A stretch of DNA of 64,000 nt from Chloroflexota bacterium. GTDB lineage: Bacteria > Chloroflexota > Anaerolineae > 4572-78 > J111. How positions within the stretch are numbered: the first letter of the stretch is position 1; each line of letters begins with the position of its first letter. The notes below the pieces were generated by a model. That model saw only the letters and a list, made by a program, of their open reading frames with translations, was not told where the DNA came from and did no database searches. Below, piece after piece: positions 1-64,000 of the stretch. The translations under genes were made by a program, and so were the position numbers. Where the stretch lies: the NCBI GenBank assembly GCA_016860845.1, contig BOKF01000002.1, positions 62,001-126,000 on the forward strand, written 5' to 3'.

Positions 1-69
1 AACGAAGCCCTTGGCGGCAAAAAAGTGGCCTCCTTTAGCAATGAGATTAAAAAGGGATTGTTGGCTCAT
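1..69 (-). CDS. Start of a small hypothetical gene, truncated by the window edge
   Basis: Twenty-three codons read leftward from an ATG at 67-69 (protein begins MSQQSLFNLIAKGG) and stay open to the window edge. A GAGGTG ribosome binding site lies just upstream, and the ATG is 8 bases past the stop of the preceding gene, so it continues the same minus-strand operon. Too short to assign a function. Confidence 0.5.
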   Translation of the reverse strand, partial: MSQQSLFNLIAKGGHFFAAKGFV

Positions 70-77
70 CTCGCACC

Positions 78-509
78 TCACTCCAGCACCAGCTCGGCTG
101 AGAACAGGTCGGCCAGCTCGCCCTCACCCCCGGCCCCAGGGGGAGAGAGGAGAAAGCTCGCTCCCGCCAGGGCCGTGCTCAGCGCGGCCTCGACCACGTC
201 GCGCACGCCGGGGAGGAGGGAGGCGGAGAGGGAGGCCGGATCAATGGGGGGCGGGGATTGGGGGTCGGGGGTTGGGTGGGACTCCAGCCAGCGCTGGTAG
301 TAGACGAAGGGCCGGTTGGGGTCGGGCGCTTCAGGCTGGGTCGAGAGCCAGGCCATAAAGTCGAGGTAGAAGTAGCCGGCGCGCCGCCAGAACTCGGACT
401 CGCGCTTGATCGTGGCCAGGTGGGCCAGGAGCCGGGCGTCGTTTTCTTTGTGCAGGACGACCGACTTGGTGTCGCTGGGCCGGGCGTCAGATTTGAATTT
501 AGGTTTCAC
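78..509 (-). CDS. Hypothetical protein of the integrated element, GTG start
   Basis: A 143-residue soluble protein that I do not recognise. The start is GTG at 507-509: it overlaps the TGA of the upstream gene as GTGA and has a strong GGAGG site 7 bases ahead, which also lies inside that gene's last codons. The N-terminal half (residues 1-85) is charged with several Trp and Tyr; the middle is Pro-rich. The C-terminus contains LLSPPGAGGEGE, which is the translation of a copy of the element's palindromic repeat (121-152), so the last ~20 residues are probably a late addition. Translation is clearly coupled to its neighbours. Confidence 0.65.
   Translation of the reverse strand: MKPKFKSDARPSDTKSVVLHKENDARLLAHLATIKRESEFWRRAGYFYLDFMAWLSTQPEAPDPNRPFVYYQRWLESHPTPDPQSPPPIDPASLSASLLPGVRDVVEAALSTALAGASFLLSPPGAGGEGELADLFSAELVLE
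121..152. repeat. GC-rich palindromic repeat inside a gene, copy 1
   Basis: CCCTCACCCCCGGCCCC followed by an imperfect mirror of G and A; it can fold as a hairpin. It sits in frame near the 3' end of the 78-509 gene and encodes SPPGAGGEGE. It belongs to the family also seen at 1550, 3405, 4273, 5229, 6521, 7512, 7801 and 44098. Confidence 0.7.
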
Positions 510-799
510 TGCTTCACCTCCTCGGCTTTCCAAAAGCCCAGCCTGGGCTGCCACTTGTAGCCGCGCGCCTCCAGCCAGGCGTACAGGTCGGCCCGGCGCA
601 TACGCTCGGCTTCGAGGACCCACTCGACCATAAAATGGTGGATGTGCAGGCCGTTTTTGCTGGCCCGGATGCCGGCATACTCGCTGATCGCCTGGAACGC
701 CTTGCGGGTCAGCGGCTCCCGCGGGAGGATGGGCGGGACGGCGCGACCGTTTTTTCGTTTGACCGGCCTGGTGCGGGCCGGCCTGGTTTGAACGGGCAT
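506..799 (-). CDS. Small basic hypothetical protein
   Basis: Encodes 97 residues. Two ATGs in the same frame are possible; the second (797-799) is chosen because GGAGG lies at a normal spacing from it, whereas the first ATG directly abuts GGAGG. The N-terminus is strongly basic (many Arg and Lys within 20 residues), followed by a likely alpha-helical segment with LTRKAFQAISEYAG and HHFMVEWVLEAERM and a tail with several Trp. Together with its place between parM-like and other element genes this would suit a small DNA-binding accessory protein, but no known family is recognised. Confidence 0.6.
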   Translation of the reverse strand: MPVQTRPARTRPVKRKNGRAVPPILPREPLTRKAFQAISEYAGIRASKNGLHIHHFMVEWVLEAERMRRADLYAWLEARGYKWQPRLGFWKAEEVKQ

Positions 800-814
800 G
801 GTCATCCTCCTGTC

Positions 815-1906
815 TCATGCGCCCGGCATGGGCGTGTCGGCTTTGAACAGCTTGCGGGCGTAGCGGGCCAGGCCGTTGGCGTTGGCGCAGACCGGCTCCG
901 GCAGGCAGACCGCCGCCGGGTAGTGCTTCAGCAGCGGCTTGCGTAGGGCCTCGGCCCCGCCGCCGGTCAGGAGCAGGGTGCGGAAACTGCCGGCCTGGAA
1001 GTGCTCGCGCAAAAATTCGTTGATGGCGGCGAAACATTCGTCCAACGCCTGCTGGACGATAGGGTTGATGGCCGCCGTCGCGCCCAGGTGGTGGACCAGG
1101 GCCTCCCGCCCGCGCACGTGCTCGCGGATCAGCTCGTCGGCCTGGCTGAGCGACAGCTCGACCTGGTAGGCGCTGCGCACGTAGCGCTTGATGGCGGTCG
1201 CGGCGCGGTGCATGCCGAGGGCCTGGCCGCCGGTGAGCCGGCTGACGACCTGGCCGCGCTCGATGCCGAACAGGTCGAGGGTATTGAAGCCGATGTCGGC
1301 CACGGCCACAGGGGCGTCGAAGTCGGCCACGGGGCGGATCCAGCGCCCGTCTTCGTCCAGGCCCCAGAGGAAGTAAGAGCCGAGCGGCTGGGCCATCGCC
1401 TTGACGGCCCGGACCGTGACGGTGTAGGCTCTGCCGTCCACGCAGAAGGCGTGCCGGCCCACGAGCCAGGATTTCAGGCCGGCCAGGGCCTGGAGACCCC
1501 TGGCGCGGTCCTGGAGGATTTCCACAGGGAAGCCGGCCAGGACGGAGACCTCACCCTCAGAGGCTCCCCCTGCCCCCCCAGAGGGGGGGAAGAGACGGCT
1601 CAGGGCGGCGTAGGTCAAGGCTTTGGCCTCCGGGCCTTCGTAGAGGCGCTGGAAGTCGAGGCGCTCGACTGGACGGGACCAGCGGTGGATGTTGGGGCCG
1701 GCCAGGTATTGCAGGCCGTCCCATTCGACGATGAACGGCTTGACCTGGCGGTGGCGGCCGTTGAGGCCGGTGGTCAGCAGGCCCAGGTCGGCCTGGCCTA
1801 AGCCGACGACCGAGGGAAAGTGCTCCACGTGGATGCGGCCGTTGCCGTTTTTCCAGGCGATTTTGGTGTTGCCGAAGCCCCCATCGAGGGCGATTTGGGT
1901 GGTCAT
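815..1906 (-). CDS. ParM/StbA-like actin-fold plasmid segregation ATPase
   Basis: A 363-residue actin-like ATPase. The N-terminus IALDGGFGNTK is a phosphate-1 loop of the actin/Hsp70/ParM fold, VADIGFNTLDLF (about residues 215-226) is the phosphate-2 region, and LLTGGGAEALRKPL (about 325-338) matches the adenosine motif. Proteins of this kind polymerise and move low-copy plasmids or mobile elements to daughter cells. ATG 1904-1906 has AAGGAG 7 bases upstream; an ATG 33 bases earlier is less likely. Residues around 110-122 (PPSGGAGGASEGE) come from a palindromic-repeat copy (1550-1594) accepted in frame. A centromere-like site or adaptor gene is not obvious; the small basic genes next to it are candidates. 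Confidence 0.75.
   Translation of the reverse strand: MTTQIALDGGFGNTKIAWKNGNGRIHVEHFPSVVGLGQADLGLLTTGLNGRHRQVKPFIVEWDGLQYLAGPNIHRWSRPVERLDFQRLYEGPEAKALTYAALSRLFPPSGGAGGASEGEVSVLAGFPVEILQDRARGLQALAGLKSWLVGRHAFCVDGRAYTVTVRAVKAMAQPLGSYFLWGLDEDGRWIRPVADFDAPVAVADIGFNTLDLFGIERGQVVSRLTGGQALGMHRAATAIKRYVRSAYQVELSLSQADELIREHVRGREALVHHLGATAAINPIVQQALDECFAAINEFLREHFQAGSFRTLLLTGGGAEALRKPLLKHYPAAVCLPEPVCANANGLARYARKLFKADTPMPGA
1550..1594. repeat. GC-rich palindromic repeat inside the parM-like gene, copy 2
   Basis: A C-rich arm (CTCACCCTCAGAGG, CCCCCTG) followed by a G-rich arm (AGAGGGGGGGAAGAG). It lies in frame in the parM-like gene and encodes PPSGGAGGASEGEV. Actin-like proteins do not normally carry such a stretch here. 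Confidence 0.65.
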
Positions 1907-1931
1907 TGGTTTGCTCCTTCTAGGTATGGAT

Positions 1932-2339
1932 TTAGTCAATTAAAATGGCGGCCGGATCGTTCTCGCGAACGATCTCGTCCAGGGTGCCGCGCTGGCCGTC
2001 GTCGGGCAGGAATTCGAGATAGACCCGGCTCTCTTTCTGTTGCGGCGGGCGGCAGGGATAGGGGCCACTGCGCTGGATGAGTTTGAATTTGCCACGCAGC
2101 CCTTTGATGATGTCGTCGGCCCGCTCGTTGACCTGGTCGCCCACGGCCCAAACGCGGATCATCAGCTTGGGTGTGGGGTCGTTGGCCGGGAGGGTGTTAA
2201 AGTTCATCCACTCGCCGGCTTTGCTGTCCCACCACAGGCCGGCGGCGTTGAGGCGCTGGTAGAGGGCCTCCTGGTCGCCGTTGGTGGAGAGCGTGGCGGC
2301 GCGAGCGGCGACCAGGGCGGATGAGTATTTGGCGGTCAT
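1932..2339 (-). CDS. Hypothetical protein
   Basis: Encodes 135 residues starting MTAKYSSALVAARAATLS. The ATG follows the stop of the upstream gene by one base, and an open frame upstream is antisense to that gene, so the short form is chosen. The sequence has a compact alpha/beta appearance: LYQRLNAAGLWWDSKAGEW then beta-like KLMIRVWAV and a helix VNERADDIIKGLRG. No family is recognised. The upstream gene is the acidic 276-residue protein and the downstream one is the parM-like gene. Confidence 0.6.
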   Translation of the reverse strand: MTAKYSSALVAARAATLSTNGDQEALYQRLNAAGLWWDSKAGEWMNFNTLPANDPTPKLMIRVWAVGDQVNERADDIIKGLRGKFKLIQRSGPYPCRPPQQKESRVYLEFLPDDGQRGTLDEIVRENDPAAILID

Positions 2340-2340
2340 T

Positions 2341-3171
2341 TTAGGCATGGGAGTCCTCCTCATCAAGCAGCCAGTCGTCGTCATCGTCGTCAAGGTCGTC
2401 CCAGTCCTCCTTTGGACTATCCCAAAAGGGCGGGCGTGGTCCCCATTCCTCAAACCAAAAATCATCATCATCGAGGTAGTCGCGCCCGCACAATTGCGGC
2501 GATGTGCCGGGCATGAGGATTTCGGCGATGAGGTTGGCGAAGAGATTGGCATACTCGCCCGGCTCGCGCTTGAGGTCGGTCCAGCAGTGAGCGTGATTGA
2601 CGTAGATTTTGCCGGACGGGGCGCTCAGCCACTCGAAGTCGAAGCGGTGGTAAATCCAGCGGGGATCCCCCCAGGTTTGCACGCGCCCGTGCATGACCAA
2701 AGGCACGTCCGCTTCGCTGCCATCGGCGTTGGTGCCGTAGATGGTCCAGGCGTTATGGACTTCGATGATTTCCGGCGCGGCTGGCGGGGTGGAGTTGTAG
2801 TTGCCATCGGGAACCTCCTGCGGCCAGCCAGCGGCACGAGCGGCGTTGAACTGGGCCTCGGTCAGTTGGCGGGTGGCCTCGCAGATGTTGAAGAGGCCCA
2901 GCTCGCCTTCGGGACACCACTGGCTGAAGCCGCGCACCAGGAAGTGACCGAACTTGTAGGCCGGCTCGTCTTTTTCGGCGATGTTGGTGATGATCTGGCC
3001 GTAGACGGTCGGAACATCGTCAAAATAGTTGACCCGGCCCTTCGCGTCTACCGTGGCCGCAGTGGGCCGCTCGATGGCGTAGTAGTCGCCGGGTTTGAGT
3101 TGCAACTGCCAGTCCTGCGCAGTGACAGTCTGGCCGGTGAGGGCGTTGAAAAAGGTCAGTTGTTCGTCCAT
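2341..3171 (-). CDS. Hypothetical protein with a strongly acidic C-terminus
   Basis: A 276-residue soluble protein with no recognised domain. It is rich in Trp, Tyr and Asp. The last ~45 residues contain runs of Asp and Glu (DDDD, DDDDDD), giving a very acidic tail such as is seen in some DNA mimics or protein-binding tails; this is only a resemblance. A GGAGAT ribosome binding site precedes ATG 3171. It is separated from the upstream FtsK-like gene by 75 bases that contain a striking inverted repeat (3186-3245), so it may have its own regulation. A long open frame on the opposite strand here is a shadow. Confidence 0.6.
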   Translation of the reverse strand: MDEQLTFFNALTGQTVTAQDWQLQLKPGDYYAIERPTAATVDAKGRVNYFDDVPTVYGQIITNIAEKDEPAYKFGHFLVRGFSQWCPEGELGLFNICEATRQLTEAQFNAARAAGWPQEVPDGNYNSTPPAAPEIIEVHNAWTIYGTNADGSEADVPLVMHGRVQTWGDPRWIYHRFDFEWLSAPSGKIYVNHAHCWTDLKREPGEYANLFANLIAEILMPGTSPQLCGRDYLDDDDFWFEEWGPRPPFWDSPKEDWDDLDDDDDDWLLDEEDSHA

Positions 3172-3185
3172 GTTGTTTATCTCCT

Positions 3186-3245
3186 TGTACGTACCTCCCG
3201 CGCGTGCCCGCTTGGGGCTGATTTCGCGAAGGTACGGTACGTACA
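3186..3245. promoter_or_regulatory. 10-bp perfect inverted repeat between two element genes
   Basis: TGTACGTACC (3186-3195) and its exact complement GGTACGTACA (3236-3245) flank a 40-bp GC-rich spacer. Each arm itself contains the palindrome GTACGTAC, and a partial third copy (GGTAC) precedes the right arm. This is the only sizeable non-coding gap between 2.3 and 5.9 kb, so it could be an operator, a ParM-type centromere or a binding site for an element protein. No terminator T-run is present. Confidence 0.5.
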
Positions 3246-3246
3246 G

Positions 3247-4734
3247 CTAAGGGCCAATGCGGCCGAATTTTTCCAGGGTGGTGCGGACCAGCTCGACCTG
3301 CCGGCCGCCGCCGTCGCCGTAGACCTGGCGGGCGATGGCCGAGAGGGCGCGCTCGCCATCTTCCCACAGGGCCAGGGTGTGGCGCTGGTAGGCGGTTGGT
3401 TCGGCCCCCACCCCTAGCCCCTCCCCCAGAGGTGGAGGAGGGCTGGGCCGCGCACCGGTCTGGCCGAGCAGGCTGCGCAGCTCGCGCTTGTGGATATAGG
3501 GCGTCTGGACGACCGTCGGCGGCAGGCCGGGCACGTCCACGACGGCCCGGCCGGGCGGGAATTCGGTCGCCTGGGTCGCGTCGAGCAGGAGCCGGGCCTG
3601 GGCCTTGTCGTTGGCGTGAAGCTGGATCTTGCTGCTGAACTGCTGGCGGTGGTCGGTGTCTATGGTGGTGCCCTTGACGCTGGTCAGGGCGAGCATCTGG
3701 TAGACGCCGAACTTGCGCAGCTCCCACGCCTGGCGCTTCAGCGCAGCGCCGATCTCCTTGTTTGCCAGCAAACTGGCGGCCTCGTCCACGGCCACGACGA
3801 TGGGCGGCAGGGGATGGTCGGCGCGCGCGTTGTACTCGGCCAGGTCGTCGGCGTCGGTGCGGGCCAGCAGGGCCGCCCGGTACTCGATGGCTTCCCGGTA
3901 GACCTCGTGCAGGGCGCTCAGGATCTCGTCCGGCTGCTGGAGGAGGGGATAGCGCAGCCGGTCGCAGTCGCGGAAGCCGGCCAGGCCGTGCATCTGCTGG
4001 TCAATGAGCACGAACTCGACCGGGTCGGGGCATGTGGCGAGCTGGGCCAGGATCGAGGAGATGAAGGCCGATTTGCCCCAGCCGGACGAGGCGGCGGCGA
4101 TGGTGTGGAACAGGTCGTACAGGGACAGGGACAGCGGCGCGAGCCGGCCCTGGGCGTTGAGGTAGAGGCCGAGGACCAGGTTGTGCAGGTCGCCGCGGCC
4201 GCCGGGGATTACATCGGTCCAGCGGACGAGGGAAGGCAGTTCGTAGCCCGGCGCGCCGGCAGGGAGGAGTAGGCCCTCACCTCCCGCCCCTCTCCCCTGG
4301 GGAGAGGGGAGTCGCGGTCCGTGTGACTGCTGCCACACCTGCCACAGGGCGATTTCAAAGGGCGTAGGGTCGGACGGCAAGCCGTTGGCGTAGCGGCGGG
4401 GGTCGAGGTGGGCTGGCCGCCATTGGACGTGGCCTTCGTCGCGGATGAGGATCTGCTGGTCGTGGCCGGCGGTGACGACCAGGACGGCGGCCTCGCGTTC
4501 GGCCTGGCTGGCCTCGGCGGCCGTTTTGCGGGTGAAGTGACGCTGCTGGGCAAGCTGCTCCCGGTTAGATTTCCAGCCGGTGCGGGTGTTGTCCCAGGCC
4601 GCAACCAGGGCCAGGCTGAGCCGGGCGACCATAAAGGCGACGACCGACCAGGACGCAACAGTGATGGCCAGGGCGATTTGCCGACCGGCGACGTGGTGAG
4701 CGTACAGACCGAGACCCGCAGCGAGGAAGATCAT
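3247..4734 (-). CDS. FtsK/SpoIIIE-family membrane-anchored DNA translocase
   Basis: A 495-residue ATPase of the FtsK/HerA class, which pumps double-stranded DNA; in integrative elements such proteins drive conjugative transfer. The N-terminus has two membrane segments (about residues 3-20 and 25-52). Walker A is AASSGWGKSAF (GWGKS at ~218-222) and Walker B is IVVAVDE (~312-318); FVLIDQQ (~242-248) is a typical extra strand. The tail (about 465-495) resembles a winged-helix region. ATG 4732-4734 is chosen because GGGAG lies 7 bases ahead and it starts just after the upstream stop; an ATG at 4767 is possible. Two palindromic-repeat copies are translated within it, PSPQGRGAGGEG (~143-155) and PSPPPPLGEGLGVG (~430-443), both at likely surface loops. 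Confidence 0.8.
   Translation of the reverse strand: MIFLAAGLGLYAHHVAGRQIALAITVASWSVVAFMVARLSLALVAAWDNTRTGWKSNREQLAQQRHFTRKTAAEASQAEREAAVLVVTAGHDQQILIRDEGHVQWRPAHLDPRRYANGLPSDPTPFEIALWQVWQQSHGPRLPSPQGRGAGGEGLLLPAGAPGYELPSLVRWTDVIPGGRGDLHNLVLGLYLNAQGRLAPLSLSLYDLFHTIAAASSGWGKSAFISSILAQLATCPDPVEFVLIDQQMHGLAGFRDCDRLRYPLLQQPDEILSALHEVYREAIEYRAALLARTDADDLAEYNARADHPLPPIVVAVDEAASLLANKEIGAALKRQAWELRKFGVYQMLALTSVKGTTIDTDHRQQFSSKIQLHANDKAQARLLLDATQATEFPPGRAVVDVPGLPPTVVQTPYIHKRELRSLLGQTGARPSPPPPLGEGLGVGAEPTAYQRHTLALWEDGERALSAIARQVYGDGGGRQVELVRTTLEKFGRIGP
3405..3448. repeat. GC-rich palindromic repeat inside the FtsK-like gene, copy 3
   Basis: CCCCCACCCCTAGCCCCTCCC, then AGAGGTGGAGGAGGG. It is in frame and encodes PSPPPPLGEGLGVGAEP in a linker between the ATPase core and the C-terminal helices. 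Confidence 0.7.
4273..4312. repeat. GC-rich palindromic repeat inside the FtsK-like gene, copy 4
   Basis: The best hairpin of the family: CCCCTCTCCCC TGG GGAGAGGGG is almost perfectly paired. It is in frame and encodes LPSPQGRGAGGEG upstream of the Walker A motif. Confidence 0.75.
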
Positions 4735-4736
4735 AG

Positions 4737-5012
4737 CTATACTCCCGACCAGGCGTGAGCACGACATGGCGTCACCTCCAGGTAAGCGACGGCCAGGGCC
4801 AGGCCGAGGCCGATAGAGCAGGGCAATAGGGCCAGGCTGTAGGCGGCGGGCGCGGCCAGGCCGGCGGCGATCAGGGCGGCGGCCAGGTTGACGCCCAGCG
4901 CGCCAAGAGCCAGGGCCAGCACGAGCCAGGCCAGGGAGGGCTTGGGTTGAGGGGTGGGGATGGAGGGCAGGGGCCGATAATTTGTTCGCGGGAGGTAGAC
5001 GATGGTGGTCAC
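4737..5012 (-). CDS. Small membrane protein with two predicted helices
   Basis: Encodes 91 residues. A Pro-rich cytoplasmic N-terminus (PLPSIPTPQPKP) is followed by two hydrophobic segments rich in Leu and Ala (about 28-50 and 54-78). It starts as an ATGA overlap with the gene upstream and ends 2 bases before the FtsK-like start, so it is translationally coupled to the translocase and is a natural candidate for a membrane partner of it. No family is recognised. Confidence 0.6.
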   Translation of the reverse strand: MTTIVYLPRTNYRPLPSIPTPQPKPSLAWLVLALALGALGVNLAAALIAAGLAAPAAYSLALLPCSIGLGLALAVAYLEVTPCRAHAWSGV

Positions 5013-5215
5013 GGCTGCACCTCCTTCTCCCGCTGCTTCAGGTCGCTCAGCAGGGCGATGGCCTGCATGTGGCGCTGGTAGCGGCTGACGGCATGGCTGT
5101 CCACGTGGCGGGCCAGCTCGGGCCGGGTTTCGTTGATCCGGGCGGCCTGGCGGTCCATCTGGGTTTTCTCCCGCAGGAGGGCGATGGCGATTTCGAGGGC
5201 TTCGACGGTGGTCAT
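5009..5215 (-). CDS. Small helical hypothetical protein
   Basis: Encodes 68 residues, mostly helical and charged (ALEIAIALLREKTQMDRQAAR, HMQAIALLSDLKQREKE), probably forming a short coiled-coil hairpin. ATGA overlaps join it to both neighbours. Function unknown. Confidence 0.55.
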   Translation of the reverse strand: MTTVEALEIAIALLREKTQMDRQAARINETRPELARHVDSHAVSRYQRHMQAIALLSDLKQREKEVQP

Positions 5216-5460
5216 GCGGCGCCTCCTTGCCCTCCCAGAGGGCGGGGAGAGATCACGGCGCTCAGGTCGGCGATGATGGCGTCGAGCGTGGTCTCCGGGA
5301 TCTTCTCCCAGGCATCGGCCCTGGCGCGGGCCGGGATGCCGTGCTTCTGGAGGACGATCTCGTTCCACTGGGCCAACGACATGCCGGGGGCGACGTGGGC
5401 CTGGCTGATGCGGGTGATTTTGAGGTCGCGGGAAGTGGCTCGCTTGCTCTTGGCGCTCAT
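5212..5460 (-). CDS. Small basic hypothetical protein
   Basis: Encodes 82 residues starting MSAKSKRATSRDLKITRISQ, with a basic N-terminus and a likely helix pair in SLAQWNEIVLQKHG and ETTLDAIIADLSAV. The C-terminal SPRPLGGQGGAA comes from a palindromic-repeat copy (5229-5251) that also supplies its stop region. It has ATGA overlaps at both ends. Function unknown. Confidence 0.55.
   Translation of the reverse strand: MSAKSKRATSRDLKITRISQAHVAPGMSLAQWNEIVLQKHGIPARARADAWEKIPETTLDAIIADLSAVISPRPLGGQGGAA
5229..5251. repeat. GC-rich palindromic repeat at the 3' end of a gene, copy 5
   Basis: GCCCTCCCAGAGGGCGGGGAGAG, a short version of the family. It encodes the C-terminal PRPLGGQGG of the 5212-5460 gene and lies close to the next gene's start. 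Confidence 0.6.
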
Positions 5461-5906
5461 GCGGCCACCTCCTGGCTCTCTTCTTGCGCCGGCTCGGCCC
5501 GGAAGGTCTCTTCGTTTTCCTTGACCCAGTCCACGCACTCAAACGCGCCCCGGACCGGCTTGATGTCGGCGGGGAGTCCGAACTGTCCTCCACGCACTTC
5601 GTAGCCGCGAGCGGTGAGCCAGGCACGGACAATGCGCTGGGCCTGGGGCATTTGCCGGTAGATGGACTTGTGCGCGGGCCGCCAGAAATCGTTACTGCCA
5701 ACAACTTTTTCCAGGGTATGGCTGTCGTGCAGCCAGACGACGTGGCCCTGGTCGTTGAGGGCCTGGAGGTTGAGGTTGATGTGAAGGTAGGTGAACATCT
5801 TGGTGTGCTCGTTATTCTCGGTCAGGTTGAGCCGGACCACTGCCGGCGGCGGGACTTCGGCCACGAACTCGGCCAGGGTATTGATGAGGATGACGGTCGT
5901 GCTCAT
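5457..5906 (-). CDS. Hypothetical protein
   Basis: Encodes 149 residues. The N-terminal half is beta-rich (STTVILINTLAEF, AVVRLNLTEN, FTYLHINLNLQAL) and the second half helical with several Trp (FWRPAHKSIY, RIVRAWLTARGYEV). The last residues are acidic. I do not recognise a family. It overlaps both neighbours by ATGA. Confidence 0.6.
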   Translation of the reverse strand: MSTTVILINTLAEFVAEVPPPAVVRLNLTENNEHTKMFTYLHINLNLQALNDQGHVVWLHDSHTLEKVVGSNDFWRPAHKSIYRQMPQAQRIVRAWLTARGYEVRGGQFGLPADIKPVRGAFECVDWVKENEETFRAEPAQEESQEVAA

Positions 5907-6256
5907 GCGCCATCACCTCCCACCGGCGTGCCCTGGCCACCGCGCAGCGGCACGCGGGCCATGAGCGGGCCGAACTGGACGACCCAGCCGGTTTCGCCGC
6001 TCTCTTCGTCCTGGTAGGTGGCGAAGACCTTGCCCTGCATGCCGGCCGGGACGATCAGGCCGCTTGAGGCCATCACGCTCCTCAGGAGCAGGACGTGGGT
6101 GGTCTGGGTCAGCAGCTCCATTTCGGTCTCTTGCTGGCGGAGCTGGCTCAGCCGCTCGCTGGCGCCGGCCAGGGTGACGACCAGGGTCGAGATGCAGCTC
6201 TTGAGGAACGCGCCCTCGCGGGCCAGGTCGGGGTGAGTGCGGGTCAGGGCGCTCAT
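5903..6256 (-). CDS. Hypothetical protein with coiled-coil N-terminus
   Basis: Encodes 117 residues from MSALTRTHPD. Residues ~12-55 are helical with heptad-like spacing (LSQLRQQETEMELLTQTTH). The C-terminal half contains VPAGMQGKVFATYQDEE and GWVVQFGPLMARVPL, which resembles a small beta-barrel such as an SH3-like or KOW-like fold; this is weak. ATG overlaps the upstream stop (ATGA). Confidence 0.55.
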   Translation of the reverse strand: MSALTRTHPDLAREGAFLKSCISTLVVTLAGASERLSQLRQQETEMELLTQTTHVLLLRSVMASSGLIVPAGMQGKVFATYQDEESGETGWVVQFGPLMARVPLRGGQGTPVGGDGA

Positions 6257-6603
6257 GGCTGCACCTCCCATTCCGGCAGGTGGCTCTCCAGCGCCCGGCG
6301 TACGAGCGATTGAGGCAGGCGGCCGGTGTAGGCGATGAGGTCGCGGCCTTCGGGCGAGTGGACGAACTCGCAGGCGGTCTGGAGGTGGTGGCCGGGCAGG
6401 TTTTTGGGCGGCTTGATGTAGTCCAAGACGGCCTGCATGGTGTAGGCGGCGACGAATTGATTGAGGGGATCGTAAGTGCCGAGGTGGTTGCTCCGCCGCC
6501 GGGGGAAGCGCCGCCAGCGTCCTCCCCCAACCCCTCCCCTGGGGAGGGGAGAAGTGGGGCTTGATATTTGCCCCGGTTGTGTGGTATACTGTGCCTGGTT
6601 CAT
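6253..6603 (-). CDS. Hypothetical protein, predicted target of an antisense RNA
   Basis: Encodes 116 residues from MNQAQYTTQPGQI; the longer upstream frame is antisense coding space. Residues ~14-36 (SPTSPLPRGGVGGG, then a basic stretch) are translated from a palindromic-repeat copy. The conserved-looking part is the rest: FVAAYTMQAVLDYI, HHLQTACEFVHSPEGRDLIAY, LVRRALESHLPEW, all helical. Its start codon and ribosome binding region are overlapped by a predicted plus-strand small RNA (6597-6671), so translation may be blocked by antisense pairing. The initiation region shares 15 bases with that of the 7495-7734 gene. Confidence 0.55.
   Translation of the reverse strand: MNQAQYTTQPGQISSPTSPLPRGGVGGGRWRRFPRRRSNHLGTYDPLNQFVAAYTMQAVLDYIKPPKNLPGHHLQTACEFVHSPEGRDLIAYTGRLPQSLVRRALESHLPEWEVQP
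6521..6554. repeat. GC-rich palindromic repeat inside a gene, copy 6
   Basis: CCTCCCCCAACCCCTCCCC TGGGGAGGGGAGAAG, a near-perfect hairpin in frame in the 6253-6603 gene (SPTSPLPRGGVGGG). It ends a few bases before the -35 box of the predicted antisense promoter. Confidence 0.7.
6561..6590 (+). promoter_or_regulatory. Sigma-70-like promoter of a predicted antisense RNA
   Basis: TTGATA (6561-6566), an 18-bp spacer and TATACT (6585-6590) point rightward, against the genes here. The expected start is near 6597. It lies inside the 5' coding part of the 6253-6603 gene, where no plus-strand protein gene follows. Confidence 0.5.
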
Positions 6604-6671
6604 TGGTTCATGCCTCCGCAGGTGTGACCAAATTGGCGGCGCTCTCTTGGGTGGAGAGCGCCGCTTTTTTT
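6597..6671 (+). ncRNA. Predicted ~75-nt antisense RNA
   Basis: Defined by the promoter at 6561-6590 and the intrinsic terminator at 6636-6671. The transcript would be complementary to the start codon and ribosome binding region of the 6253-6603 gene and to the last codons of the 6608-6898 gene. Its 5' end contains the complement of TGAACCAATGAACC, which is also the initiation region of the 7495-7734 gene, so it could act on two messages. Short antisense RNAs with one terminal hairpin are classic regulators of plasmid replication or of toxin and transfer genes; which applies here is unknown. Confidence 0.5.
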
Positions 6672-6898
6672 GTGGCCGCCAGGTAGCCGGGCAGCAGTTC
6701 GGCGATCTGCTCGGCGGTGATGGTCCAATCGCCGCTGTTGGCGATGCAGCGGGCATGGAGATCCTGGGCCTCGGAGACGGTCAGAGGCTGGCTGTGATTT
6801 TCCATCCACTCCACCAGGATGGACAGGTCAAGGTGGACCGGGCACAGTGGCGGGTTGGTGTAGCGCGCGGCGATGGCGTTGCAATATTGGCAAAACAT
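6608..6898 (-). CDS. Small hypothetical protein with a predicted zinc-binding N-terminus
   Basis: Encodes 96 residues. MFCQYCNAIA and PPLCPVHLD supply Cys3, Cys6, Cys19 and His22, a plausible zinc knuckle. The rest is helical (LSILVEWMENHS, LTVSEAQDLHARCI, ITAEQIAELLPGYLAA), similar in feel to small adaptor or DNA-binding proteins of mobile elements. AAGGAG precedes the ATG. The last codons overlap the hairpin of the antisense RNA terminator, which on this strand lacks a T-run and so should not stop the operon. Confidence 0.6.
   Translation of the reverse strand: MFCQYCNAIAARYTNPPLCPVHLDLSILVEWMENHSQPLTVSEAQDLHARCIANSGDWTITAEQIAELLPGYLAATKKAALSTQESAANLVTPAEA
6636..6671 (+). terminator. Intrinsic terminator of the antisense RNA
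   Basis: An 11-bp perfect stem (GCGGCGCTCTC / GAGAGCGCCGC), a 7-base loop and seven T (6665-6671). It is directed rightward although it lies inside a leftward coding region, which is hard to explain unless a plus-strand transcript exists. Confidence 0.75.
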
Positions 6899-6953
6899 GG
6901 GGTAAAAGCTCCTTTCTAAAAATAGGGGTCAGGGATTAGGGGTCAGGGGCCGG

Positions 6954-7271
6954 TCAGTCCATAGGCACTCCTTTCTCGTGGGCGAGGTCGGCCAGGCGGT
7001 GGCGCTCGGCGGCCAGGTCCTGCTGCAATTCGGCAATCTCCAGTTGCAGCCGGGCGACCTGGGCATGGGCCGTGGCCAGGCGCTGCTCCAGGGTCTGGAT
7101 GCGCTCGATGGGGACCGAAGCATTGGCGATGGCCGTGTTGAGGAAGTCGGCCACGCGCTGCCGGGCTTCGAGCCGGTCGCAGCCGAGCTTCTGGGCCAGC
7201 CGGCCCTCGGTGATCTGGGCCTGGAGGTAAAGGGCGATGGCCAGGACGTTGGTGGGCTTGGGGGTGGTCAT
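6954..7271 (-). CDS. Coiled-coil hypothetical protein
   Basis: Encodes 105 residues. The N-terminal half (MTTPKPTNVLAIALYLQAQITEG, LGCDRLEARQRVADFL) looks like a small helical domain; residues ~55-98 form a clear coiled coil (RIQTLEQRLATAHAQVARL, LQQDLAAERHRL). It begins with an ATGA overlap with the gene upstream. Function unknown. The 55-bp gap that follows contains a tandem GGGGTCAGGG repeat. Confidence 0.6.
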   Translation of the reverse strand: MTTPKPTNVLAIALYLQAQITEGRLAQKLGCDRLEARQRVADFLNTAIANASVPIERIQTLEQRLATAHAQVARLQLEIAELQQDLAAERHRLADLAHEKGVPMD

Positions 7272-7498
7272 GGGCGGGCCTCCTGGGGGCGCTCACGGGC
7301 ATAGCGGGCCACCTCTTCGTCGTAGGCGGCCCTGGGGCAGAGGAGGAATTTGGGGTCGTTGAGGGTGTAGACGGAGAGGTAGACCTCCTCGTTCCAGGTG
7401 AGAGCGCGCTGGGCGGCGGCGATGAGCAGGCGCAGGTCGGCGGGGGTGAGGACGACCTGGTTGAGCGGGTTTTTACCGAGGTAGGGATTGGTGGTCAT
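7268..7498 (-). CDS. Small hypothetical protein
   Basis: Encodes 76 residues from MTTNPYLGKNPLNQVVL. A helix (ADLRLLIAAAQRAL) is followed by EEVYLSVYTLNDPKFLLCP and a basic tail. The start overlaps the stop of the gene upstream (ATGA) and the stop overlaps the next start. No family recognised. Confidence 0.55.
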   Translation of the reverse strand: MTTNPYLGKNPLNQVVLTPADLRLLIAAAQRALTWNEEVYLSVYTLNDPKFLLCPRAAYDEEVARYARERPQEARP

Positions 7499-7734
7499 GA
7501 GGTTGCTCCCGGCCCTCCCCCAATCCCGCTCTGCCCTCCCGTTGGTCGTCCCAGAGGGAGGGGAGCAGACAGGGGCCTGACCCGCAGGTAGCGCCGGATG
7601 TGGTTGCTGAGCTTGATGTGCTGGTCTTTGGAGACCCAGGTCACGTCGAGGCACTCTTTGAGCCGGTCGGTGATGGCCTCGACGAAAAGGGGGTCGCCTT
7701 CGAGGGTGACTTTGACGGTGCGTTCTTGGTTCAT
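7495..7734 (-). CDS. Small hypothetical protein, first gene of the operon
   Basis: Encodes 79 residues from MNQERTVKVTLEGDPLFVEAI. The core looks alpha/beta (VKVTLEG, FVEAITDRLKECL, VTWVSK). The C-terminal ~25 residues (LPLGRPTGGQSGIGGG) are supplied by a palindromic-repeat copy that reaches to the stop codon, so the ancestral protein was probably shorter. GGAG precedes the ATG. It is the first protein gene behind the strong promoter at 7897-7926 and the tRNA-like leader, and its initiation region is repeated at 6596-6610. Confidence 0.55.
   Translation of the reverse strand: MNQERTVKVTLEGDPLFVEAITDRLKECLDVTWVSKDQHIKLSNHIRRYLRVRPLSAPLPLGRPTGGQSGIGGGPGATS
7512..7570. repeat. GC-rich palindromic repeat at the 3' end of a gene, copy 7
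   Basis: CCCTCCCCCAATCCC, then CTGCCCTCCC, GTTGGTCGTCCCA and GAGGGAGGGG. It shares the central GGTCGTCCCA with the intergenic copy at 44098, where it appears as TGGGACGACC. It encodes the C-terminus of the 7495-7734 gene. Confidence 0.65.
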
Positions 7735-7760
7735 TGGTTCACACTCCGTTGTGGGCACTG

Positions 7761-7856
7761 GTAGCGGAGCGGGATCGAACCCGCGTCCTGCTGCTCTGTT
7801 CCCTCTCCGGGGAGAGGGGGCGGCCGCCGCTGCTCTTTCCTCTGAGCTACCCGCTA
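7761..7856 (-). tRNA. Degenerate tRNA-like sequence with a palindrome in its anticodon region
   Basis: On the minus strand the 96 bases have an acceptor stem TAGCGGG/TCCGCTA (one G-U pair), U8-A9, a D arm GCTC-AGAGGAAA-GAGC, a variable AGGAC and a T arm GCGGG-TTCGAT-CCCGC whose loop is one base short. Where the anticodon arm should be, GCGGC and GCAGC can pair (4 of 5), but their loop is about 31 bases and contains the hairpin CCCTCTCC-CC-GGAGAGGG. No anticodon can be read, so it is unlikely to work in translation. It may be a decayed tRNA interrupted by a palindromic repeat, or a tRNA mimic in the operon leader. Confidence 0.45.
7801..7818. repeat. GC-rich palindromic repeat within the tRNA-like sequence, copy 8
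   Basis: CCCTCTCC GG GGAGAGGG, a perfect 8-bp stem. A 7-base direct repeat, CTGCTCT, lies on both sides (7791-7797 and 7829-7835), as might be left by an insertion. Confidence 0.6.
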
Positions 7857-7896
7857 CAGGTTGGGGGCGGCATGGGCCGCCCATGAAACTGGGTCT

Positions 7897-7926
7897 ATCA
7901 TACCATGAGTTCTCACAACTTGTCAA
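7897..7926 (-). promoter_or_regulatory. Strong sigma-70-like promoter of the element operon
   Basis: Reading leftward, a consensus TTGACA (7921-7926), an 18-bp spacer and TATGAT (7897-7902). The start would be near 7890, so the transcript begins with the tRNA-like sequence and continues into the gene at 7734 and the coupled genes beyond. Confidence 0.65.
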
Positions 7927-7969
7927 GGGGTAGTGCGAACCAATTTCAACAAAAAAGCCGCTTTTGGGG

Positions 7970-7975
7970 TATAAT
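7970..7975 (+). promoter_or_regulatory. Perfect -10 box for the rightward membrane-protein gene
   Basis: TATAAT about 40 bases before the ATG at 8016. The best -35 candidate, TTTCAA at 7944, has a long 20-bp spacer. Back-to-back with the leftward promoter at 7897-7926. Confidence 0.4.
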
Positions 7976-8015
7976 AGGTAGATTCTGAGGTTATTTTTAA
8001 GCAAGGAGGTCTGTG

Positions 8016-8330
8016 ATGGACGAGGAATCAAAAAATCTCCTGCGGGAGACGCTGGCGATTTTTAGAACTGGGGTGCAGTTTGCGGTAACGGCAAGCTGCC
8101 TGGCAATAGGAACCAGTTTAGGGGCGATCATTGTGAGCGGGTCCAGGCTGGCCGGAAGCCTGGGGGGCCTGGCGCTGGCGCTATTGATTGGAATCGCCGC
8201 GGGCGCGACGGCCAGTTATTGGATGTTCAGGGCCGAATCACAGAAGATTCAACAGATGGAGAACCCAGGTGGTCAAAACAGCACTGACCACGCCGCCGAT
8301 TACAGCAACCAACAGCGCTTTGGCCTCTGA
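8016..8330 (+). CDS. Small two-helix membrane protein
   Basis: Encodes 104 residues. ATG 8016 has AAGGAGGT (8003-8010) at ideal spacing; GTG 8013 is too close. A short charged N-terminus is followed by two hydrophobic helices (about 22-44 and 49-69) with small residues, and a polar C-terminal tail. It is one of few rightward genes of the element and is divergent from the main operon. Its 3' third overlaps an opposing gene (8238-8429). Confidence 0.6.
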   Translation: MDEESKNLLRETLAIFRTGVQFAVTASCLAIGTSLGAIIVSGSRLAGSLGGLALALLIGIAAGATASYWMFRAESQKIQQMENPGGQNSTDHAADYSNQQRFGL

Positions 8331-8429
8331 GGACCAGGCGTTTTTTTGCTTTATGAGCCAGCGCTGCCAGACAGGCCGGCGCAGCCAGCGTTCGTAATCA
8401 AACGCTTTTTGGGTAAGGGTAACGATCAT
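8238..8429 (-). CDS. Small membrane protein overlapping its opposite neighbour
   Basis: Encodes 63 residues: a basic, Trp-rich N-terminus (YERWLRRPVWQRWLIKQK) and a C-terminal hydrophobic helix (ALLVAVIGGVVSAVLTTWVL). The ATG lies directly behind the TGA of the HTH gene upstream, suggesting coupling. It overlaps the 8016-8330 gene tail to tail by 93 bases. Both frames encode membrane-like proteins, so one may be chance; a one-helix basic peptide of this shape is also typical of holins and small toxins. Confidence 0.4.
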   Translation of the reverse strand: MIVTLTQKAFDYERWLRRPVWQRWLIKQKNAWSSEAKALLVAVIGGVVSAVLTTWVLHLLNLL

Positions 8430-8432
8430 CCA

Positions 8433-8888
8433 TCAGGCGGCTTGCTTTAGCCGGCGGGAGCGGTGGGGGTGCTTGACGTTTTCCACGAGGAAGCCTTCTT
8501 CGTCAAAGAAGGGGATGTTAGGGATGACCGCTTCTTTTTTGCGCTTCTTATAGATGCCGGCGCACAGGGCAACCTCGGCCTCGTCAATCAGCTTGGGGTA
8601 GCTGGCCTCGTCCACAAAGGAGACATCACGGGAGCGGTAAACCCATTTTTCAATTGTCGTTCTCGGCACGCCATACTTCTCGGCCGCCTCGGAAATAGTA
8701 ATGCCCCGGCCCTTGAGGGCGCGGAGCTGGGGGTTCTCTTCGATCAACTGCGCTTTGGTTTTGCGGTCGTTTTCGGCCACGAGGGTCTCTCCATTTGGGA
8801 GCGTCACCTGTAGTTTAGTCCCAGGGGGGAGCTTAGTCAATAGGCCGTTCAGTTCTGTGAGGGTGTCTTTACTAGGGGAATCGGGCAT
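8433..8888 (-). CDS. Helix-turn-helix DNA-binding protein
   Basis: Encodes 151 residues. Residues ~1-50 are a polar arm (TLTELNGLLTKLPPGTKLQV). Residues ~56-85 carry a helix-turn-helix, GRGITISEAAEKYGVP followed by TTIEKWVYR, of the kind found in MerR/excisionase-like and phage regulators. The C-terminal part (EVALCAGIYKKRKKEAV) is basic. It probably binds element DNA as a regulator or terminase-small-subunit-like factor; the family cannot be fixed by eye. Near an element edge it could be the excisionase or immunity regulator. Confidence 0.6.
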   Translation of the reverse strand: MPDSPSKDTLTELNGLLTKLPPGTKLQVTLPNGETLVAENDRKTKAQLIEENPQLRALKGRGITISEAAEKYGVPRTTIEKWVYRSRDVSFVDEASYPKLIDEAEVALCAGIYKKRKKEAVIPNIPFFDEEGFLVENVKHPHRSRRLKQAA

Positions 8889-8903
8889 GGTAAAATGGCT
8901 CCT

Positions 8904-9041
8904 ATGAAGTACCTGCCTGTTTTCTCAATCCTGCTCAGCCTGGTCGCGCTGATGCTCGCGCTCAGAGGACGCCAGGTAGTCCTTGACGGCATCCAGTCGT
9001 ACCACAATGGGGTAATCAAGCCCTGGGCGGAGGGGCGCTAA
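8904..9041 (+). CDS. 45-residue single-helix membrane peptide
   Basis: MKYLPVFSILLSLVALMLALRG is a clear N-terminal membrane or signal helix, followed by about 20 polar residues ending in WAEGR. An in-frame ATG at 8895 could add three residues. No strong ribosome binding site is visible. It overlaps the end of the opposing 9016-9267 gene by 26 bases. Function unknown; the hydrophobicity pattern argues that it is coding. Confidence 0.4.
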   Translation: MKYLPVFSILLSLVALMLALRGRQVVLDGIQSYHNGVIKPWAEGR

Positions 9042-9267
9042 GTATCCGCCTCACCTCTTCCAGAAGCCGCTCGTTGTTGGCTGCCAGGAGCTTAGGAAGA
9101 ATCTCCAAAAGAGCCTCTTGGTTGAGCATCGGCGGCAATTTTTGCAAGCGACCAAAGCGCGACTCCCCTGGCTCAGCCGGTGGTTCCTGCCGCGAACGCC
9201 AATCCTCGATCAATTCAGTAAGTATCTGTCTTATTTCCTCGGTCGAGTATTTGGATTGACCGCTCAT
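9016..9267 (-). CDS. Small helical hypothetical protein
   Basis: Encodes 83 residues, charged and helical: YSTEEIRQILTELIEDWRSR, then LLEILPKLLAANNERLLEEV. The pattern suggests a small dimeric helical bundle. It is divergent from the gene at 9292. Function unknown. Confidence 0.5.
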   Translation of the reverse strand: MSGQSKYSTEEIRQILTELIEDWRSRQEPPAEPGESRFGRLQKLPPMLNQEALLEILPKLLAANNERLLEEVRRILSAPPPRA

Positions 9268-9291
9268 AAAATAGCTCTCAAGGAGGAATGT

Positions 9292-9513
9292 ATGGACGAA
9301 GAACGATTGCGCCAGATCATCCGAGAAGAAATCAACCTGGACAGCGAGACTAGATCGGCCTCTCCGTGTGCGATTCCTAAACGCTGGTTAGATGCTCTTG
9401 AGTTTGCCAGTTTAGCCAGCGAACGACTTCGCCTGACCGGCGGCGGGAAAACTCTGCTGGACCCCGATGAATTCCGAGCGCGAATCGATCTGTTGATACA
9501 CTTACTGGGTTAA
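9292..9513 (+). CDS. Small hypothetical protein
   Basis: Encodes 73 residues from MDEERLRQIIREEINLDSE. The start is set by AGGAGG at 9281-9286; the longer upstream frame is not needed. Helical, with DALEFASLASERLRLTGGG and LDPDEFRARIDLLIHLLG. Ends 4 bases inside the opposing 9510-9737 gene. Function unknown. Confidence 0.6.
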   Translation: MDEERLRQIIREEINLDSETRSASPCAIPKRWLDALEFASLASERLRLTGGGKTLLDPDEFRARIDLLIHLLG

Positions 9514-9737
9514 GAACCCTTCATCAATTTGTCCAGCAACTCCTGAACTTCGGGAGTTTTCTTGCCTGCCCCAATTAACGCATTGACAACTTCGTAGGCA
9601 TTAACAAAAGCCTGCACATTATCCCGGTAATCACTGTAGGCACTTCCGGCTGTCACCAATTGCAGGGCAACTGCGATCTTGGCGACTCCTATTTCATTGG
9701 TATCTGGGATCACTCTTTGTCGTATGTCTCGGCTCAT
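9510..9737 (-). CDS. Small hypothetical protein at the element edge
   Basis: Encodes 75 residues from MSRDIRQRVIPDTNEIGVAKI; AGGAG lies just upstream, so an ATG 36 bases earlier is rejected. It is helical (VAKIAVALQLVTAG, VQAFVNAYEVVNALI). It lies inside the presumed attachment site, behind a leftward terminator. Function unknown. Confidence 0.6.
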   Translation of the reverse strand: MSRDIRQRVIPDTNEIGVAKIAVALQLVTAGSAYSDYRDNVQAFVNAYEVVNALIGAGKKTPEVQELLDKLMKGS

Positions 9738-9770
9738 TTCTCCTACCTCTCCCTTCCTCTCGTTTGCCCG

Positions 9771-9805
9771 CAAACAAAAAGCCCCGCCGGGGTCGCCGGT
9801 GGGGC
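9771..9805 (-). terminator. Intrinsic terminator below the broken tRNA-Cys
   Basis: Reading leftward, GCCCC and GGGGC flank an inner CCGG-CGAC-CCGG stem, followed by TTTTTGTTTG. It would end transcripts arriving from the tRNA-Cys side and insulate the element. Confidence 0.65.
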
Positions 9806-9877
9806 GTGATAAGGTCTGGTCTCCCCTGACGGGCGAAAATAAAAAGACGATATTCGGTTTAGTTTCTGGCTTCTAAG

Positions 9878-9923
<46 letters not shown>

Positions 9924-10285
9924 AGGAAATATGACCACTATCTTAAGGCAAACAATATGTTCCCGGACAGCAGAATATACAACTACGTCCTTATTTTACC
10001 ATGTCTTCCTCATCCGTCAAATCTTAATTTAGCATGGCATATCCTCCCAAAGTTTAGTGACCGAGATCAGCCTTATCCGGGTCAATAGCTTTATTTCGGG
10101 AGGGAAATTTCAGCGAGTTATCCCGAAAACGTACCCTTCGAGATGGCTATCGCCCGCTTTGCTTCAGGATAATTTTCGGGCCAATTTTGCACGTTTCAGT
10201 ATGTTCTGGAGCACACTCGGCGTACGAAATCGGCAATTGTCAACAGACCTATCTCATACTAAAATATCCATCAATCATAAATCCT
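9924..10285. other. Intergenic junction region without a recognised gene
   Basis: About 360 bases, less GC-rich than the rest. The only structure seen is a weak dyad, TTTCGGGA (10092-) and TCCCGAAA (10120-). Short open frames here overlap the tRNA remnant or the end of the next gene and have no ribosome binding sites. Confidence 0.5.
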
Positions 10286-10921
10286 TTAGCTCATCGGTTC
10301 GCCGATACCGCCAAAGGTGCAGGTCGCGCCCGGCTCCGGGTAGTACGGCCCTTTCTGGTATTTTTTGACAAATTGAACCAGCCGCGGGTCCGAGGCGTCA
10401 TCCAGGCGCAGTTGCACCCTCCAGGCGGAAGCCACAACTGGGTCATCCAGGCCGGGTTGGGGAGCCAGCACAATCCAGCGCTCCTGTGTCCCGGCCTGCT
10501 CCTGCCGGACCAGAGTGCGCAAGGTTTCGACCTGTTCGGTCGGCAGCTCGGACTGATAAGCAATCCAGACGGCCCCGTGTTCCATCGAGTGAATCACATT
10601 TTCCCGGCGCACCGGCTGCTCGTAGATGCCGCAGTTAAGCCACTCCGGGCTGTGAATACCGCCGACAGGCGCATCCTCCGGATAAACAATATCCCCCTCT
10701 TGATGTCCCCGCCCCTGCTCGGGAAAAATAAGCGCTCCTTCAATATCGTCGCTGACCGGGCCAAGTCTTTGGTTGCCCAGGTAAAACAACCCAATAACGG
10801 CCAACACCAGCAGAACGCCGCCGCCGGCCATCCAGGTCCAGGCCGGGACTTTGCTTTGACTCTCAACTGCCCTGGCTCTGCTTCGTTTGAAAGCCAGTTC
10901 GCCATGTCGTCTTTTGGTCAT
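10286..10921 (-). CDS. DUF3105 membrane-anchored protein
   Basis: Encodes 211 residues. A basic N-terminus is followed by one membrane helix (about 29-48, MAGGGVLLVLAVIGLFYLG), leaving ~160 residues outside. The motifs GIYEQPV and HSMEHGAVWIAYQ (about 97-123) and the ending YYPEPGATCTFGG are typical of DUF3105, a family of extracytoplasmic proteins of unknown function in Actinobacteria, Chloroflexi and archaea. Conserved His and Cys residues suggest metal or redox chemistry, unproven. GGAGG lies 10 bases before the ATG. It is the first chromosomal gene beyond the element. Confidence 0.75.
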   Translation of the reverse strand: MTKRRHGELAFKRSRARAVESQSKVPAWTWMAGGGVLLVLAVIGLFYLGNQRLGPVSDDIEGALIFPEQGRGHQEGDIVYPEDAPVGGIHSPEWLNCGIYEQPVRRENVIHSMEHGAVWIAYQSELPTEQVETLRTLVRQEQAGTQERWIVLAPQPGLDDPVVASAWRVQLRLDDASDPRLVQFVKKYQKGPYYPEPGATCTFGGIGEPMS

Positions 10922-11144
10922 TAATCTCTTTCCTCCAAAAAATATAAAATGGGATTGTAAGAAGTGTACTCAGGTTGTCAAATTATCAGCGCCAAAGAGG
11001 CGGCGTGCTTTTGTACGAGTCAAATTTCTGCGTGGGGAGAAGGGCGCGACGCCGGGATAGTCCCGTCAAATTGGCCAGATTAGGCTTTCACCTCAGCCTG
11101 TGGTATCATCAGCCAAATTTTTGAACGCGCAACCGGGAAAGTTT

Positions 11145-12308
11145 ATGCCTGCTGACTCCCCACCCCCAGCGGCTTCAACCGCGCCGCCTGACCTGGCCGA
11201 GGTCGTCTTTTTCTTCCTCAAACTTGGGGTGACGGCCTTTGGCGGACCGGCCGCCCATATTGCCCTCATGCACGATGAGCTGGTCAAACGGCGCAAGTGG
11301 CTGGACGAGCAGCGCTTTCTTGACCTGCTCGGGGCCACTAACCTAATCCCCGGCCCCAATTCCACCGAAATGACCATCCACCTGGGCTTTGTGCGGGCCG
11401 GGTGGCCGGGTCTTATCCTGGCCGGAGTCTGTTTTATCACCCCGGCGGCCTTGATTACCCTGGCCTTAGCCTGGGCTTATGTTCGGTACGGCACAACGCC
11501 GGCGGCGGACCGGCTGTTGTACGGCGTCAAACCGGTCATTATGGCCGTCATTGCCCAGGCCCTCTGGTCGCTGACGCCCAAGGCCATCAAAGGCCTCCTC
11601 ACAGGTGGAGTTGGCCTGGCCGTCCTGATCCTTTATTTCTTTGGCTTTAACGAAATTATGCTTCTGATCGTGGGCGGGCTGGTCGTCATGCTCGGCCAGA
11701 ATTGGCGGCAACGACCCCGGCCGGGGTTGACAATCCTGATGGCAGGGCTGCCTGGGCTGGGAATGCCGTTAGTTGCTACCCCGGTCAGCTTACTTCAATT
11801 GTTTCTCATTTTTCTCAAAATTGGCTCGGTGCTCTACGGCAGCGGCTACGTCCTGCTGGCCTTCCTGCGCGCCGATTTGGTGGTCCGCCTCGGCTGGCTG
11901 ACCGACCCGCAGTTGCTTGACGCCATTGCCATCGGCCAGGTGACGCCCGGCCCTGTCTTTTCCACCGCCACTTTCATTGGCTATATCCTGGCCGGTCCAT
12001 CTGGCGCACTGCTGGCTACCCTCGGAATTTTTCTGCCATCGTTCGTCTTTGTCGCCCTCAGCAATCCCCTCATCCCCCGACTGCGCAGTTCCCCCTGGAC
12101 CGGCAGCCTGCTGGACGGGGTGAATGTGACTTCGCTGGGCTTGATGGCTGCGGTGACCTGGCAGCTCGGCCGGGCCTCATTGGTTGACCCGCTGACGATT
12201 GCCCTGGCCCTGGCTGCGGCGGTGCTGCTGCTGCGCTACAAGGTCAATTCGACCTGGCTGATTGCCGGCGGGGCGCTGGTGGGTTTGCTTGCGGGCAGAG
12301 GAATTTAA
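11145..12308 (+). CDS. chrA: Chromate transporter, two-domain ChrA type
   Basis: A 387-residue inner-membrane protein of the CHR family, which expels chromate. Two homologous halves of ~190 residues are visible: the first has AFGGPAAHIALMHDE and GATNLIPGPNSTEM, the second IGSVLYGSGYVLLAFL and AIGQVTPGPVFSTATF. This duplicated FGG/NxxPGP pattern defines the long bidomain form. About ten hydrophobic segments are present. The ATG at 11145 is preferred to an upstream GTG. Actual chromate resistance is inferred from the family; some members carry other oxyanions. The next gene follows after 33 bases and could be cotranscribed. Confidence 0.85.
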   Translation: MPADSPPPAASTAPPDLAEVVFFFLKLGVTAFGGPAAHIALMHDELVKRRKWLDEQRFLDLLGATNLIPGPNSTEMTIHLGFVRAGWPGLILAGVCFITPAALITLALAWAYVRYGTTPAADRLLYGVKPVIMAVIAQALWSLTPKAIKGLLTGGVGLAVLILYFFGFNEIMLLIVGGLVVMLGQNWRQRPRPGLTILMAGLPGLGMPLVATPVSLLQLFLIFLKIGSVLYGSGYVLLAFLRADLVVRLGWLTDPQLLDAIAIGQVTPGPVFSTATFIGYILAGPSGALLATLGIFLPSFVFVALSNPLIPRLRSSPWTGSLLDGVNVTSLGLMAAVTWQLGRASLVDPLTIALALAAAVLLLRYKVNSTWLIAGGALVGLLAGRGI

Positions 12309-12341
12309 CCAATATATTTTTCATCAGAGAGGAATAAGATC

Positions 12342-13535
12342 ATGCCAAACCAAGGCTTTGCCACCCGCGCCGTTCATGCCGGTGAGCGCGTGCCCCAAGG
12401 CAACTATACCCCGGTTGTCACCCCGATTCACCCTACTGTCGGCTTTGTGTACGAAAGTATGGATGACCTCGACGCCATCTTTGCCACTACCCAGGAGGGT
12501 TACGTTTACCCTCGCTACGGCAGCCCGACGGTTGCTGCTTTTGAGACGGCGATAGCCGATTTGGAAGGGGGCGAGGCAGCCTACGCCTTTGCCTCGGGTA
12601 TGGCAGCCATGCACGCTGCCCTGTTGGCCGCTGGTGTCCGGGCCGGAACCACCGTTGTGGCTGCGCTGGATGTTTACGGCGCTACCTACACCTTGCTCAA
12701 TCGCCTCTTTGCCGAATTGGGCGCTGCTGTCCGCCTGGTAGATGTAGCCGATCTGGCCGCCGTCGAGGTTGCTCTGGTCGAGATGCAGCCGGTAGCCCTG
12801 GTAGCCGAAACCATCTCCAACCCGCTGCTGAAGGTCGCCGATGCCCCGGCCCTGGCTGAGTTAGCCCATCGCTACGGCGCCCAGCTTTTGCTGGACAACA
12901 CCTTTGCCACTCCCTATCTTTTCACCCCCCTGGCCCACGGCACCGATTTTGTGATTCACAGCGCCACCAAGTACATCGGCGGCCACGGCGACGTGATGGC
13001 CGGGGTTGTCGTCACCTCCGCGGCCAACCGGCGCAAATTGTACGACTTGACGCTTATCGTTGGAGGAATATTGGGACCATTTGAATCCTGGCTGGCTCTG
13101 CGCGGCCTGAAAACTCTACCGCTGAGAATGCAAAAACAGGTGGGCAATGCGGCTCGTATCGCTGCCTGGCTGGCAGAGCAGGCGCAAATCGCCCGGGTCA
13201 ATCACCCCAGCCTGCCAGCGCACCCGCAACATCAACTGGCCCGCCGGCTTTTTGGGGAGCGCGGCTCTGGCGGAGTGCTTTCTTTTGAAATCGCCGAGGC
13301 CGACAAAAATGCAGTTTTTCGCTTTATGGAACGCCTCAAGCTGTGCCTGCCTGCTACCACCCTGGGTGACATTTATACCCTGGTGCTCCATCCGGCCACC
13401 AGTTCTCATCGCTCCCTCTCACCGGAAGCGCGCGCCCAAATCGGCATCAGCGATGGGCTGATTCGTCTTTCGGCAGGGATCGAGGAGGCAGAGGATATTA
13501 TTGCCGATTTGGAGCAAGCATTGGCTAAAATGTGA
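12342..13535 (+). CDS. Trans-sulfuration PLP enzyme (cystathionine gamma-synthase / gamma-lyase family)
   Basis: A 397-residue cytosolic enzyme of the Cys/Met-metabolism PLP family. The PLP lysine is K210 in HSATKYIGGHGDVMAG, preceded by the cofactor aspartate in LLLDNTFATPY. YPRYGSPT (about 57-64) and FASGMAAM (83-90) contact PLP and its phosphate. Length and motifs fit cystathionine gamma-synthase, cystathionine gamma-lyase or methionine gamma-lyase; substrate choice cannot be made by eye. GAGG precedes the ATG. No other methionine or cysteine genes lie nearby. Confidence 0.85.
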   Translation: MPNQGFATRAVHAGERVPQGNYTPVVTPIHPTVGFVYESMDDLDAIFATTQEGYVYPRYGSPTVAAFETAIADLEGGEAAYAFASGMAAMHAALLAAGVRAGTTVVAALDVYGATYTLLNRLFAELGAAVRLVDVADLAAVEVALVEMQPVALVAETISNPLLKVADAPALAELAHRYGAQLLLDNTFATPYLFTPLAHGTDFVIHSATKYIGGHGDVMAGVVVTSAANRRKLYDLTLIVGGILGPFESWLALRGLKTLPLRMQKQVGNAARIAAWLAEQAQIARVNHPSLPAHPQHQLARRLFGERGSGGVLSFEIAEADKNAVFRFMERLKLCLPATTLGDIYTLVLHPATSSHRSLSPEARAQIGISDGLIRLSAGIEEAEDIIADLEQALAKM

Positions 13536-13598
13536 CCAGAGCCAAAGACCCTGGCAGGCAAAACTAAGGGTTGGAATTGAGGTCTTTACGTTTCACGA

Positions 13599-14474
13599 CT
13601 AACCCACGTATCGTTGCAAAATCGAATCAACGCTACCGCCGTAGCTCTCGCCAAACAAATTGAGGTGGTTCAGCAGGTGGTAGAGGTTGTAGAGGTCTTT
13701 GCGCTCCTCATAGCCACTATCCAGCGGCCAACTGGCTTGATAGGCGGCATAAAAAGCTGCCGGAAAACCGCCGAAGAGTTCGGTAAAGGCCAGGTCGGCT
13801 TCACGGTGGCCGTAGTAAACGGCGGGGTCAATCAGGACGGGTTCGCCAGAAGCAGTGACCAGCCAGTTGCCGCCCCACAGGTCGCCGTGCAGGAGAGAGG
13901 CCGGGGGCTGGGCGGGCAGCCAAGCACCCAGGCGAGCCAGTAAAGCTTCCAGACGGCGGGCGCGGTTAGTTGGAAGGAAGCCATTGCGTCCGGCCAACTC
14001 CATCTGAAAGCCCAGCCGCTGCTCGCGAAAAAAGCTGACCCAGTTGTCGCTTTGATGATTGGGTTGGGGATTAGAGCCGATGAAATTGGCCTGATCCAGA
14101 CCAAAAGAGGAGGCGAGCGCACGGTGCTGGACGGCCAGGCCGTGTCCCAGAGCTTCGGCGTTTTGACTTGATTTAGAGCCAAGGTCGAGCCATTCCAGGG
14201 CAATAAAGGCGGGAGAATTGGCTGTCGCCTCAGCCTGGGCTAACACCTCCGGTACTCGTAGCGCCCCTGCCGAGCGCAGCAATTCCAGCCCGCGGTGCTC
14301 GGCACTGAATAGACCAGAGGGTGAGCTTGAGCGCCACTTAACCAGGATTTGAACGCCGCCAGCCAAGCGCACCCGCGCCGCCTGGCTAATGTCGCCGCCA
14401 CTGACCGGTATAGTCTCAATTAGCTGGCCTAAATGAGACTCCAGACAAGAAGCAAGTGCTGCCGGTAAAGCCAT
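13599..14474 (-). CDS. Fructosamine/ketosamine kinase family protein
   Basis: Encodes 291 residues, the usual size of fructosamine-3-kinase-like proteins, which phosphorylate sugars attached to proteins or free amines and so help reverse glycation. LLHGDLWGGNWL (about 192-203) is the catalytic loop with Asp and Asn, followed by LIDPAVYYGHREADLAF, the metal-binding DPA motif and the family's GHRE block. Near the N-terminus, VSGGDISQAARVRL forms the nucleotide-binding strands. The gene follows the LMW phosphatase by 15 bases; bacterial family members are often found next to such phosphatases, which supports a linked deglycation role. Confidence 0.8.
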   Translation of the reverse strand: MALPAALASCLESHLGQLIETIPVSGGDISQAARVRLAGGVQILVKWRSSSPSGLFSAEHRGLELLRSAGALRVPEVLAQAEATANSPAFIALEWLDLGSKSSQNAEALGHGLAVQHRALASSFGLDQANFIGSNPQPNHQSDNWVSFFREQRLGFQMELAGRNGFLPTNRARRLEALLARLGAWLPAQPPASLLHGDLWGGNWLVTASGEPVLIDPAVYYGHREADLAFTELFGGFPAAFYAAYQASWPLDSGYEERKDLYNLYHLLNHLNLFGESYGGSVDSILQRYVG

Positions 14475-14489
14475 TCCGTTTCCTTGATT

Positions 14490-14975
14490 CTATATCCCCT
14501 GCTCACGGCAAATATGGGCCAGCAAGCCCTTACACCCCGCCGTAACCAGGTGGAAAACGTCTTCAAAATTGCCGGCGTAATAAGGGTCAGGCACGTCAAG
14601 GGCGCCGGCGGCGCGTCGGCCCCCGGCAAAGCTAAGCAGCAGATTCAGACGGCCGTCCAGGGAGCCTCTGGGCATCATCGCCTGTAAATCGGCTGCATTA
14701 GAGCGGTCCATACCGATGATATAGTCCGCCTTTTCCAAATCGGTCCGGGTTACCTGCCGGGCGGTGCTATCGCAGCGAATTCCCTGCTCGGCCAGCACCC
14801 GCCGGGTGCCACGGTGAGCAGGTTCCCCAATATGGTAGGCATCGGTTCCCACGGAATCGATGTAGAACTGCTGGCTCAGGCCCTCACGCGCCACTAAATC
14901 CTTGAACACCGCTTCCGCCATCGGCGAACGGCAAATGTTGCCCATACAAACAAATAGAACAGTGATCACCACCAT
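14490..14975 (-). CDS. Low-molecular-weight protein tyrosine phosphatase
   Basis: A 161-residue cytosolic phosphatase. VCMGNICRSPMAEAVF holds the catalytic C-x5-R-S loop near the N-terminus; DVPDPYYAGNFEDVF near residue 125 carries the general-acid Asp. It removes phosphate from protein tyrosines or small phospho-compounds such as phospho-sugar adducts. ATG 14973-14975 directly follows GGAG; two GTG codons just after it (14972, 14969) have better spacing and may be the real start. It lies 3 bases after the dehydrogenase gene and before the fructosamine-kinase-like gene, probably one operon of three. Confidence 0.85.
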   Translation of the reverse strand: MVVITVLFVCMGNICRSPMAEAVFKDLVAREGLSQQFYIDSVGTDAYHIGEPAHRGTRRVLAEQGIRCDSTARQVTRTDLEKADYIIGMDRSNAADLQAMMPRGSLDGRLNLLLSFAGGRRAAGALDVPDPYYAGNFEDVFHLVTAGCKGLLAHICREQGI

Positions 14976-14978
14976 CTC

Positions 14979-16052
14979 CTATGCTGAAAGCTGATCAATA
15001 ATAGCTTGTCTCACTGCCTGAGTGCCGGTTTCAGTGGAACCGTCAGGCTTCAAAACAATGGCTTTTTGCTGAAAGGCATGCTCGACGGCCTGCTCAATTT
15101 TGGCGGCGGCATCACGCCGGCCCAGATAATTTAGCATTAGCCCGCCGGCCAGGATGGCAGCCAGAGGATTCGCCCGCCCGGTTCCGACTAGGCCAGGTGC
15201 CGAACCGTGAATCGGCTCGAAATAGGCATAATGGTCGCCAATGTTGGCCCCGGCGCACACCCCAATACCACCGACCGTTGCTCCGCCCAAGTCACTTAAA
15301 ATATCGCCAAAGAGATTCTCGGTGACAATGACATCAAAACGATCCGGCTCCAACACCAGAGCCTGAGCGGCAGCATCAACGTACATCGTCTCCGGCTCAA
15401 TATCAGGGTAATTTTGGGCAACTTCCTTGAAGATTTGGCGAAAGAAGGCAAAAGAACGGAGCACATTACTTTTATCCACACAGGTGACTCGTTTTTTGCC
15501 GTTGCGCCGCCGGACTTCTTCAAAAGCATAGCGCACAATTCGCTCCGCGCCCAACCGGGTAATCATCAGCGTATCGGTGGCTGCCTGGCCAGTGGTTGCG
15601 ACCACGCCATTGCCCCGGCTGGCGTAAAGACCCTCCGTATTCTCCCGGACCATGACCCAATCAATCTCGCCTGCCCGGCGATTGGCCAGGGCAGACGGCA
15701 CATTGGGATAAAGTTTGATGGGCCGCAAGTTGACGTATAGATCAAGGCCGCTGCGTAAGCGGCCACCTAACACCCCTGCTTCCGTACCATCGGGCAGGCG
15801 CACCTGGGGCAAACCCGTCGGCCCTTTAAAGATGGCCTGGGCCTGGCGCAGGCTGGCCAGAGTCTCGCTCGATAGAGCCTGACCGTATTTTTGATAAGCC
15901 CCGGCTCCAGCTTCATACTGCTCGAAATTGATCCCGAAGCCCTGCAAGCCGGCCACCTTTTGTAAAACAGCACAAGCAGCTTCGATGATCTCTGGGCCAA
16001 TGCCGTCGCCGGGAATAACGGCGATGGTATAAGTCGGTACTTCCTGTTTCAC
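14979..16052 (-). CDS. Isocitrate/isopropylmalate dehydrogenase family enzyme
   Basis: A 357-residue NAD(P)-linked beta-decarboxylating dehydrogenase. IAVIPGDGIGPEI marks the N-terminus; VMVRENTEGLYAS (about 132-144) is the substrate loop, more like isocitrate, homoisocitrate or tartrate dehydrogenase than typical LeuB; the metal-binding region is ENLFGDILSDLGGATVGG (about 246-263); EPIHGSAPGLVGTGRANP (279-296) is the cofactor loop. The exact substrate is uncertain. The start is GTG with GGAGG 7 bases ahead. It heads a likely operon with the phosphatase and the fructosamine-kinase-like gene. Confidence 0.8.
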   Translation of the reverse strand: MKQEVPTYTIAVIPGDGIGPEIIEAACAVLQKVAGLQGFGINFEQYEAGAGAYQKYGQALSSETLASLRQAQAIFKGPTGLPQVRLPDGTEAGVLGGRLRSGLDLYVNLRPIKLYPNVPSALANRRAGEIDWVMVRENTEGLYASRGNGVVATTGQAATDTLMITRLGAERIVRYAFEEVRRRNGKKRVTCVDKSNVLRSFAFFRQIFKEVAQNYPDIEPETMYVDAAAQALVLEPDRFDVIVTENLFGDILSDLGGATVGGIGVCAGANIGDHYAYFEPIHGSAPGLVGTGRANPLAAILAGGLMLNYLGRRDAAAKIEQAVEHAFQQKAIVLKPDGSTETGTQAVRQAIIDQLSA

Positions 16053-16114
16053 CGGGTTCCTCCTGCGGATTTTTTGTTATTTTTACACTGCCTTACCTAA
16101 AAAAGCAAAGCCGC

Positions 16115-16149
16115 CAAAAAATAAAGGACCGGTTATGAGCCGGTCCTTT
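16115..16149 (-). terminator. Intrinsic terminator, leftward
   Basis: AAAGGACCGG (16123-16132) pairs with CCGGTCCTTT (16140-16149); reading leftward it is followed by TATTTTTTGG. It would end transcripts from the small gene at 16442-16543 and protect the dehydrogenase operon. Confidence 0.7.
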
Positions 16150-16196
16150 ACTTTAAGCCTTCCAGACGCCCGATCTGGTCGTTTTACAGGTACTGA

Positions 16197-16355
16197 ATGA
16201 ATGAGGACAAAGCGGAAGAAAGGGTGAACGTGGAGGTCGAAGTCGGGGTCGAGGTAGAGGTAGAAGTGGAAGTGGAGGTAGAGGTAAAAGTGAAGGTGAG
16301 GATGGAAGTCGAAGTCGGAGTGGAAATGGAAATGGGAATGGAAGCAAGAGGATAA
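16197..16355 (+). repeat. Degenerate 6-base tandem repeat, open in both directions
   Basis: About 120 bases of (GAR GTN) units, purine-rich on the plus strand. The plus frame 16197-16355 (52 codons) reads strictly alternating Val and Glu/Lys (VEVEVEVEV); the minus strand reads Thr/Ser (TSTSTST). Neither has a ribosome binding site. The minus reading resembles the Thr/Ser/Pro linkers used in this genome's secreted proteins, so it may be a stray linker fragment or an expanded microsatellite. Confidence 0.55.
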
Positions 16356-16441
16356 TGAGACGTGATGGGTGAAGAGGATGAATTGGGATGGTGATTGTTA
16401 GGTTGAGCGTCCACCGGAAAGTTTATTAAGTTGATGTGGAG

Positions 16442-16543
16442 TTAATCCTTTTCTGAACCTCCTGCGCGGATTCGTAATTCCTCAACAATCACCGCGCCGA
16501 GTAGGAGAACCATTGTCAGGATGATGATAGCAAGTTCGGTCAT
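16442..16543 (-). CDS. 33-residue single-helix membrane peptide
   Basis: ATG 16541-16543 with GAGGAG 7 bases upstream. The protein starts MTELAIIILTMVLLLGAVI, a full membrane helix, then a short charged tail (EELRIRAGGSEKD). Good initiation signals and a sharp hydrophobic/charged division favour a real small protein. The terminator at 16115-16149 lies downstream on the same strand. Function unknown. Confidence 0.5.
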   Translation of the reverse strand: MTELAIIILTMVLLLGAVIVEELRIRAGGSEKD

Positions 16544-16751
16544 AACAGTCTCCTCGATCACTCCATCTGTTACGCCTACAGCATACCGCAAAAACATAGA
16601 GCTGAACAGTTCCAAAAGTCATCAACCCATCGCCCGTTAGTCACTATTCATTTGCCAATGACCACTCAAAAATAAGCTAGAGTGTTGTACCTGTGGGCAG
16701 CAGGGGTTTGCCCAAAAGTCATAGGAGTTGGCTGGTTTGCTTTGGTCGTTG

Positions 16752-16780
16752 TTGCTCCTGGTGGCTACTGGTGCTATACT
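16752..16780 (+). promoter_or_regulatory. Extended -10 promoter giving a near-leaderless message
   Basis: TTGCTC (16752-16757), a 17-bp spacer and TATACT (16775-16780) preceded by TGC. The start would be at ~16787, only a few bases before ATG 16790, which has no clear ribosome binding site. Confidence 0.55.
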
Positions 16781-16789
16781 AGGCCGGGT

Positions 16790-18739
16790 ATGCTAAAGAA
16801 ATACTTAAGCCTAACCTTCGCTGCGATTGTTATTGTTATTGTTGGGGCAATTCTGGGCCTTTCGGCTTGTGCCACGGAAGAAGAGGCAGCCCAGTTTATT
16901 TATGCCTTCGCTTCCGACCGCAGCGGGGTTGGCGATATTTTTGCCTTAAATCAGAACGGCCAAATTGTTGACCTGACCAACTCCCCAACTGCCGATTGGA
17001 GTCCGGCCTGGTCGCCGGAGGGGAAGATGATTGCGTTCACCAGTCATCGTTCCGGCAACAGCGATATTTGGCTGCTGGATGTCCACAGCCCGGATGCTGC
17101 CCTCTCACCCCGTAACTTAACCAATGACCAGGCCTGGGATTATAGCCCGACCTGGTCTCCCAGTGGTCAGAGCGTTGCCTTTGCCTCTGAACGCGATGGG
17201 GACTCGGAAATCTTTGTGCAGCATCTTGAAGGCGACACAGCCATCCAGCTTACCTTTAATAACGAAATGGACCGCCTGCCGGCCTGGTCCCCTGACGGCA
17301 AATATATTGCTTTTGCTGCGGTCCGAAATGGGGTAGAAAAGATCTACCGGGTCCGGCCCGATGGTACCGACGAGCAAGTCATCACCCCCGGCCCGTTAAA
17401 AGGAACTTCCCCGGCCTGGTCGCCCGATAGCCAGCGTCTGGCTTTTATTGGTTGGAACGAAGACGATATGCCGGGCATTTATCTGATTGGCCCAGAGGCA
17501 GATAATTTGGACCTACTTTTTCAGAGCAAGACCTGGATTGGCTCACTCAGTTGGTCGGCCGATGGGCAGTGGCTTACCTTTACCTCCTGGCAAGCAGGGA
17601 ATCACGAGGTTTATGCGCTCAAAACGAGTGGGGGCCAGCCAATCCGAGTCACTCTCGACGAAGCCTGGGATGATTTTCTGGTGATTAATCCCCAGGCTAG
17701 CTTTACCCCCCCCGCAACTCAGAGTGTGGTCCAGGCCGCTCCAGCCTTGAGACTGCCGGCCAATCCCAGTTTTGCGACGGGTGTCAACCTGGCCGACCTG
17801 GGGGTAACTTATCTGGTCAACGATTTGGGCTTTGATTGGGCCAAGGGCTATGTCAATTGGGGCACCGTCGAGCCGGAGCAGGGTCAATTTCAGTGGGTTG
17901 ACCCGGATAATGTGGTCAAAGCGTTTGGAGCGCAGCAGGTGAAGATACTGCTGCGGGTGCATGGCACACCGGCCTGGGCCAGGCCCGCCGAGACAGCCCT
18001 TAGCCACCCACCGACCGATCTGGCCGATTTTGCCAATTTTCTGACTGCCCTGGTTGAGCGCTATCAAGGGCGTGTGGCTGCTTACGAAATTTGGAATGAG
18101 CCTAATTTGGATTACGAATGGGGTAACCAATCCCCTGACCCGGTGGCTTATACTGAAATGCTCAAAACAGCGTATACTGCCGTCAAAAAGATTGATCCTG
18201 ACGCCCTGGTTATCAGCGGCGGCCTGGCCACAACGGGCGAAGGTTCGGCCACAGCCTACGGCGATTTGAGCTTCTTGCAGGGTATGTACGATGCCGGGGC
18301 CAAAGGATACTTCGACGCCTTCGGCAGCCACCCTTACGCTTATGGCCGCGCCCCCGACGAAACCGATCCGTGGGGCCTCTCCCTCGCCCGCGTCGAAGAC
18401 CAGTACAAGGTGATGCAGGCTAACGGCGACGGCGATACCCCGATTTGGATTACCGAAGCGGGCTGGGTGCTGCAAAACAGTTGGGATTTGGACGAACACG
18501 AGGCGGTTGGCGTTACTCAGGAACAGCAAGCCGAATACCTGGTCAGAGCCTACACCAAAGTTGAAAAAGAGTGGCCCTTTGTCAAAGCGCTCTTCTTGTT
18601 TAACCTCGACTTCAGCACTGTACCCTGGTATCCCGCCGCCGAACCGATGCGCTGGTACGCCATCCTTAACCCCGACCGGACCCCTCGCCCGGCCTACACC
18701 GAACTTCGCCAGATGATGAGGGAAGGGGGCAAGGAGTAG
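16790..18739 (+). CDS. Lipoprotein with TolB-like beta-propeller and glycosidase domain
   Basis: A 649-residue exported lipoprotein: a basic start and hydrophobic stretch end in LGLSAC, a lipobox with its lipidated Cys near residue 25. Residues ~38-320 hold repeated TolB/PD40 blades: FASDRSG, FTSHRSGNSDIWLL, FASERDGDSEIF and several copies of PxWSPDG. Residues ~340-640 form a TIM-barrel glycosidase resembling GH39/GH5-type families: AAYEIWNEPNLDYEW carries the acid/base Glu after Asn, and PIWITEAGW the nucleophile Glu. Such a fusion could bind and cut a cell-surface or environmental glycan; the substrate is unknown. The start is fixed by the promoter immediately upstream. An insertion of short CTATCTG repeats separates it from proB. 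Confidence 0.75.
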   Translation: MLKKYLSLTFAAIVIVIVGAILGLSACATEEEAAQFIYAFASDRSGVGDIFALNQNGQIVDLTNSPTADWSPAWSPEGKMIAFTSHRSGNSDIWLLDVHSPDAALSPRNLTNDQAWDYSPTWSPSGQSVAFASERDGDSEIFVQHLEGDTAIQLTFNNEMDRLPAWSPDGKYIAFAAVRNGVEKIYRVRPDGTDEQVITPGPLKGTSPAWSPDSQRLAFIGWNEDDMPGIYLIGPEADNLDLLFQSKTWIGSLSWSADGQWLTFTSWQAGNHEVYALKTSGGQPIRVTLDEAWDDFLVINPQASFTPPATQSVVQAAPALRLPANPSFATGVNLADLGVTYLVNDLGFDWAKGYVNWGTVEPEQGQFQWVDPDNVVKAFGAQQVKILLRVHGTPAWARPAETALSHPPTDLADFANFLTALVERYQGRVAAYEIWNEPNLDYEWGNQSPDPVAYTEMLKTAYTAVKKIDPDALVISGGLATTGEGSATAYGDLSFLQGMYDAGAKGYFDAFGSHPYAYGRAPDETDPWGLSLARVEDQYKVMQANGDGDTPIWITEAGWVLQNSWDLDEHEAVGVTQEQQAEYLVRAYTKVEKEWPFVKALFLFNLDFSTVPWYPAAEPMRWYAILNPDRTPRPAYTELRQMMREGGKE

Positions 18740-18821
18740 GAAGTAGGGAGTAACCTAGCAGCTAAAGTAACCATTCGCTATCTGCTATCTGCTATCCGCC
18801 ATTCACCATTCGCTGACTTCT

Positions 18822-19919
18822 ATGAGGATCGTAATCAAAGTTGGCACAAACGTGCTCCGGGCCGGCACCGAGCGGATCCACCGGCCCCGCTTGATTGACC
18901 TGGCTCGCCAAATCGCTCAGCTTGGCCGGGAAGGCCATGAGTTAATCCTTGTTTCCTCCGGGGCCATTTTTACCGGGCGCGAATTGCTGGGTATAGATCG
19001 GCGGGTCCAGCGTAAAGACATCCCGCACAAGCAAATGCTGGCGGCGGTGGGCCAGGGGCGGCTCTTGGCGCTCTACCAGCAAATTTTTGAAATGTACAAT
19101 GTAGTCGTCGCCCAGGCGCTGCTGACCCGGGCCGACCTGGCTAATCGCACCCGCTACCTCAACGCCCGCAATACGCTGCTGCTGTTACTGCAACATAAGA
19201 TCCTGCCTATTATCAATGAAAATGACGTGGTGGCCGTGGACGAAATTAAATTTGGCGACAATGACAAATTGTCGGCTATGGTCGCCAACCTGATTGATGC
19301 GGATTTACTTATCATCCTGACCGACCAATTGGGCCTTTTTACCGCCGACCCCCGCCGCAACGCCAACGCCGAGCTGATTCCCCAGGTTGTCACCATTGAC
19401 GAGACGATTCGAGCCATTGCCGGCGGCAGCAGCGGTACGGTCGGCACCGGCGGCATGACCACCAAGATCGAGGCCGCCGAATTAGCTACGCGCTCTGGTA
19501 CCGATGTGGTCATCGCACCGGGCCACGCCGCGGACAGTATTGCCCGTATCGTGGCCGGCGAACCATTGGGGACACGCTTTCCTCGCCAGTTGAGCCACGT
19601 CGAAAGCCGTAAACGCTGGATTTTAGCCGAGGCGGCTCAGGGGTCAATCAAGATTGACGACGGTGCAGCCAAAGCCTTAACCCAGGCAGGTAAAAGTTTG
19701 CTGGCCGTAGGCGTTACTGAAATTTTGGGCGGTTTTGAACGGGGAGCGACCATCCGGGTCTTGAACGGGCGGGGTCAGGAGATTGGCCGGGGCATCGCCA
19801 ACTACAGCGCCGACAACTTGCGCACCATCTATGGCAAACAATCTCACCAAATCGCCGATATTTTGGGCTATGAATACGGCCCTACGGTTATTCATCGGGA
19901 TAATTTGGTGCTCGTTTAA
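18822..19919 (+). CDS. proB: Glutamate 5-kinase
   Basis: A 365-residue cytosolic enzyme that phosphorylates the side-chain carboxylate of glutamate, first step of proline synthesis. The amino-acid kinase domain has IVIKVGTNVL at the start and LILVSSGAIFTGRELLG; INENDVVAVDEIKFGDNDKLSAMVA (about 129-153) and GTGGMTTKIEAAELAT (about 207-222) are typical. Residues ~275-350 are a PUA domain. Length equals the usual bidomain form. proA is not next to it. Upstream there is no ribosome binding site, only tandem CTATCTG repeats (about 18775-18805), so initiation may be weak or unusual. Confidence 0.92.
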   Translation: MRIVIKVGTNVLRAGTERIHRPRLIDLARQIAQLGREGHELILVSSGAIFTGRELLGIDRRVQRKDIPHKQMLAAVGQGRLLALYQQIFEMYNVVVAQALLTRADLANRTRYLNARNTLLLLLQHKILPIINENDVVAVDEIKFGDNDKLSAMVANLIDADLLIILTDQLGLFTADPRRNANAELIPQVVTIDETIRAIAGGSSGTVGTGGMTTKIEAAELATRSGTDVVIAPGHAADSIARIVAGEPLGTRFPRQLSHVESRKRWILAEAAQGSIKIDDGAAKALTQAGKSLLAVGVTEILGGFERGATIRVLNGRGQEIGRGIANYSADNLRTIYGKQSHQIADILGYEYGPTVIHRDNLVLV

Positions 19920-19993
19920 AGGCTAAAGCTGTATCAGCCAAAACTTCTTGATTTATAGCCCAAGAGGATAGATTTTAAGGTGTAGGTCGAACG

Positions 19994-22606
19994 ATGCTGC
20001 AACCATCGAAGCCTTTGACCGGGGTTCACCACCTGCCACCCCAAGCAACGCCTTTTATTGGCCGGGCTGAGGAGGTGGCCGAAATTGTCAAGCTGTTGAC
20101 TGATCCGGCCTGCCGGCTGCTGACCTTGATTGGTCCCGGCGGAATTGGCAAGACTCGGCTGGCAATCCAGGTCGCCACTGAAATCGCCGGCGCCTTTGCC
20201 GATGGAGTTTACCTGGTTAACCTCCAACCCATTCATACAGCCGATTTTCTTGCTTCCGCCATAGCCGATGCGCTGGATTTTTCGCTACGCGGTCACGAAG
20301 AACCTGTCCAGGAATTGCTCCATTATCTGGATAAAAGAGAAGCACTGCTGGTACTGGACAATTTTGAGCAGTTGCTCGGCACCGGCGGCGCCGACCCCCT
20401 GGCCGGTATTTTAGAAGTGTGTCCGGCGGTCAAGTTGCTGGTCACTTCGCGCGAAGTGCTCAACCTGCAAGAAGAGTGGCTTTATCCTGTTCAGGGCCTG
20501 TCCTTCCCGGATTCCCCGCTGCCCCCTGTCCAACCCGGCCCCTTTGAAGAGACGGCCATGCTGGAGATCGAGCAGTACAGCGCCGTCCAGCTTTTCGTCG
20601 AGCGCGCCCGGCGGATGCGCCGGGATTTTGCCCTGGCAGACGAGCTAACCCCTGTTGTGCGAATTTGTCAACTGGTCGAAGGGGTGCCTCTGGCCCTGGA
20701 ACTGGCTGCTTCCTGGGTTAAAACCTTGCCCAGCGAAGTTATCGCGGCGGAAATTGCCCGTAATCTCGATTTTTTGACCACCAAACTGCGTAACGTTCCC
20801 GACCGGCAGCGCAGTATGCGGGCCGTGTTTGACTATTCCTGGCAGCTCCTCAGCGAAACTGAACGCAGCGTCTTCAAACGGCTGGCCGTGTTTCGGGGGG
20901 GATTTCGGCGTGAGGCGGCTGAGCGCGTGGCCCGAGCTTCCCTGCCGATTCTTCTATCGCTGGTAGATAAATCTCTGCTCCGGTCAGAGCCGGATGGCCA
21001 CTACCAGATGCATGAACTGCTGCGCCAGCATGCCGCCGAGCAGTTGGTCCTATCGCCCGCAGACGTGGCCCAGGTGTATGACTTACACTGCGCCTATTAT
21101 GCCGATTTTCTCCACCGGCGGGCTGAAGATGTCATCGGCAGCCGGCAGCGCGAGGCGAATCGCGAAATTGCCGCCGAGCTGGAAAATATCCGGGCGGCCT
21201 GGGAGTGGGCTGTCCAACAGGCCGATATCACCCAGCTTCAAAAAGCCGCCTTTGCTTATTACCAGTTCTGTGACGCCCAAAGTCGCTTCCGCGAGGGGGC
21301 CGAAGCCCTGGAAAAAGGGGTCAGCGCGGTGAGCCAGGTTGAATCCTCGCCCCAGCGTGATGTGACCCTGGCCCTGCTCCTGGTCGAGTTAGGCTGGAAA
21401 TATATTCGCCTGGGCCGGTTGGAAGAAGCTAAAGACGTCTTGGAACGAAGCCAGGCGATTTTGGCCGAGCTGGATATTCCCCCACCGCCTGGTTTTGCCA
21501 ATGATCCGCTCATCGCCCTGGGCGTACTGGCCAACATCAGGGGAGATTATGCCGACGCGACTCGCTTCGGCGAAGAGGCGCGCCGTTTGAGCGAGTCCCG
21601 TGGCGATAAACAGAATCTCCAAATAGCGCTCTACGTGCTGGCAGAGGCAGCTTTTGCCCGGGGTGAATACGAGTCGGCTATGAGTTACGGCCAGCAGGCG
21701 TACACCCTGACCCAGGAAACGGATAATCGCTGGTTTATGGCCTATGTCCTCCTGAGTTTAGGTCACGTAGCCAGGGCGCTTAAGGATTATGCCCAGGCCA
21801 GGCAGCACTATCAGGCCAGTCACGCCCTGGCCGATGAGTTTGATAACCTGGAAGGCCGGGCCGTTACGCTCGGTAACTTGGGCTGGGTTGCCTGGCTGCA
21901 ACAAGAGTACACAGAAGCCTTGCAGCTCTATCAGCAAAGCCTGGCCCTTTACCGTGAAATTGGCGACCGGGGCGGCCTGGCTACGTCCCTTTCCGGTATG
22001 GCTGAAACGACCTGCGCCCTGGGCCAATACCAGGCGGCGCAACAAAACTTCCGGGAAGCCCTCGAAATTACGAGCGCCATGCAATTTGTGCCGCTCACCC
22101 TGGCCATCCTGGTTGGCGTCGCCCAACTCTTCGGCCAAACGGCCCGCCCGGAGCGGGGAGTCAAATTACTGGCCCTGGCTCTCCAGCACCCGGCTAGCGA
22201 CTCTGAAACTAGGGCCAGAGCGCAGCAACTCCTGAGCCATTACGAAGCCAAACTTTCACCTGATGACTTTATGGCTGCCAAACACCGGGGCGCTTCCAGC
22301 AATTTTGAGATCGTCACCCAGCAGATTTTGACAGAACTGGCTGCACTTCTACCCGTAGAGGAAAATTCCCTCCCCCCTGCTCCCCTGCCCCTCCGCTCCC
22401 CTGCTCTTGTAGACCCCCTCACCCCGCGCGAACTCGAAGTCCTGCGTCTCATTGCCGAGGGCATGACCAATCAGCAAATTGCCGACAAGCTGATTATTTC
22501 GGTCGGTACGGCCAAATTTTACACCAGCCAGATTTACGGCAAACTCAATGTGACCAGCCGCACCCAGGCTATTGCCCGCGCCAGAGAGATTGGTTTACTG
22601 GCTTAA
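19994..22606 (+). CDS. STAND ATPase with TPR repeats and LuxR-type DNA-binding domain
   Basis: An 870-residue transcription regulator of the LAL/MalT-like kind. FIGRAEEVAEIVKLL leads to Walker A LIGPGGIGKTRLA (about 47-59) and Walker B ALLVLDNFEQLL (about 117-128), an NB-ARC/AAA switch; VPLALELAASW is the GLPLA-like motif. Residues ~385-770 are TPR helices that sense a ligand or partner. The tail (~805-868) is a LuxR helix-turn-helix: LTPRELEVLRLIAEGMTNQQ, VGTAKFYTSQIYGKL. A Pro-rich linker precedes it. Such proteins activate target promoters on ligand binding; no target is evident, though the methyltransferase gene downstream is a candidate. Confidence 0.85.
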   Translation: MLQPSKPLTGVHHLPPQATPFIGRAEEVAEIVKLLTDPACRLLTLIGPGGIGKTRLAIQVATEIAGAFADGVYLVNLQPIHTADFLASAIADALDFSLRGHEEPVQELLHYLDKREALLVLDNFEQLLGTGGADPLAGILEVCPAVKLLVTSREVLNLQEEWLYPVQGLSFPDSPLPPVQPGPFEETAMLEIEQYSAVQLFVERARRMRRDFALADELTPVVRICQLVEGVPLALELAASWVKTLPSEVIAAEIARNLDFLTTKLRNVPDRQRSMRAVFDYSWQLLSETERSVFKRLAVFRGGFRREAAERVARASLPILLSLVDKSLLRSEPDGHYQMHELLRQHAAEQLVLSPADVAQVYDLHCAYYADFLHRRAEDVIGSRQREANREIAAELENIRAAWEWAVQQADITQLQKAAFAYYQFCDAQSRFREGAEALEKGVSAVSQVESSPQRDVTLALLLVELGWKYIRLGRLEEAKDVLERSQAILAELDIPPPPGFANDPLIALGVLANIRGDYADATRFGEEARRLSESRGDKQNLQIALYVLAEAAFARGEYESAMSYGQQAYTLTQETDNRWFMAYVLLSLGHVARALKDYAQARQHYQASHALADEFDNLEGRAVTLGNLGWVAWLQQEYTEALQLYQQSLALYREIGDRGGLATSLSGMAETTCALGQYQAAQQNFREALEITSAMQFVPLTLAILVGVAQLFGQTARPERGVKLLALALQHPASDSETRARAQQLLSHYEAKLSPDDFMAAKHRGASSNFEIVTQQILTELAALLPVEENSLPPAPLPLRSPALVDPLTPRELEVLRLIAEGMTNQQIADKLIISVGTAKFYTSQIYGKLNVTSRTQAIARAREIGLLA

Positions 22607-22714
22607 TCCTCTGTCCCTGAAACCCAACCTCCAAACCTATATTTTGGTAGATTACAAGCCATCCCTTATAACTTATACTGAGCCATCAATAGGTTTGTTG
22701 CTCAATAAGAAATT

Positions 22715-22792
22715 GGATACGGATTAACACAGATACACACAGATTAGTTAAAAAATTAAAAAAATCCGTGAAATCCGTGTATATCCGTGTCC
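22715..22792. repeat. MITE-like inverted repeat of the CACAGAT/CACGGAT family
   Basis: The left arm has GGATTAACACAGATACACACAG and the right arm repeats ATCCGTG three times; they pair as one imperfect ~30-bp inverted repeat. The units match those bounding the GxxExxY gene at 51552-52023, so this could be an empty version of the same element. It lies between the LuxR gene and the methyltransferase. Confidence 0.6.
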
Positions 22793-22870
22793 TAAAATGT
22801 TCTCTGCCTTATTCAGCAACAACTCTAATAAACAAAGATATAAATCAGATCGAGTTTAAGGAGAAAACTA

Positions 22871-23941
22871 ATGAGCACGAATGGCTTCAATCAACAAAAA
22901 GCAGAGGCTTTTACTGAAAAAATGGTGGATGTTCTAAACTACGGCTCGCTGGCATTGATGACCAGCATCGGCCACCGCACCGGCCTGTTCGATACAATGG
23001 CCGAACTGCCACCAGCGCCGATCAGCCAGATTGCCAAAGCTGCCGACCTGCACGAACGCTATGTCCGCGAGTGGCTGGGGGCGATGGTTACCGGGCGGGT
23101 AATTGAGTATGACTCGCTGACCGATACCTATCACCTGCCTAAAGAACATGCGGCGGCGCTCACCCGCGCGGCGGCGCCCAATAACATGGCTGCCTTCACC
23201 CAGTATATCGGCCTGCTCGGCTCGGTGGAAGATGGCATCGTCGAGTCATTCCGGCAGGGCGGCGGCGTGCCCTATGCCGCCTTCCCCCGCTTCCAGGATG
23301 TGATGGCCGAGGACAGCGGCCAGTCGGTCCTGCCGGCCCTGTTAGATCATATTCTGCCCCTTGTTCCTGGCTTGACGGAGCAGTTGCAGCAAGGCATCGA
23401 GGTGCTCGACCTGGGCTGTGGCCGCGGCCTGGCCCTCATGCTGATGGCCCAAACCTTTCCCAACAGCCGCTTCACCGGTTACGATTTCTCGGAAAATGGC
23501 ATTGCCGCCGCTCAAGCTGAAGCCCGTCAGCGGGGCCTGACCAACATCCGCTTCGCCGTGCAGGATGCAGCCCTGCTGGGCGAGTCGGAACGTTACGACC
23601 TGATTACCACCTTTGACGCCATTCACGACCAGGCCAAACCCGCTGCGGTATTACACAATATCCACCGCGCTTTGAAAGCAGACGGCGTTTATCTGATGCA
23701 GGATATTGCCGGGTCGAGCCATGTCCATCACAACCTCGACCACCCCATCGGGCCGTTTCTCTACACGATCTCCACTATGCACTGTATGACCGTCTCACTG
23801 GCCTACGAGGGTGAGGGGTTGGGAGCTATGTGGGGGCGAGAAAAGGCGCTGGAGATGCTGGCCGAGGCCGGTTTCACCCGCGTGGAAGTCAAAGAACTGG
23901 CGCACGACATCCAAAATCATTACTACATCAACCAAAAATAG
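22871..23941 (+). CDS. SAM-dependent methyltransferase with N-terminal winged helix
   Basis: A 356-residue two-domain protein. Residues ~1-95 form a winged-helix dimerisation domain as in Rv2258c-like methyltransferases ([34 protein letters not shown]). The class I methyltransferase domain follows: motif [17 protein letters not shown] (about 176-191), [10 protein letters not shown] as the acidic loop and [13 protein letters not shown] as motif IV. The methyl acceptor is unknown; homologues act on small molecules. AAGGAG lies 7 bases upstream. The GNAT gene follows after 13 bases. Confidence 0.8.
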
Positions 23942-23954
23942 TGCTTTCAAACAA

Positions 23955-24863
23955 ATGACTGAAATTACCTACCGTCCCGGCACGGCTGCCGACTCCTATA
24001 GCGTTTTTAAGCTCTTCGAGGAAACTCTGGCCGATCTTAGTCGCCGGCTCGGCTCCAGCGAAGCGACCAGTTGGCAAGACCCGGCGGCTTTGGAACAAAT
24101 GTGGCAGGAACGCCGCTCCCTGTACGAGCACCTGGCTCGTACAACGGCCCATTTCTGGCTGGCCGAAAAGGCCGGCCAGCTTATTGGTTTTAGCCGCTCG
24201 ATCCGGCGCGACGGCATGCTTGAGTTGACCGAGTTCTTTGTCCGGCCCGATCAACAAGCCCAGGGCGTGGGCTATGAGCTACTGCGCCGCGCCTTCCCCG
24301 CAGCAGGAGCCGCGCGGCGCTCTATTATCGCCTCAACCGACATCCGCGCCCAGGTTCGTTATCTCAAGGCAGGCGTCTATCCCCGCTTTCCGATTTACTA
24401 TTTTTGGCGGACACCTGCAGCAGCTCCGGTAGCCACCGATCTGACCTTTGAGCCACTCACCGCCTCACCCGAAACTCTGGCCGCGCTGGGCGAATTGGAT
24501 AGGGCCGTTATCGGCCACCGGCGAGACATTGACCACGAATGGCTGCTAACCCAGCGGCAGGGCTATCTCTACTATCGCCAGGGCCAGCTCGTTGGCTACG
24601 GGTACGCCGGCCTGAGAAACGGCCCCTTTGCCCTGCTCAACCCCGGCGACTTTCCAGCCGTGCTGGCCCACGCCGAGAACGACGCAGCCGCCAACGGGCG
24701 GGGCCATTTTGGCCTGGAAGTGCCCATGGTCAACCGGGCAGCAGTGGATTACCTGCTGACTCGCAATTTTCGGCTGGACTCCTTCATTGCTATCTTTATG
24801 AGCGACCTCCCCTTTGGCCGGTTCGAGAACTACATCACCACCAGTCCGCCGTTTTTTTTATAA
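23955..24863 (+). CDS. GNAT-family acetyltransferase, probably two GNAT folds
   Basis: A 302-residue protein from MTEITYRPGTAADS. The first GNAT domain (about 1-150) has the acetyl-CoA loop in FVRPDQQAQGVGYELL (motif A, Q/RxxGxG/A). The second half (about 160-302) repeats the fold weakly (LAALGELDRAVIGHRRDIDHEW) without a clear Q/RxxGxA loop and is probably a degenerate copy used for substrate binding, as in other tandem GNAT proteins. Substrate unknown. It follows the methyltransferase closely with no ribosome binding site visible, so coupled translation is likely. Confidence 0.75.
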   Translation: MTEITYRPGTAADSYSVFKLFEETLADLSRRLGSSEATSWQDPAALEQMWQERRSLYEHLARTTAHFWLAEKAGQLIGFSRSIRRDGMLELTEFFVRPDQQAQGVGYELLRRAFPAAGAARRSIIASTDIRAQVRYLKAGVYPRFPIYYFWRTPAAAPVATDLTFEPLTASPETLAALGELDRAVIGHRRDIDHEWLLTQRQGYLYYRQGQLVGYGYAGLRNGPFALLNPGDFPAVLAHAENDAAANGRGHFGLEVPMVNRAAVDYLLTRNFRLDSFIAIFMSDLPFGRFENYITTSPPFFL

Positions 24864-24879
24864 ACACCAAAATTCCCTC

Positions 24880-24908
24880 TTGACGGACTAGCTCATCTGT
24901 GCTAATGT
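24880..24908 (+). promoter_or_regulatory. Promoter predicting a leaderless message
   Basis: TTGACG (24880-24885), a 17-bp spacer, then TGC-TAATGT (24903-24908). Seven bases after the -10 comes ATG 24915, so the transcript should begin at or next to the start codon. Confidence 0.55.
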
Positions 24909-24914
24909 TTAGTT

Positions 24915-25694
24915 ATGTTGAGACAGCCCATCCCGCTAACCCCAAGCGAAGCCCGGATTCTGGCAAACTGTTCACTGCATTACTATTTCGACCAGCAAAC
25001 AGGATCGTCAGTAGACCCGGCTCAAACTGCATGGGATGAGGCTGTTCGTGAGGCGCTTCAAGCCCTGCATGCCGCCGGCGGGCCTGCCCGTCTACCGCTG
25101 GAGCAGTTTCTGGCCGGGCAAGCCGATCAACCCTTACTGCGGTCCATCCTGGAACGTTATTATCATCGCCTGGCCCAAGATTGGCGGCAGATGATCGCCG
25201 GGAATGAGACCCTGGGACTAAAAATCACCATTGGCGGCATTCCGGTCCTGCTGCGCGGGACAGTGGATCGTCTTGACAAAACCTCCGACGGCGGCATCTT
25301 GGCGGTCCTGTTCCGGACTGAGCCTGGCCCTTTGCCCGCCGCCGCCGAGCTGCGCCAGGACCATGCCATGACCGTGTTTCATGCGTTGGTAGCAGCCAAC
25401 TACCCCCACAAGCGTCCCGTCCGCCTGCAAGAGGCCTGGCTACAACTCGATCAGAGTGTCACCATCGAACTGAGCGAAGAGGAGTACCGCCAGAATCTGG
25501 TCCAATTACGCGAACCTATTCAGGCTCTGGCGCGCGGGCAGGTCCGCGCCAGGCCCGGTCTTCATTGTGAATTATGCCCCTTCAAATACCGTGGCTGCCC
25601 CGTCTATGCCCACGAGCAAAACGATGAGAATGATTTGGCCTCCACGCCGCTTGAGGGTAAGATACCTCGTCGCCAATGGACGTTCAAAATATGA
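24915..25694 (+). CDS. Cas4/AddB-like PD-(D/E)XK protein with iron-sulfur cysteines and altered active site
   Basis: Encodes 259 residues. Cys19 near the N-terminus and a C-terminal C-x2-C-x6-C (CELCPFKYRGCP) match the four-cysteine iron-sulfur cluster of Cas4, AddB and PDDEXK_1 nucleases. In the core, RGTVDRLDKT gives the first acidic residues, but the usual second block, Asp-x-Lys, reads LAVLFRTEP here: the Asp is gone and Lys is Arg. It is therefore probably a structural or DNA-binding protein without normal cutting activity. It stands alone, not next to CRISPR or recombination genes, and has its own promoter with a predicted leaderless start. Confidence 0.7.
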   Translation: MLRQPIPLTPSEARILANCSLHYYFDQQTGSSVDPAQTAWDEAVREALQALHAAGGPARLPLEQFLAGQADQPLLRSILERYYHRLAQDWRQMIAGNETLGLKITIGGIPVLLRGTVDRLDKTSDGGILAVLFRTEPGPLPAAAELRQDHAMTVFHALVAANYPHKRPVRLQEAWLQLDQSVTIELSEEEYRQNLVQLREPIQALARGQVRARPGLHCELCPFKYRGCPVYAHEQNDENDLASTPLEGKIPRRQWTFKI

Positions 25695-25699
25695 AGCAG

Positions 25700-25767
25700 G
25701 TAGACGGTAGACAGTAGACAGCAGACAGGGTACTATCCCCGTCTACTGTCTACCGTCTACTGTCTAC
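25700..25767. repeat. 20-bp perfect inverted repeat of GTAGAC units
   Basis: GTAGACGGTAGACAGTAGAC (25700-25719) and its exact complement (25741-25760) flank 21 bases; further GTCTAC copies follow. This folds into a long hairpin just after the preceding gene and could slow transcription, but no T-run follows. Confidence 0.75.
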
Positions 25768-25781
25768 TCTACCTAAGGAGT

Positions 25782-27044
25782 ATGGACAGAAGACAATTTA
25801 TACGTGGAGCAGGCTTCATGGGCCTGCTCGCTTTTTTACAAGCCTGCCGCCTGGCCAGTTTTGGACGGTCTGCCGGCGTGTCAACCGCTCTTCCGGCCCA
25901 CACTTCGACTTCTTTGCCGACCTTCACCCCTACGGCCACCGGAACTCCTTTCTCCATCTCCACCATCCCGACTCCTACAACGGGCACGGGCAGCGCCACC
26001 AGCCAAGCGACAGAAGCAACGCCTACCCCCAGCAGCACCGAAGAGGCCACCCCCACACCGACGCCCACCCCAACCCCTACTCCCTATCCCCCCGGCCCGC
26101 CCAGCAAATTGGGCCTCTTTTTGACCCGCCATCACGAGCGAGCGTTAGCGCTTATTGCCGCCGGCAAGCCCGCCCTGGTCAAAACCCTGGAAATTGACGG
26201 CAATTTTGTCAAGAGCATCAAAGACTCATCACCGGCCACGATCGTTGTCGGCCGCATTTTTTTGGAACAGCACAATTTGGACATTGACCCCGCGCCTCTC
26301 GTCCAGGCTTTTGTAGACAAGTTGTTACCCCTGGCCACCGATCCTTTGCGTATGGCCGGTATTGACGCCTGGGAAGCCTATAACGAGCCGGTGGCCGATA
26401 CGGTGGACAAAATGAAACGCCTGGCCGATTTTGAGGCGGAGCGGACCCGCCTCCTGGGCGAACAGGGCCTTCGCTCGGTGGTGGGTAATTTTGGGGCCGG
26501 CCAGCCGCCGCTGGAATTGTGGCCGGAATTCAGACCGGCCCTGGAAGCCATACGCCAGTACAATGGCTACCTGGGCCTGCATGAGTACTCCGCCCCGGTG
26601 ATGCAGTTCCGCTCCGGCGCCTTGCAATTGCCCGGAGAGCCGGAACAGGGCGACGAAGGCTGGCTGACCTTGCGCTATCGCAAAGTATATCGCCAGCAGC
26701 TTATACCGATGGGCTTTGGCGATATTCCTACCCTGGTCACGGAATGCGGCGTGGACGGTCTGGTGCAGCCCCGGCCCGGCCCCGCCGAAGCGCATGGCTG
26801 GCTGGACTTTATCGAGACCTGGTTGGCTAATGGCCTGCGCGACGACCCGCCCGGTGTCTATATGGATCAACTCCTTTGGTACGACCAGAATTTACAACAG
26901 GATGACTATATCAAAGGCGCAGCTATCTTCCTGGCTGGCTCCAATGATAAACGTTGGGACTCCTATGATATTTTAGGGCCAGACGCCGGGCGAATGGGTG
27001 ATCTGCTTCAGCAGTATCTGGAAGTGCATCCCCCTCAGCCGTAA
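25782..27044 (+). CDS. Exported lipoprotein-like glycosidase-fold protein
   Basis: A 420-residue exported protein. The N-terminus MDRRQFIRGAGFMGLLAF with FLQAC suggests Tat export (twin Arg) and lipidation at Cys22. Residues ~35-105 are a Thr/Pro-rich linker (PTPTPTPTPTPYPP) that would span the wall. The rest (~110-420) looks like a TIM-barrel hydrolase: IDAWEAYNEPV carries the Asn-Glu acid/base pair and IPTLVTECGVDG the second Glu, in the arrangement of clan GH-A glycosidases; LGLHEYSAP and GVYMDQLLWYD also fit. Substrate unknown. It is similar in design to the lipoprotein at 16790-18739. AAGGAG lies very close to the ATG. Confidence 0.65.
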   Translation: MDRRQFIRGAGFMGLLAFLQACRLASFGRSAGVSTALPAHTSTSLPTFTPTATGTPFSISTIPTPTTGTGSATSQATEATPTPSSTEEATPTPTPTPTPTPYPPGPPSKLGLFLTRHHERALALIAAGKPALVKTLEIDGNFVKSIKDSSPATIVVGRIFLEQHNLDIDPAPLVQAFVDKLLPLATDPLRMAGIDAWEAYNEPVADTVDKMKRLADFEAERTRLLGEQGLRSVVGNFGAGQPPLELWPEFRPALEAIRQYNGYLGLHEYSAPVMQFRSGALQLPGEPEQGDEGWLTLRYRKVYRQQLIPMGFGDIPTLVTECGVDGLVQPRPGPAEAHGWLDFIETWLANGLRDDPPGVYMDQLLWYDQNLQQDDYIKGAAIFLAGSNDKRWDSYDILGPDAGRMGDLLQQYLEVHPPQP

Positions 27045-27124
27045 GCGCAGGACGTATACTGCGGAGGGGCGTATCTTCGTATTCGCCTCTTCATCTCTTC
27101 GCCGCCTTGCTTCTTCCTACCATT

Positions 27125-27152
27125 TTGGGCCTGGGGGTTTTTGTGCTAGAAT
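27125..27152 (+). promoter_or_regulatory. Promoter of the citrate synthase pair
   Basis: TTGGGC (27125-27130), a 16-bp spacer and TAGAAT (27147-27152) with TGC before it. The message would have a ~125-base leader containing a small hairpin (TGAGGAA/TTCCTCA near 27235-27265). No known riboswitch is recognised in it. Confidence 0.4.
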
Positions 27153-27284
27153 ACGGCGAATTTTCGCTTAACCTCGCATGCTGTTGATCCCGGAGGTTGA
27201 TCGTTGCCAGTCCCAGGATAGAATATCCCTATCTGAGGAAGCAGGGTACCTCCAGAATTCCTCATCTATTATTAAGGAGCAGCT

Positions 27285-28574
27285 ATGAGCAAAGACACCT
27301 TAACTATCACGGATAATCGCACGGGTAAAACCTATGAAATTCCCATCGAGCATGAAACTATCCATGCCACAGATTTGCGCCAGATCAAGGTCAATCCTGA
27401 TGACTTTGGCTTGATGGCTTATGATCCCGCTTACGTGAATACGGCTGCCTGTAAAAGTAGCATCACCTATATTGACGGCGATAAGGGCATTTTGCACTAT
27501 CGAGGTTATCCCATCGAGCAGTTGGCCGAGCAGAGCACTTACCTGGAAGTGGCCTACCTGATCCTGTACGGTGAGCTGCCGACTCAAGAGCAACTGGCCT
27601 ATTGGGAAAACCGGATTTTGCGCCATACCTTTATTCATGAAAATTTGACGCAGCTTATCCAGGCTTTCCGCTATGATGCCCATCCGATGGGTATTTTGAT
27701 CAGCGCGGTTTCGGCCATGTCTACGCTTTACCCGGAATCGAAAAAGGTACGGGATGCCAAGGTGCGCGAGAAACAAATCTGGCGGATTATCGGCAAATTG
27801 CCGACCATCGCCGCTTTTGCTTATCGCCACCGCATTGGCCGGCCCTTCAATTACCCGGATAGTTCGCTCGGCTACACCGCCAACCTGCTGTATATGCTGG
27901 ATTATATGAATCAGCATGATTACGAGGTCCATCCGGCCCTGGCGCGGGCGATGGATGTCTTGTTTATCCTCCATGCCGATCACGAACAGAACTGCTCCAC
28001 ATCGGTTATGCGCGCCGTTGGCTCCAGCCTGGCCGATCCTTACAGCGCCTTATCGGCAGCCGCAGCGGCGCTCTATGGCCCCTTACACGGCGGGGCGAAT
28101 GAGGCCGTCTTGCTCATGTTGAACGAAATTGGCTCCGTGGCCAATGTACCGGCCTATATTGAACGCGTCAAAAAGGGTGAGGTACGCCTGATGGGCTTTG
28201 GGCATCGGGTCTATAAAAACTATGACCCCCGCGCCAGCATTATCAAGAAGGTGGCCTATGAAGTGTTTGAAGTTACCGGCAGTAACCCTATGCTGGACAT
28301 TGCCCTTGAATTAGAGCGGATTGCACTCCAGGATGACTACTTTATCTCGCGCAAACTTTATCCCAATGTGGATTTTTACAGCGGCATTATCTACCATACC
28401 CTGCGCTTCCCCATGGATATGTTCCCCTTCCTCTTTGCTATTCCCCGCGCCTCAGGCTGGCTGTCTCAGTGGATGGAGATGCTTGACGACCCGGAGCAAA
28501 AAATAGCCCGGCCACGCCAAATTTACCTGGGGCCAGAGCAGCGGGATTATACGCCTATCGAAAAACGACCCTAA
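27285..28574 (+). CDS. gltA: Citrate synthase
   Basis: A 429-residue enzyme condensing acetyl-CoA and oxaloacetate to citrate, the entry step of the TCA cycle. Length and N-terminal extension (LTITDNRTGKTYEIP) match the long, type II-like bacterial form. Catalytic residues are visible: HADHEQNCSTSVMR and GPLHGGANEAV hold the two histidines, MGFGHRVYKNYDPRA the substrate-binding region, and YPNVDFYSGI the catalytic Asp. Strong AAGGAG. The second citrate synthase gene follows after 24 bases, so both are probably made from one message. Confidence 0.93.
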   Translation: MSKDTLTITDNRTGKTYEIPIEHETIHATDLRQIKVNPDDFGLMAYDPAYVNTAACKSSITYIDGDKGILHYRGYPIEQLAEQSTYLEVAYLILYGELPTQEQLAYWENRILRHTFIHENLTQLIQAFRYDAHPMGILISAVSAMSTLYPESKKVRDAKVREKQIWRIIGKLPTIAAFAYRHRIGRPFNYPDSSLGYTANLLYMLDYMNQHDYEVHPALARAMDVLFILHADHEQNCSTSVMRAVGSSLADPYSALSAAAAALYGPLHGGANEAVLLMLNEIGSVANVPAYIERVKKGEVRLMGFGHRVYKNYDPRASIIKKVAYEVFEVTGSNPMLDIALELERIALQDDYFISRKLYPNVDFYSGIIYHTLRFPMDMFPFLFAIPRASGWLSQWMEMLDDPEQKIARPRQIYLGPEQRDYTPIEKRP

Positions 28575-28598
28575 AATTATTCTTACTGGAGGTTCTAT

Positions 28599-29735
28599 AT
28601 GGCTGAGGTTAAAGCTGGCCTACAAGACGTTGTCGTCGGCCAGCAAGATATCTGTTTCATAGATGGTGACAAGGGGGAGTTGGTCTATCGGGGCTATCAC
28701 ATAGATGAACTCGCCCCCAGCGCCACTTTCGAGGAAGTTGTTTACCTCCTCTGGCATGGCAAATTACCCAATAAACGGGAACTGAGCGGATTGAATGACC
28801 GGCTGGTGGCGCGTCGCCCCTTGAACGATGACCATTTGAAACTTATCCGCTCCATGCCCCAAAACGCCCGGCCTATGTCGGTCTGCCGGACCGGGGTCTC
28901 ACAAATTGGCCTCTATGACCCGGAAAAAGTAACTTTTGATAAAGAAACCAACCTGCTCAAGGCCGACGATATTTTGGCCAAGATGCCGACAATTATGGCC
29001 ACTTTTGCCCGCTATCGCCAGGGTTTGCGACCTATTCCGCCCCGCGAAGACCTGGGCCACGCCGCCAATTTCCTATGGATGCTCAACGGCAAAGAACCCA
29101 CGCCTGAAGCGGAAAAGGCGCTTGATCTCTACCTGGTACTGCTGGCCGAACACGACTACAACGCCTCGACCTTTGCCTGCCGGGTAACGGCCTCGACCTG
29201 GGCCGGAATGTATTCGGCGGTGGTCAGCGGGATTGGCGCCCTCAGCGGGCACGCTCACGGCGGCGCGGTGCAGGAAGCGATGGAGCAGTTTGAGGAAATC
29301 GGCAATGTGGACAACGTGGGGCCCTGGTTCCAGGGCTGCTTGAAAAGCAAAAAGAGGATTATGGGCATCGGCCATCGCGTCTACAAGGCGCTCGACCCGC
29401 GCGCGCCTCACCTGCGGGCCAAAGTCGAGGCCCTGGCCGGCCAGTCGGAGAATCGCAAGTGGTTTGACATTGCCGCCAAGCTGGAAGAGGTGGCGGGCCA
29501 GAATGCTTTCTTCCAGGAGCGCAAACTCTATCCCAATGTGGACTATTATTCAGCGCCGCTGCTCCACATGCTGGGCCTGGATAACGACATGTTTACCCCG
29601 ATGTTCGCCATCAGCCGCATTGCCGGCTGGTGTGCCCACATTATGGACCAGTACGCCGATAACCGCCTGATCCGCCCCCGCGCCGATTATGTCGGACCCA
29701 AAGGCTTAAAGTGGACGCCGCTGGAGGATCGGTAA
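28599..29735 (+). CDS. Second citrate synthase-family enzyme
   Basis: Encodes 378 residues, about 50 shorter than its neighbour because it lacks the N-terminal extension. The family signatures are present: LAEHDYNASTFACRV, ALSGHAHGGAVQEA, MGIGHRVYKALDPRA and YPNVDYYSAPLLHML. The SGHAHGG loop differs from the GPLHGG of the first copy. This short form occurs in Bacillus-like CitZ and in 2-methylcitrate synthases, so it may be a second citrate synthase or act on propionyl-CoA. GGAGG precedes the ATG. Two hairpins (29760-29791 and a terminator at 29810-29845) follow. Confidence 0.85.
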   Translation: MAEVKAGLQDVVVGQQDICFIDGDKGELVYRGYHIDELAPSATFEEVVYLLWHGKLPNKRELSGLNDRLVARRPLNDDHLKLIRSMPQNARPMSVCRTGVSQIGLYDPEKVTFDKETNLLKADDILAKMPTIMATFARYRQGLRPIPPREDLGHAANFLWMLNGKEPTPEAEKALDLYLVLLAEHDYNASTFACRVTASTWAGMYSAVVSGIGALSGHAHGGAVQEAMEQFEEIGNVDNVGPWFQGCLKSKKRIMGIGHRVYKALDPRAPHLRAKVEALAGQSENRKWFDIAAKLEEVAGQNAFFQERKLYPNVDYYSAPLLHMLGLDNDMFTPMFAISRIAGWCAHIMDQYADNRLIRPRADYVGPKGLKWTPLEDR

Positions 29736-29759
29736 AATAAGTGGAAAGCTGGAGGACTT

Positions 29760-29791
29760 GGAGGGCTGGCCTGAGAAGTATCCAGCCCTCC
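29760..29791. repeat. 10-bp perfect hairpin after the citrate synthase genes
   Basis: GGAGGGCTGG (29760-29769) and CCAGCCCTCC (29782-29791). It has no T-run; it may protect the 3' end of the message before the true terminator. Confidence 0.6.
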
Positions 29792-29809
29792 CGCTTGCCG
29801 GGCGAAGGA

Positions 29810-29845
29810 CGAGCCAACGTTAATTATTGTTGGCTCGTTTCTATT
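29810..29845 (+). terminator. Intrinsic terminator of the citrate synthase operon
   Basis: CGAGCCAAC (29810-29818), a 10-base loop, GTTGGCTCG (29829-29837), then TTTCTATTTT. The T tract overlaps the stop of the opposing HTH gene. Confidence 0.75.
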
Positions 29846-30056
29846 TTATCCCCGCTAAAAGCTTGCGGGTGGGATCATTCTTGCTTTTGCCGTTGGTCGT
29901 GGTGACATAGATTTCCACGCTGGTGCGCGTCACCACAAAAAACCCCCCTAACTTTTGACCTTCCAGTTTGCCCTTCTTGATCAGACGGCTCACTGTTTCC
30001 TGAGTCATGCCCAAGATAAGGGCCGCTTCTCTGGTGCTTAATAATTCATCCCGCAT
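29841..30056 (-). CDS. Small excisionase-type HTH DNA-binding protein
   Basis: Encodes 71 residues of the MerR/excisionase helix-turn-helix family: LSTREAALILGMTQETVSRL, then IKKGKLEGQKLGGFFVVTRTSVEIYV, the wing and final helix. Such small proteins bind direct or inverted repeats as regulators or recombination directionality factors. No integrase is adjacent, and two matching palindromes lie over its own promoter (30072-30124), so self-repression is the simplest role. GAGG lies 8 bases ahead of the ATG. The Thr/Lys/Asn-rich tail is probably disordered. Confidence 0.75.
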   Translation of the reverse strand: MRDELLSTREAALILGMTQETVSRLIKKGKLEGQKLGGFFVVTRTSVEIYVTTTNGKSKNDPTRKLLAGIK

Positions 30057-30071
30057 ATTTTACCCTCGCCG

Positions 30072-30124
30072 GTCAAAGTTTTGACCACTATACACCATTT
30101 TGAGTTACTGGTCAAAAGTTTGAC
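30072..30124 (-). promoter_or_regulatory. Promoter with paired operators upstream of the HTH gene
   Basis: Reading leftward, TTGACC (30110-30115), 17 bp, TATAGT (30087-30092). Two near-identical dyads, GTCAAAGTTTTGACC (30072-30086) and GGTCAAAAGTTTGAC (30110-30124), cover the sequence after the -10 and the -35 box. They are about 38 bp apart centre to centre, close to four helical turns, so two bound dimers would sit on one DNA face. Confidence 0.6.
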
Positions 30125-30271
30125 TTCTTTGGCGGGTATGTTCAAAGTCTCACCTGTCTAGAACTAACCCTTTCGCCAAATTTTAAGCTATCTTAAGTCA
30201 ATTTGACATAAATAATAGAGGTAACTTATTGACTTGCCATATTTATGTCTAGTTACAAATAGCAACTTTGA

Positions 30272-30300
30272 TTGTAAAGTTAAAAGAACCGTGCTATACT
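30272..30300 (+). promoter_or_regulatory. Extended -10 promoter of the response regulator/phosphatase operon
   Basis: TTGTAA (30272-30277), a 17-bp spacer and TGC-TATACT (30295-30300). Its position rules out the longest possible start of the response-regulator frame. The -10 and flank (GTGCTATACT) are identical to those of the promoter at 16752-16780. Confidence 0.6.
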
Positions 30301-30390
30301 CTGGCTAATCAGGTTAATTTTGAAAAGGTTTTGCCGAAGGCCGTTGACAGGAGTACAATGTGGGCGGCCAAACAAAGAGCGGAGTCATCC

Positions 30391-30822
30391 ATGTCTAACA
30401 TTCTTTACGCCGAAGACGACCGTGACTGTCGAGAACTGTTTGCCTTTGCCCTCCGGCAAAAAAATCACCGGGTTCACGAAGCAATCAATGGGGCGCAGGC
30501 CGTCCAAATTGTCCGTGATGAACCAATTGATCTGGTCATGCTGGATGTTCGGATGCCAATGATGACCGGCTACGATGCCGCTCGTATCATTGCCAAAGAA
30601 GCGCCGGATATTCCGGTGGTCTTTTTGAGCGCCAAAGGGATGCGTCGCGAGGTGACGATGGCCTTTGAATGTGGCCCCATGACCGTAGACTATCTGATCA
30701 AACCCATTTCCCCTGAGCAACTGGTTAACCGGGTCGAAGCAATCCTGGAAGCCTGCCGCATGCGGGGCCTGGCGGCAGTGCGGGAAGAGAATATGGCTCG
30801 CGAGCTGGTCGCGGCCTGGTAA
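30391..30822 (+). CDS. Single-domain response regulator
   Basis: A 143-residue receiver protein without an output domain. ILYAEDDRDCRELFAFAL holds the acidic pair, VMLDVRMPMMTG the phosphorylated Asp (about residue 52), VVFLSAKG the switch Ser, and LIKPISPEQLV the conserved Lys. The start at 30391 is set by GGAG 7 bases upstream and by the promoter. No histidine kinase is nearby. The phosphatase gene begins 6 bases later, so the phosphorylated receiver may control it by contact, as CheY-like proteins control PP2C partners. Confidence 0.85.
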   Translation: MSNILYAEDDRDCRELFAFALRQKNHRVHEAINGAQAVQIVRDEPIDLVMLDVRMPMMTGYDAARIIAKEAPDIPVVFLSAKGMRREVTMAFECGPMTVDYLIKPISPEQLVNRVEAILEACRMRGLAAVREENMARELVAAW

Positions 30823-30828
30823 GGGTGG

Positions 30829-32076
30829 TTGATAGAATTGAGCAGCAGCATCCGTTCGGCGCTGGAGCTTGCTCTAGGCGTTCTCCCTGAAGATGCACTG
30901 ACTGCCTTGATGAATGTTGTGGTGACCCGCACCTATCCCGCCGACTCAATCATCTGTCGAGAAGGACAACCCGCGGACATCTTTTACATCATCCAAGAAG
31001 GTCAAGTGGCTTTTACCAAGCGTATGGCCGACAGCGATCAATTTTTGGGGATGAAGACGACGGGTGAATTCTTTGGGGAACTGGGGGTTTTGGACCGGGC
31101 TCCCCGCGCCGCTACCGTCCACGCCATCTCCGATTGCCAGCTCATCGAGATTGATGAAACCACCCTGGATGAAATTCTGACCCGCAACCCCTCCGTTGCC
31201 CGCGCCATCATGCGGGGCATCACCCGTACTGTGCGGGACACCGACCGGATTACCATCGCCGAGTTGCAGCTTAAAAATAGCGAGTTGGCCCGCACCCTGG
31301 ATGACCTGCGCGCTGCCCAGGCCGAACTGCTCCGGCGCGAACGGTTGAAACGTGACCTGGAGATTGCCGCTCAAGTCCATAAAAATATTCTGCCCACCTC
31401 CTTTCCAGACGTACCGGGCTTTGAATTTGCCGCCCTGGCCCGTCCGGCCCGTGAAATTGGCGGCGACCTGTACGACATTGTGGATATGGACCAGAACCAG
31501 ATTGGCATTGTTATGGCCGATGCCTCTGGCAAAAGCGTCCAGGCAGCGATTTATATGGCCGTTATACGCGCCCTGTTTCTGAGCGAAACCAACGCCAACC
31601 TGTCGCCCAGTGAAACCGCCCACCGCATTCACAACCTCCTGCTCAAAGTCTCAACAACCGCCGACATGTTCGTCACTGCTTTCTACGCCACCTTAAATAC
31701 CGTCACCCGTGAGATGCGTTATATCCGGGGCGGGCACGACCGGCCGGTCTATTATCATGCTGACACCGGCCAGATCAGCTTACTCAATCCGCCGGGCCGC
31801 TTTTTGGGCTTACTGCCAAACTTAATTATCCAAGAGGAGAGCTTAACCTTTCAAACCGGGGATACGTTGGTTTGTTACAGTGATGGCGTGACCGATGCGA
31901 TTCGCCCCGGCGACGGCGAACTGTATGGACTGGAACGGCTGGAAGAGATTGTCTGCCGCGAGGGACACCGGTCCGCCAGCGACTTGGTCAAAATTATCGT
32001 CAGCGACATTGATCAATTTAGAAGCGGTGCAGAACAACCGGATGATTTGACTTTGTTGGTGACGAAGGCAGTGTAG
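30829..32076 (+). CDS. cNMP-binding PP2C (RsbU/SpoIIE-like) phosphatase, TTG start
   Basis: A 415-residue cytosolic signalling phosphatase. Residues ~15-135 are a cyclic-nucleotide-binding domain (DSIICREGQPADIFYIIQ, GEFFGELGVLDRAPRAATV, the phosphate cassette). A coiled-coil linker (about 145-175, LQLKNSELARTLDDLRAAQ) leads to the PP2C/SpoIIE domain, with AREIGGDLYDIVD and MADASGKSVQAAIYMAV supplying metal-binding Asp residues, and DGVTDAIRPGDGELYG. Substrates are usually anti-sigma-factor antagonists; none is encoded here. The only start that keeps a full N-terminal domain is TTG 30829. It is coupled to the response regulator upstream. Confidence 0.82.
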   Translation: MIELSSSIRSALELALGVLPEDALTALMNVVVTRTYPADSIICREGQPADIFYIIQEGQVAFTKRMADSDQFLGMKTTGEFFGELGVLDRAPRAATVHAISDCQLIEIDETTLDEILTRNPSVARAIMRGITRTVRDTDRITIAELQLKNSELARTLDDLRAAQAELLRRERLKRDLEIAAQVHKNILPTSFPDVPGFEFAALARPAREIGGDLYDIVDMDQNQIGIVMADASGKSVQAAIYMAVIRALFLSETNANLSPSETAHRIHNLLLKVSTTADMFVTAFYATLNTVTREMRYIRGGHDRPVYYHADTGQISLLNPPGRFLGLLPNLIIQEESLTFQTGDTLVCYSDGVTDAIRPGDGELYGLERLEEIVCREGHRSASDLVKIIVSDIDQFRSGAEQPDDLTLLVTKAV

Positions 32077-32080
32077 CAGA

Positions 32081-32156
32081 GTCACAGGGTAGCAGAGTCG
32101 CAGACTTAGTTTTTCTTGTAACCTTGCTACTCTGCAACCTTGCCACTTTGTAACTT
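32081..32156. repeat. GTAGCAGAGT inverted-repeat region
   Basis: Two tandem copies of GTAGCAGAGT-like units (32083-32132) face TTGCTACTCTGC and TTGCCACTTTG units, forming a long imperfect hairpin between the phosphatase and SH3 genes. One of several short intergenic repeat families here. Confidence 0.5.
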
Positions 32157-32181
32157 TGAATAGATATGGAGCGATAAAACG

Positions 32182-32847
32182 ATGAAAGATAATTGGCGCG
32201 ATCAGCAGACTCGCCAAACACGGCGGCCTCGCCGTTTAGAAGAAGTGAGCAGCGCCGAAATTGGGTTTCCAGTCGTATGGGTATTGGTCGGCGCCCTGGC
32301 CGGTCTCCTTGTCATCGGGTTGATTGGGCTGGGGGTGGTCAACATTTTACGCAAGCAAGCCATTACCCCTACCCCGGAAGTTATTCCCGGCCTGGCTCCC
32401 ACCCAGCCGATTGTCGAGGCGACCACCACCACCGCCCCCAACGCCCCGGATGTTACCCCAACCCTGCCGCCCGTCGTCACCCTCGAACCGACCGCCACCC
32501 CGATCCCAACCGCCACACCCGTCCCGACCGTGCCCACTGAATTGGCTAAAGGGGGATACGCCCAGGTGATCGGCACCGAAGGTTTTGGGGTCAGCTTGCG
32601 CGCCGGGCCGGGCACCAACAACGCCCGCCTGGATGTGGCCCCCGAAGAGAGTGTGGTGCTCATTCTGGATGGTCCCAAAGCTGATGAAAATCAGGAAGAT
32701 ATTGTCTGGTGGTTTGTGCGCGGCCCCAATGGCACCGAAGGCTGGGCTGCCCAGAACTTCCTCAAGCCCACGCTGCCCCCCGGAACTGCCCAGAGCACGC
32801 CTGGAGCAGAGGAAGCCACGCCCGAAACAGGGCAAAACAACAATTGA
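32182..32847 (+). CDS. Membrane-anchored bacterial SH3-domain protein
   Basis: Encodes 221 residues. A basic cytoplasmic N-terminus (~30) precedes a membrane helix (about 33-56, VWVLVGALAGLLVIGLIGLG). A Thr/Pro-rich linker follows (~60-120), then a bacterial SH3 domain (about 125-195) with GVSLRAGPGTNNARLDV and WWFVRGPNGTEGWAAQNFL. SH3_3 domains of this type usually bind cell-wall peptides or other proteins outside the cell. The end is Thr/Glu/Asn-rich and disordered. A terminator follows directly. Confidence 0.75.
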   Translation: MKDNWRDQQTRQTRRPRRLEEVSSAEIGFPVVWVLVGALAGLLVIGLIGLGVVNILRKQAITPTPEVIPGLAPTQPIVEATTTTAPNAPDVTPTLPPVVTLEPTATPIPTATPVPTVPTELAKGGYAQVIGTEGFGVSLRAGPGTNNARLDVAPEESVVLILDGPKADENQEDIVWWFVRGPNGTEGWAAQNFLKPTLPPGTAQSTPGAEEATPETGQNNN

Positions 32848-32873
32848 TAATTCCCCGTTTTCAAATTATAATG

Positions 32874-32904
32874 AGCGTCGCTGCGGAATCAGCGGCGCTT
32901 TTTC
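32874..32904 (+). terminator. Intrinsic terminator after the SH3 protein gene
   Basis: AGCGTCGCTG (32874-32883) pairs with CAGCGGCGCT (32890-32899) with one mismatch; TTTTTCTAT follows. Confidence 0.7.
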
Positions 32905-32940
32905 TATATAAACAGACCTCTCAACTGATTTGGGAATTAC

Positions 32941-33039
32941 CGTCGAAAATCATCCTTCGATACGGACTAACGCCCACTCAGGATGATTTTCGACGCACTG
33001 CCGCACCCTGAGTAGGCCGAAGGCCGTATCGAAGGGTGC
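32941..33039. repeat. Double inverted repeat upstream of ligA
   Basis: CGTCGAAAATCATCCT (32941-32956) and its exact complement (32980-32995) form one hairpin; GCACCCT (33003-33009) and AGGGTGC (33033-33039) enclose a second, with CCGAAGGCCGTATCG inside. Units like TTCGATACGG occur in both, suggesting a composite MITE-like element. Confidence 0.65.
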
Positions 33040-33085
33040 GATAAGCCCGATCAAAGGCTTTCCAAACCTGACAGGTCTAAATTGA

Positions 33086-35140
<2,055 letters not shown>

Positions 35141-35327
35141 GTTGCGTGTTGAACTAAAAGGATTGAGTCTGTCCGAAATTTTAGGCGCAACGCGCCTAAC
35201 TCGAAGGGATCTGATAACTTGACTCCCGTTTCAGGACACATAAAATGCAGTTTTTAATGAAAAATTTATCTCCAATAACAGGTCGGCGCCTGTTGGATAT
35301 AAATCTCAACTTAAATGAGGAGAAGTT

Positions 35328-36584
35328 ATGTCGCGCGTAGTTATCACTGGACTTGGAGCCATTACTCCTGTTGGCAATGATGTAGCGACTTTTTGGGAGA
35401 ATATGAAGGCCGGCGTTTCCGGAGCCGGGCCGATTACTGCTTTTGATACGACAGGCTATTCGATACGGATTGCCTGTGAGGTCAAAAACTTTGAACCAAC
35501 CGATTGGGTGGACAAAAAGATGGCTAAGCGCTTGGCTCGGTCAACCCAATTTTCCATCGCCAGCACCCGCCAGGCCCTGGCCGACGCCAAACTGGAAATT
35601 ACCCGCGAAAATTCGCCACGGGTCGGGGTTGTTTTTAATACCGGCGGCGGCGGGATCAGCACCATGGAAGAGGGCGAAAAACAACTGCTCGAAGAAGGGC
35701 CGCGTTCGATTACCCCCTTTCTGGTGACCAACGTCATGCCGAATGCGGCCTCGTGCCTGGTTTCAATTGAGTTTGGCACGACCGGCCCACTGAACACGTC
35801 AGCCCTGGCCTGCGCCAGCGGCAACTATGCTTTGGTTGATGCCTTCCACATGATGAAGCGAGGGGAAGCCGATGTGATGATTGCCGGCGGTACCGAGGCG
35901 GCTATTTCGCCCCTCATTTTTGCCTCGTTTGCCCGGATGGGCGCCCTCTCTGGCCGCAATGACGACCCCCAAACTGCCAGCCGGCCCTTTGACAAAGACC
36001 GGGACGGTTTTGTGTTTGGCGAAGGGGCAGCGGCTTTTGTTCTGGAAACCGAGGAGCATGCCAAAGCGCGCGGTGCTCGGATCTACGCCGAAGTGCTGGG
36101 CGGGCGGCTTACTTCCGATGCTTACCATCTGACAGCGCCCAAACCCGACGCCAGCGGGGCTATTGCCGCCCTCAAAGGAGCGCTGGCCTCGTCAAGCAAA
36201 GCCCCAGAGGCGGTGAACGCGATTTTTGCCCACGGCACCAGCACGCCGCTAGGTGATGTGGCCGAAACTCTGGCTCTCAAGAGTGTTTTTGGCGAGCACG
36301 CCTATCAAATCCCAATCACGGGCACCAAATCTCAGGTGGGTCACATGCTGGGTGGAGCCGGGGCTGTTTCGGCGCTGGCAGCGGTCAAGACGATTGAAGA
36401 AGGGGTTATTTGCCCCACGATTAATTATCACACGCTCGATCCAGAGTGCGACCTGGACTACGTGCCCAACGAAGCACGCCGTCACGAAACAAACCTGGCC
36501 CTGGTGAACGCTTTCGGTTTCGGCGGTCAAAATGTGGTGTTGGTGCTGGGTAAGTACTCGGAGAACGGCGCGGCTGAAAATTAG
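35328..36584 (+). CDS. fabF: Beta-ketoacyl-ACP synthase II
   Basis: A 418-residue condensing enzyme of fatty acid elongation. The Cys-His-His triad is visible: C162 in LACASGNYAL, H302 in AHGTSTPLGD and H339 in KSQVGHMLGGAG, with Lys334 beside it. The N-terminal VVITGLGAITPVGNDV and the C-terminal NAFGFGGQNVVLVL are characteristic of FabF rather than FabB or FabH. GAGGAG precedes the ATG. No acyl-carrier-protein or other fab gene is adjacent, so it stands apart from a typical fab cluster. Confidence 0.93.
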   Translation: MSRVVITGLGAITPVGNDVATFWENMKAGVSGAGPITAFDTTGYSIRIACEVKNFEPTDWVDKKMAKRLARSTQFSIASTRQALADAKLEITRENSPRVGVVFNTGGGGISTMEEGEKQLLEEGPRSITPFLVTNVMPNAASCLVSIEFGTTGPLNTSALACASGNYALVDAFHMMKRGEADVMIAGGTEAAISPLIFASFARMGALSGRNDDPQTASRPFDKDRDGFVFGEGAAAFVLETEEHAKARGARIYAEVLGGRLTSDAYHLTAPKPDASGAIAALKGALASSSKAPEAVNAIFAHGTSTPLGDVAETLALKSVFGEHAYQIPITGTKSQVGHMLGGAGAVSALAAVKTIEEGVICPTINYHTLDPECDLDYVPNEARRHETNLALVNAFGFGGQNVVLVLGKYSENGAAEN

Positions 36585-36650
36585 CCACAACCCCTGGATA
36601 TTTTGGACCTCCCCGGCTGGCTGACTAATTTTACATTCTAACTCTAACTA

Positions 36651-36699
36651 ACCGCAGAGAACGCGGAGGACGCTGAGAGATTGATAAAATCTCTGCGGT
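36651..36699. repeat. 10-bp inverted repeat, CGCAGAG family
   Basis: ACCGCAGAGA (36651-36660) and TCTCTGCGGT (36690-36699), with GCGGAGGACGCTGAG between. It lies between the tails of fabF and the convergent aconitase X small subunit gene and could end either message. Confidence 0.6.
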
Positions 36700-36722
36700 G
36701 AAATATTAAATCCGTCAGTCAA

Positions 36723-37148
36723 TCAGGCCTCCCCGGTTAAAACTACCTGGCCTTCGGCAGTCATCTTGACTGTTTGGCCGGTCTGCAACTGCCTGAAATC
36801 CTCGGGGGTGAGTACCACCAGGGGAATCGGCCTGGCGTACATCTCATCGGCGACAATGGAAGCCAGGGCAAAGAAAGAGTCTGGCGCGGTGGTAATGATG
36901 GCCGCCGGAGCGGTACCTGCCTTGACCGCCTCAAGCAAGACAGCCGTGGTGGTGCTCGACCCGCGGGTAAACGGCACCGCCAAAACTCGCCCGGTAGCAC
37001 ATTGGCCCGCCAGCGGATGGCGCTGGTCAATGATTATCCCGGTTTGGTGGTCATAGCCCCCCCAGAAGCTCAGCGGTTCGCTGGAAACGAGGATAAGTCC
37101 GCTAGCTTCACCGGGAATCACCGGATGGCCGGAAAGGGTTAATTTCAT
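36723..37148 (-). CDS. Aconitase X small subunit (DUF126 swivel domain)
   Basis: A 141-residue protein matching the small subunit of aconitase X. ISHVIPGEASG-type start (HPVIPGEASGLILVS) and PLSFWGGYD precede the key motif VLAVPFTRGSSTTTAVLLE (about 55-73), where the Ser-rich loop takes part in substrate binding. It completes the active site with the large subunit encoded by the gene just upstream on the same strand (gap ~115 bases). In archaea the pair is mevalonate 5-phosphate dehydratase; in bacteria it can be a hydroxyproline dehydratase. Separate subunits here resemble the archaeal arrangement. Confidence 0.82.
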   Translation of the reverse strand: MKLTLSGHPVIPGEASGLILVSSEPLSFWGGYDHQTGIIIDQRHPLAGQCATGRVLAVPFTRGSSTTTAVLLEAVKAGTAPAAIITTAPDSFFALASIVADEMYARPIPLVVLTPEDFRQLQTGQTVKMTAEGQVVLTGEA

Positions 37149-37262
37149 TTAGACCTCTGAAAGAATTGGGCATTGGGAACAGTGATTGTGAATAATCGGG
37201 TCAAGCTCCTGAGTCGTTAACAATTCAGAATTGTCAATTGCCAATTCACAATTATCGCCTTC

Positions 37263-38525
37263 CTACTCCCACATCGCCTCATCCCGCACCACCCGGCCTT
37301 CCACCGCCGAGCGGACACAGTCGGCCAGGCTGCCGAAGGTAATTTCGGTGCGGAGCATGCCCGGCGCGTAGTAAGCGTACTTGGCCGAGTTGGTCATCAA
37401 CCGCTTGATTTCCGGCGGCAGCATGGGCGAGGCCAATATGCACGTATCCACCGTAACTTTGCCGCCAAAACTCTCCAAAGCGGCCAGATAACCGGCCTTC
37501 TGGGCCAGTAGAGCCATGGCCCGGCTGGATGTCACCAAAAACTTGACCCCTGGATGAACCTTTTGACCTGCCAGCAGGGGGGCCAACTGCTTGAACTCGG
37601 CCAGCGAGAAATGCGGGCTGCCCAGGACGACCATATCCAGCTTGGCCCCGCTGGCCGTTGTCAGCTCGCGCCGGGCGGCCCGTAACCGCTCCATCGTAAT
37701 CACAAAGGTCTCCTCCGGCTGGCGTCCCTGAAAAGCCGCTTCCAGAGTCGGCGCTTCGGGCGTCCGTCCGATAATATGAAACAGGGCGACCACCCCCGAA
37801 GAGGCGCTGGCCGCACCCAGGGCTTTGAATTGATCCTCAGTCGGTTGGACCTGTAAGCCAGTGATGACCGGAATCCGGTCACGGGCCAGTTTACCCATCA
37901 GATGGCCCAGCACCGGGTAGAAAGAGTCGTCCTGCTGGAGAGATAACGGAATATCGGCCAGTTCCAGCAGCAGGTGGCCGGCCCGATTCTCGGTGAGGTG
38001 CAGTCCCACCGCCGGAACCCGCCCGGTGATAGCGGCGCAAATATCCAACAGGTCGGGGTAACGCTCGGTGCGCGCCCCCAGCACTGAATTAGCGAAGACA
38101 ATGGCGTTCGACTCCCCCCAGGCAATTTGCTGGCCAAACTTGGGGATCAGTTCGACCTGGTAAGGAGCGCAGGTCCAGGTGGGGCGGCAGCCCATTTGCT
38201 GGTAGGCGCTCATCTGGCGGCGGGCATATCCGGCCCACTCCGGCGGAACGGCCCACTCCTGCCAATGGTGCTCGTCCACCGAGCTGACATTCAAGGTCGC
38301 CGGCACCGCCACCTTGGCCCCCAGGCTGGCCAACCGCTCGGCAAATTCCAGCCCGGCCTCGCCCATGTAAATGGAGCTGTCAATGTGAGCCTGTTCGATG
38401 CTTAACAGCCGCTCCGCCCCCTGCACTTCGGCCATGCGCACAATGATGGACATGGCCATTTTGGCCGCCGGGCCATGCTCGCCGGCGAGGAGTTGGCGGT
38501 CAGGGGAAGAAAGTTGTAGAATCAT
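37263..38525 (-). CDS. Aconitase X large (catalytic) subunit
   Basis: A 420-residue member of the AcnX (DUF521) family, an iron-sulfur dehydratase. Typical blocks: DRQLLAGEHGPAAKMAMSII at the start, AHIDSSIYMGEAG (about 45-57), GCRPTWTCAPYQ with the likely cluster Cys (about 118), WGESNAIVFANSVLGARTER (about 134-153) and KVTVDTCILASPM (about 360) with another Cys. With the small subunit downstream it forms one enzyme. Whether it makes anhydromevalonate phosphate for isoprenoids or acts on cis-3-hydroxyproline cannot be told; no mevalonate or proline-catabolism genes are near. A TAAACT -10 box lies at 38550-38555. Confidence 0.85.
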   Translation of the reverse strand: MILQLSSPDRQLLAGEHGPAAKMAMSIIVRMAEVQGAERLLSIEQAHIDSSIYMGEAGLEFAERLASLGAKVAVPATLNVSSVDEHHWQEWAVPPEWAGYARRQMSAYQQMGCRPTWTCAPYQVELIPKFGQQIAWGESNAIVFANSVLGARTERYPDLLDICAAITGRVPAVGLHLTENRAGHLLLELADIPLSLQQDDSFYPVLGHLMGKLARDRIPVITGLQVQPTEDQFKALGAASASSGVVALFHIIGRTPEAPTLEAAFQGRQPEETFVITMERLRAARRELTTASGAKLDMVVLGSPHFSLAEFKQLAPLLAGQKVHPGVKFLVTSSRAMALLAQKAGYLAALESFGGKVTVDTCILASPMLPPEIKRLMTNSAKYAYYAPGMLRTEITFGSLADCVRSAVEGRVVRDEAMWE

Positions 38526-38578
38526 TAAACTTACGTCCTCAATAGCCTCAGTTTAGCATTTTACTTTCGACATAATTA

Positions 38579-38632
38579 ACAAGATTTACAGAATGAAATA
38601 GCTCAAAATCCTGTTAATCCTGTAAATCTTGT
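38579..38632. repeat. 13-bp inverted repeat, ACAAGATT/ACAGGATT family
   Basis: ACAAGATTTACAG (38579-38591) and its exact complement (38620-38632), with AATCCTGTT between. The same units occur at 59587-59635. It lies between two minus-strand genes. Confidence 0.65.
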
Positions 38633-38700
38633 CCAATTTTTGCTCAACCTCAAACTCTGATCATTAATTGCAGCTCGGCTATGTTACAACACCCCTGGCA

Positions 38701-38738
38701 AAAAGTAAACAAAAAGACGCTCGCTGAGAGCGTCTTTG
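38701..38738 (-). terminator. Intrinsic terminator of the site-2 protease gene
   Basis: A 10-bp perfect stem (AAAGACGCTC 38714-38723 and GAGCGTCTTT 38729-38738) with a 5-base loop; reading leftward it is followed by TTGTTTACTTTTT. Confidence 0.75.
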
Positions 38739-38814
38739 TATTTGGACCTAAAAAGAGGCAAGAGGGCTAGAAATTCTACCGGCCCCTGTTCCCTGGCCCC
38801 CGATCCCTATCTAT

Positions 38815-39936
38815 CTATCCAGCCTGCCAGCCAATCCGCCCTGCCGAACCACTGCGCGAGAGGAATTGGAAGATCCGGTAGACATCTTCCAGACTGACCA
38901 GACCCCGGAAATGCAGCCCATCATAGACGGCAATTACCCGGCTGGACGTTTGGGCCAGCTTGTCCTGGACCTCGTCGAGCGTAGCGGTCAGGGCGATGGT
39001 CGGCACGTGGCGGGCCTGCTGCATGATGTCGGCGATACGGCTGCGCCAGCGGCCCTGTTCCATAGCCTGGGCCACGCTCCGGTGCGAAGCCACCCCCAGC
39101 AGTTGCCCGGTCGCAGGATCCAACACCGGAAAGTCGGGTTGGCGGTTCGTCATCATCAGCGAGGCCACCTGCCCTACGGTTGCCTCAGGCGAAAGCGCGA
39201 CCGCGTGGGGTGTCAGGGCCTGAGCGACCCGCACCCGGCGCAGCAACCCCCGCGCGGCCACGGCCTGGCCTTCCTGCCCGCCGGCAAAGAAGATGAAGAC
39301 GGCAATAAGCGCCAGGAAAATCTGGCCGGTGTAAATAGCGACCAGCCCCAGCCCAACGGCGAGAACGCGGCCCACGATGACGGCTGTCCGAGTGGCCCGC
39401 TGGTAATCCGTAAAAAAGCCGAGCGTCGCCCGCAGCACGCGCCCCCCGTCCAGAGGGAAGGCTGGGATCATATTAAACACCGCCAGCGAAATATTGGCCG
39501 TGAGCAGAAAAACCAGCAGGCCGAGCAGTCCCGGTTGAGTTAGCATCCCTAACGTAATCGACTCGCCTTGCAGCACCGCCAAAACGATAATCAGCGGCAG
39601 CAAAACAACCGCCAAAATCACATTTACCAGGGGTCCGGCCAAAGCGACCACCAGCTCGTGCAGTGGCTTCTCCGGCATGCGTTCCAGCCGAGCCACCCCG
39701 CCAATCGGCAGGAGGGTTATATCCTTAACCGGGATACTATAGCCTATAGCGGCCAGGCTGTGACCCAATTCGTGCAGCAAAACCAGGGTAAAGAGGGCCA
39801 ATGTGACCACAACGCCATAGAGCGGACCGGCGTTGCCGCCATAATTGAGCGCCCCCCAGACCAGAATCAACAGAAAAGTCAGGTGAACCTTAATATCAAT
39901 TCCAAAAATTCGGCCCAATTTAAGAGACCAACTCAT
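38815..39936 (-). CDS. Site-2 protease (M50) with CBS domains
   Basis: A 373-residue intramembrane zinc metalloprotease. HELGH (about residues 55-59, in LLHELGHSLAA) and NMIPAFPLDGGRVLRA (about 155-170, zinc-binding Asp) form the active site inside the membrane; five to six hydrophobic segments surround them. Residues ~240-365 are a pair of CBS domains, which bind adenosine nucleotides and may tune activity to energy state. Such proteases cut membrane-bound regulators such as anti-sigma factors. No anti-sigma gene is nearby. The terminator at 38701-38738 ends it. Confidence 0.88.
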   Translation of the reverse strand: MSWSLKLGRIFGIDIKVHLTFLLILVWGALNYGGNAGPLYGVVVTLALFTLVLLHELGHSLAAIGYSIPVKDITLLPIGGVARLERMPEKPLHELVVALAGPLVNVILAVVLLPLIIVLAVLQGESITLGMLTQPGLLGLLVFLLTANISLAVFNMIPAFPLDGGRVLRATLGFFTDYQRATRTAVIVGRVLAVGLGLVAIYTGQIFLALIAVFIFFAGGQEGQAVAARGLLRRVRVAQALTPHAVALSPEATVGQVASLMMTNRQPDFPVLDPATGQLLGVASHRSVAQAMEQGRWRSRIADIMQQARHVPTIALTATLDEVQDKLAQTSSRVIAVYDGLHFRGLVSLEDVYRIFQFLSRSGSAGRIGWQAG

Positions 39937-39992
39937 TGTTGTTATCTATACCTCCACACTCTAAGTACAGCCAAATAAATTACGTTGGATTC

Positions 39993-40047
39993 GTAGTAAC
40001 GACTTTAGTCGTCTGCAGGCTGGTTAAGCGACTGAAGTCGCCACTAC
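39993..40047. repeat. 19-bp imperfect inverted repeat, CGACT family
   Basis: GTAGTAACGACTTTAGTCG (39993-40011) and CGACTGAAGTCGCCACTAC (40029-40047) pair at 16 of 19 positions. It resembles widespread short bacterial interspersed repeats and lies between the divergent protease and kinase genes. Confidence 0.6.
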
Positions 40048-40215
40048 AAATCTTCAAAACTTTCTTGTTTGCACTTAATTAAAAATCAAACTTAGCCCAA
40101 GTATAGCTCAAGTTTATTAGAATTATTATAGAATTTAGGTTAACGTGAGATGAGAACCGTTGCCCACTTGTGCCTATAGGCCGGGTAAGGTAAAATTTAC
40201 CCCAAGATGTGTTCC

Positions 40216-40248
40216 AGACCTCAGGGGTTTTAAAAACCCCTGAGGTCT
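40216..40248. repeat. 16-bp perfect palindrome just before the kinase gene
   Basis: AGACCTCAGGGGTTTT and AAAACCCCTGAGGTCT with one base between. It lies 24 bases before ATG 40272, so in RNA it would form a strong hairpin near the ribosome site and could limit expression. Confidence 0.7.
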
Positions 40249-40271
40249 AAATATAGCCCCAGGGAACTGCT

Positions 40272-43200
40272 ATGTTCAAACGACACCAACCTTCCGCCGA
40301 GGCCATTAACATCGGTATCCTGCTGAATGGGCGCTACCGGCTGCGCGAGCAAATTGGTCAGGGTGGAGCCGGAATTGTTTATAAGGCTGAAGATGAGCAG
40401 CTCCAGCGCATTGTTGCCCTCAAAGTGCTCACCGCCGATGGGGGGATGGCCGGCGACAAGCTGGCCCGCTTCCGCAGCGAGGCGCTGTCGGTGGCCCAGC
40501 TCAACCATCCCAACATTATCACCTTGTACGATTATGCCGAACAAGAAGCCCACCCTTACCTGGTCATGGAGTACATTCCCGGCCAGGATTTGTGGAGCCT
40601 GGATAACAGTTATGCCCCCAGTCTGATGCCCTTCGAGGTATCGCTGCCAATCATTGACGGCATTTTGGCCGCCCTGGAATATTCCCACACGCACCATGTC
40701 GTCCACCGCGATCTCAAACCTGAAAATGTGATGATTACACCGGAAGGACTGGTGAAGGTGATGGACTTTGGCCTGGCCCGCATCCAGGGCCAATCCCGGC
40801 TGACCCAGGAGGGCTTGGTCGCCGGGACAGCCTCTTACCTGGCCCCGGAACTGGCCCTGGGCGAGCCGGGCGACCACCGGGCCGACCTGTACGCCCTCGG
40901 CGTGATGATGTACGAACTGCTGACCGGGCGGCTGCCCTTTTCCGGCGACGACCCTCTAAGCGTCGTCTCCCAGCACATCCACGCCCCGGTTGTGCCGCCG
41001 CAGCGCTACAATCCCAATGTTTCCGATGAGTTGCAAGCCATCATTCTGAAACTGATGGCCAAGCATGCCAGCGAGCGCTATGCCAACGCGACGGAAGTCC
41101 GCCGTGACCTGGCCCCCAGCCTGGCTTATTACCGGGGTGAGGAAATGCTCCCGGCCGCCGAGGCCGTCCCCTCGCTCGGTTTGGAGGTCAGCACCACCCA
41201 GCAGGCTCTGCTCGACCGCATTTCGCGCGGCAAAATGATCGGCCGCGAAGCCGAAATGGCCGAACTGAAGCGCCGCTGGGACCGCATCCGCCGGGGTGAG
41301 TCTGATCTGGAGCCGGTGCTGCTGATTTCGGGGGAAAGCGGCATTGGCAAAACCCGGCTGCTGCGCGAGTTACAGGTTTATGCCGGGCTGCGGGATGGCT
41401 ATGTTTTGCAGGGGACAGCCCGCGAGGAGGACATGGGTACGCCCTACACCCTCTTTGCCAACGCCCTGCGCAACTACGTCCGCGAGCAGCCGGCAGACAC
41501 GCTGCGCCGCCATGCCCCCGGCTTTGTCGCTGGCGAGGTGGTCCGCCTGGCTCCCCACCTGGCCGACAAACTGGGCTACATTCCGCCCAATCCACCCCTC
41601 AGCCCCGAAGCGGAACGCGCCCGCCTGCTGGAGCAGGTCTGCCGTTTCTTCACTCATATGGCCAACGAGCGGCCGGTTCTGCTCTTATTGGATGATCTCC
41701 ACTTTGCCGATCCCGGCAGCCTGGAACTGCTGGAAACCCTGGCCCGCAATTCGGCCGGCAGCTCGCTGCTCATTGCCGGGGCCTATCGAGATGTGGCCGT
41801 CGGCGTTTCCAGTGCGGTCAACCATCATATCGCCGTCCTGGCGTTGTCGGAGCTGGTCTGCCGCATCCCTTTGAACCGCCTGCCGCAGGAGGCGGCCCGG
41901 CAGATGTTGGAGGCGCTGCTGGGCGATCCGGTCAGCGACGAATTTGCTCACTCCATTTACGATGTAACCGAAGGCAATCCCCTGTTTGTCGAAGAAGTTA
42001 TCAAAAGCCTGGCGGTTGACGGCCAGATTATCCTGCGCGAGGGTCACTGGGAGCAGCGCGATACCGGCCGCCTCCACGTGCCGGGCAGCATCAAGTCGGT
42101 GTTGGGGGGACGGCTCAAGCGGATCAAAAAATCTACCCTGGAACTGATGCAACTGGCCGCCACGATTGGCCGCAACTTTACCCTGGAACTGCTGACGGAA
42201 GCCAGCCCTTACAGTGATGAGATCATCGAGGCGGCTTTTGAGGAAGCGTTCCTGTACCAGTTGATCGAGATGAACAAGGTGGTAGACCAACCTCGAGAGG
42301 CCAGTCCCTATGGCTTGGACGTCTATTATCAGTTTCAACATGCCTTCATTCGCGAAACGTTGTACGAGGAGCTGCGCCCGCTGCGCCGCCGCCTGCTGCA
42401 CCGCCGAGTGGCAGCGGCAATGGAAAAGCTGGCCGGCGAGAAACCCATTGAGAGTCCGGCGGTCCTGGCGCATCATTTTATGGCTGGGGCGCAGGACGAA
42501 ATGGCGGTATGCTATCTGTGGCAGGCCGGCAATATTGCCCGCCAGGTCCATGCCAATGCCGAAGCGGTCGGCTATTACAGCCAAGCCCGCCAGATTCTGG
42601 AAGATGCGGCCATAGAATTGAGCGGTGAGGCGCTGCGCCTCAACCTGATCCACCGTTTTGAGCTGTTGAGCAAAGAGCGGGCCATTCTGCACCTGATGGG
42701 CGGCCGCGAGCGCGAGCTAGAGGCCCTGGAAAATTTGCAAGAAGTGGCCGAGGCGCTGAACGATCCGACCCGCTGGGTGGAGGTGATGTCGCGGCTGGCG
42801 CTGTATCACTGGCAAGTAGGGCGGCTGAACCAGGCTGAGAAGGTCGCTCGCCAGGCTTTGGAAGTCGCGCAGAAACATAACGACCGGCGCGGCGAGCAGT
42901 ACTGCCTGGAGCAAATTGCCCGCGTTTTGTGGACGCGGCGCGACGCCGAAAGCATGAGCTTTGCCGCCCAGGCCCTCTTGATTGCCCAGGAACTGGGCGA
43001 CCGGCGGCGCGAGGGCCGCCTGACGGAGCTGGTCGGCCACATCTACACCGACACCCTGCATGACCCGGAGCGGGCGGCCATTTACTTTGAGCAGGCGCTG
43101 GCGATTTGCCGCGAAACCGGCAACCGCCTGGAGGAAGCCTGGACGCTGTGGGGTATGGGCGGCCTGGCCCTGTTTGTCAACGATTATCCCCGCGCCCTCA

Positions 43201-43952
43201 GCCTGTACGAGCAGGCCAAAGAGATTGCCGAAAGTATGGGCGCAACTTTACAGGTCGGCTGGGATTGGTACGATACCGGCAATGCCTGGTATAACCTGGG
43301 CAATTACGAGCAAGCGGCCGCAGCCTACGAGCAGGCCCAGGTGATTTTCAATACCTCTCTGCACCAGCGCGGTAAAATTTATGCCCTGATTTCGCTGGGG
43401 CTGGTCTTTATGGCGACAGACCAGTTGGATGCCGCCTCCATCTATTTGGAGCAGGCCATGCGCCAGGCCGAGGAACGCCAGGACAGCACCCTGGTTTTCC
43501 GCAGCTATGAGGCGCTGGCGGCTTACTACCAATACCTGGGCGGCGACGACAACCTGACCTACGCCATCCGCCTGAGCAACCAGGTCATCAAGCTGGCCGC
43601 CGACGGCGATCAGTTTGAGCACGAGTTATTGGGCCATTTCCTGCGCAGCGCCAGCCTGTTCCAATTAAGTGAATTTGACGACGCCCTTAAAAGCTCCAGC
43701 CTAGCTGTCGGCCAGCTTGAACGGCTGACCTACATCCATTCTCTCCAGATTTCCGCGGCTGAGATTTATTACAACCACAGCCGGATCTTGGCCGCCAGCG
43801 GCCAGGACGCCCAGGCCCGGCATTATCTCCAGAAGGCCCGCGCCGAAACCATGCGCAAGGCCAACCTCATCCCCGACGAGGGACAGCGCCAGGATTTCCT
43901 GCACAATGTCGCCATCAACCGGCAGATCTTGGGAACAAGCCGGGTGAATTGA
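40272..43952 (+). CDS. Ser/Thr protein kinase fused to AAA-type ATPase and TPR repeats
   Basis: A 1226-residue signalling protein. Residues ~15-275 are a eukaryotic-like kinase: IGQGGAGIVYKAED (glycine loop), IVALKVLTAD (lysine), VVHRDLKPENVMI (catalytic loop), MDFGLA. Residues ~315-600 are an ATPase of the predicted-ATPase/guanylate-cyclase-associated type, with Walker A ISGESGIGKTRLL and Walker B PVLLLLDDLHFADPGS. The rest (~680-1220) is TPR-like repeats (ALEVAQKHNDRRGEQYCLEQ, YEQAAAAYEQAQ). Proteins with this order are typical of Chloroflexi and Myxococcota and are thought to sense signals through the repeats. No membrane segment. The gene is preceded by a strong palindrome and followed by a GC-rich repeat. 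Confidence 0.85.
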   Translation: MFKRHQPSAEAINIGILLNGRYRLREQIGQGGAGIVYKAEDEQLQRIVALKVLTADGGMAGDKLARFRSEALSVAQLNHPNIITLYDYAEQEAHPYLVMEYIPGQDLWSLDNSYAPSLMPFEVSLPIIDGILAALEYSHTHHVVHRDLKPENVMITPEGLVKVMDFGLARIQGQSRLTQEGLVAGTASYLAPELALGEPGDHRADLYALGVMMYELLTGRLPFSGDDPLSVVSQHIHAPVVPPQRYNPNVSDELQAIILKLMAKHASERYANATEVRRDLAPSLAYYRGEEMLPAAEAVPSLGLEVSTTQQALLDRISRGKMIGREAEMAELKRRWDRIRRGESDLEPVLLISGESGIGKTRLLRELQVYAGLRDGYVLQGTAREEDMGTPYTLFANALRNYVREQPADTLRRHAPGFVAGEVVRLAPHLADKLGYIPPNPPLSPEAERARLLEQVCRFFTHMANERPVLLLLDDLHFADPGSLELLETLARNSAGSSLLIAGAYRDVAVGVSSAVNHHIAVLALSELVCRIPLNRLPQEAARQMLEALLGDPVSDEFAHSIYDVTEGNPLFVEEVIKSLAVDGQIILREGHWEQRDTGRLHVPGSIKSVLGGRLKRIKKSTLELMQLAATIGRNFTLELLTEASPYSDEIIEAAFEEAFLYQLIEMNKVVDQPREASPYGLDVYYQFQHAFIRETLYEELRPLRRRLLHRRVAAAMEKLAGEKPIESPAVLAHHFMAGAQDEMAVCYLWQAGNIARQVHANAEAVGYYSQARQILEDAAIELSGEALRLNLIHRFELLSKERAILHLMGGRERELEALENLQEVAEALNDPTRWVEVMSRLALYHWQVGRLNQAEKVARQALEVAQKHNDRRGEQYCLEQIARVLWTRRDAESMSFAAQALLIAQELGDRRREGRLTELVGHIYTDTLHDPERAAIYFEQALAICRETGNRLEEAWTLWGMGGLALFVNDYPRALSLYEQAKEIAESMGATLQVGWDWYDTGNAWYNLGNYEQAAAAYEQAQVIFNTSLHQRGKIYALISLGLVFMATDQLDAASIYLEQAMRQAEERQDSTLVFRSYEALAAYYQYLGGDDNLTYAIRLSNQVIKLAADGDQFEHELLGHFLRSASLFQLSEFDDALKSSSLAVGQLERLTYIHSLQISAAEIYYNHSRILAASGQDAQARHYLQKARAETMRKANLIPDEGQRQDFLHNVAINRQILGTSRVN

Positions 43953-44097
43953 CACTTTTCTGGTGACATTTGTCAATTGATCCGATGACATTTGCCACTT
44001 TCAGCCCAGGACATTTCGGGTTTATGGTGAAGAGTGGGGATCAAACATCGAAAGAGAAGAGTTCACGAACTTGTGGCGTGCAACCAGTGATGAACAG

Positions 44098-44179
44098 CCC
44101 TCACCCCGTCGCTGGCGCGACTCCCCTCTCCCAGTGGGACGACCGTAGGGAGGGCAGAGCGAGGGGATGGGGGAGAGGG
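44098..44179. repeat. GC-rich palindromic repeat, intergenic copy
   Basis: CCCTCACCCCGTCG, CCCCTCTCCCAGTGGGACGACC and GGGGATGGGGGAGAGGG, with GTAGGGAGGG between. It is the longest copy of the family found inside genes of the left-hand element and shares TGGGACGACC with copy 7. Here it lies between two genes, ~20 bases before ATG 44200, and is the only copy I see in the chromosomal part. Confidence 0.7.
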
Positions 44180-44199
44180 CCATTTAGGAAAGGTTATTT

Positions 44200-46641
44200 A
44201 TGTTCAAGCTGCTGCTAAGTCCGCGCTGGCGCAAAGTGCTGCGCGACCTGTGGCTGACCAAAACACGGACCCTCCTGGTCGTGCTTTCGATTGCTGTGGG
44301 AGTGTTTGCCGTCGGCACGATTGCCAGCGCTCAAATTATTCTCTCCCGTGATTTGAGAGCGATGTACCTGGCGACCAATCCGGCCCAGGCGACCATCCTC
44401 ACGATTGACTCTTTTGACGACGACCTGGTCAAGGCTGTTGATGATATGCGTGAGGTGGCCGAAGCCGAGGCACGGGGCCGGATCTCGCTCCGGGTTAAGA
44501 CGGGGCCGGATGAATGGGTCACCCTCTGGCTCATTGCCGTCCCCGACTTCGACGAGATTAAGATTGACCAGTTTTGGCCGGAACAGGGCGCCTGGCCTCC
44601 GCCGGAGCACGAACTGCTCATCGAGCGGGCCGCCCTGAGTTTGGTCAAGGCCCAGGTGGGTGATACGATCCTGGTTAAAACGCCGGAGGGCAAGGAACGG
44701 CAGATGCGTATTGCCGGCCTGGCCCACGACCTCAACGCTCAGATGTATGTCTTCGGGGGGGTGGCCTACGGTTTTGCTACCTTTGATACCCTGGAATGGT
44801 TGGGCCAGGAGCGAAGCTACAATGAGCTAAGAATCGTCGTCTCCCAGGACGGGGGCCTGCCCGACCGGGCGTACATCCAGCAGGTGGCTAACAAAGTCCG
44901 GGATAAGATTGAAAACAGCGGCCGCTCGGTCTTTTTTACCTTTATTTCTGAACCTGGCCAGCCTCCACTCGACTTTCTCATTCAGGCCATCACGATCATT
45001 ATGGGCACGCTGGGGGTGTTATCGCTGCTGTTGAGCGGCTTCCTGGTGGTTAATACCATCTCGGCTTTGCTGACCCAGCAAACCTTCCAGATTGGGATGA
45101 TGAAAGCAGTGGGAGCGCGGCGGAGCCAGATTACCGGCATGTACCTGGTGATGGTGCTTATCTTTGGGCTGCTGGCCCTGCTGATTGCCGTGCCGCTAGG
45201 GGCGTTGGGAGCGCATACCTTTACCCGCTACATCGCCAGTTTTCTCAACTTCGACATTACCAACTTTAGGCTACCGCCGGAGGTGCTGGGTCTGCAAGTG
45301 GCGGTAGGGCTGCTGGTCCCTCTGCTGGCTGCCCTTTACCCGGTTATGATGGGCACCAGGATCACTGCGCGGGAAGCGATGAGTCCTTATGGCCTGGGCC
45401 GGGGACGTTTTGGCACGAGCAGACTGGATCGGCTGCTGATCGGCTCACAGACCGGAAGCACACAGCGCCCTTTGCTGCTGCGGTGGCGACTGCCCCGCCC
45501 TCTACTGCTTTCGTTACGCAACACGTTTCGGCGGAAGGGCCGCCTGGCGCTGACACTGACCACGTTGATTTTGGGCGGGGCGATTTTTATTGCCGTGTTC
45601 AGCGTGCGGGCTTCCTTGATCGGCACGCTGGACAATTGGCTGAGCTATTTCCAATTTGACGTGGACGTTCAATTTGACCGTGATTACCGTATCGAACGGA
45701 TCAAGCGAGAGACGCTCAAGGTGCCGGGCGTGGTTGAAGTAGAGCCATGGGGCTTTTACAATACGCGCCGCCAGCGTCCCGACGGCAGCGACAGCGATAA
45801 CATCATGCTCATGGCTCCGCCGGCGGAAACGAGGCTGGTCAAACCCACCATCGTGGAGGGCCGCTGGCTCCGGCCAAACGATCAGCATGCGGTCGTGGTC
45901 AATACCCTTCTCCTTAGAGATGAACCTGACCTGCACGTCGGCAGTGAGCTGACGCTTAAAATCGAGGGGCGGGAGGAGAAATTCCACGTGGTGGGGGTAG
46001 CGACAGGCGGGGTGATGATGCCGCTGATTTTTGTCAGTTACCCTGATTTTGCCCGCGCCGCCCACAAGGTTGGCCTGGCCGACTTTGCGGTGATTACCAC
46101 GCAGCAGCACGATTTTGCCTTTCAACAAAAAACGGCCCGGGCCATGGAACAGCACTATGAACGGATCGGGCTGGGAATCGAGATTGTAGAAATGGTCGCC
46201 CAGGAACGGGCTGAGGCGGAAGCCATGTTTGAGGTGATTGTGGTCCTGCTCTTGATTATGGCTGTCCTCCTGGCGGTGATCGGCGGCCTGGGGTTGATGG
46301 GCACGATGAGTATCAATGTCCTGGAGCGGACCCGCGAAATCGGGGTGATGCGGGCCATTGGCGCTTCCAATGCTTCCGTCCGGCAGATTTTTATCGTTGA
46401 AGGGCTGATCATCGGCGTTCTCAGTTGGGCGGTTGGCGCTGTCCTGGCTTATCCCATCAGCAAACTTCTCAGCGACGCCGTTGGGCAGCAGTTCTTGAGC
46501 ACCCCGCTCGACTACACCTTTTCTATCAGCGGGGTATTGATCTGGCTGGTGGTCGTGGTTTTCCTGTCTGCCCTGGCCAGTTTCCTCCCGGCCTGGAACG
46601 CCTCGCGCCTGACCGTGCGCGAGGTGCTGGCCTACGAGTAA
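44200..46641 (+). CDS. ABC-transporter-type FtsX/MacB-like permease
   Basis: An 813-residue inner-membrane protein with two FtsX domains. The first helix (TLLVVLSIAVGVFAVGTIAS, about 22-41) leads to a periplasmic domain (~55-250), three helices (~262-370, LGVLSLLLSGFLVVNTISAL), a second copy of the same unit (first helix ~450, periplasmic ~475-665, helices ~685-800; GGLGLMGTMSINVLERTREI). Such permeases work with an ATPase in lipoprotein or peptide export or cell-surface signalling. No ATP-binding gene adjoins, so the partner is elsewhere. GGAAAGG precedes the ATG. Confidence 0.85.
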   Translation: MFKLLLSPRWRKVLRDLWLTKTRTLLVVLSIAVGVFAVGTIASAQIILSRDLRAMYLATNPAQATILTIDSFDDDLVKAVDDMREVAEAEARGRISLRVKTGPDEWVTLWLIAVPDFDEIKIDQFWPEQGAWPPPEHELLIERAALSLVKAQVGDTILVKTPEGKERQMRIAGLAHDLNAQMYVFGGVAYGFATFDTLEWLGQERSYNELRIVVSQDGGLPDRAYIQQVANKVRDKIENSGRSVFFTFISEPGQPPLDFLIQAITIIMGTLGVLSLLLSGFLVVNTISALLTQQTFQIGMMKAVGARRSQITGMYLVMVLIFGLLALLIAVPLGALGAHTFTRYIASFLNFDITNFRLPPEVLGLQVAVGLLVPLLAALYPVMMGTRITAREAMSPYGLGRGRFGTSRLDRLLIGSQTGSTQRPLLLRWRLPRPLLLSLRNTFRRKGRLALTLTTLILGGAIFIAVFSVRASLIGTLDNWLSYFQFDVDVQFDRDYRIERIKRETLKVPGVVEVEPWGFYNTRRQRPDGSDSDNIMLMAPPAETRLVKPTIVEGRWLRPNDQHAVVVNTLLLRDEPDLHVGSELTLKIEGREEKFHVVGVATGGVMMPLIFVSYPDFARAAHKVGLADFAVITTQQHDFAFQQKTARAMEQHYERIGLGIEIVEMVAQERAEAEAMFEVIVVLLLIMAVLLAVIGGLGLMGTMSINVLERTREIGVMRAIGASNASVRQIFIVEGLIIGVLSWAVGAVLAYPISKLLSDAVGQQFLSTPLDYTFSISGVLIWLVVVVFLSALASFLPAWNASRLTVREVLAYE

Positions 46642-46725
46642 CGAATTGATTTCACTTTCACCCACACCAAGGGGGCGTACCGACCGGAGTGCGCCCCCCT
46701 GCCTCGCTTCATCTCGACTCAAGCT

Positions 46726-46815
46726 ACAGTTAATCCCGATCCCCTTTTCGGTTAATCTCGATCCCTTTTACCCTTGATCTTGAAGCGATCTACGGTTAAT
46801 CTCGATCCCTTTTTT
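46726..46815. repeat. Three direct copies of GGTTAATCTCGATCCCTTTT-like units
   Basis: Copies at about 46729-46748 (AGTTAATCCCGATCCCCTTT), 46751-46770 and 46795-46814. The last two are identical over 20 bases. The spacers (2 and 24 bases) differ, so it is not a CRISPR array. It may be binding sites related to the nearby rolling-circle transposase remnant. Confidence 0.55.
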
Positions 46816-47018
46816 GGTTACTCGATAATAATTTGGTTCGGTTTCCTGATAACGCTGGAATTTAGACAGGAAATGTGGTATTATGAGGATGTCTGATAAT
46901 CCAATAGTCGGATTTCCTGCTAATTCAAAATTCGAGGAAACATCCGTTCTACAGTGAGGGTTGAATTGCTCAAAGGAGTCGTCACGAGCCTATGGCACAC
47001 CACCAATAATGAAAATAT

Positions 47019-47074
47019 GTAGGGGCACGGCCTTGCGCCTGCCCTGCGTGGGCGACCGCGAGGGTCGCCCCTAC
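47019..47074. repeat. GTAGGGGC inverted repeat
   Basis: GTAGGGGCACGGCC (47019-) and GGTCGCCCCTAC (-47074) with GC-rich middle; ends are perfectly complementary over 8 bases. A common style of short interspersed repeat. Confidence 0.55.
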
Positions 47075-47192
47075 GCCAAATGTTCTATTTTCAGAAGAGG
47101 ATAAAGGCGTAAAGTAAAGCGTTAAATAATGAGCTAATACTTCCACCCGCTAATCCTTCGATGCCTGTCCTCAGTAACTACATCACCCATCA

Positions 47193-47822
47193 CAGCAGAT
47201 CGAAGAACATGTTCATCTGCACTGCATCGTGACTGGGGGCGGGCTGCGATTGGATGGGCAGCAGTCGGTCAAGTCTAAAAGCAGCCACTATCTGCTCAAT
47301 GTGGTCGAGCTGTCGGCAGCCTATCGGGATCGGTTGTTGCACGGGATCGAGCGGCGGGTGGAGCGGCAGGAAATAGTCCTGGCCGATACAGCCGCAGAAG
47401 AGGCATTGGCCCCCTTGTTGGTCGAACTGCGGGTCAAGCAGTGGGAAGTGTTCATCAAGCCCTTTGCCACGTCGGAAGTGGTGACGGAGTACCTGAGCCG
47501 CTATGTCCGTCAGGTGGCCCTCTCCAATTACCGGCTGGAGAGTATAGACCAGGGCCAGGTGCGCTTTCGCTACTATGACAACCGGAAGCGGACCGAGGTG
47601 GGGGAGAAGGGCAAAGAGAAAGTGTTGATCGTAACGGGGGAGGAGTTTATCCGCCGTTTTTTGTTACACATTGCCCGCCCGCAATCGGCTAAACCGCAGG
47701 GCGTTGGATGGCAAAACTCAATCTGGCAAAACTATACGGATGTGGATTTGGTTGTTGTTGAAGGAGACGTAATAAATGCATATCCGATTCGTTCAAGCCG
47801 GATGCAAAAAGACCTACTATGA
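47193..47822 (+). pseudogene. Truncated IS91-family (Y2/HUH) transposase
   Basis: About 210 residues of a rolling-circle transposase remain. HVHLHCIVTGGGL contains the HUH histidines followed by the family's GGGL block, and VTEYLSRYVRQVALSNYRL has the two catalytic tyrosines (Y-x3-Y) with the family context YLxRYxxxxAxSNxRL; then VRFRYYDNRKR. The N-terminal zinc ribbon and first helical part are missing, and an in-frame TAA lies shortly upstream of 47193. The usual end ori and ter sequences were not found. It probably brought in the AT-richer gene that follows. Confidence 0.78.
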
Positions 47823-47860
47823 CAGGTAAGCGAGGACGAATCGCATAGGGAGGCAAGAAG

Positions 47861-49906
47861 ATGAGACGGGGCCTTACTATCACACTGGCTTTGGTGTTGG
47901 CGTCCTGGTTAGTAGTGGATTTGTATACGCGGCCCAGGGCGTCCTTTACTATGACAGAAATGCTGGATCATCCCACTGACAGATTATTCATCATAAATCA
48001 TCTTGCAGGGGATGACCTGGAAGCCTATTTTGAGTATGATGCAGACTTGATCTCCCATACAAGCCAAACTTATGCTATTGACTTTTCGACTGGGGAATCC
48101 ACCAAAGTAGGGTTGGGACAGGTGTTCGCAGAAAAACCTCCTCCCGATGAATGTACCGCCGGCATAGCTGACGGCGACGTAACTATTGACGGCCGACCTT
48201 TGCTGTGGAAACTGCGAAATGAGAGTGACGTGACCAATGACATACATTATTTTATCTCAGGCGTCGAGCACTATCCAGGACTTGGCCCGGCCACATATAG
48301 CTACCTGGGAATGGGACCTGCGAATGATTCTCCTGAAGGACCGGTTCGTCAGGGTCTGAATTCCCAAGGCCTGGCCGTTGGATGGAATGTGCTCAATAGC
48401 AGCGGATGGCAATTGCTTCACCATCAAGCTCTGGGGTACTACAACACCGTAAGTCAAGTGCGAACGTACGTGAATAAGATGACGAATCTTTCGACGTATA
48501 ACTATTTTATTGATATTGGTGGAGAGGCCGCCTTATGGGAGAGTCAGACTGGCTTGGATCAGCATTGGGAGTACAATACCCGCGCCCCAGCCCGGGACAG
48601 CCAGTGGATTGATGTTGACAATGCTGATGGTGATGACAATTACACGACCGGTATTGATGTAACACTTTCTGGCTGGGTAGTGCGAGCCAATACACCTGGT
48701 CACTTTAACACTAATGGTACCGACGATCTTGGTAACACTGACCGCTACAAGGTGGGGCGAGATGTAATTGGATCCTTGATCTACAACAATGGACTTGGCA
48801 CTGCTCTCTCTGCGAAACCCCTGGCAACGAGTTTCTTCCGCCATAATGCATTGGCAATAGACACTACCGTATCCAACATGATAGTTCAGGGTGTGCTGCC
48901 CACAGAAGATCCAAGACTCTCGACAATGTGGGTGTTGTTGGGGCACAGCGAAACCGGCATTTTTGTGCCTGTGTGGCTTCATGGTGTCGAATCCGGTGGG
49001 GCGAGTCACGTGCCACAATACCTCGATAATGGCGATGACGGGGTATGTGTCTACACCCCAGCCAAAGGCATGCACAATGCAGGCTTCAATCAAACTAACG
49101 TCCAGGCCCGCACCTTGCCATTCGAAGAGCACCTGTTTGATGTGGTGAACAATACGTTGCTACCCGATTGGCGCAGCCGGGATTGGACAGATGTTGCCGT
49201 CGTCACCACTATCGGTGAGGAAATGAAGCGTGTCCAGGAACAGACGGATGCAGATGCATATTGGCACCTGAAATATTTGTATGATAATAGTGCCACAAGT
49301 AACTATGCCCCAATGGTCTCCATTGACTCTGTTTCTTACAACGAGCTGGAAGCTACATTTTCTGTAACAACCTCCGATGCAGACGACGACATCCTGACTT
49401 ATCTATTTAACTACGGCGATGGTCAGATTAGCTCTAATGAGACACACAAATACGCCCAAGGCGGTCACTATCTTGTTTCCTGCACGGTTACTGATAGTCA
49501 TGGCATTTCACAGACTGATTGGTTTTTTGTCACAGTAGTTGGGACACCAAAATTGGCTATTACTAAAACGGCACATTTGAACAATAATCCAGTCCAACCT
49601 GGCGAATCTCTTACCTATACCATTGTCGTGGCTAATAATGGCAATAGCGATGCTACTGGCGTGATCATCAGTGATACTTTACCGACCTACATTAATGGTT
49701 CTGATCTTAATCAGACGATAAATATCACTGCTGGTGATAGTGTGACCTTTACACTCAGCGTTACTTTATCGAATAGTGTGCCATTTGGAGAAATTATTAC
49801 TAACACCGCCTTCTTTTCCTACACCTTTGGTAGTGGTCAAGATAGTAATGTTTTTTCTGTTAAAGAGGAAAGCAAAGCGTATCTACCAGTTATTTTGAAA
49901 AATTAG
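47861..49906 (+). CDS. Secreted Ntn-hydrolase-like protein with PKD and DUF11 domains
   Basis: A 681-residue exported protein with a signal peptide (residues 1-~25). Residues ~97-470 resemble peptidase C45/acyl-coenzyme A:6-aminopenicillanic-acid-type N-terminal nucleophile hydrolases: C98 in DECTAGIADG followed by GRPLLWKLRNES would become the nucleophile after self-cleavage. Residues ~488-560 form a PKD domain (LFNYGDGQISSNETHKYAQG) and ~565-670 a DUF11 repeat (LTYTIVVANNGNSDATGVII, VTFTLSV). It ends YLPVILKN, a motif seen at the ends of many Chloroflexi surface proteins. Lower GC than its surroundings and a transposase remnant upstream point to gene transfer. Confidence 0.68.
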   Translation: MRRGLTITLALVLASWLVVDLYTRPRASFTMTEMLDHPTDRLFIINHLAGDDLEAYFEYDADLISHTSQTYAIDFSTGESTKVGLGQVFAEKPPPDECTAGIADGDVTIDGRPLLWKLRNESDVTNDIHYFISGVEHYPGLGPATYSYLGMGPANDSPEGPVRQGLNSQGLAVGWNVLNSSGWQLLHHQALGYYNTVSQVRTYVNKMTNLSTYNYFIDIGGEAALWESQTGLDQHWEYNTRAPARDSQWIDVDNADGDDNYTTGIDVTLSGWVVRANTPGHFNTNGTDDLGNTDRYKVGRDVIGSLIYNNGLGTALSAKPLATSFFRHNALAIDTTVSNMIVQGVLPTEDPRLSTMWVLLGHSETGIFVPVWLHGVESGGASHVPQYLDNGDDGVCVYTPAKGMHNAGFNQTNVQARTLPFEEHLFDVVNNTLLPDWRSRDWTDVAVVTTIGEEMKRVQEQTDADAYWHLKYLYDNSATSNYAPMVSIDSVSYNELEATFSVTTSDADDDILTYLFNYGDGQISSNETHKYAQGGHYLVSCTVTDSHGISQTDWFFVTVVGTPKLAITKTAHLNNNPVQPGESLTYTIVVANNGNSDATGVIISDTLPTYINGSDLNQTINITAGDSVTFTLSVTLSNSVPFGEIITNTAFFSYTFGSGQDSNVFSVKEESKAYLPVILKN

Positions 49907-50202
49907 CCTTATTTCAGCTACTTGAAGACCCGTTTCTAATCAGCAAATCTGCAAAGCATTCGGCCATTGTCGTAGAAAACTATTTTCCACTGATGGTCAT
50001 GTGGGAAGTATATAGAGAGCACTAAATCCCAAAGAGGCCATAAAATATCCGCAACCCTCTAGACTGCTCAGCCAGTTCGGGAGGCAACCGCCTTTAACAG
50101 ACGTTAAATGAAAAACCCGGCCTACAATCAACTGAGTTGTTAGAATAAACCCACCAAACCGGACCAATTCAGCCAAGACAGGTAATGCCGACCAAAATAA
50201 AG
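49907..50202. other. Intergenic region without a recognised gene
   Basis: About 300 bases, AT-richer than average. No promoter, terminator or RNA gene could be supported. It separates the island gene from the methyltransferase remnant. Confidence 0.5.
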
Positions 50203-50263
50203 GCGGAAGGATGAAAAGGGGAAAGAGTCTTCATCCTTCATCCCTCATCCTTCATCCTTCCGC
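50203..50263. repeat. 13-bp inverted repeat of CATCCTTC units
   Basis: GCGGAAGGATGAA (50203-50215) and TTCATCCTTCCGC (50251-50263), with further CATCCTTCATCC copies between. It directly precedes, and may interrupt, the methyltransferase remnant. Confidence 0.65.
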
Positions 50264-50272
50264 TGGGGCTGG

Positions 50273-50470
50273 GCCGATGTCTGGAAAAAGGGATATTTTG
50301 CCTGGGAGTATAAAGGCAAGCACGCCGACCTCGACACAGCCTACCAGCAGTTGCTCCAATACCGGGAGGCTTTGCAGAACCCGCCCCTTCTGGTTGTCTC
50401 CGATATTGACTCCGTCGTTATCCATACCAACTTTACCAATACCATTAAACGGGTTGGACCCCTTATTGTT
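50273..50470 (+). pseudogene. Fragment of a large restriction-modification DNA methyltransferase
   Basis: About 65 codons read ADVWKKGYFAWEYKGKHADL, then DTAYQQLLQYREALQNPPLL and VVSDIDSVVIHTNFTNTIKR. This block is highly characteristic of the N-terminal nuclease-like part of type IIG/YeeA-like and related large DNA methyltransferases. The rest of the gene is absent: a repeat lies before it, and downstream the frame runs to 50566 with unrelated residues. It is a relic of a defence system replaced or deleted upstream of hemB. Confidence 0.7.
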
Positions 50471-50549
50471 TCTTTTTCAGATTATCTTCAATTGACTCGT
50501 TCAAAGATTAAAGCTACCATGAGGTTAACCACCTCGGAGGCAAAAACCG

Positions 50550-51548
50550 ATGCAAAACTTATCTAAACTATCTCCTACCTTCCCCGCGGCCCGGCCCCGC
50601 CGGCTGCGACAAAGCGCCGGGCTGCGCCGCCTGGTACGCCAGACCACGCTCACCCCGGCGGATTTCATCTATCCCATGTTCATTGTCCACGGCCAGAGTG
50701 TGCGCCACGAAGTCTCCTCGATGCCGGGCGTCTACCAGCAGTCGCCGGATCAACTCCCCGCCGAAGCCGCAGAACTGCGCCGGCTCGGTATCCCGGCAGT
50801 GATGCTCTTTGGACTGCCGGCGGAGAAAGACCCGCTGGGCCGGGAGAACTTTGCCGATGACGGCATCGTCCAGCAGGCGATTCGCACCCTGCGCCAGGCC
50901 GACCCGGAGTTGGTCATTATGACCGATGTCTGCATGTGCGAGTACACCGACCACGGCCACTGCGGGGTTGTCGAAGACGGGCAGATTTTGAACGACCCCA
51001 CCCTGGAGATTCTGAGCCAGGTAGCCGTATCGCACGCGCGGGCGGGCGGCCACGTGGTCGGGCCGAGCGCCATGATGGACGGCCAGGTGGGAGCCATCCG
51101 CCGGGCATTAGACGAAGCTGGGTTCCCCAACATGCCGATCATGGGCTACTCGGCCAAATTTGCCAGCGGTTTCTACGGCCCCTTCCGCGAGGCCGCCGAC
51201 AGTCCCCCGCAGTTCGGCGACCGCTCCACCTACCAAATGGACCCGGCCAACGGCCGCGAGGCGATGCGTGAAATTGCCCTGGATATCAGCGAGGGGGCCG
51301 ACATGATCATGGTCAAACCCGCTCTGCCCTACCTTGACATTATCCGCCAGGCTCGTGATGCCTTCCCCGACCTGCCCCTGGCCGCCTACAACGTCAGCGG
51401 CGAATACAGCATGCTCAAAGCCGCGGCCCGGCTGGGCTGGCTGGACGAAAAGCGCGTCGCCCTGGAAAGCTTGATTGCCATCAAACGGGCCGGGGCGGAT
51501 ATGATTTTGACCTACTGGGCCAAAGATGCGGCTCGCTGGTTAGGATAG
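50550..51548 (+). CDS. hemB: Porphobilinogen synthase (delta-aminolevulinate dehydratase)
   Basis: A 332-residue cytosolic enzyme joining two 5-aminolevulinate molecules to porphobilinogen in heme synthesis. [16 protein letters not shown] (about 129-144) holds the metal-binding cysteines of the zinc form; the Schiff-base lysines are in [15 protein letters not shown] (about 200-214) and [13 protein letters not shown] (about 250-262). Full length. GGAGG lies ~10 bases before the ATG. Only the methyltransferase relic lies upstream, so its original promoter region was probably rebuilt. hemL follows, separated by the GxxExxY cassette. Confidence 0.93.
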
Positions 51549-51551
51549 GAA

Positions 51552-52023
51552 TCCACAGATACACACAGATTGACACAGATTTTTATAAGGTAGATGGAAG
51601 AGAGGATGGTAGAATACCCTGACAAAGAGCTGACCGAGAAGATTATCGGGGCGACTTTTGAGGTGCATAACACCTTGGGTATGGGGTTTTTGGAGAAGGT
51701 GTATCAATATGCTTTGGTCAAAGAATTAAAGCTGCAAGGGTTACGGGCTGAGCCAGAGGTGAAGATACCTGTTTATTACAAAGATGAGCTAGTCGGAGAT
51801 TATTCCACCGATATTTTGGTCGAGGGAAGAATTATTCTGGAATTGAAAGCTTTGAGTGCGCTAACGACCGAGCACGAAGCGCAACTACTGAACTACCTCA
51901 AAGCTACTGGCTTAAAAGTGGGCTTATTGATTAACTTCGGGACCAGTAGAGTCCAAATCAAACGCAAAATCTTATAAATATCCCCATTTATTTTATCTGT
52001 GTCCATCTGTGTTCATCTGTGGA
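51552..52023 (+). mobile_element. Putative mobile cassette: GxxExxY gene between 29-bp inverted repeats
   Basis: The left end (51552-51580) and the reverse complement of the right end (51995-52023) agree at 26 of 29 bases. Each end is three tandem units of the type ACACAGAT. The unit begins 3 bases after the hemB stop and ends just before the hemL ribosome site, so it sits exactly between two heme genes that would otherwise be adjacent. No transposase is encoded; the single gene inside is nuclease-like. No target-site duplication is evident. Confidence 0.6.
51594..51977 (+). CDS. GxxExxY-family protein, PD-(D/E)XK nuclease-like
   Basis: Encodes 127 residues. KIIGATFEVHNTLGMGFLEKVYQ contains the GxxExxY signature (GFLEKVY, about 33-39). 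The nuclease-like core follows: residues ~58-75 with the beta strand VKIPVYYKDELVGDYSTD (Asp) and IILELKALSALT (about 82-93), giving D-(n)-E-x-K. Members occur in multiple copies in many environmental genomes; their function is unsettled. ATG 51606, 12 bases later, is an alternative start. Its place between inverted repeats (51552-52023) suggests the gene moves with them. Confidence 0.82.
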   Translation: MEERMVEYPDKELTEKIIGATFEVHNTLGMGFLEKVYQYALVKELKLQGLRAEPEVKIPVYYKDELVGDYSTDILVEGRIILELKALSALTTEHEAQLLNYLKATGLKVGLLINFGTSRVQIKRKIL

Positions 52024-52040
52024 CCCAAAAAGGAGCAATA

Positions 52041-53333
52041 ATGAATTTTTCCAATTCCGAAAAACTCTTCGCCGCCGCGCAGAAGGTTATCCCCGGCGGG
52101 GTCAACTCACCGGTGCGGGCCTTCCGGGCGGTCGGCGGGCAGCCGCTGTTTATTGATCGGGCCGAAGGCCCCTACCTGTGGGACGCCGACGGCAATCGCT
52201 ATATTGACTACGTTCTCAGTTGGGGGCCGCTGATCTTGGGCCACGCCCACCCGGCTGTGGTCAAAGCCTTGCAGCGAGCGGTGGAGCGAGGCACCAGCTA
52301 CGGCGCGCCTACCGCCCTCGAAACCGAACTGGCCGAACTGGTCTGCGAGCTAGTCCCCTCCGCCGAGCAGGTCCGCTTTGTCAACTCCGGCACCGAAGCG
52401 ACCATGAGTGTGCTGCGGCTGGCCCGCGCCTTTACCCGGCGGGACAAAATCATCAAGCTCCAGGGCAACTATCACGGTCACGCCGACTTTTTGCTGGTCC
52501 AGGCTGGCTCCGGCGTGGCCACGTTGGGCCTGCCCGACAGCCCCGGCGTGCCTGCCGGCGCGACCCGCGACACTCTGACTGCGCCCTTCAACGACCTGGC
52601 CGCCATCGAAGCCCTGTTTAACGAGTATGGTGATGACATCGCCGGGATCATTTTAGAACCGGTCGCCGGGAACATCGGCTGCGTGCCGCCGATCGAGGGC
52701 TACCTGGCCGGACTGCGCCGCCTGTGCACTCAGCATAGCGCCCTGCTCATTTTTGATGAAGTGATGACCGGCTTTCGGGTGGCCCTGGGCGGCGCGCAGG
52801 CCTATTATGGCGTGACGCCCGATCTAACCGCCCTGGGCAAAGTCATCGGCGGCGGTCTGCCGGTTGGCGCGTATGCCGGGCGGCGTGAGATTATGCAGAC
52901 CGTTGCCCCGGCCGGGCCGATGTATCAGGCCGGCACCCTCAGCGGCAACCCTTTAGCCATGACTGCCGGCATTGAAACGCTCAAGGCCATCCGCGAGCCA
53001 GGTATATTCGACCGGCTGGTGGCCGGGGCCACCCAATTGTGCCAGGGCATCGGCGCAGCCGCCGAGGCCGCCGGAGTGCCTCTCTACCAGACCCAGGTGG
53101 GGACCATGTTCTGCGCCTTCTTCACCGACCAGCCGGTCGTCAATTGGGATACTGCCGCCAAAAGCGACACCCAACGCTATGCCCGTTTCTTCCAGGCCAT
53201 GCTGCGCCAGGGGGTCTACCTGGCCCCTTCGCAGTTTGAGTCAGGTTTCTTCTCCCTCGCCCACACCGACACGGTTGTAAAGTCAACCATTGCCGCCGCT
53301 CAAGCCGCTTTTCAAGAAATTGCGGACAAATAG
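52041..53333 (+). CDS. hemL: Glutamate-1-semialdehyde 2,1-aminomutase
   Basis: A 430-residue PLP enzyme making 5-aminolevulinate, the substrate of HemB, by the C5 pathway. [20 protein letters not shown] is the standard N-terminus; [17 protein letters not shown] (about 115-131) binds the PLP phosphate; [18 protein letters not shown] holds the PLP Asp, and [19 protein letters not shown] the Schiff-base Lys. The start at 52041 is set by AAGGAG; an upstream start is only repeat sequence. hemB-hemL is a common pairing. uspA follows after 19 bases. Confidence 0.93.
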
Positions 53334-53352
53334 CAGGTTGCAGGAGGGAATT

Positions 53353-53772
53353 ATGTTCAAACGTATCATCGCGGCCATAGATGGCTCTGAGCACAGTTAT
53401 CGCGCCATGCAATATGCCAAGGGGCTGGCCGAATGTTTTGGGGCTGACCTGTATCTGGTTCATGCTTTTCCCCAAACATCTGATTTGCTGGGCTACGACG
53501 AGTACGAAAAGCTGGTCGCCCGGCGGGAGAGCGCCGGCCAGGAGATTTTGCAGCAAGCCCGCCAGGCATTGGGCGAAACCGGCGTTGCCGTTCATGAGGA
53601 ACTGTTGGAAGGGCCGGAAGCCGAGGCTATTTTGGCGGTCGCCGAAACCCGGCAGGCCGATTTGATTGTGATGGGCACGCGGGGTCTCAGCACGCTCCAG
53701 GGCTTGCTGCTGGGCAGTGTCAGCCACAAGGTCATCCGCCACGCTAAATGTCCCGTCACGTTGTGCCGCTAA
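53353..53772 (+). CDS. Universal stress protein, UspA family
   Basis: A 139-residue single-domain protein. FKRIIAAIDGSEHSYRAM is the first strand and loop; the ATP-binding signature G-x2-G-x9-G-S is complete in MGTRGLSTLQGLLLGSVSHKV (about 112-132). It probably binds ATP and acts in stress tolerance or as an adaptor. GGAGGG precedes the ATG. It may be read through from hemL; after it comes an inverted repeat. Confidence 0.88.
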   Translation: MFKRIIAAIDGSEHSYRAMQYAKGLAECFGADLYLVHAFPQTSDLLGYDEYEKLVARRESAGQEILQQARQALGETGVAVHEELLEGPEAEAILAVAETRQADLIVMGTRGLSTLQGLLLGSVSHKVIRHAKCPVTLCR

Positions 53773-53843
53773 ATAAACTTATACCCGTTAAGGATTGTCC
53801 GTAGAGCGTAGGGCGTAGAGCGGAAAGACGCTCCACACTCTAC

Positions 53844-53886
53844 TTATCTCGTTCCCAAACTGACGTGAAGCGTGGGAACGAGATAA
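53844..53886. repeat. 14-bp perfect inverted repeat, CTCGTTCCCA family
   Basis: TTATCTCGTTCCCA (53844-53857) and its exact complement (53873-53886). This sequence type is a frequent short interspersed repeat. It isolates uspA from the next promoter. Confidence 0.65.
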
Positions 53887-53917
53887 AAAAGGGACAGACC
53901 CTCCCCTCATTTTCCCA

Positions 53918-53946
53918 TTGTCTTCTTAAGCTAATCCTGTTATGAT
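53918..53946 (+). promoter_or_regulatory. Promoter of the STAND/acyltransferase-like/kinase cluster
   Basis: TTGTCT (53918-53923), exactly 17 bp, TATGAT (53941-53946). The transcript would start near 53953, ~60 bases before ATG 54013. Confidence 0.55.
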
Positions 53947-54012
53947 AACCTTAGTAGACATTTAACAATATTTAGAGATCATGTCTGTCTCTAGGAACAG
54001 GGGGAAGATGAC

Positions 54013-57000
54013 ATGGCCTCAACTCAGCTTGATCTTTCCACAACCACAGCGGCTGTCATTCAAGAAAATAGCGGCCAGATAGCCATCGGCCAGTATGTTG
54101 TGCAGATTGGCTCGATTCACGGCGGGGTGGTCAATGTGGCCATGCCGGAAGAGCAGGCCCACTGGCAGCCTCGCCTGGCCCCGGTGCTGCTGCGTCCGCG
54201 CCGCTTTAGCGGCCTGTTGGACCGGCAGGGAGAAACCGGGGCAGCCACAACGGCCGTCCACACGGCCCAACCCGTAGAGTTTTACGGCCCGCCCGGTTTA
54301 GGCAAAACGAGCCTGCTGCGCCACCTGGCTTACAATCTCCCCTTATCCTCCTGTAACGATGGCGTTGTTTACCTCTCCGCTCAGCAGCAGCCGCTTACGG
54401 ACCTGCTGCAATTCCTTTTTGAAGCTTTCTTCGAGAGCAATATCCCGGCCAAAGCAACCGAGGCTCAAATCCGGCACGGCTTGCAGGACAAGCAAGCCTT
54501 AATCCTGCTGGATGATGTAGACCTGGCTCGCCTGGAAGTGGAGACGGTGCTGGATGCTGCCCCTCACTGCGCCTTTATTTTTACCTCCGCCGAGCGCCGC
54601 TTATGGGGCGAAGGTCAGGTGCTGGCTTTAGCTGGCCTGCCCCTCGACGATGCCCTGGCGCTGCTGGAACGAGAAGTTGCCCGCCCGTTGAGCCAGGAGG
54701 AGCTGCCTGCAGCAAAGGAACTGTGCCAAATCCTGGCCGGTCACCCCCTCCGGCTGCTCCAGGTAGCCGCCCTGGCCCAGGAGCACGGCCACTCGCTGCT
54801 TGAGATAACGCAGCGATTGCAGCAAGCTGTTCCGGCCGAAGCGCTGACCCGCCAGCTTCTGGACCAGCTTTCTCCCCCGGAACGGCGGGTGCTGGGCACA
54901 CTGGCTCTTTTTGGCGGCGCGCCGCTCGGCCACGAACACGTTGCCGCCCTGACCGGCCTGCCCGATCCAACCCCGGTGATCGAATCTCTGTTACAGCGTA
55001 ACCTGATCCAGGCGCACAGCCCGCGCTACAGCCTCAGCGGCGACCTGGCCCAGCATTGGCCTTCTGCCTGGGATTTAACGCCTTTGGCCGAGCGTGCCCT
55101 CAATTATTTCACCCGGTGGGCCGAACAGGCCCAGTCAACCCCTGACCTTTTGCTGGAAGAAGCCGGGGCCATACGCCAGCTTCTCGCCTGGGCGGTCGAG
55201 ACCCAACGCTGGCCGGAAACGCTCCGCCTGGTGCGGGTCATCGAAGGCGCTTTCAGCTTGAGCGGGCGTTGGGCCGCCTGGGCCGAAATCCTGCAAAACG
55301 GCTTACAGGCCGCCGAGGCGCTCGGCGACCGGGCCGCCAAAGCCTGGGCCTGGCACCAACTTGGCAGCCGCGCCCTCTGCCTGGACGACAAGGTGGCCGC
55401 TCGAACTGCCCTGAGCCGGGCGCTCCGCCTGCGCGAAACATTGGGCGACTACGCCGGCGCTGACATCACCCGCCACAACTTAAATCTGCTGCTGGGATCC
55501 CCACCGCCGCCGCAATCTCCGTCCGCGCCGCCCGCCCCCAACGGAACGCCAGGCACACCCTGGCCCTTGCTTGGCCTGATTGGCTTCTCTTTGTTATTAC
55601 TGTTGGCTGTGGCGGGTTGGCTGGCCTCGACCTTGTTGGCCTCACCCACCCGTCCGGCAGCGGTTCAGAACGGCCCGCCTACGCTGACCCGCGTCTCTCA
55701 GGTTAGCTTCGTCCCCACGGCTACCTTCACCCCAATCCTCGCTGTACCTACCACCCCCCCGGCCACTTTCACCCCTACCCTGCCACTCCCAACCGACACG
55801 CCCACGCCGCCACCCACTTCCACCGCTACTGCCTCCCCCACGCTCTCGCCAACCCCCACCTTCACCGCCTCCCCCACCCCTATCCCCACCTTTACCCCGA
55901 CCGCCACCTCGACGCCGTCCTCTACTCCGACCGCTACACCCAGACCGGTGGCCCTGTTGGATCCCATGGATTTGAATTTTGGCCCCATGCGGGTGGCCGA
56001 AACCAGTCGAGCCGAAACAATCCGTTTGGCTAACACCGGCGGAGGGTGGCTAACCGTCACCAATATCTTTCTTGAAGGCAACGCGGCGAATGACTATCTG
56101 CTTGACTCCGGCAACTGCCTGGCCCGATCCAGCCTTCCGGCCAACAGCAGTTGTATAATTAATCTGCGCTTTAGACCTACTGCTACCGGGGAGCGCCGCG
56201 CCAGCCTGACCATCCTGAGCAACAGCCTTGACAGCCCAAACAGCGTCTTTCTTACTGGTTTTGGCCTCGGCGACCCGGCCGTCAATCTCAATCCTAATGC
56301 GTTGGATTGGGGAGAGCAGCCCATCGGCAGTGCTGGCGAAGCCCAAACGGTGCATGTGACCAATGTCGGCCAGGGCGATCTGACGATTAACAGCATCAAC
56401 CTGGGCGGAACCCACCTTGATGATTTTACGTTTGAAGAAGGCTGCGCCAATTTTGTGCTGCGCCCCGGCGATAGCTGCCTGATCAGCGTCCGCTTTACGC
56501 CCCGCTCGGCCGGCCCGCGTACCGCCGAACTGACCCTGATGGACAACGCGCCTGACACGCCCCAACACCTGCCCCTGCGCGGCGTTGGAGCGGTCACCCA
56601 ACCGGACCTGGTCGTTAGCGCCCTGGATTTTAATGGGCCTGCCCAGATCAACCGGAGGAGCGGCGAGATTGAAGTCCCCATTCGCCTGGCAGTTAGAAAC
56701 CAGGGCAGTGCCGAGGCCGTTATCTTTAAAGTCTCAACCGACTATACCGGTCCGAATGGGACTTTTGTGGTTGCCTTTACCGTTCCGGGTCAAAACAACA
56801 TCTGGTATCCCTATACCAACGCCCCGCTGCCCCCAGGCGGCGAGGTCGTCTTTGCCGGTGTAGTGACCTTCTCGGCCAATATGCAAGGGCAAAATGTCTC
56901 GCTCACCGGACTGACCGACAGTTGCAGCGGCGACGAGTTTATGCCACCGACCTGCCGCGTCGAAGAGAGCCGCGAAGACAATAACCTGTCTCAGCCCATC

Positions 57001-57042
57001 TCGCTGATGCTGCCTACTCCGCCGCCGCCTGTTATAGAATAA
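54013..57042 (+). CDS. Membrane STAND ATPase with extracellular HYDIN-like and CARDB-like domains
   Basis: A 1009-residue protein of unusual design. Residues ~19-42 form a short beta-rich motif, GQIAIGQYVVQIGSIHGG, shared with the kinase at 59667. A STAND-type ATPase follows: Walker A EFYGPPGLGKTSLL (about 89-102), Walker B ALILLDDVD (about 160-168), TSAERR sensor, then winged-helix and TPR-like helices (~270-500). One membrane helix (about 519-541) crosses to the outside; a long Thr/Pro linker (~560-645) precedes two HYDIN/ASPM-type Ig folds (LNFGPMRVAETSRAETIRLAN, LDWGEQPIGSAGEAQTVHV, ~650-860) and a CARDB-like fold (~865-1000). Such a layout could couple an outside signal to ATP-driven assembly inside. 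No lipidation signal. Confidence 0.75.
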   Translation: MASTQLDLSTTTAAVIQENSGQIAIGQYVVQIGSIHGGVVNVAMPEEQAHWQPRLAPVLLRPRRFSGLLDRQGETGAATTAVHTAQPVEFYGPPGLGKTSLLRHLAYNLPLSSCNDGVVYLSAQQQPLTDLLQFLFEAFFESNIPAKATEAQIRHGLQDKQALILLDDVDLARLEVETVLDAAPHCAFIFTSAERRLWGEGQVLALAGLPLDDALALLEREVARPLSQEELPAAKELCQILAGHPLRLLQVAALAQEHGHSLLEITQRLQQAVPAEALTRQLLDQLSPPERRVLGTLALFGGAPLGHEHVAALTGLPDPTPVIESLLQRNLIQAHSPRYSLSGDLAQHWPSAWDLTPLAERALNYFTRWAEQAQSTPDLLLEEAGAIRQLLAWAVETQRWPETLRLVRVIEGAFSLSGRWAAWAEILQNGLQAAEALGDRAAKAWAWHQLGSRALCLDDKVAARTALSRALRLRETLGDYAGADITRHNLNLLLGSPPPPQSPSAPPAPNGTPGTPWPLLGLIGFSLLLLLAVAGWLASTLLASPTRPAAVQNGPPTLTRVSQVSFVPTATFTPILAVPTTPPATFTPTLPLPTDTPTPPPTSTATASPTLSPTPTFTASPTPIPTFTPTATSTPSSTPTATPRPVALLDPMDLNFGPMRVAETSRAETIRLANTGGGWLTVTNIFLEGNAANDYLLDSGNCLARSSLPANSSCIINLRFRPTATGERRASLTILSNSLDSPNSVFLTGFGLGDPAVNLNPNALDWGEQPIGSAGEAQTVHVTNVGQGDLTINSINLGGTHLDDFTFEEGCANFVLRPGDSCLISVRFTPRSAGPRTAELTLMDNAPDTPQHLPLRGVGAVTQPDLVVSALDFNGPAQINRRSGEIEVPIRLAVRNQGSAEAVIFKVSTDYTGPNGTFVVAFTVPGQNNIWYPYTNAPLPPGGEVVFAGVVTFSANMQGQNVSLTGLTDSCSGDEFMPPTCRVEESREDNNLSQPISLMLPTPPPPVIE

Positions 57043-57065
57043 GCAAAGCGTAGGAAGGAAACCCT

Positions 57066-59555
57066 GTGGAAACGCGCCAATCTGACCAGAAAATTTCACC
57101 CAAAGCGGGTTATAGCGCTGGCCGATCAGGCTTGTCTGAGATCCCAGCCCAGCTTGCTCAAGCCTCCCTTAAAGCGGCCCATGATCTTAGAACTGTCGCC
57201 CAGTTATCTCAATTGTCCATTCCGGCGGTTTCCCGCCTCTCTTTGCCGGTGCTGGATGTTGTGGTGGAGCAGGTAGCCCGGCTGGCGCCGGCCGGCAACG
57301 TGCTCGGAATGATCCTGAGCGGCTTGTCTCGTCTGCCGGAACGCCGTCCGCCGCCCAAAACAATCCGACGCGATCTTAATCTGCTCTTCAAAGGGGTTGA
57401 ACAGACGCTGGACGCAGCCGTTTTTACCGCCTTTTTTGCCGGACCGGCGGCGGTGATCGGGGCTTATCAGGGGCTGCTTAAATTGGCCGGTAAAGACCCG
57501 GCGGAGGCTTTCCCGGAAGGAACCTGGCAGTTCTACGTCGAATATGCAGCGCGTGAAGATACCGCTCGCCATGCCAATGAAACACACGGCTTCGACACCT
57601 TCCTGCGCCGGCAGGGGCTTCAACTCAGCGCCGTTGACCGGGTCACTGCCCAGGTCATGGCCGCCATCTACTGCCTGCACCAGTACGATGCCCTGTTAGC
57701 CAACGAGTGGCGCGAGCGGGTCTATACCCGTCTGCTCACGGAAATCACCCAAACCCAGCCCAATGCCGCCCGCTATGCGCAGCTCTACAGCCAATGGGAA
57801 AAGCAGCGGCCCTACGGCCGGAGTCCGGCCGGCTTCACCCGCCAGGCCTATCCCGCGTTTCGCCGTGACCGTTTTGATCAATATCTGGGCGAGGCGCTGG
57901 GCGTCCTGGAAACCGACCTGCGCGATCAATGGCAGCAGGCCGTACACCAGGCCGAAGCGGAAGAGTTGCCCGCTTATCAACAGCAAATGTCCATTCTGGC
58001 TTACCTTGACCCCGGCCCTTACGGCGAAATCCGAACGCCCATTCCCTTGACCAAAGCCTGCATTGGCCTGATCCATCAGAATTGTTATTTCTTTATTCCG
58101 GCCTGTTTCCCTGGCTCCGAGCGCCCCGCCGACATTCAGGCCGTCCGGGCGATGGTCGCCTCGATCCTGGCCCAAACCGAGCCTGACCCCAAAGGCCGGC
58201 TCCCCCTGTCTTTGGCTCAAATCAAGCGGTCAGCCTGGCCCGATCTGCGCCGGAAGTTGGATCAGGCCCTCGTCCAGGAATTGGACCGGCTGCGCTTTGC
58301 GCCGATTCTGATCAACTGCGACCGGCAGTCCCGTCACGGGCTCCTGGCCGAACTGCGCCAGGCGGAACGCGGCCGGGGCGACCACGCCTTGACTTTGTTT
58401 GATACCGGCGAAACGATGATTTTTGACCAGTCCCATATCTTTTTTGATGGCGCCTGGGGCGCGGCGCTGGCCGAAATCATTACCCAGGAGGCCCTCTCCT
58501 GGGCCAATCACCTGGCCGAGATGGCCCCCAGCCCCGCGCCGGATACACCCCGGTCGCCGCAAATGCTGCGCTTTCATCTTCAGCCCGCCGATTTGGCTCT
58601 GCTCCAGCAAGCCCCGCGGGTGACCGTTGAGGTCGGGGCTGAAACAGAGGCTCTTGAATTGAAGGCGATGGTCAATTTGCGCCGGCTCTTCAAGCGGCGC
58701 AACGACCTGCTCAAGTTGACCATCAACGATCTCCTGATTCTCTACCGGGCCATCCATACCTTCACCTACCAGCCGGATTCCGAATTGACCCGCGAGTTGG
58801 AAGAATTGGCCGGCCAGCCAGCCACCCGTCCGGCGGCGCTGGCGGCGCTGGAAGCCCTCCATAGCACCGACCCGGTCAATCCAACCATCTTTATTCCGAT
58901 AGATGCCAGCCAGCGAGCGCCGCGAGACCGGCTCTACCCCATCACTTTTGAAGCGCCTTTAACCCAGTTGGACTTCCTGGGGCTGCACCGGCAGGTGCTG
59001 GCCGCCTGGGATGCCTGCCGACAGGCTAACGTTACCTCCGGCCCGATCTATGATGAGTTTGACCGGCTTCGGCGGGAATATCTGGCGATGCTGGCCGGTT
59101 TTGGCGCAATTTTAGGCCAGGCCAAGCAGTTTGGTCTGGCCGGGCAAAGTTTGAGCACCGGGGCGATTAAACTGCTGGCTCACTTTCCTGCCCCGCTACA
59201 GCAGATGTTAGAAAGGGTTCCAGGGAGTTTTGATCTCCTGAGTGATCTACTCAAGGGCCGGGAAGTATTCTCTAACGTCGGGGCGGTGGTCCCGAGCAGT
59301 ACCCTCACCCGCTTTATTTCGGCCAAAGACGACAACGACAAAAAAAGCCTGGTCTGGGGGGTGATCAGCGACGCCCAGGGCGTCATGCGGCTCAGCCTGC
59401 GCGATTTCCGGCCTCACGTGGCCCTGCTGGCAGCCTGCGGGCACAAAGACCTAGCCAGCCGCCTGGCTCAACATTATGTAGATACCTATGCGCAAGGATT
59501 AAATCAATTCATTCGCGAATTACGCCAGATTACCCAGGCGAGCCGTGAAAATTAA
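57066..59555 (+). CDS. Large protein with features of the HxxxDG acyltransferase superfamily
   Basis: An 829-residue soluble protein, GTG start with AGGAA upstream, 23 bases after the STAND gene. No close family is recognised, but several landmarks of CoA-dependent acyltransferases (carnitine acyltransferase, condensation and wax-synthase-like domains) occur in the right order: MIFDQSHIFFDGAWGAALAE with H457-x3-D461-G462, VNLRRLFKRRN, then LTINDLLILYRAI (N554-D555) and VFSNVGAVVPSS (S736-N737). The N-terminal ~300 residues are helical; residues ~1-30 are low-complexity. If correct, the enzyme moves an acyl group to an unknown acceptor. This assignment is inference and could be wrong. Confidence 0.5.
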   Translation: METRQSDQKISPKAGYSAGRSGLSEIPAQLAQASLKAAHDLRTVAQLSQLSIPAVSRLSLPVLDVVVEQVARLAPAGNVLGMILSGLSRLPERRPPPKTIRRDLNLLFKGVEQTLDAAVFTAFFAGPAAVIGAYQGLLKLAGKDPAEAFPEGTWQFYVEYAAREDTARHANETHGFDTFLRRQGLQLSAVDRVTAQVMAAIYCLHQYDALLANEWRERVYTRLLTEITQTQPNAARYAQLYSQWEKQRPYGRSPAGFTRQAYPAFRRDRFDQYLGEALGVLETDLRDQWQQAVHQAEAEELPAYQQQMSILAYLDPGPYGEIRTPIPLTKACIGLIHQNCYFFIPACFPGSERPADIQAVRAMVASILAQTEPDPKGRLPLSLAQIKRSAWPDLRRKLDQALVQELDRLRFAPILINCDRQSRHGLLAELRQAERGRGDHALTLFDTGETMIFDQSHIFFDGAWGAALAEIITQEALSWANHLAEMAPSPAPDTPRSPQMLRFHLQPADLALLQQAPRVTVEVGAETEALELKAMVNLRRLFKRRNDLLKLTINDLLILYRAIHTFTYQPDSELTRELEELAGQPATRPAALAALEALHSTDPVNPTIFIPIDASQRAPRDRLYPITFEAPLTQLDFLGLHRQVLAAWDACRQANVTSGPIYDEFDRLRREYLAMLAGFGAILGQAKQFGLAGQSLSTGAIKLLAHFPAPLQQMLERVPGSFDLLSDLLKGREVFSNVGAVVPSSTLTRFISAKDDNDKKSLVWGVISDAQGVMRLSLRDFRPHVALLAACGHKDLASRLAQHYVDTYAQGLNQFIRELRQITQASREN

Positions 59556-59586
59556 CAGAAGCGATTATCGGGAATAACGGGTTTTT

Positions 59587-59635
59587 GACAAGATTAACAG
59601 GATTAAAAGAAATTTTCATCTTGTAAATCCTGTCT
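59587..59635. repeat. ACAAGATTAACAGGATT inverted repeat
   Basis: GACAAGATTAACAGGATT faces ATCTTGTAAATCCTGTC, members of the family at 38579-38632. It lies between the 829-residue gene and the kinase gene and may act as a weak end or a stabilising hairpin within one message. Confidence 0.6.
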
Positions 59636-59666
59636 GGTTTTTATTTCTGATAAACTCTGGAGTGTT

Positions 59667-62399
59667 ATGACGGACCAAGCAGTAACGGATAATTTATTAT
59701 TCCAACAATTAGATGAATATCGCCTGGAAGCTTTGCTGGGGCGAGGGGGAATGGCCCGGGTCTATCGCGGCTATGATGTGCGTCTCAAACGCTGGGCAGC
59801 GGTCAAAGTGATTGACGCGCCCTTCCGCGCCGACCCCGATTATATGGCCCGCTTTGAGCGCGAAGCCCAGGCAATTGCCCAATTGAAGCATCCGCACATC
59901 GTCGGGGTGTATCGCTACGGCGAGGCTCATGAGCTGCTTTACATCGCTATGGAGTATATTGAAGGCGCGAGTTTAGAAGCTGTGCTGGCCTCTTACCAGC
60001 AGGATCATCAGCTTATGTCTCCAGCCGAAGCCAGCCAGATCATCCGGCCCATTTGCCTGGCCCTAGATTATGCCCACAGCCAGGGAGTTATCCATCGCGA
60101 TGTCAAACCTTCGAATATTATGCTTAACGCACAGGGCCAGCCCATTTTGACCGATTTCGGCCTGGCTCTGCTCGACTACCAGACCCGTGGGGAGATTTTT
60201 GGCACGCCGCACTATATCGCCCCGGAGCAGGTCATGTCATCCGCAGGCGCGGTGCCGCAAAGCGACCTCTACAGCCTGGGCGTAGTCTTGTACGAGATTT
60301 TCACCGGCAGCCTGCCCTTTGAGGCAGCTCACCCTTATGACGTAGCGATGCTTCACCTGACCGAGCCGCCGCCGCCGCCGCGCCAGCTCAAACCAGACCT
60401 CAGCCCGGGCCTGGAAGCGGTCATTCTCAAGGCATTAGCCAAAGAACCGGCCGGCCGTTACCCCAACGGCGCAGCCCTGGCCAATGCCCTCGATCAGGCT
60501 TTGGCCGTCAAGACCGGGGAGGTTTTGAAATCCTCCCAGACCTCAGAAGAACTGAAAGTATCCCCGGAGCAAGCCATTATGAAAGTTGAACCTCAAGTTA
60601 AAAGGAACGCCGAGGCTGTTCAGCCGGCGTCCGGCGACGCCAGTCCGCAGCCGTTCCAACCGGCTGAACAGGACCCGTCAGCCCAGCCTCAGGTAAAAAA
60701 GGGGCAGGTCATCACCACCCGCTATATTCTCAAGAACATCCGCGCTTTACTAACCGAATTGACGGTCGCTCTGACTGAGGAAGAGCTGCGCCAGATTTAT
60801 TTTGATCTGCCGGAATTCAAACCGGTCCATCACCAACTGGCTCGCAGCCAGGGTAAGGTCGAAATTATTGACCGCCTCCTCGAATATGCCGAGCAAACCT
60901 TGCAGCTTGACGATCTCCTGGCGCTGGCCAGGGAGAACAACCGCACCGTCTATGAAAAACATCAGCCCTATTACGAAGTTATCACGGCGGCCCGGCGGGA
61001 CCTGGTGGGGCGCGATCTGGGCAAATACCGGCTGGTTAAGCGGCTGGGCCAGGGAGGCATGGCCGATGTTTACAAGGCGTACCAAGCCAGTCTGGCTCGC
61101 TATGTGGCCATTAAAGTCATCCACAGCCATCTGGCCGAAGATGAAGAGTTCATCGAGCGCTTTGAGAGCGAGGCCATGGCCGTGGCCAGCCTCCACCATC
61201 CCAACATTGTGCAAGTCTTTGATTTTGCCCGTGAAGATGACCTGTATTACATGGTCATGGAACTTGTGGACGGTCCGACGCTGGAGGTGGAGCTAAAAAC
61301 CTATAAGGAGCGGCAGGCGCTTATGCCCCTGGCCGAAACAGCGGCCATTTTTCAAGCCCTGGCCAGCGCGATAGATTATGCCCATGGGCGGGAGGTCATT
61401 CACCGGGATTTGAAGCCGAGCAACATCATGTTCACCCCCCGGCGGCGGGTGGTGTTGACCGATTTTGGCATTGCCCGGATTATGAGCAGGCCCAGCCTGA
61501 CCAGCAAGAATGCCGTCATCGGCACGCCGGCCTATATGTCGCCGGAGCAGGCCCAGGGGGAAACAATAGACAAGCGCAGCGATATTTACTCCCTGGGCGT
61601 GATTCTGTACGAGCTGGCGACCGGGCAGGTGCCCTTTGAGGGGGATCATCCGATTGCAATTGTGCTGAAGTTGGTCAATGAGTCGTGGCCGCTGCCGACC
61701 AGCGTCAATCCTGGCCTGCCCCAAGCCGTAGAGCAAGTTATCCTCAAGGCGATGAGCAAAGCTCCGGCCGGCCGCTACCAGACCGCCGCAGAGATGGCTG
61801 AGGCGCTGCAGCAGGCCCTGGTCGCGCCGGAAGCTCCGCTTCAGGAGGAACGTTCGCCGTTAAACATTCAACGGGCCGCGCCCGAGATAGAGGTCAAACT
61901 GCCTGCCCCTTACCCGGCCGAGAAAGGGTGGCTGAACGAACTGGCGAAGACCGCGGGCGGTTTGGTGACCCTGTCTAATGCCGGTCAGTTAGCCCTGGGC
62001 GGGCAGAACGTGGTCCAAATTGGGACGATTAGCGGGGGGCAGGTCTCGCTGGGCGTGGGCAGCCGGCCGCCCAGCGAGCCAACACGTCCGCAGATAGAGA
62101 ACTACCAGGCCGTGATACACGAACAACTTCAACAATTGAAAACAAAAGTGGCTGCCGAAGCGCCCGCCGACAAGAAAAGCGCCGCCCTGGAACGTCTGGA
62201 CGAATTGAGCGAAGCCCTGACCGCCACCCCGCCCGACCTGGACACCCTGGCCTATGTCAAAAGCTGGTTCGGCAAGAATATCCCTGCTCTGACCGAGGCC
62301 GTGACCGCGATAATGATTCATCCCTCGGTAGGGCAATTGATGGCTGCGGCCGGGGAGCCGGTGGCGGGAGAGTACCTGCGGCGGTTTGGGCAGGGGTAA
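59667..62399 (+). CDS. Double Ser/Thr kinase with a central helical adaptor-like domain
   Basis: A 910-residue protein with two complete eukaryotic-like kinase domains. The first (~18-275) has LLGRGGMARVYRGYD, VIHRDVKPSNIM and DFGLA; the second (~449-715) has RLGQGGMADVYKAY, VIHRDLKPSNIMF and DFGIA with AYMSPEQAQGE. Between them (~348-430) is an all-helical segment (IRALLTELTVALTEEELRQI, IIDRLLEYAEQTLQLDDLLA) that resembles effector-associated death-like domains of bacterial conflict systems. Residues ~770-796 repeat the beta motif of the STAND protein (GQLALGGQNVVQIGTISGG). A coiled coil and a C-terminal block (IMIHPSVGQLMAAAGE, ending in RRFGQG) follow. No membrane helix. GGAG lies before the ATG. 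Confidence 0.85.
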   Translation: MTDQAVTDNLLFQQLDEYRLEALLGRGGMARVYRGYDVRLKRWAAVKVIDAPFRADPDYMARFEREAQAIAQLKHPHIVGVYRYGEAHELLYIAMEYIEGASLEAVLASYQQDHQLMSPAEASQIIRPICLALDYAHSQGVIHRDVKPSNIMLNAQGQPILTDFGLALLDYQTRGEIFGTPHYIAPEQVMSSAGAVPQSDLYSLGVVLYEIFTGSLPFEAAHPYDVAMLHLTEPPPPPRQLKPDLSPGLEAVILKALAKEPAGRYPNGAALANALDQALAVKTGEVLKSSQTSEELKVSPEQAIMKVEPQVKRNAEAVQPASGDASPQPFQPAEQDPSAQPQVKKGQVITTRYILKNIRALLTELTVALTEEELRQIYFDLPEFKPVHHQLARSQGKVEIIDRLLEYAEQTLQLDDLLALARENNRTVYEKHQPYYEVITAARRDLVGRDLGKYRLVKRLGQGGMADVYKAYQASLARYVAIKVIHSHLAEDEEFIERFESEAMAVASLHHPNIVQVFDFAREDDLYYMVMELVDGPTLEVELKTYKERQALMPLAETAAIFQALASAIDYAHGREVIHRDLKPSNIMFTPRRRVVLTDFGIARIMSRPSLTSKNAVIGTPAYMSPEQAQGETIDKRSDIYSLGVILYELATGQVPFEGDHPIAIVLKLVNESWPLPTSVNPGLPQAVEQVILKAMSKAPAGRYQTAAEMAEALQQALVAPEAPLQEERSPLNIQRAAPEIEVKLPAPYPAEKGWLNELAKTAGGLVTLSNAGQLALGGQNVVQIGTISGGQVSLGVGSRPPSEPTRPQIENYQAVIHEQLQQLKTKVAAEAPADKKSAALERLDELSEALTATPPDLDTLAYVKSWFGKNIPALTEAVTAIMIHPSVGQLMAAAGEPVAGEYLRRFGQG

Positions 62400-62515
62400 G
62401 CTGACTAGAGCCGCCGGGCGCCAGAAGCTGAAATTATGGACACTTTAGCCAGCTTGCCAGCAATCGGACAGCAGCATGGTCAGCTCCAAAAGGCCCAAAG
62501 AAGACATGCTACGGT

Positions 62516-64000
62516 TTACTCAAGCTGCGGTTCCTGCACCAGTTCGGGTGACAGCAGCCAGCGAACTTCCCCAATCTGTGCCGCCTCGCCAATCAGTCCG
62601 ACTATATCATCGGCATGCAGGACCGTAGCCGACTTGGGGTTAGCAATCACCTGCTGGTTGCGTAAAATAGCAATCACCGACGCACCAGTCAGGGCGCGGA
62701 TGTCAGCCTCGGCCAAAGTTTTGCCAACCAAAGAGCTGGCGTTGTTGAGTGATACCCAGGCCAGCTCCATTCCCCGCACCGTGTGCAGCAACTGGTCGAG
62801 CAGGCGATGTTCCTCATGGGTCGAAACGGCTAAATCGTACTGGTCGCGGCGGACCGCGTCGGCGTATTGCTGCACTTCCAGCAGCGGGTACCCCAGCGCC
62901 AGCAGGGTGTGGCGCAGCACCTCCAATCCACCCTCCAATTCCGGGTGGATGACATCCCGCGCCCCGAGTTGAGCAAGACGGGTCACTCCTGAGGTAGTGG
63001 CAGCGCGGGCGATGACGGGCAACTGTGGGGCTATCTCGTGGGCCGAAGCTACGATGATTTCGGCGGCTGCTTCATTTGGCACTGTTACCACCAGCGCCCG
63101 CGCCCGCTCCAGGCCGGCGTGGGTCAGCACTTCAGAGTTGGCGGCATCTCCAAACAGGGTCGGAATCCCCTGCTGCTCAAACTCGGCCAAACGCCCGGCA
63201 TCCAATTCGACGATCAGGCGCGGCACGCCCAGATGCCCCAGCACGGTGACAATGTGCTCACCGACCCGGCCATAGCCAACGACCACGACGTGATCGGCCA
63301 GCTTCTCTGCAGGCGGCTGGGGTGTGGGGCCGTGCCGGTCGAGCAGTCGCCACAAAGCCGGAAACCGCTGCAGGAACGCTTCGACGGGGGAGATTGCCCG
63401 AAACATCAACGGGTTGACCATAATGGATAAAAGAGCGCCGGCCAGGATGAGTGAATATTGCTCCTGCGTCAATATCTCAAGCGAAACACCTGCCTGGCCG
63501 ACGATGAACGAAAATTCGCCGATTTGACTGAGGCCGGCGGCCACCACCAGGGCTGTTCGGGCCGGGCGGGGGAACAGGACGCCGAGGGCCACCGTAAGGA
63601 CAAACTTACCGAGGACGATAAGCGCCGTTAGCGCCAGCACCTGCCCGGCGTTGGCAATCAAATAATTGAGATTGACCAACATGCCAACTGAGACAAAAAA
63701 AAGGACGGCAAAGGTCTCGCGGAAAGGCAATATCTCCGCGCCAACCTGGTGGCTGACCGACGATTCGCTCAGGACCATCCCGGCCAAAAACGCTCCCAAC
63801 GCCAGCGACACGCCGAAGAGTTCAGCCGAGCCGACCGCTGTACCCAGGGCAATGGTCACGACGGTCAGAATGAACAGCTCCCGCGAACGGGTGCGGGCAA
63901 TCCGGGTGAGCAGCCACGGAGCCAAACGTGAACCGGCGAACAACATTAACCCGACAAAGACTGCCGCACTGAGAACAGCGCTGCCGGCCGTTACCCAGAC
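62516..64000 (-). CDS. Kef-type K+/H+ antiporter with RCK domains, 5' end beyond the window
   Basis: At least 495 residues of a CPA2-family cation/proton antiporter. The visible transport part has multiple membrane helices with LFGVSLALGAFLAGMVLSES and GLSQIGEFSFIVGQAGV (a conserved CPA2 helix). The cytoplasmic RCK_N domain follows (VVVVGYGRVGEHIVTVLGHL, NAD-binding GxGxxG), then RCK_C (LVGKTLAEADIRALTGASVI). RCK domains gate the channel by nucleotide or ligand binding. The frame remains open to 64000 with another hydrophobic segment, so the start lies outside. It converges with the kinase gene. Confidence 0.88.
   Translation of the reverse strand, partial: VWVTAGSAVLSAAVFVGLMLFAGSRLAPWLLTRIARTRSRELFILTVVTIALGTAVGSAELFGVSLALGAFLAGMVLSESSVSHQVGAEILPFRETFAVLFFVSVGMLVNLNYLIANAGQVLALTALIVLGKFVLTVALGVLFPRPARTALVVAAGLSQIGEFSFIVGQAGVSLEILTQEQYSLILAGALLSIMVNPLMFRAISPVEAFLQRFPALWRLLDRHGPTPQPPAEKLADHVVVVGYGRVGEHIVTVLGHLGVPRLIVELDAGRLAEFEQQGIPTLFGDAANSEVLTHAGLERARALVVTVPNEAAAEIIVASAHEIAPQLPVIARAATTSGVTRLAQLGARDVIHPELEGGLEVLRHTLLALGYPLLEVQQYADAVRRDQYDLAVSTHEEHRLLDQLLHTVRGMELAWVSLNNASSLVGKTLAEADIRALTGASVIAILRNQQVIANPKSATVLHADDIVGLIGEAAQIGEVRWLLSPELVQEPQLE

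Follow-up and report, generated by a model that had tools for sequence, protein, structure and literature searches.

The locus

Three large genes, here called A, B and C, lie on the forward strand of the window, by which we mean the whole 64,000-nucleotide stretch of Chloroflexota DNA that was analysed. They and their features are as follows.

53918-53946, + strand: candidate sigma-70-like promoter, TTGTCT-17-TATGAT with TG before the second hexamer (consensus scan only, 9/12 matches)
54013-57042, + strand: gene A, 1009 amino acids, start ATG
54070-54144, + strand: beta motif of A, residues 20-44 (SGQIAIGQYVVQIGSIHGGVVNVAM)
54271-54798, + strand: NB-ARC ATPase domain of A (Pfam stretch, residues 87-262)
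55552-55617, + strand: predicted transmembrane segment of A, about residues 514-535 (hydropathy)
57066-59555, + strand: gene B, 829 amino acids, start GTG
58434-58451, + strand: HIFFDG of B, residues 457-462
59667-62399, + strand: gene C, 910 amino acids, start ATG
60738-60941, + strand: EAD7 adaptor of C, about residues 358-425
61968-62060, + strand: beta motif of C, about residues 768-798
62079-62390, + strand: partner (adaptor) domain of C, predicted as six helices; it also occurs by itself as a small protein and C-terminally in CHAT proteases

The coordinates of the open reading frames confirm the same-strand arrangement described in an earlier note on this DNA, with 23 bases between A and B and 111 between B and C. 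The promoter which that note placed before the genes is present as a consensus site, 67 bases upstream of A, but 11 sites of this kind occur in 11 kb when both strands are counted (shuffled sequence gives 3.3, sd 1.8) and, since they are so many, this one alone is weak evidence of a promoter. The triple recurs at three other loci (L001, a near-copy of the window, L002 and L144): homologues of the three genes are neighbours in other genomes, and B does not sit in an unrelated housekeeping operon. In those parts of the literature that were searched, no paper describing the A-B-C triple was found, in keeping with its earlier designation as possibly undescribed.

A defence-island setting, by contrast, was not borne out. 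Near the operon lie a class-III aminotransferase (which we take to be hemL), ALAD (hemB), a universal stress protein and a Na/H exchanger, and PADLOC applied to ten neighbouring open reading frames returned only generic kinase models on one of them (40272-43952) and one weak permease-type match; the neighbouring genes look mostly like housekeeping. The gene at 40272-43952 encodes a 1226-residue protein combining a Ser/Thr kinase, an AAA_16 ATPase and TPR repeats, and a further upstream open reading frame in the window (47229-47822) has a putative transposase match (Y2_Tnp).

Gene A

The protein consists, in order, of the beta motif, the NB-ARC/STAND domain, a transmembrane segment, a T/P-rich linker and HYDIN/ASH Ig-like domains. 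Its identification as a STAND ATPase is upheld by an NB-ARC score of 35.2 bits, above the Pfam cut-off of 23.5, and by an intact Walker A sequence, GPPGLGKT, at residue 92. The HYDIN/CARDB-like folds proposed for its extracellular part are confirmed as regards HYDIN/ASH/choice-of-anchor-D, matched in two stretches, but CARDB gives no score for the window's A at E <= 1 and in the relatives P0158 and P0161 is matched below cut-off only. There is one hydrophobic segment in A, and it is from this single hydropathy peak that the HYDIN region is presumed to be extracytoplasmic.

Gene B and its kinase-linked family

No match to B was obtained at E <= 1 in Pfam, NCBIfam or PADLOC, or at E <= 10 among PDB sequences. 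Nor is the protein recognised by the carnitine/choline acyltransferase profile PF00755, which matches none of 301 Chloroflexota genomes and likewise nothing in the control genomes. The predicted structure, however, has the two-lobed CoA-acyltransferase fold of the carnitine/choline superfamily over most of the protein (mean pLDDT 66; residues 1-166 below 50). Identity to the carnitine/choline acyltransferase rows shown is 9-12%. The active site of those enzymes is HxxxD/E, and B may have a parallel in its HIFFDG sequence, of which H457, F459, F460, D461 and G462 are invariant in 41 aligned rows. Fold and HxxxDG together support the original guess of a remote acyltransferase, though the sequence databases give no match. 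We regard B as a protein of carnitine/choline-acyltransferase fold, set apart by its low identity, its failure to match PF00755 and its usual linkage to a kinase, and with putative acyl-transfer activity.

The kinase linkage was assessed in 80 of the 148 places at which the genome scan found B. A same-strand Ser/Thr kinase starts between -400 and +1000 downstream of B in 69 of the 78 loci with room downstream, the median gap being -4 and the overlap 4 bases in 24 cases; the corresponding upstream control gave 1/70. The other 9 of the 78 are kinase-free within that span, one of them, L067, having two kinases further downstream. At E <= 1e-20, 56 of the 396 genomes sampled from the class encode B-type proteins, and among eight fetched places with divergent B relatives the kinase link is kept in five, with no adjoining kinase in three. 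One divergent relative of 883 residues (L160:6239-8890), in the same genome as L001, directly precedes a transmembrane kinase with PD40 repeats.

Outside the clade of A-bearing loci, the B-linked kinases have a transmembrane segment by hydropathy in 55 of 67 rows. The 12 rows under the threshold comprise four cut by contig ends, six near-threshold examples with a hydrophobic stretch beyond the kinase domain (1.34 to 1.69, as against a threshold of 1.7) which we judged to be a membrane segment, and two, L039 and L070, left undecided. Seven of the family kinases were scanned for further domains: three have FGE-sulfatase and one has PD40 repeats; in the other three no domain besides the kinase was recognised. 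The widespread unit is thus B plus a kinase, without a STAND protein, and the original conception of the three genes as one system needs amendment on that account, even though the triple itself recurs. What emerges from the comparison is a family of acyltransferase-fold proteins linked to Ser/Thr kinases in the sampled Chloroflexota, and the presence of the pair in cultured Herpetosiphon aurantiacus DSM 785 (L054) makes it genetically testable.

Gene C

The double Ser/Thr kinase with a helical, adaptor-like segment that had been read from the sequence is confirmed: the order is kinase 1, EAD7, kinase 2, beta motif and six-helix partner domain. EAD7 scores 21.5 bits in Pfam, under the cut-off of 32, but its alignment to the EAD7s of two related genomes (G001 and G002, which hold L001 and L002) by hhalign (99.7%, E 3e-26) identifies it, and the segment is also present in L001, L002 and L144. 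No transmembrane segment is predicted in C, the highest hydropathy, 1.45 with a threshold of 1.7, lying inside the second kinase domain; nor is one predicted in the kinases of L001, L002 and L144. Through its kinase domains C matches PADLOC kinase models, for example PD-T4-6 (608 bits), and these matches are not taken as evidence of defence.

The two kinase domains are real, but this is not the usual double kinase of the family. Kinase 1 averages 361 bits to the second kinase of double receptor kinases, compared with 270 to the first and 281 to single kinases. Kinase 2 has no special likeness to any family kinase (207 to 216 bits) and for that reason looks new.

A beta motif common to A and C

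When whole A was aligned locally with whole C, the best alignment proved to be the beta motif, as had been noticed earlier by inspection. Its score of 71 was reached by none of 200 whole-protein and none of 2000 regional shuffles. To the eye, its VQIG is like the RHIM core. All 23 proteins retrieved by a search with this part of A contain the motif. A profile built from A and C themselves finds three places in the genome of L001 and one in that of L002, all of them A-type STANDs or C, and has hits in 9 of 298 genomes of the class. The motif in C of L002 is largely decayed (own-pair score 45) and is missed by the profile. In the AlphaFold model the motif of C is disordered (residues 1-32 of the C tail have pLDDT below 50).

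Specificity was gauged on 14 adjacent receptor/partner pairs; L001, which nearly duplicates the window, was set aside, as were the incompletely covered loci L145-L147, L149, L150, L153 and L158. Own-pair similarity averages 70.4 as against 44.9 for mismatched pairs, a mean reached by 0/20000 free and 19/20000 within-class permutations, with the own pair ranking first in only 4/14 rows. Matching of the sequences is therefore clear by class and weak one-to-one, and common descent confounds it. Pairs with a standalone partner share mostly the first part of the motif, the VQIG part being absent on the partner side in seven of eight rows (L151 has it).

Three of the proteins that the profile hits in the 298 genomes, L110, L111 and L112, are not of A type and have a membrane segment near residue 130-150. 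That of L112 (8390-10129) runs EAD7, VQIG motif, transmembrane segment and TPR, with EAD7 and TPR recognised by Pfam; the layout of the other two is similar, with EAD7 in them only putative.

The partner domain

The model of this domain has six helices, mostly with pLDDT above 90. Foldseek found no PDB match for it at E <= 1e-3, and the two standalone partner proteins first scanned had no Pfam model above cut-off for the domain. The end of C matches small standalone proteins encoded 17 and 22 bases after A-type STANDs (L106 and L107; 80.5 and 77.3 bits).

A search of the 396 genomes of the class gave 34 places in 33 genomes, of which 21 were classified, the other 13 being the weaker ones. Three of the 21 are kinases of A-B-C triples (G001, G002, G321). 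In five, a standalone partner lies beside a complete STAND with a predicted membrane segment (G065, G171, G014, G301 and, in reversed order, G159), and in two more it lies beside reading frames cut by contig ends: that of G129 has a T/P-rich start, as in the linker of A, and that of G056 is less clear, though the genome has an A-type STAND cut at the end of another contig. Four standalone partners adjoin related proteins of 458 to 546 residues (G312, G122, G141, G159), among which TPR was recognised by Pfam in the two scanned (one below cut-off) and a membrane segment in three. Another five places are the ends of CHAT proteins, which are caspase-like proteases (G053, G018, G361, G121, G391); three of them have a member of that TPR-type family next door. 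One place is at a contig end (G148) and one was not assigned (G231). In every standalone row of the motif comparison the motif comes first. The search has brought to light one adaptor domain used by kinases as well as by CHAT proteases.

At L152, L155 and L159, a CHAT protein that ends in the partner domain adjoins a transmembrane TPR-type protein bearing a related N-terminal motif, apparently a separate two-gene system.

Origin of the arrangement

The operon seems to have arisen by the joining of two older units, each of which is seen by comparison of loci. One is a Ser/Thr kinase gene, usually for a transmembrane receptor kinase, coupled to B; the other, a separate STAND-plus-adaptor module to which A belongs, pairs a membrane STAND bearing an N-terminal beta motif and a presumed outside sensor region with an adaptor made of beta motif and six-helix domain. 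Among the 80 loci, a motif-bearing STAND lies beside B only at L001 and L002, with L144, from the genome sample, a third case; A joins B and a kinase in one clade only among the loci compared. In a midpoint-rooted quick tree, B of the four A-bearing loci forms one side of a branch with support of 100 and is drawn amid loci whose kinases are transmembrane. The kinase of the window's clade has no membrane segment and carries the adaptor as a C-terminal fusion. The simplest account, read from a tree of uncertain root, would be that a kinase of the B-linked receptor family lost its own transmembrane segment and sensor and, by way of a STAND adaptor, became attached to the membrane STAND encoded ahead of it; the best reading is that sensing moved from the receptor kinase to the STAND protein. 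Living relatives illustrate how domain swapping may bring a receptor-type kinase under the control of an NLR-type protein. The genome of L002 holds both forms, the STAND-linked triple and, at L007, B followed by transmembrane kinases.

Comparison with known systems

The layout of A and C recalls that of the BASS or amyloid NLR signalosomes, such as bacterial NLR-Bell and fungal HELLP with its PP-NB-ARC-TPR receptor. Two accounts describe an NLR-type protein with a short N-terminal beta motif beside an effector gene with a related motif (PMC7889193, PMC12881547). Related short motifs likewise occupy the N-terminus of A and the neighbouring effector, with the own pair ranking first in only 4/14 rows, and the VQIG core looks, by eye, like the VQVG in the RHIM-like BASS3 peptide given in PMC8086366. 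Here, however, the effector is a double kinase, whereas those named in the consulted parts of the signalosome papers are Bell, CHAT and TIR; the receptor spans the membrane and has an ectodomain; and a six-helix domain and an acyltransferase-like gene are added.

EAD7 links C to the conflict systems of Kaur et al. (2020, PMC7159879; 2021, PMC8195603), where small helical adaptors occur on effectors and NTPases and Ser/Thr/Tyr kinases are listed among the effectors. There, the core NTPase encoded next door carries an EAD of the same kind as the effector; A, by contrast, has no EAD7 match, the core is a transmembrane STAND and the partner domain matches no Pfam model above cut-off in the two standalone proteins first scanned. 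'Carnitine' is absent from the main text of PMC8195603, and 'acyltransferase' as a word start from PMC7159879. A further analogy may be drawn with the animal RHIM kinases RIPK1 and RIPK3, described in PMC12881547 and PMC7889193 as a kinase plus a short motif through which it assembles; C likewise combines kinase and motif.

A proposed mechanism and its alternatives

The reading to which we give somewhat better than even weight is that the two units merged to place a kinase acting on B under STAND control, in an envelope or surface response. A would rest in a closed state, and its extracytoplasmic Ig-like region, or some factor acting there, would trigger ATP-dependent clustering. The clustered N-terminal motifs might then bind, like with like, the related motif and the partner domain of C; crowding would activate the two kinase domains by trans-phosphorylation; and C could phosphorylate or otherwise regulate B, the output being acyl transfer. 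The A-C contact, kinase activation and acyl-transfer output are what we infer, as are any amyloid formation and a role in defence or at the envelope. Since the adaptor is also used by CHAT proteases, we lean towards a programmed response to envelope or surface insult as the likely role, with antiviral defence one possibility.

The same wiring could instead serve envelope housekeeping, the signal being the ordinary envelope or nutrient state and B acylating a surface or storage metabolite with no part in conflict. The housekeeping-like neighbourhood speaks for this, as do the occurrence of B and kinase without STAND in many lineages and the outside domains of the family kinases (three FGE-sulfatase, one PD40, three none of the seven), which vary as the domains of varied sensors would. 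An adaptor common to CHAT proteases would nevertheless be unusual in pure housekeeping, and EAD7 is known from conflict systems (PMC7159879, PMC8195603); we hold this version possible but on balance doubtful. A bolder form of STAND control, which we think rather unlikely, would liken the operon to a necrosome of bacteria: an NLR set in the membrane and sensing the outside would nucleate a double-kinase assembly through a RHIM-like motif and, a plug-in adaptor that CHAT proteases use elsewhere having been fused to a receptor-family kinase long paired with an acyltransferase-fold protein, NLR clustering would drive the kinase and then acyl transfer.

If A, B and C were only co-transcribed, and the motif a mere common linker or oligomerisation stretch, A would not control C at all. 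The shortness of the motif, its disorder in the AlphaFold model (pLDDT below 50, residues 1-32 of the C tail), its decay in C of L002 and the 4/14 rows led by the own pair would all suit such a loose association. It becomes improbable given that the profile, built from A and C, hits only 9 of 298 genomes of the class and in G001 and G002 finds three and one places, all A-type STANDs or C, and that the partner domain independently accompanies STANDs. Least probable is that the six-helix domain is a membrane-damaging effector like Bell or HeLo which the kinases merely regulate. A helical domain by a RHIM-like motif next to an NLR-type gene does recall Bell as presented in PMC7889193, but there the motif comes last, whereas in every standalone row here it comes first, and the presence of the same domain at the end of CHAT proteases better fits an adaptor. 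The Foldseek null for the domain (no PDB match at E <= 1e-3) argues neither way.

Under the favoured reading, STAND control of the kinase, EAD7 may also open C to other EAD7 proteins. With 22 EAD7 places in the genome of L001 and 16 in that of L002, its abundance there means that other proteins might reach C. The genome of L001 also encodes a second motif-bearing membrane STAND (L104:9519-12779); the 20 kb fetched there contain no partner domain, and this STAND might act on the operon's kinase. The same genome has a separate 163-residue EAD7 protein (L105:2320-2811) about 6 kb from the operon, beside a 908-residue open reading frame with many hydrophobic segments.
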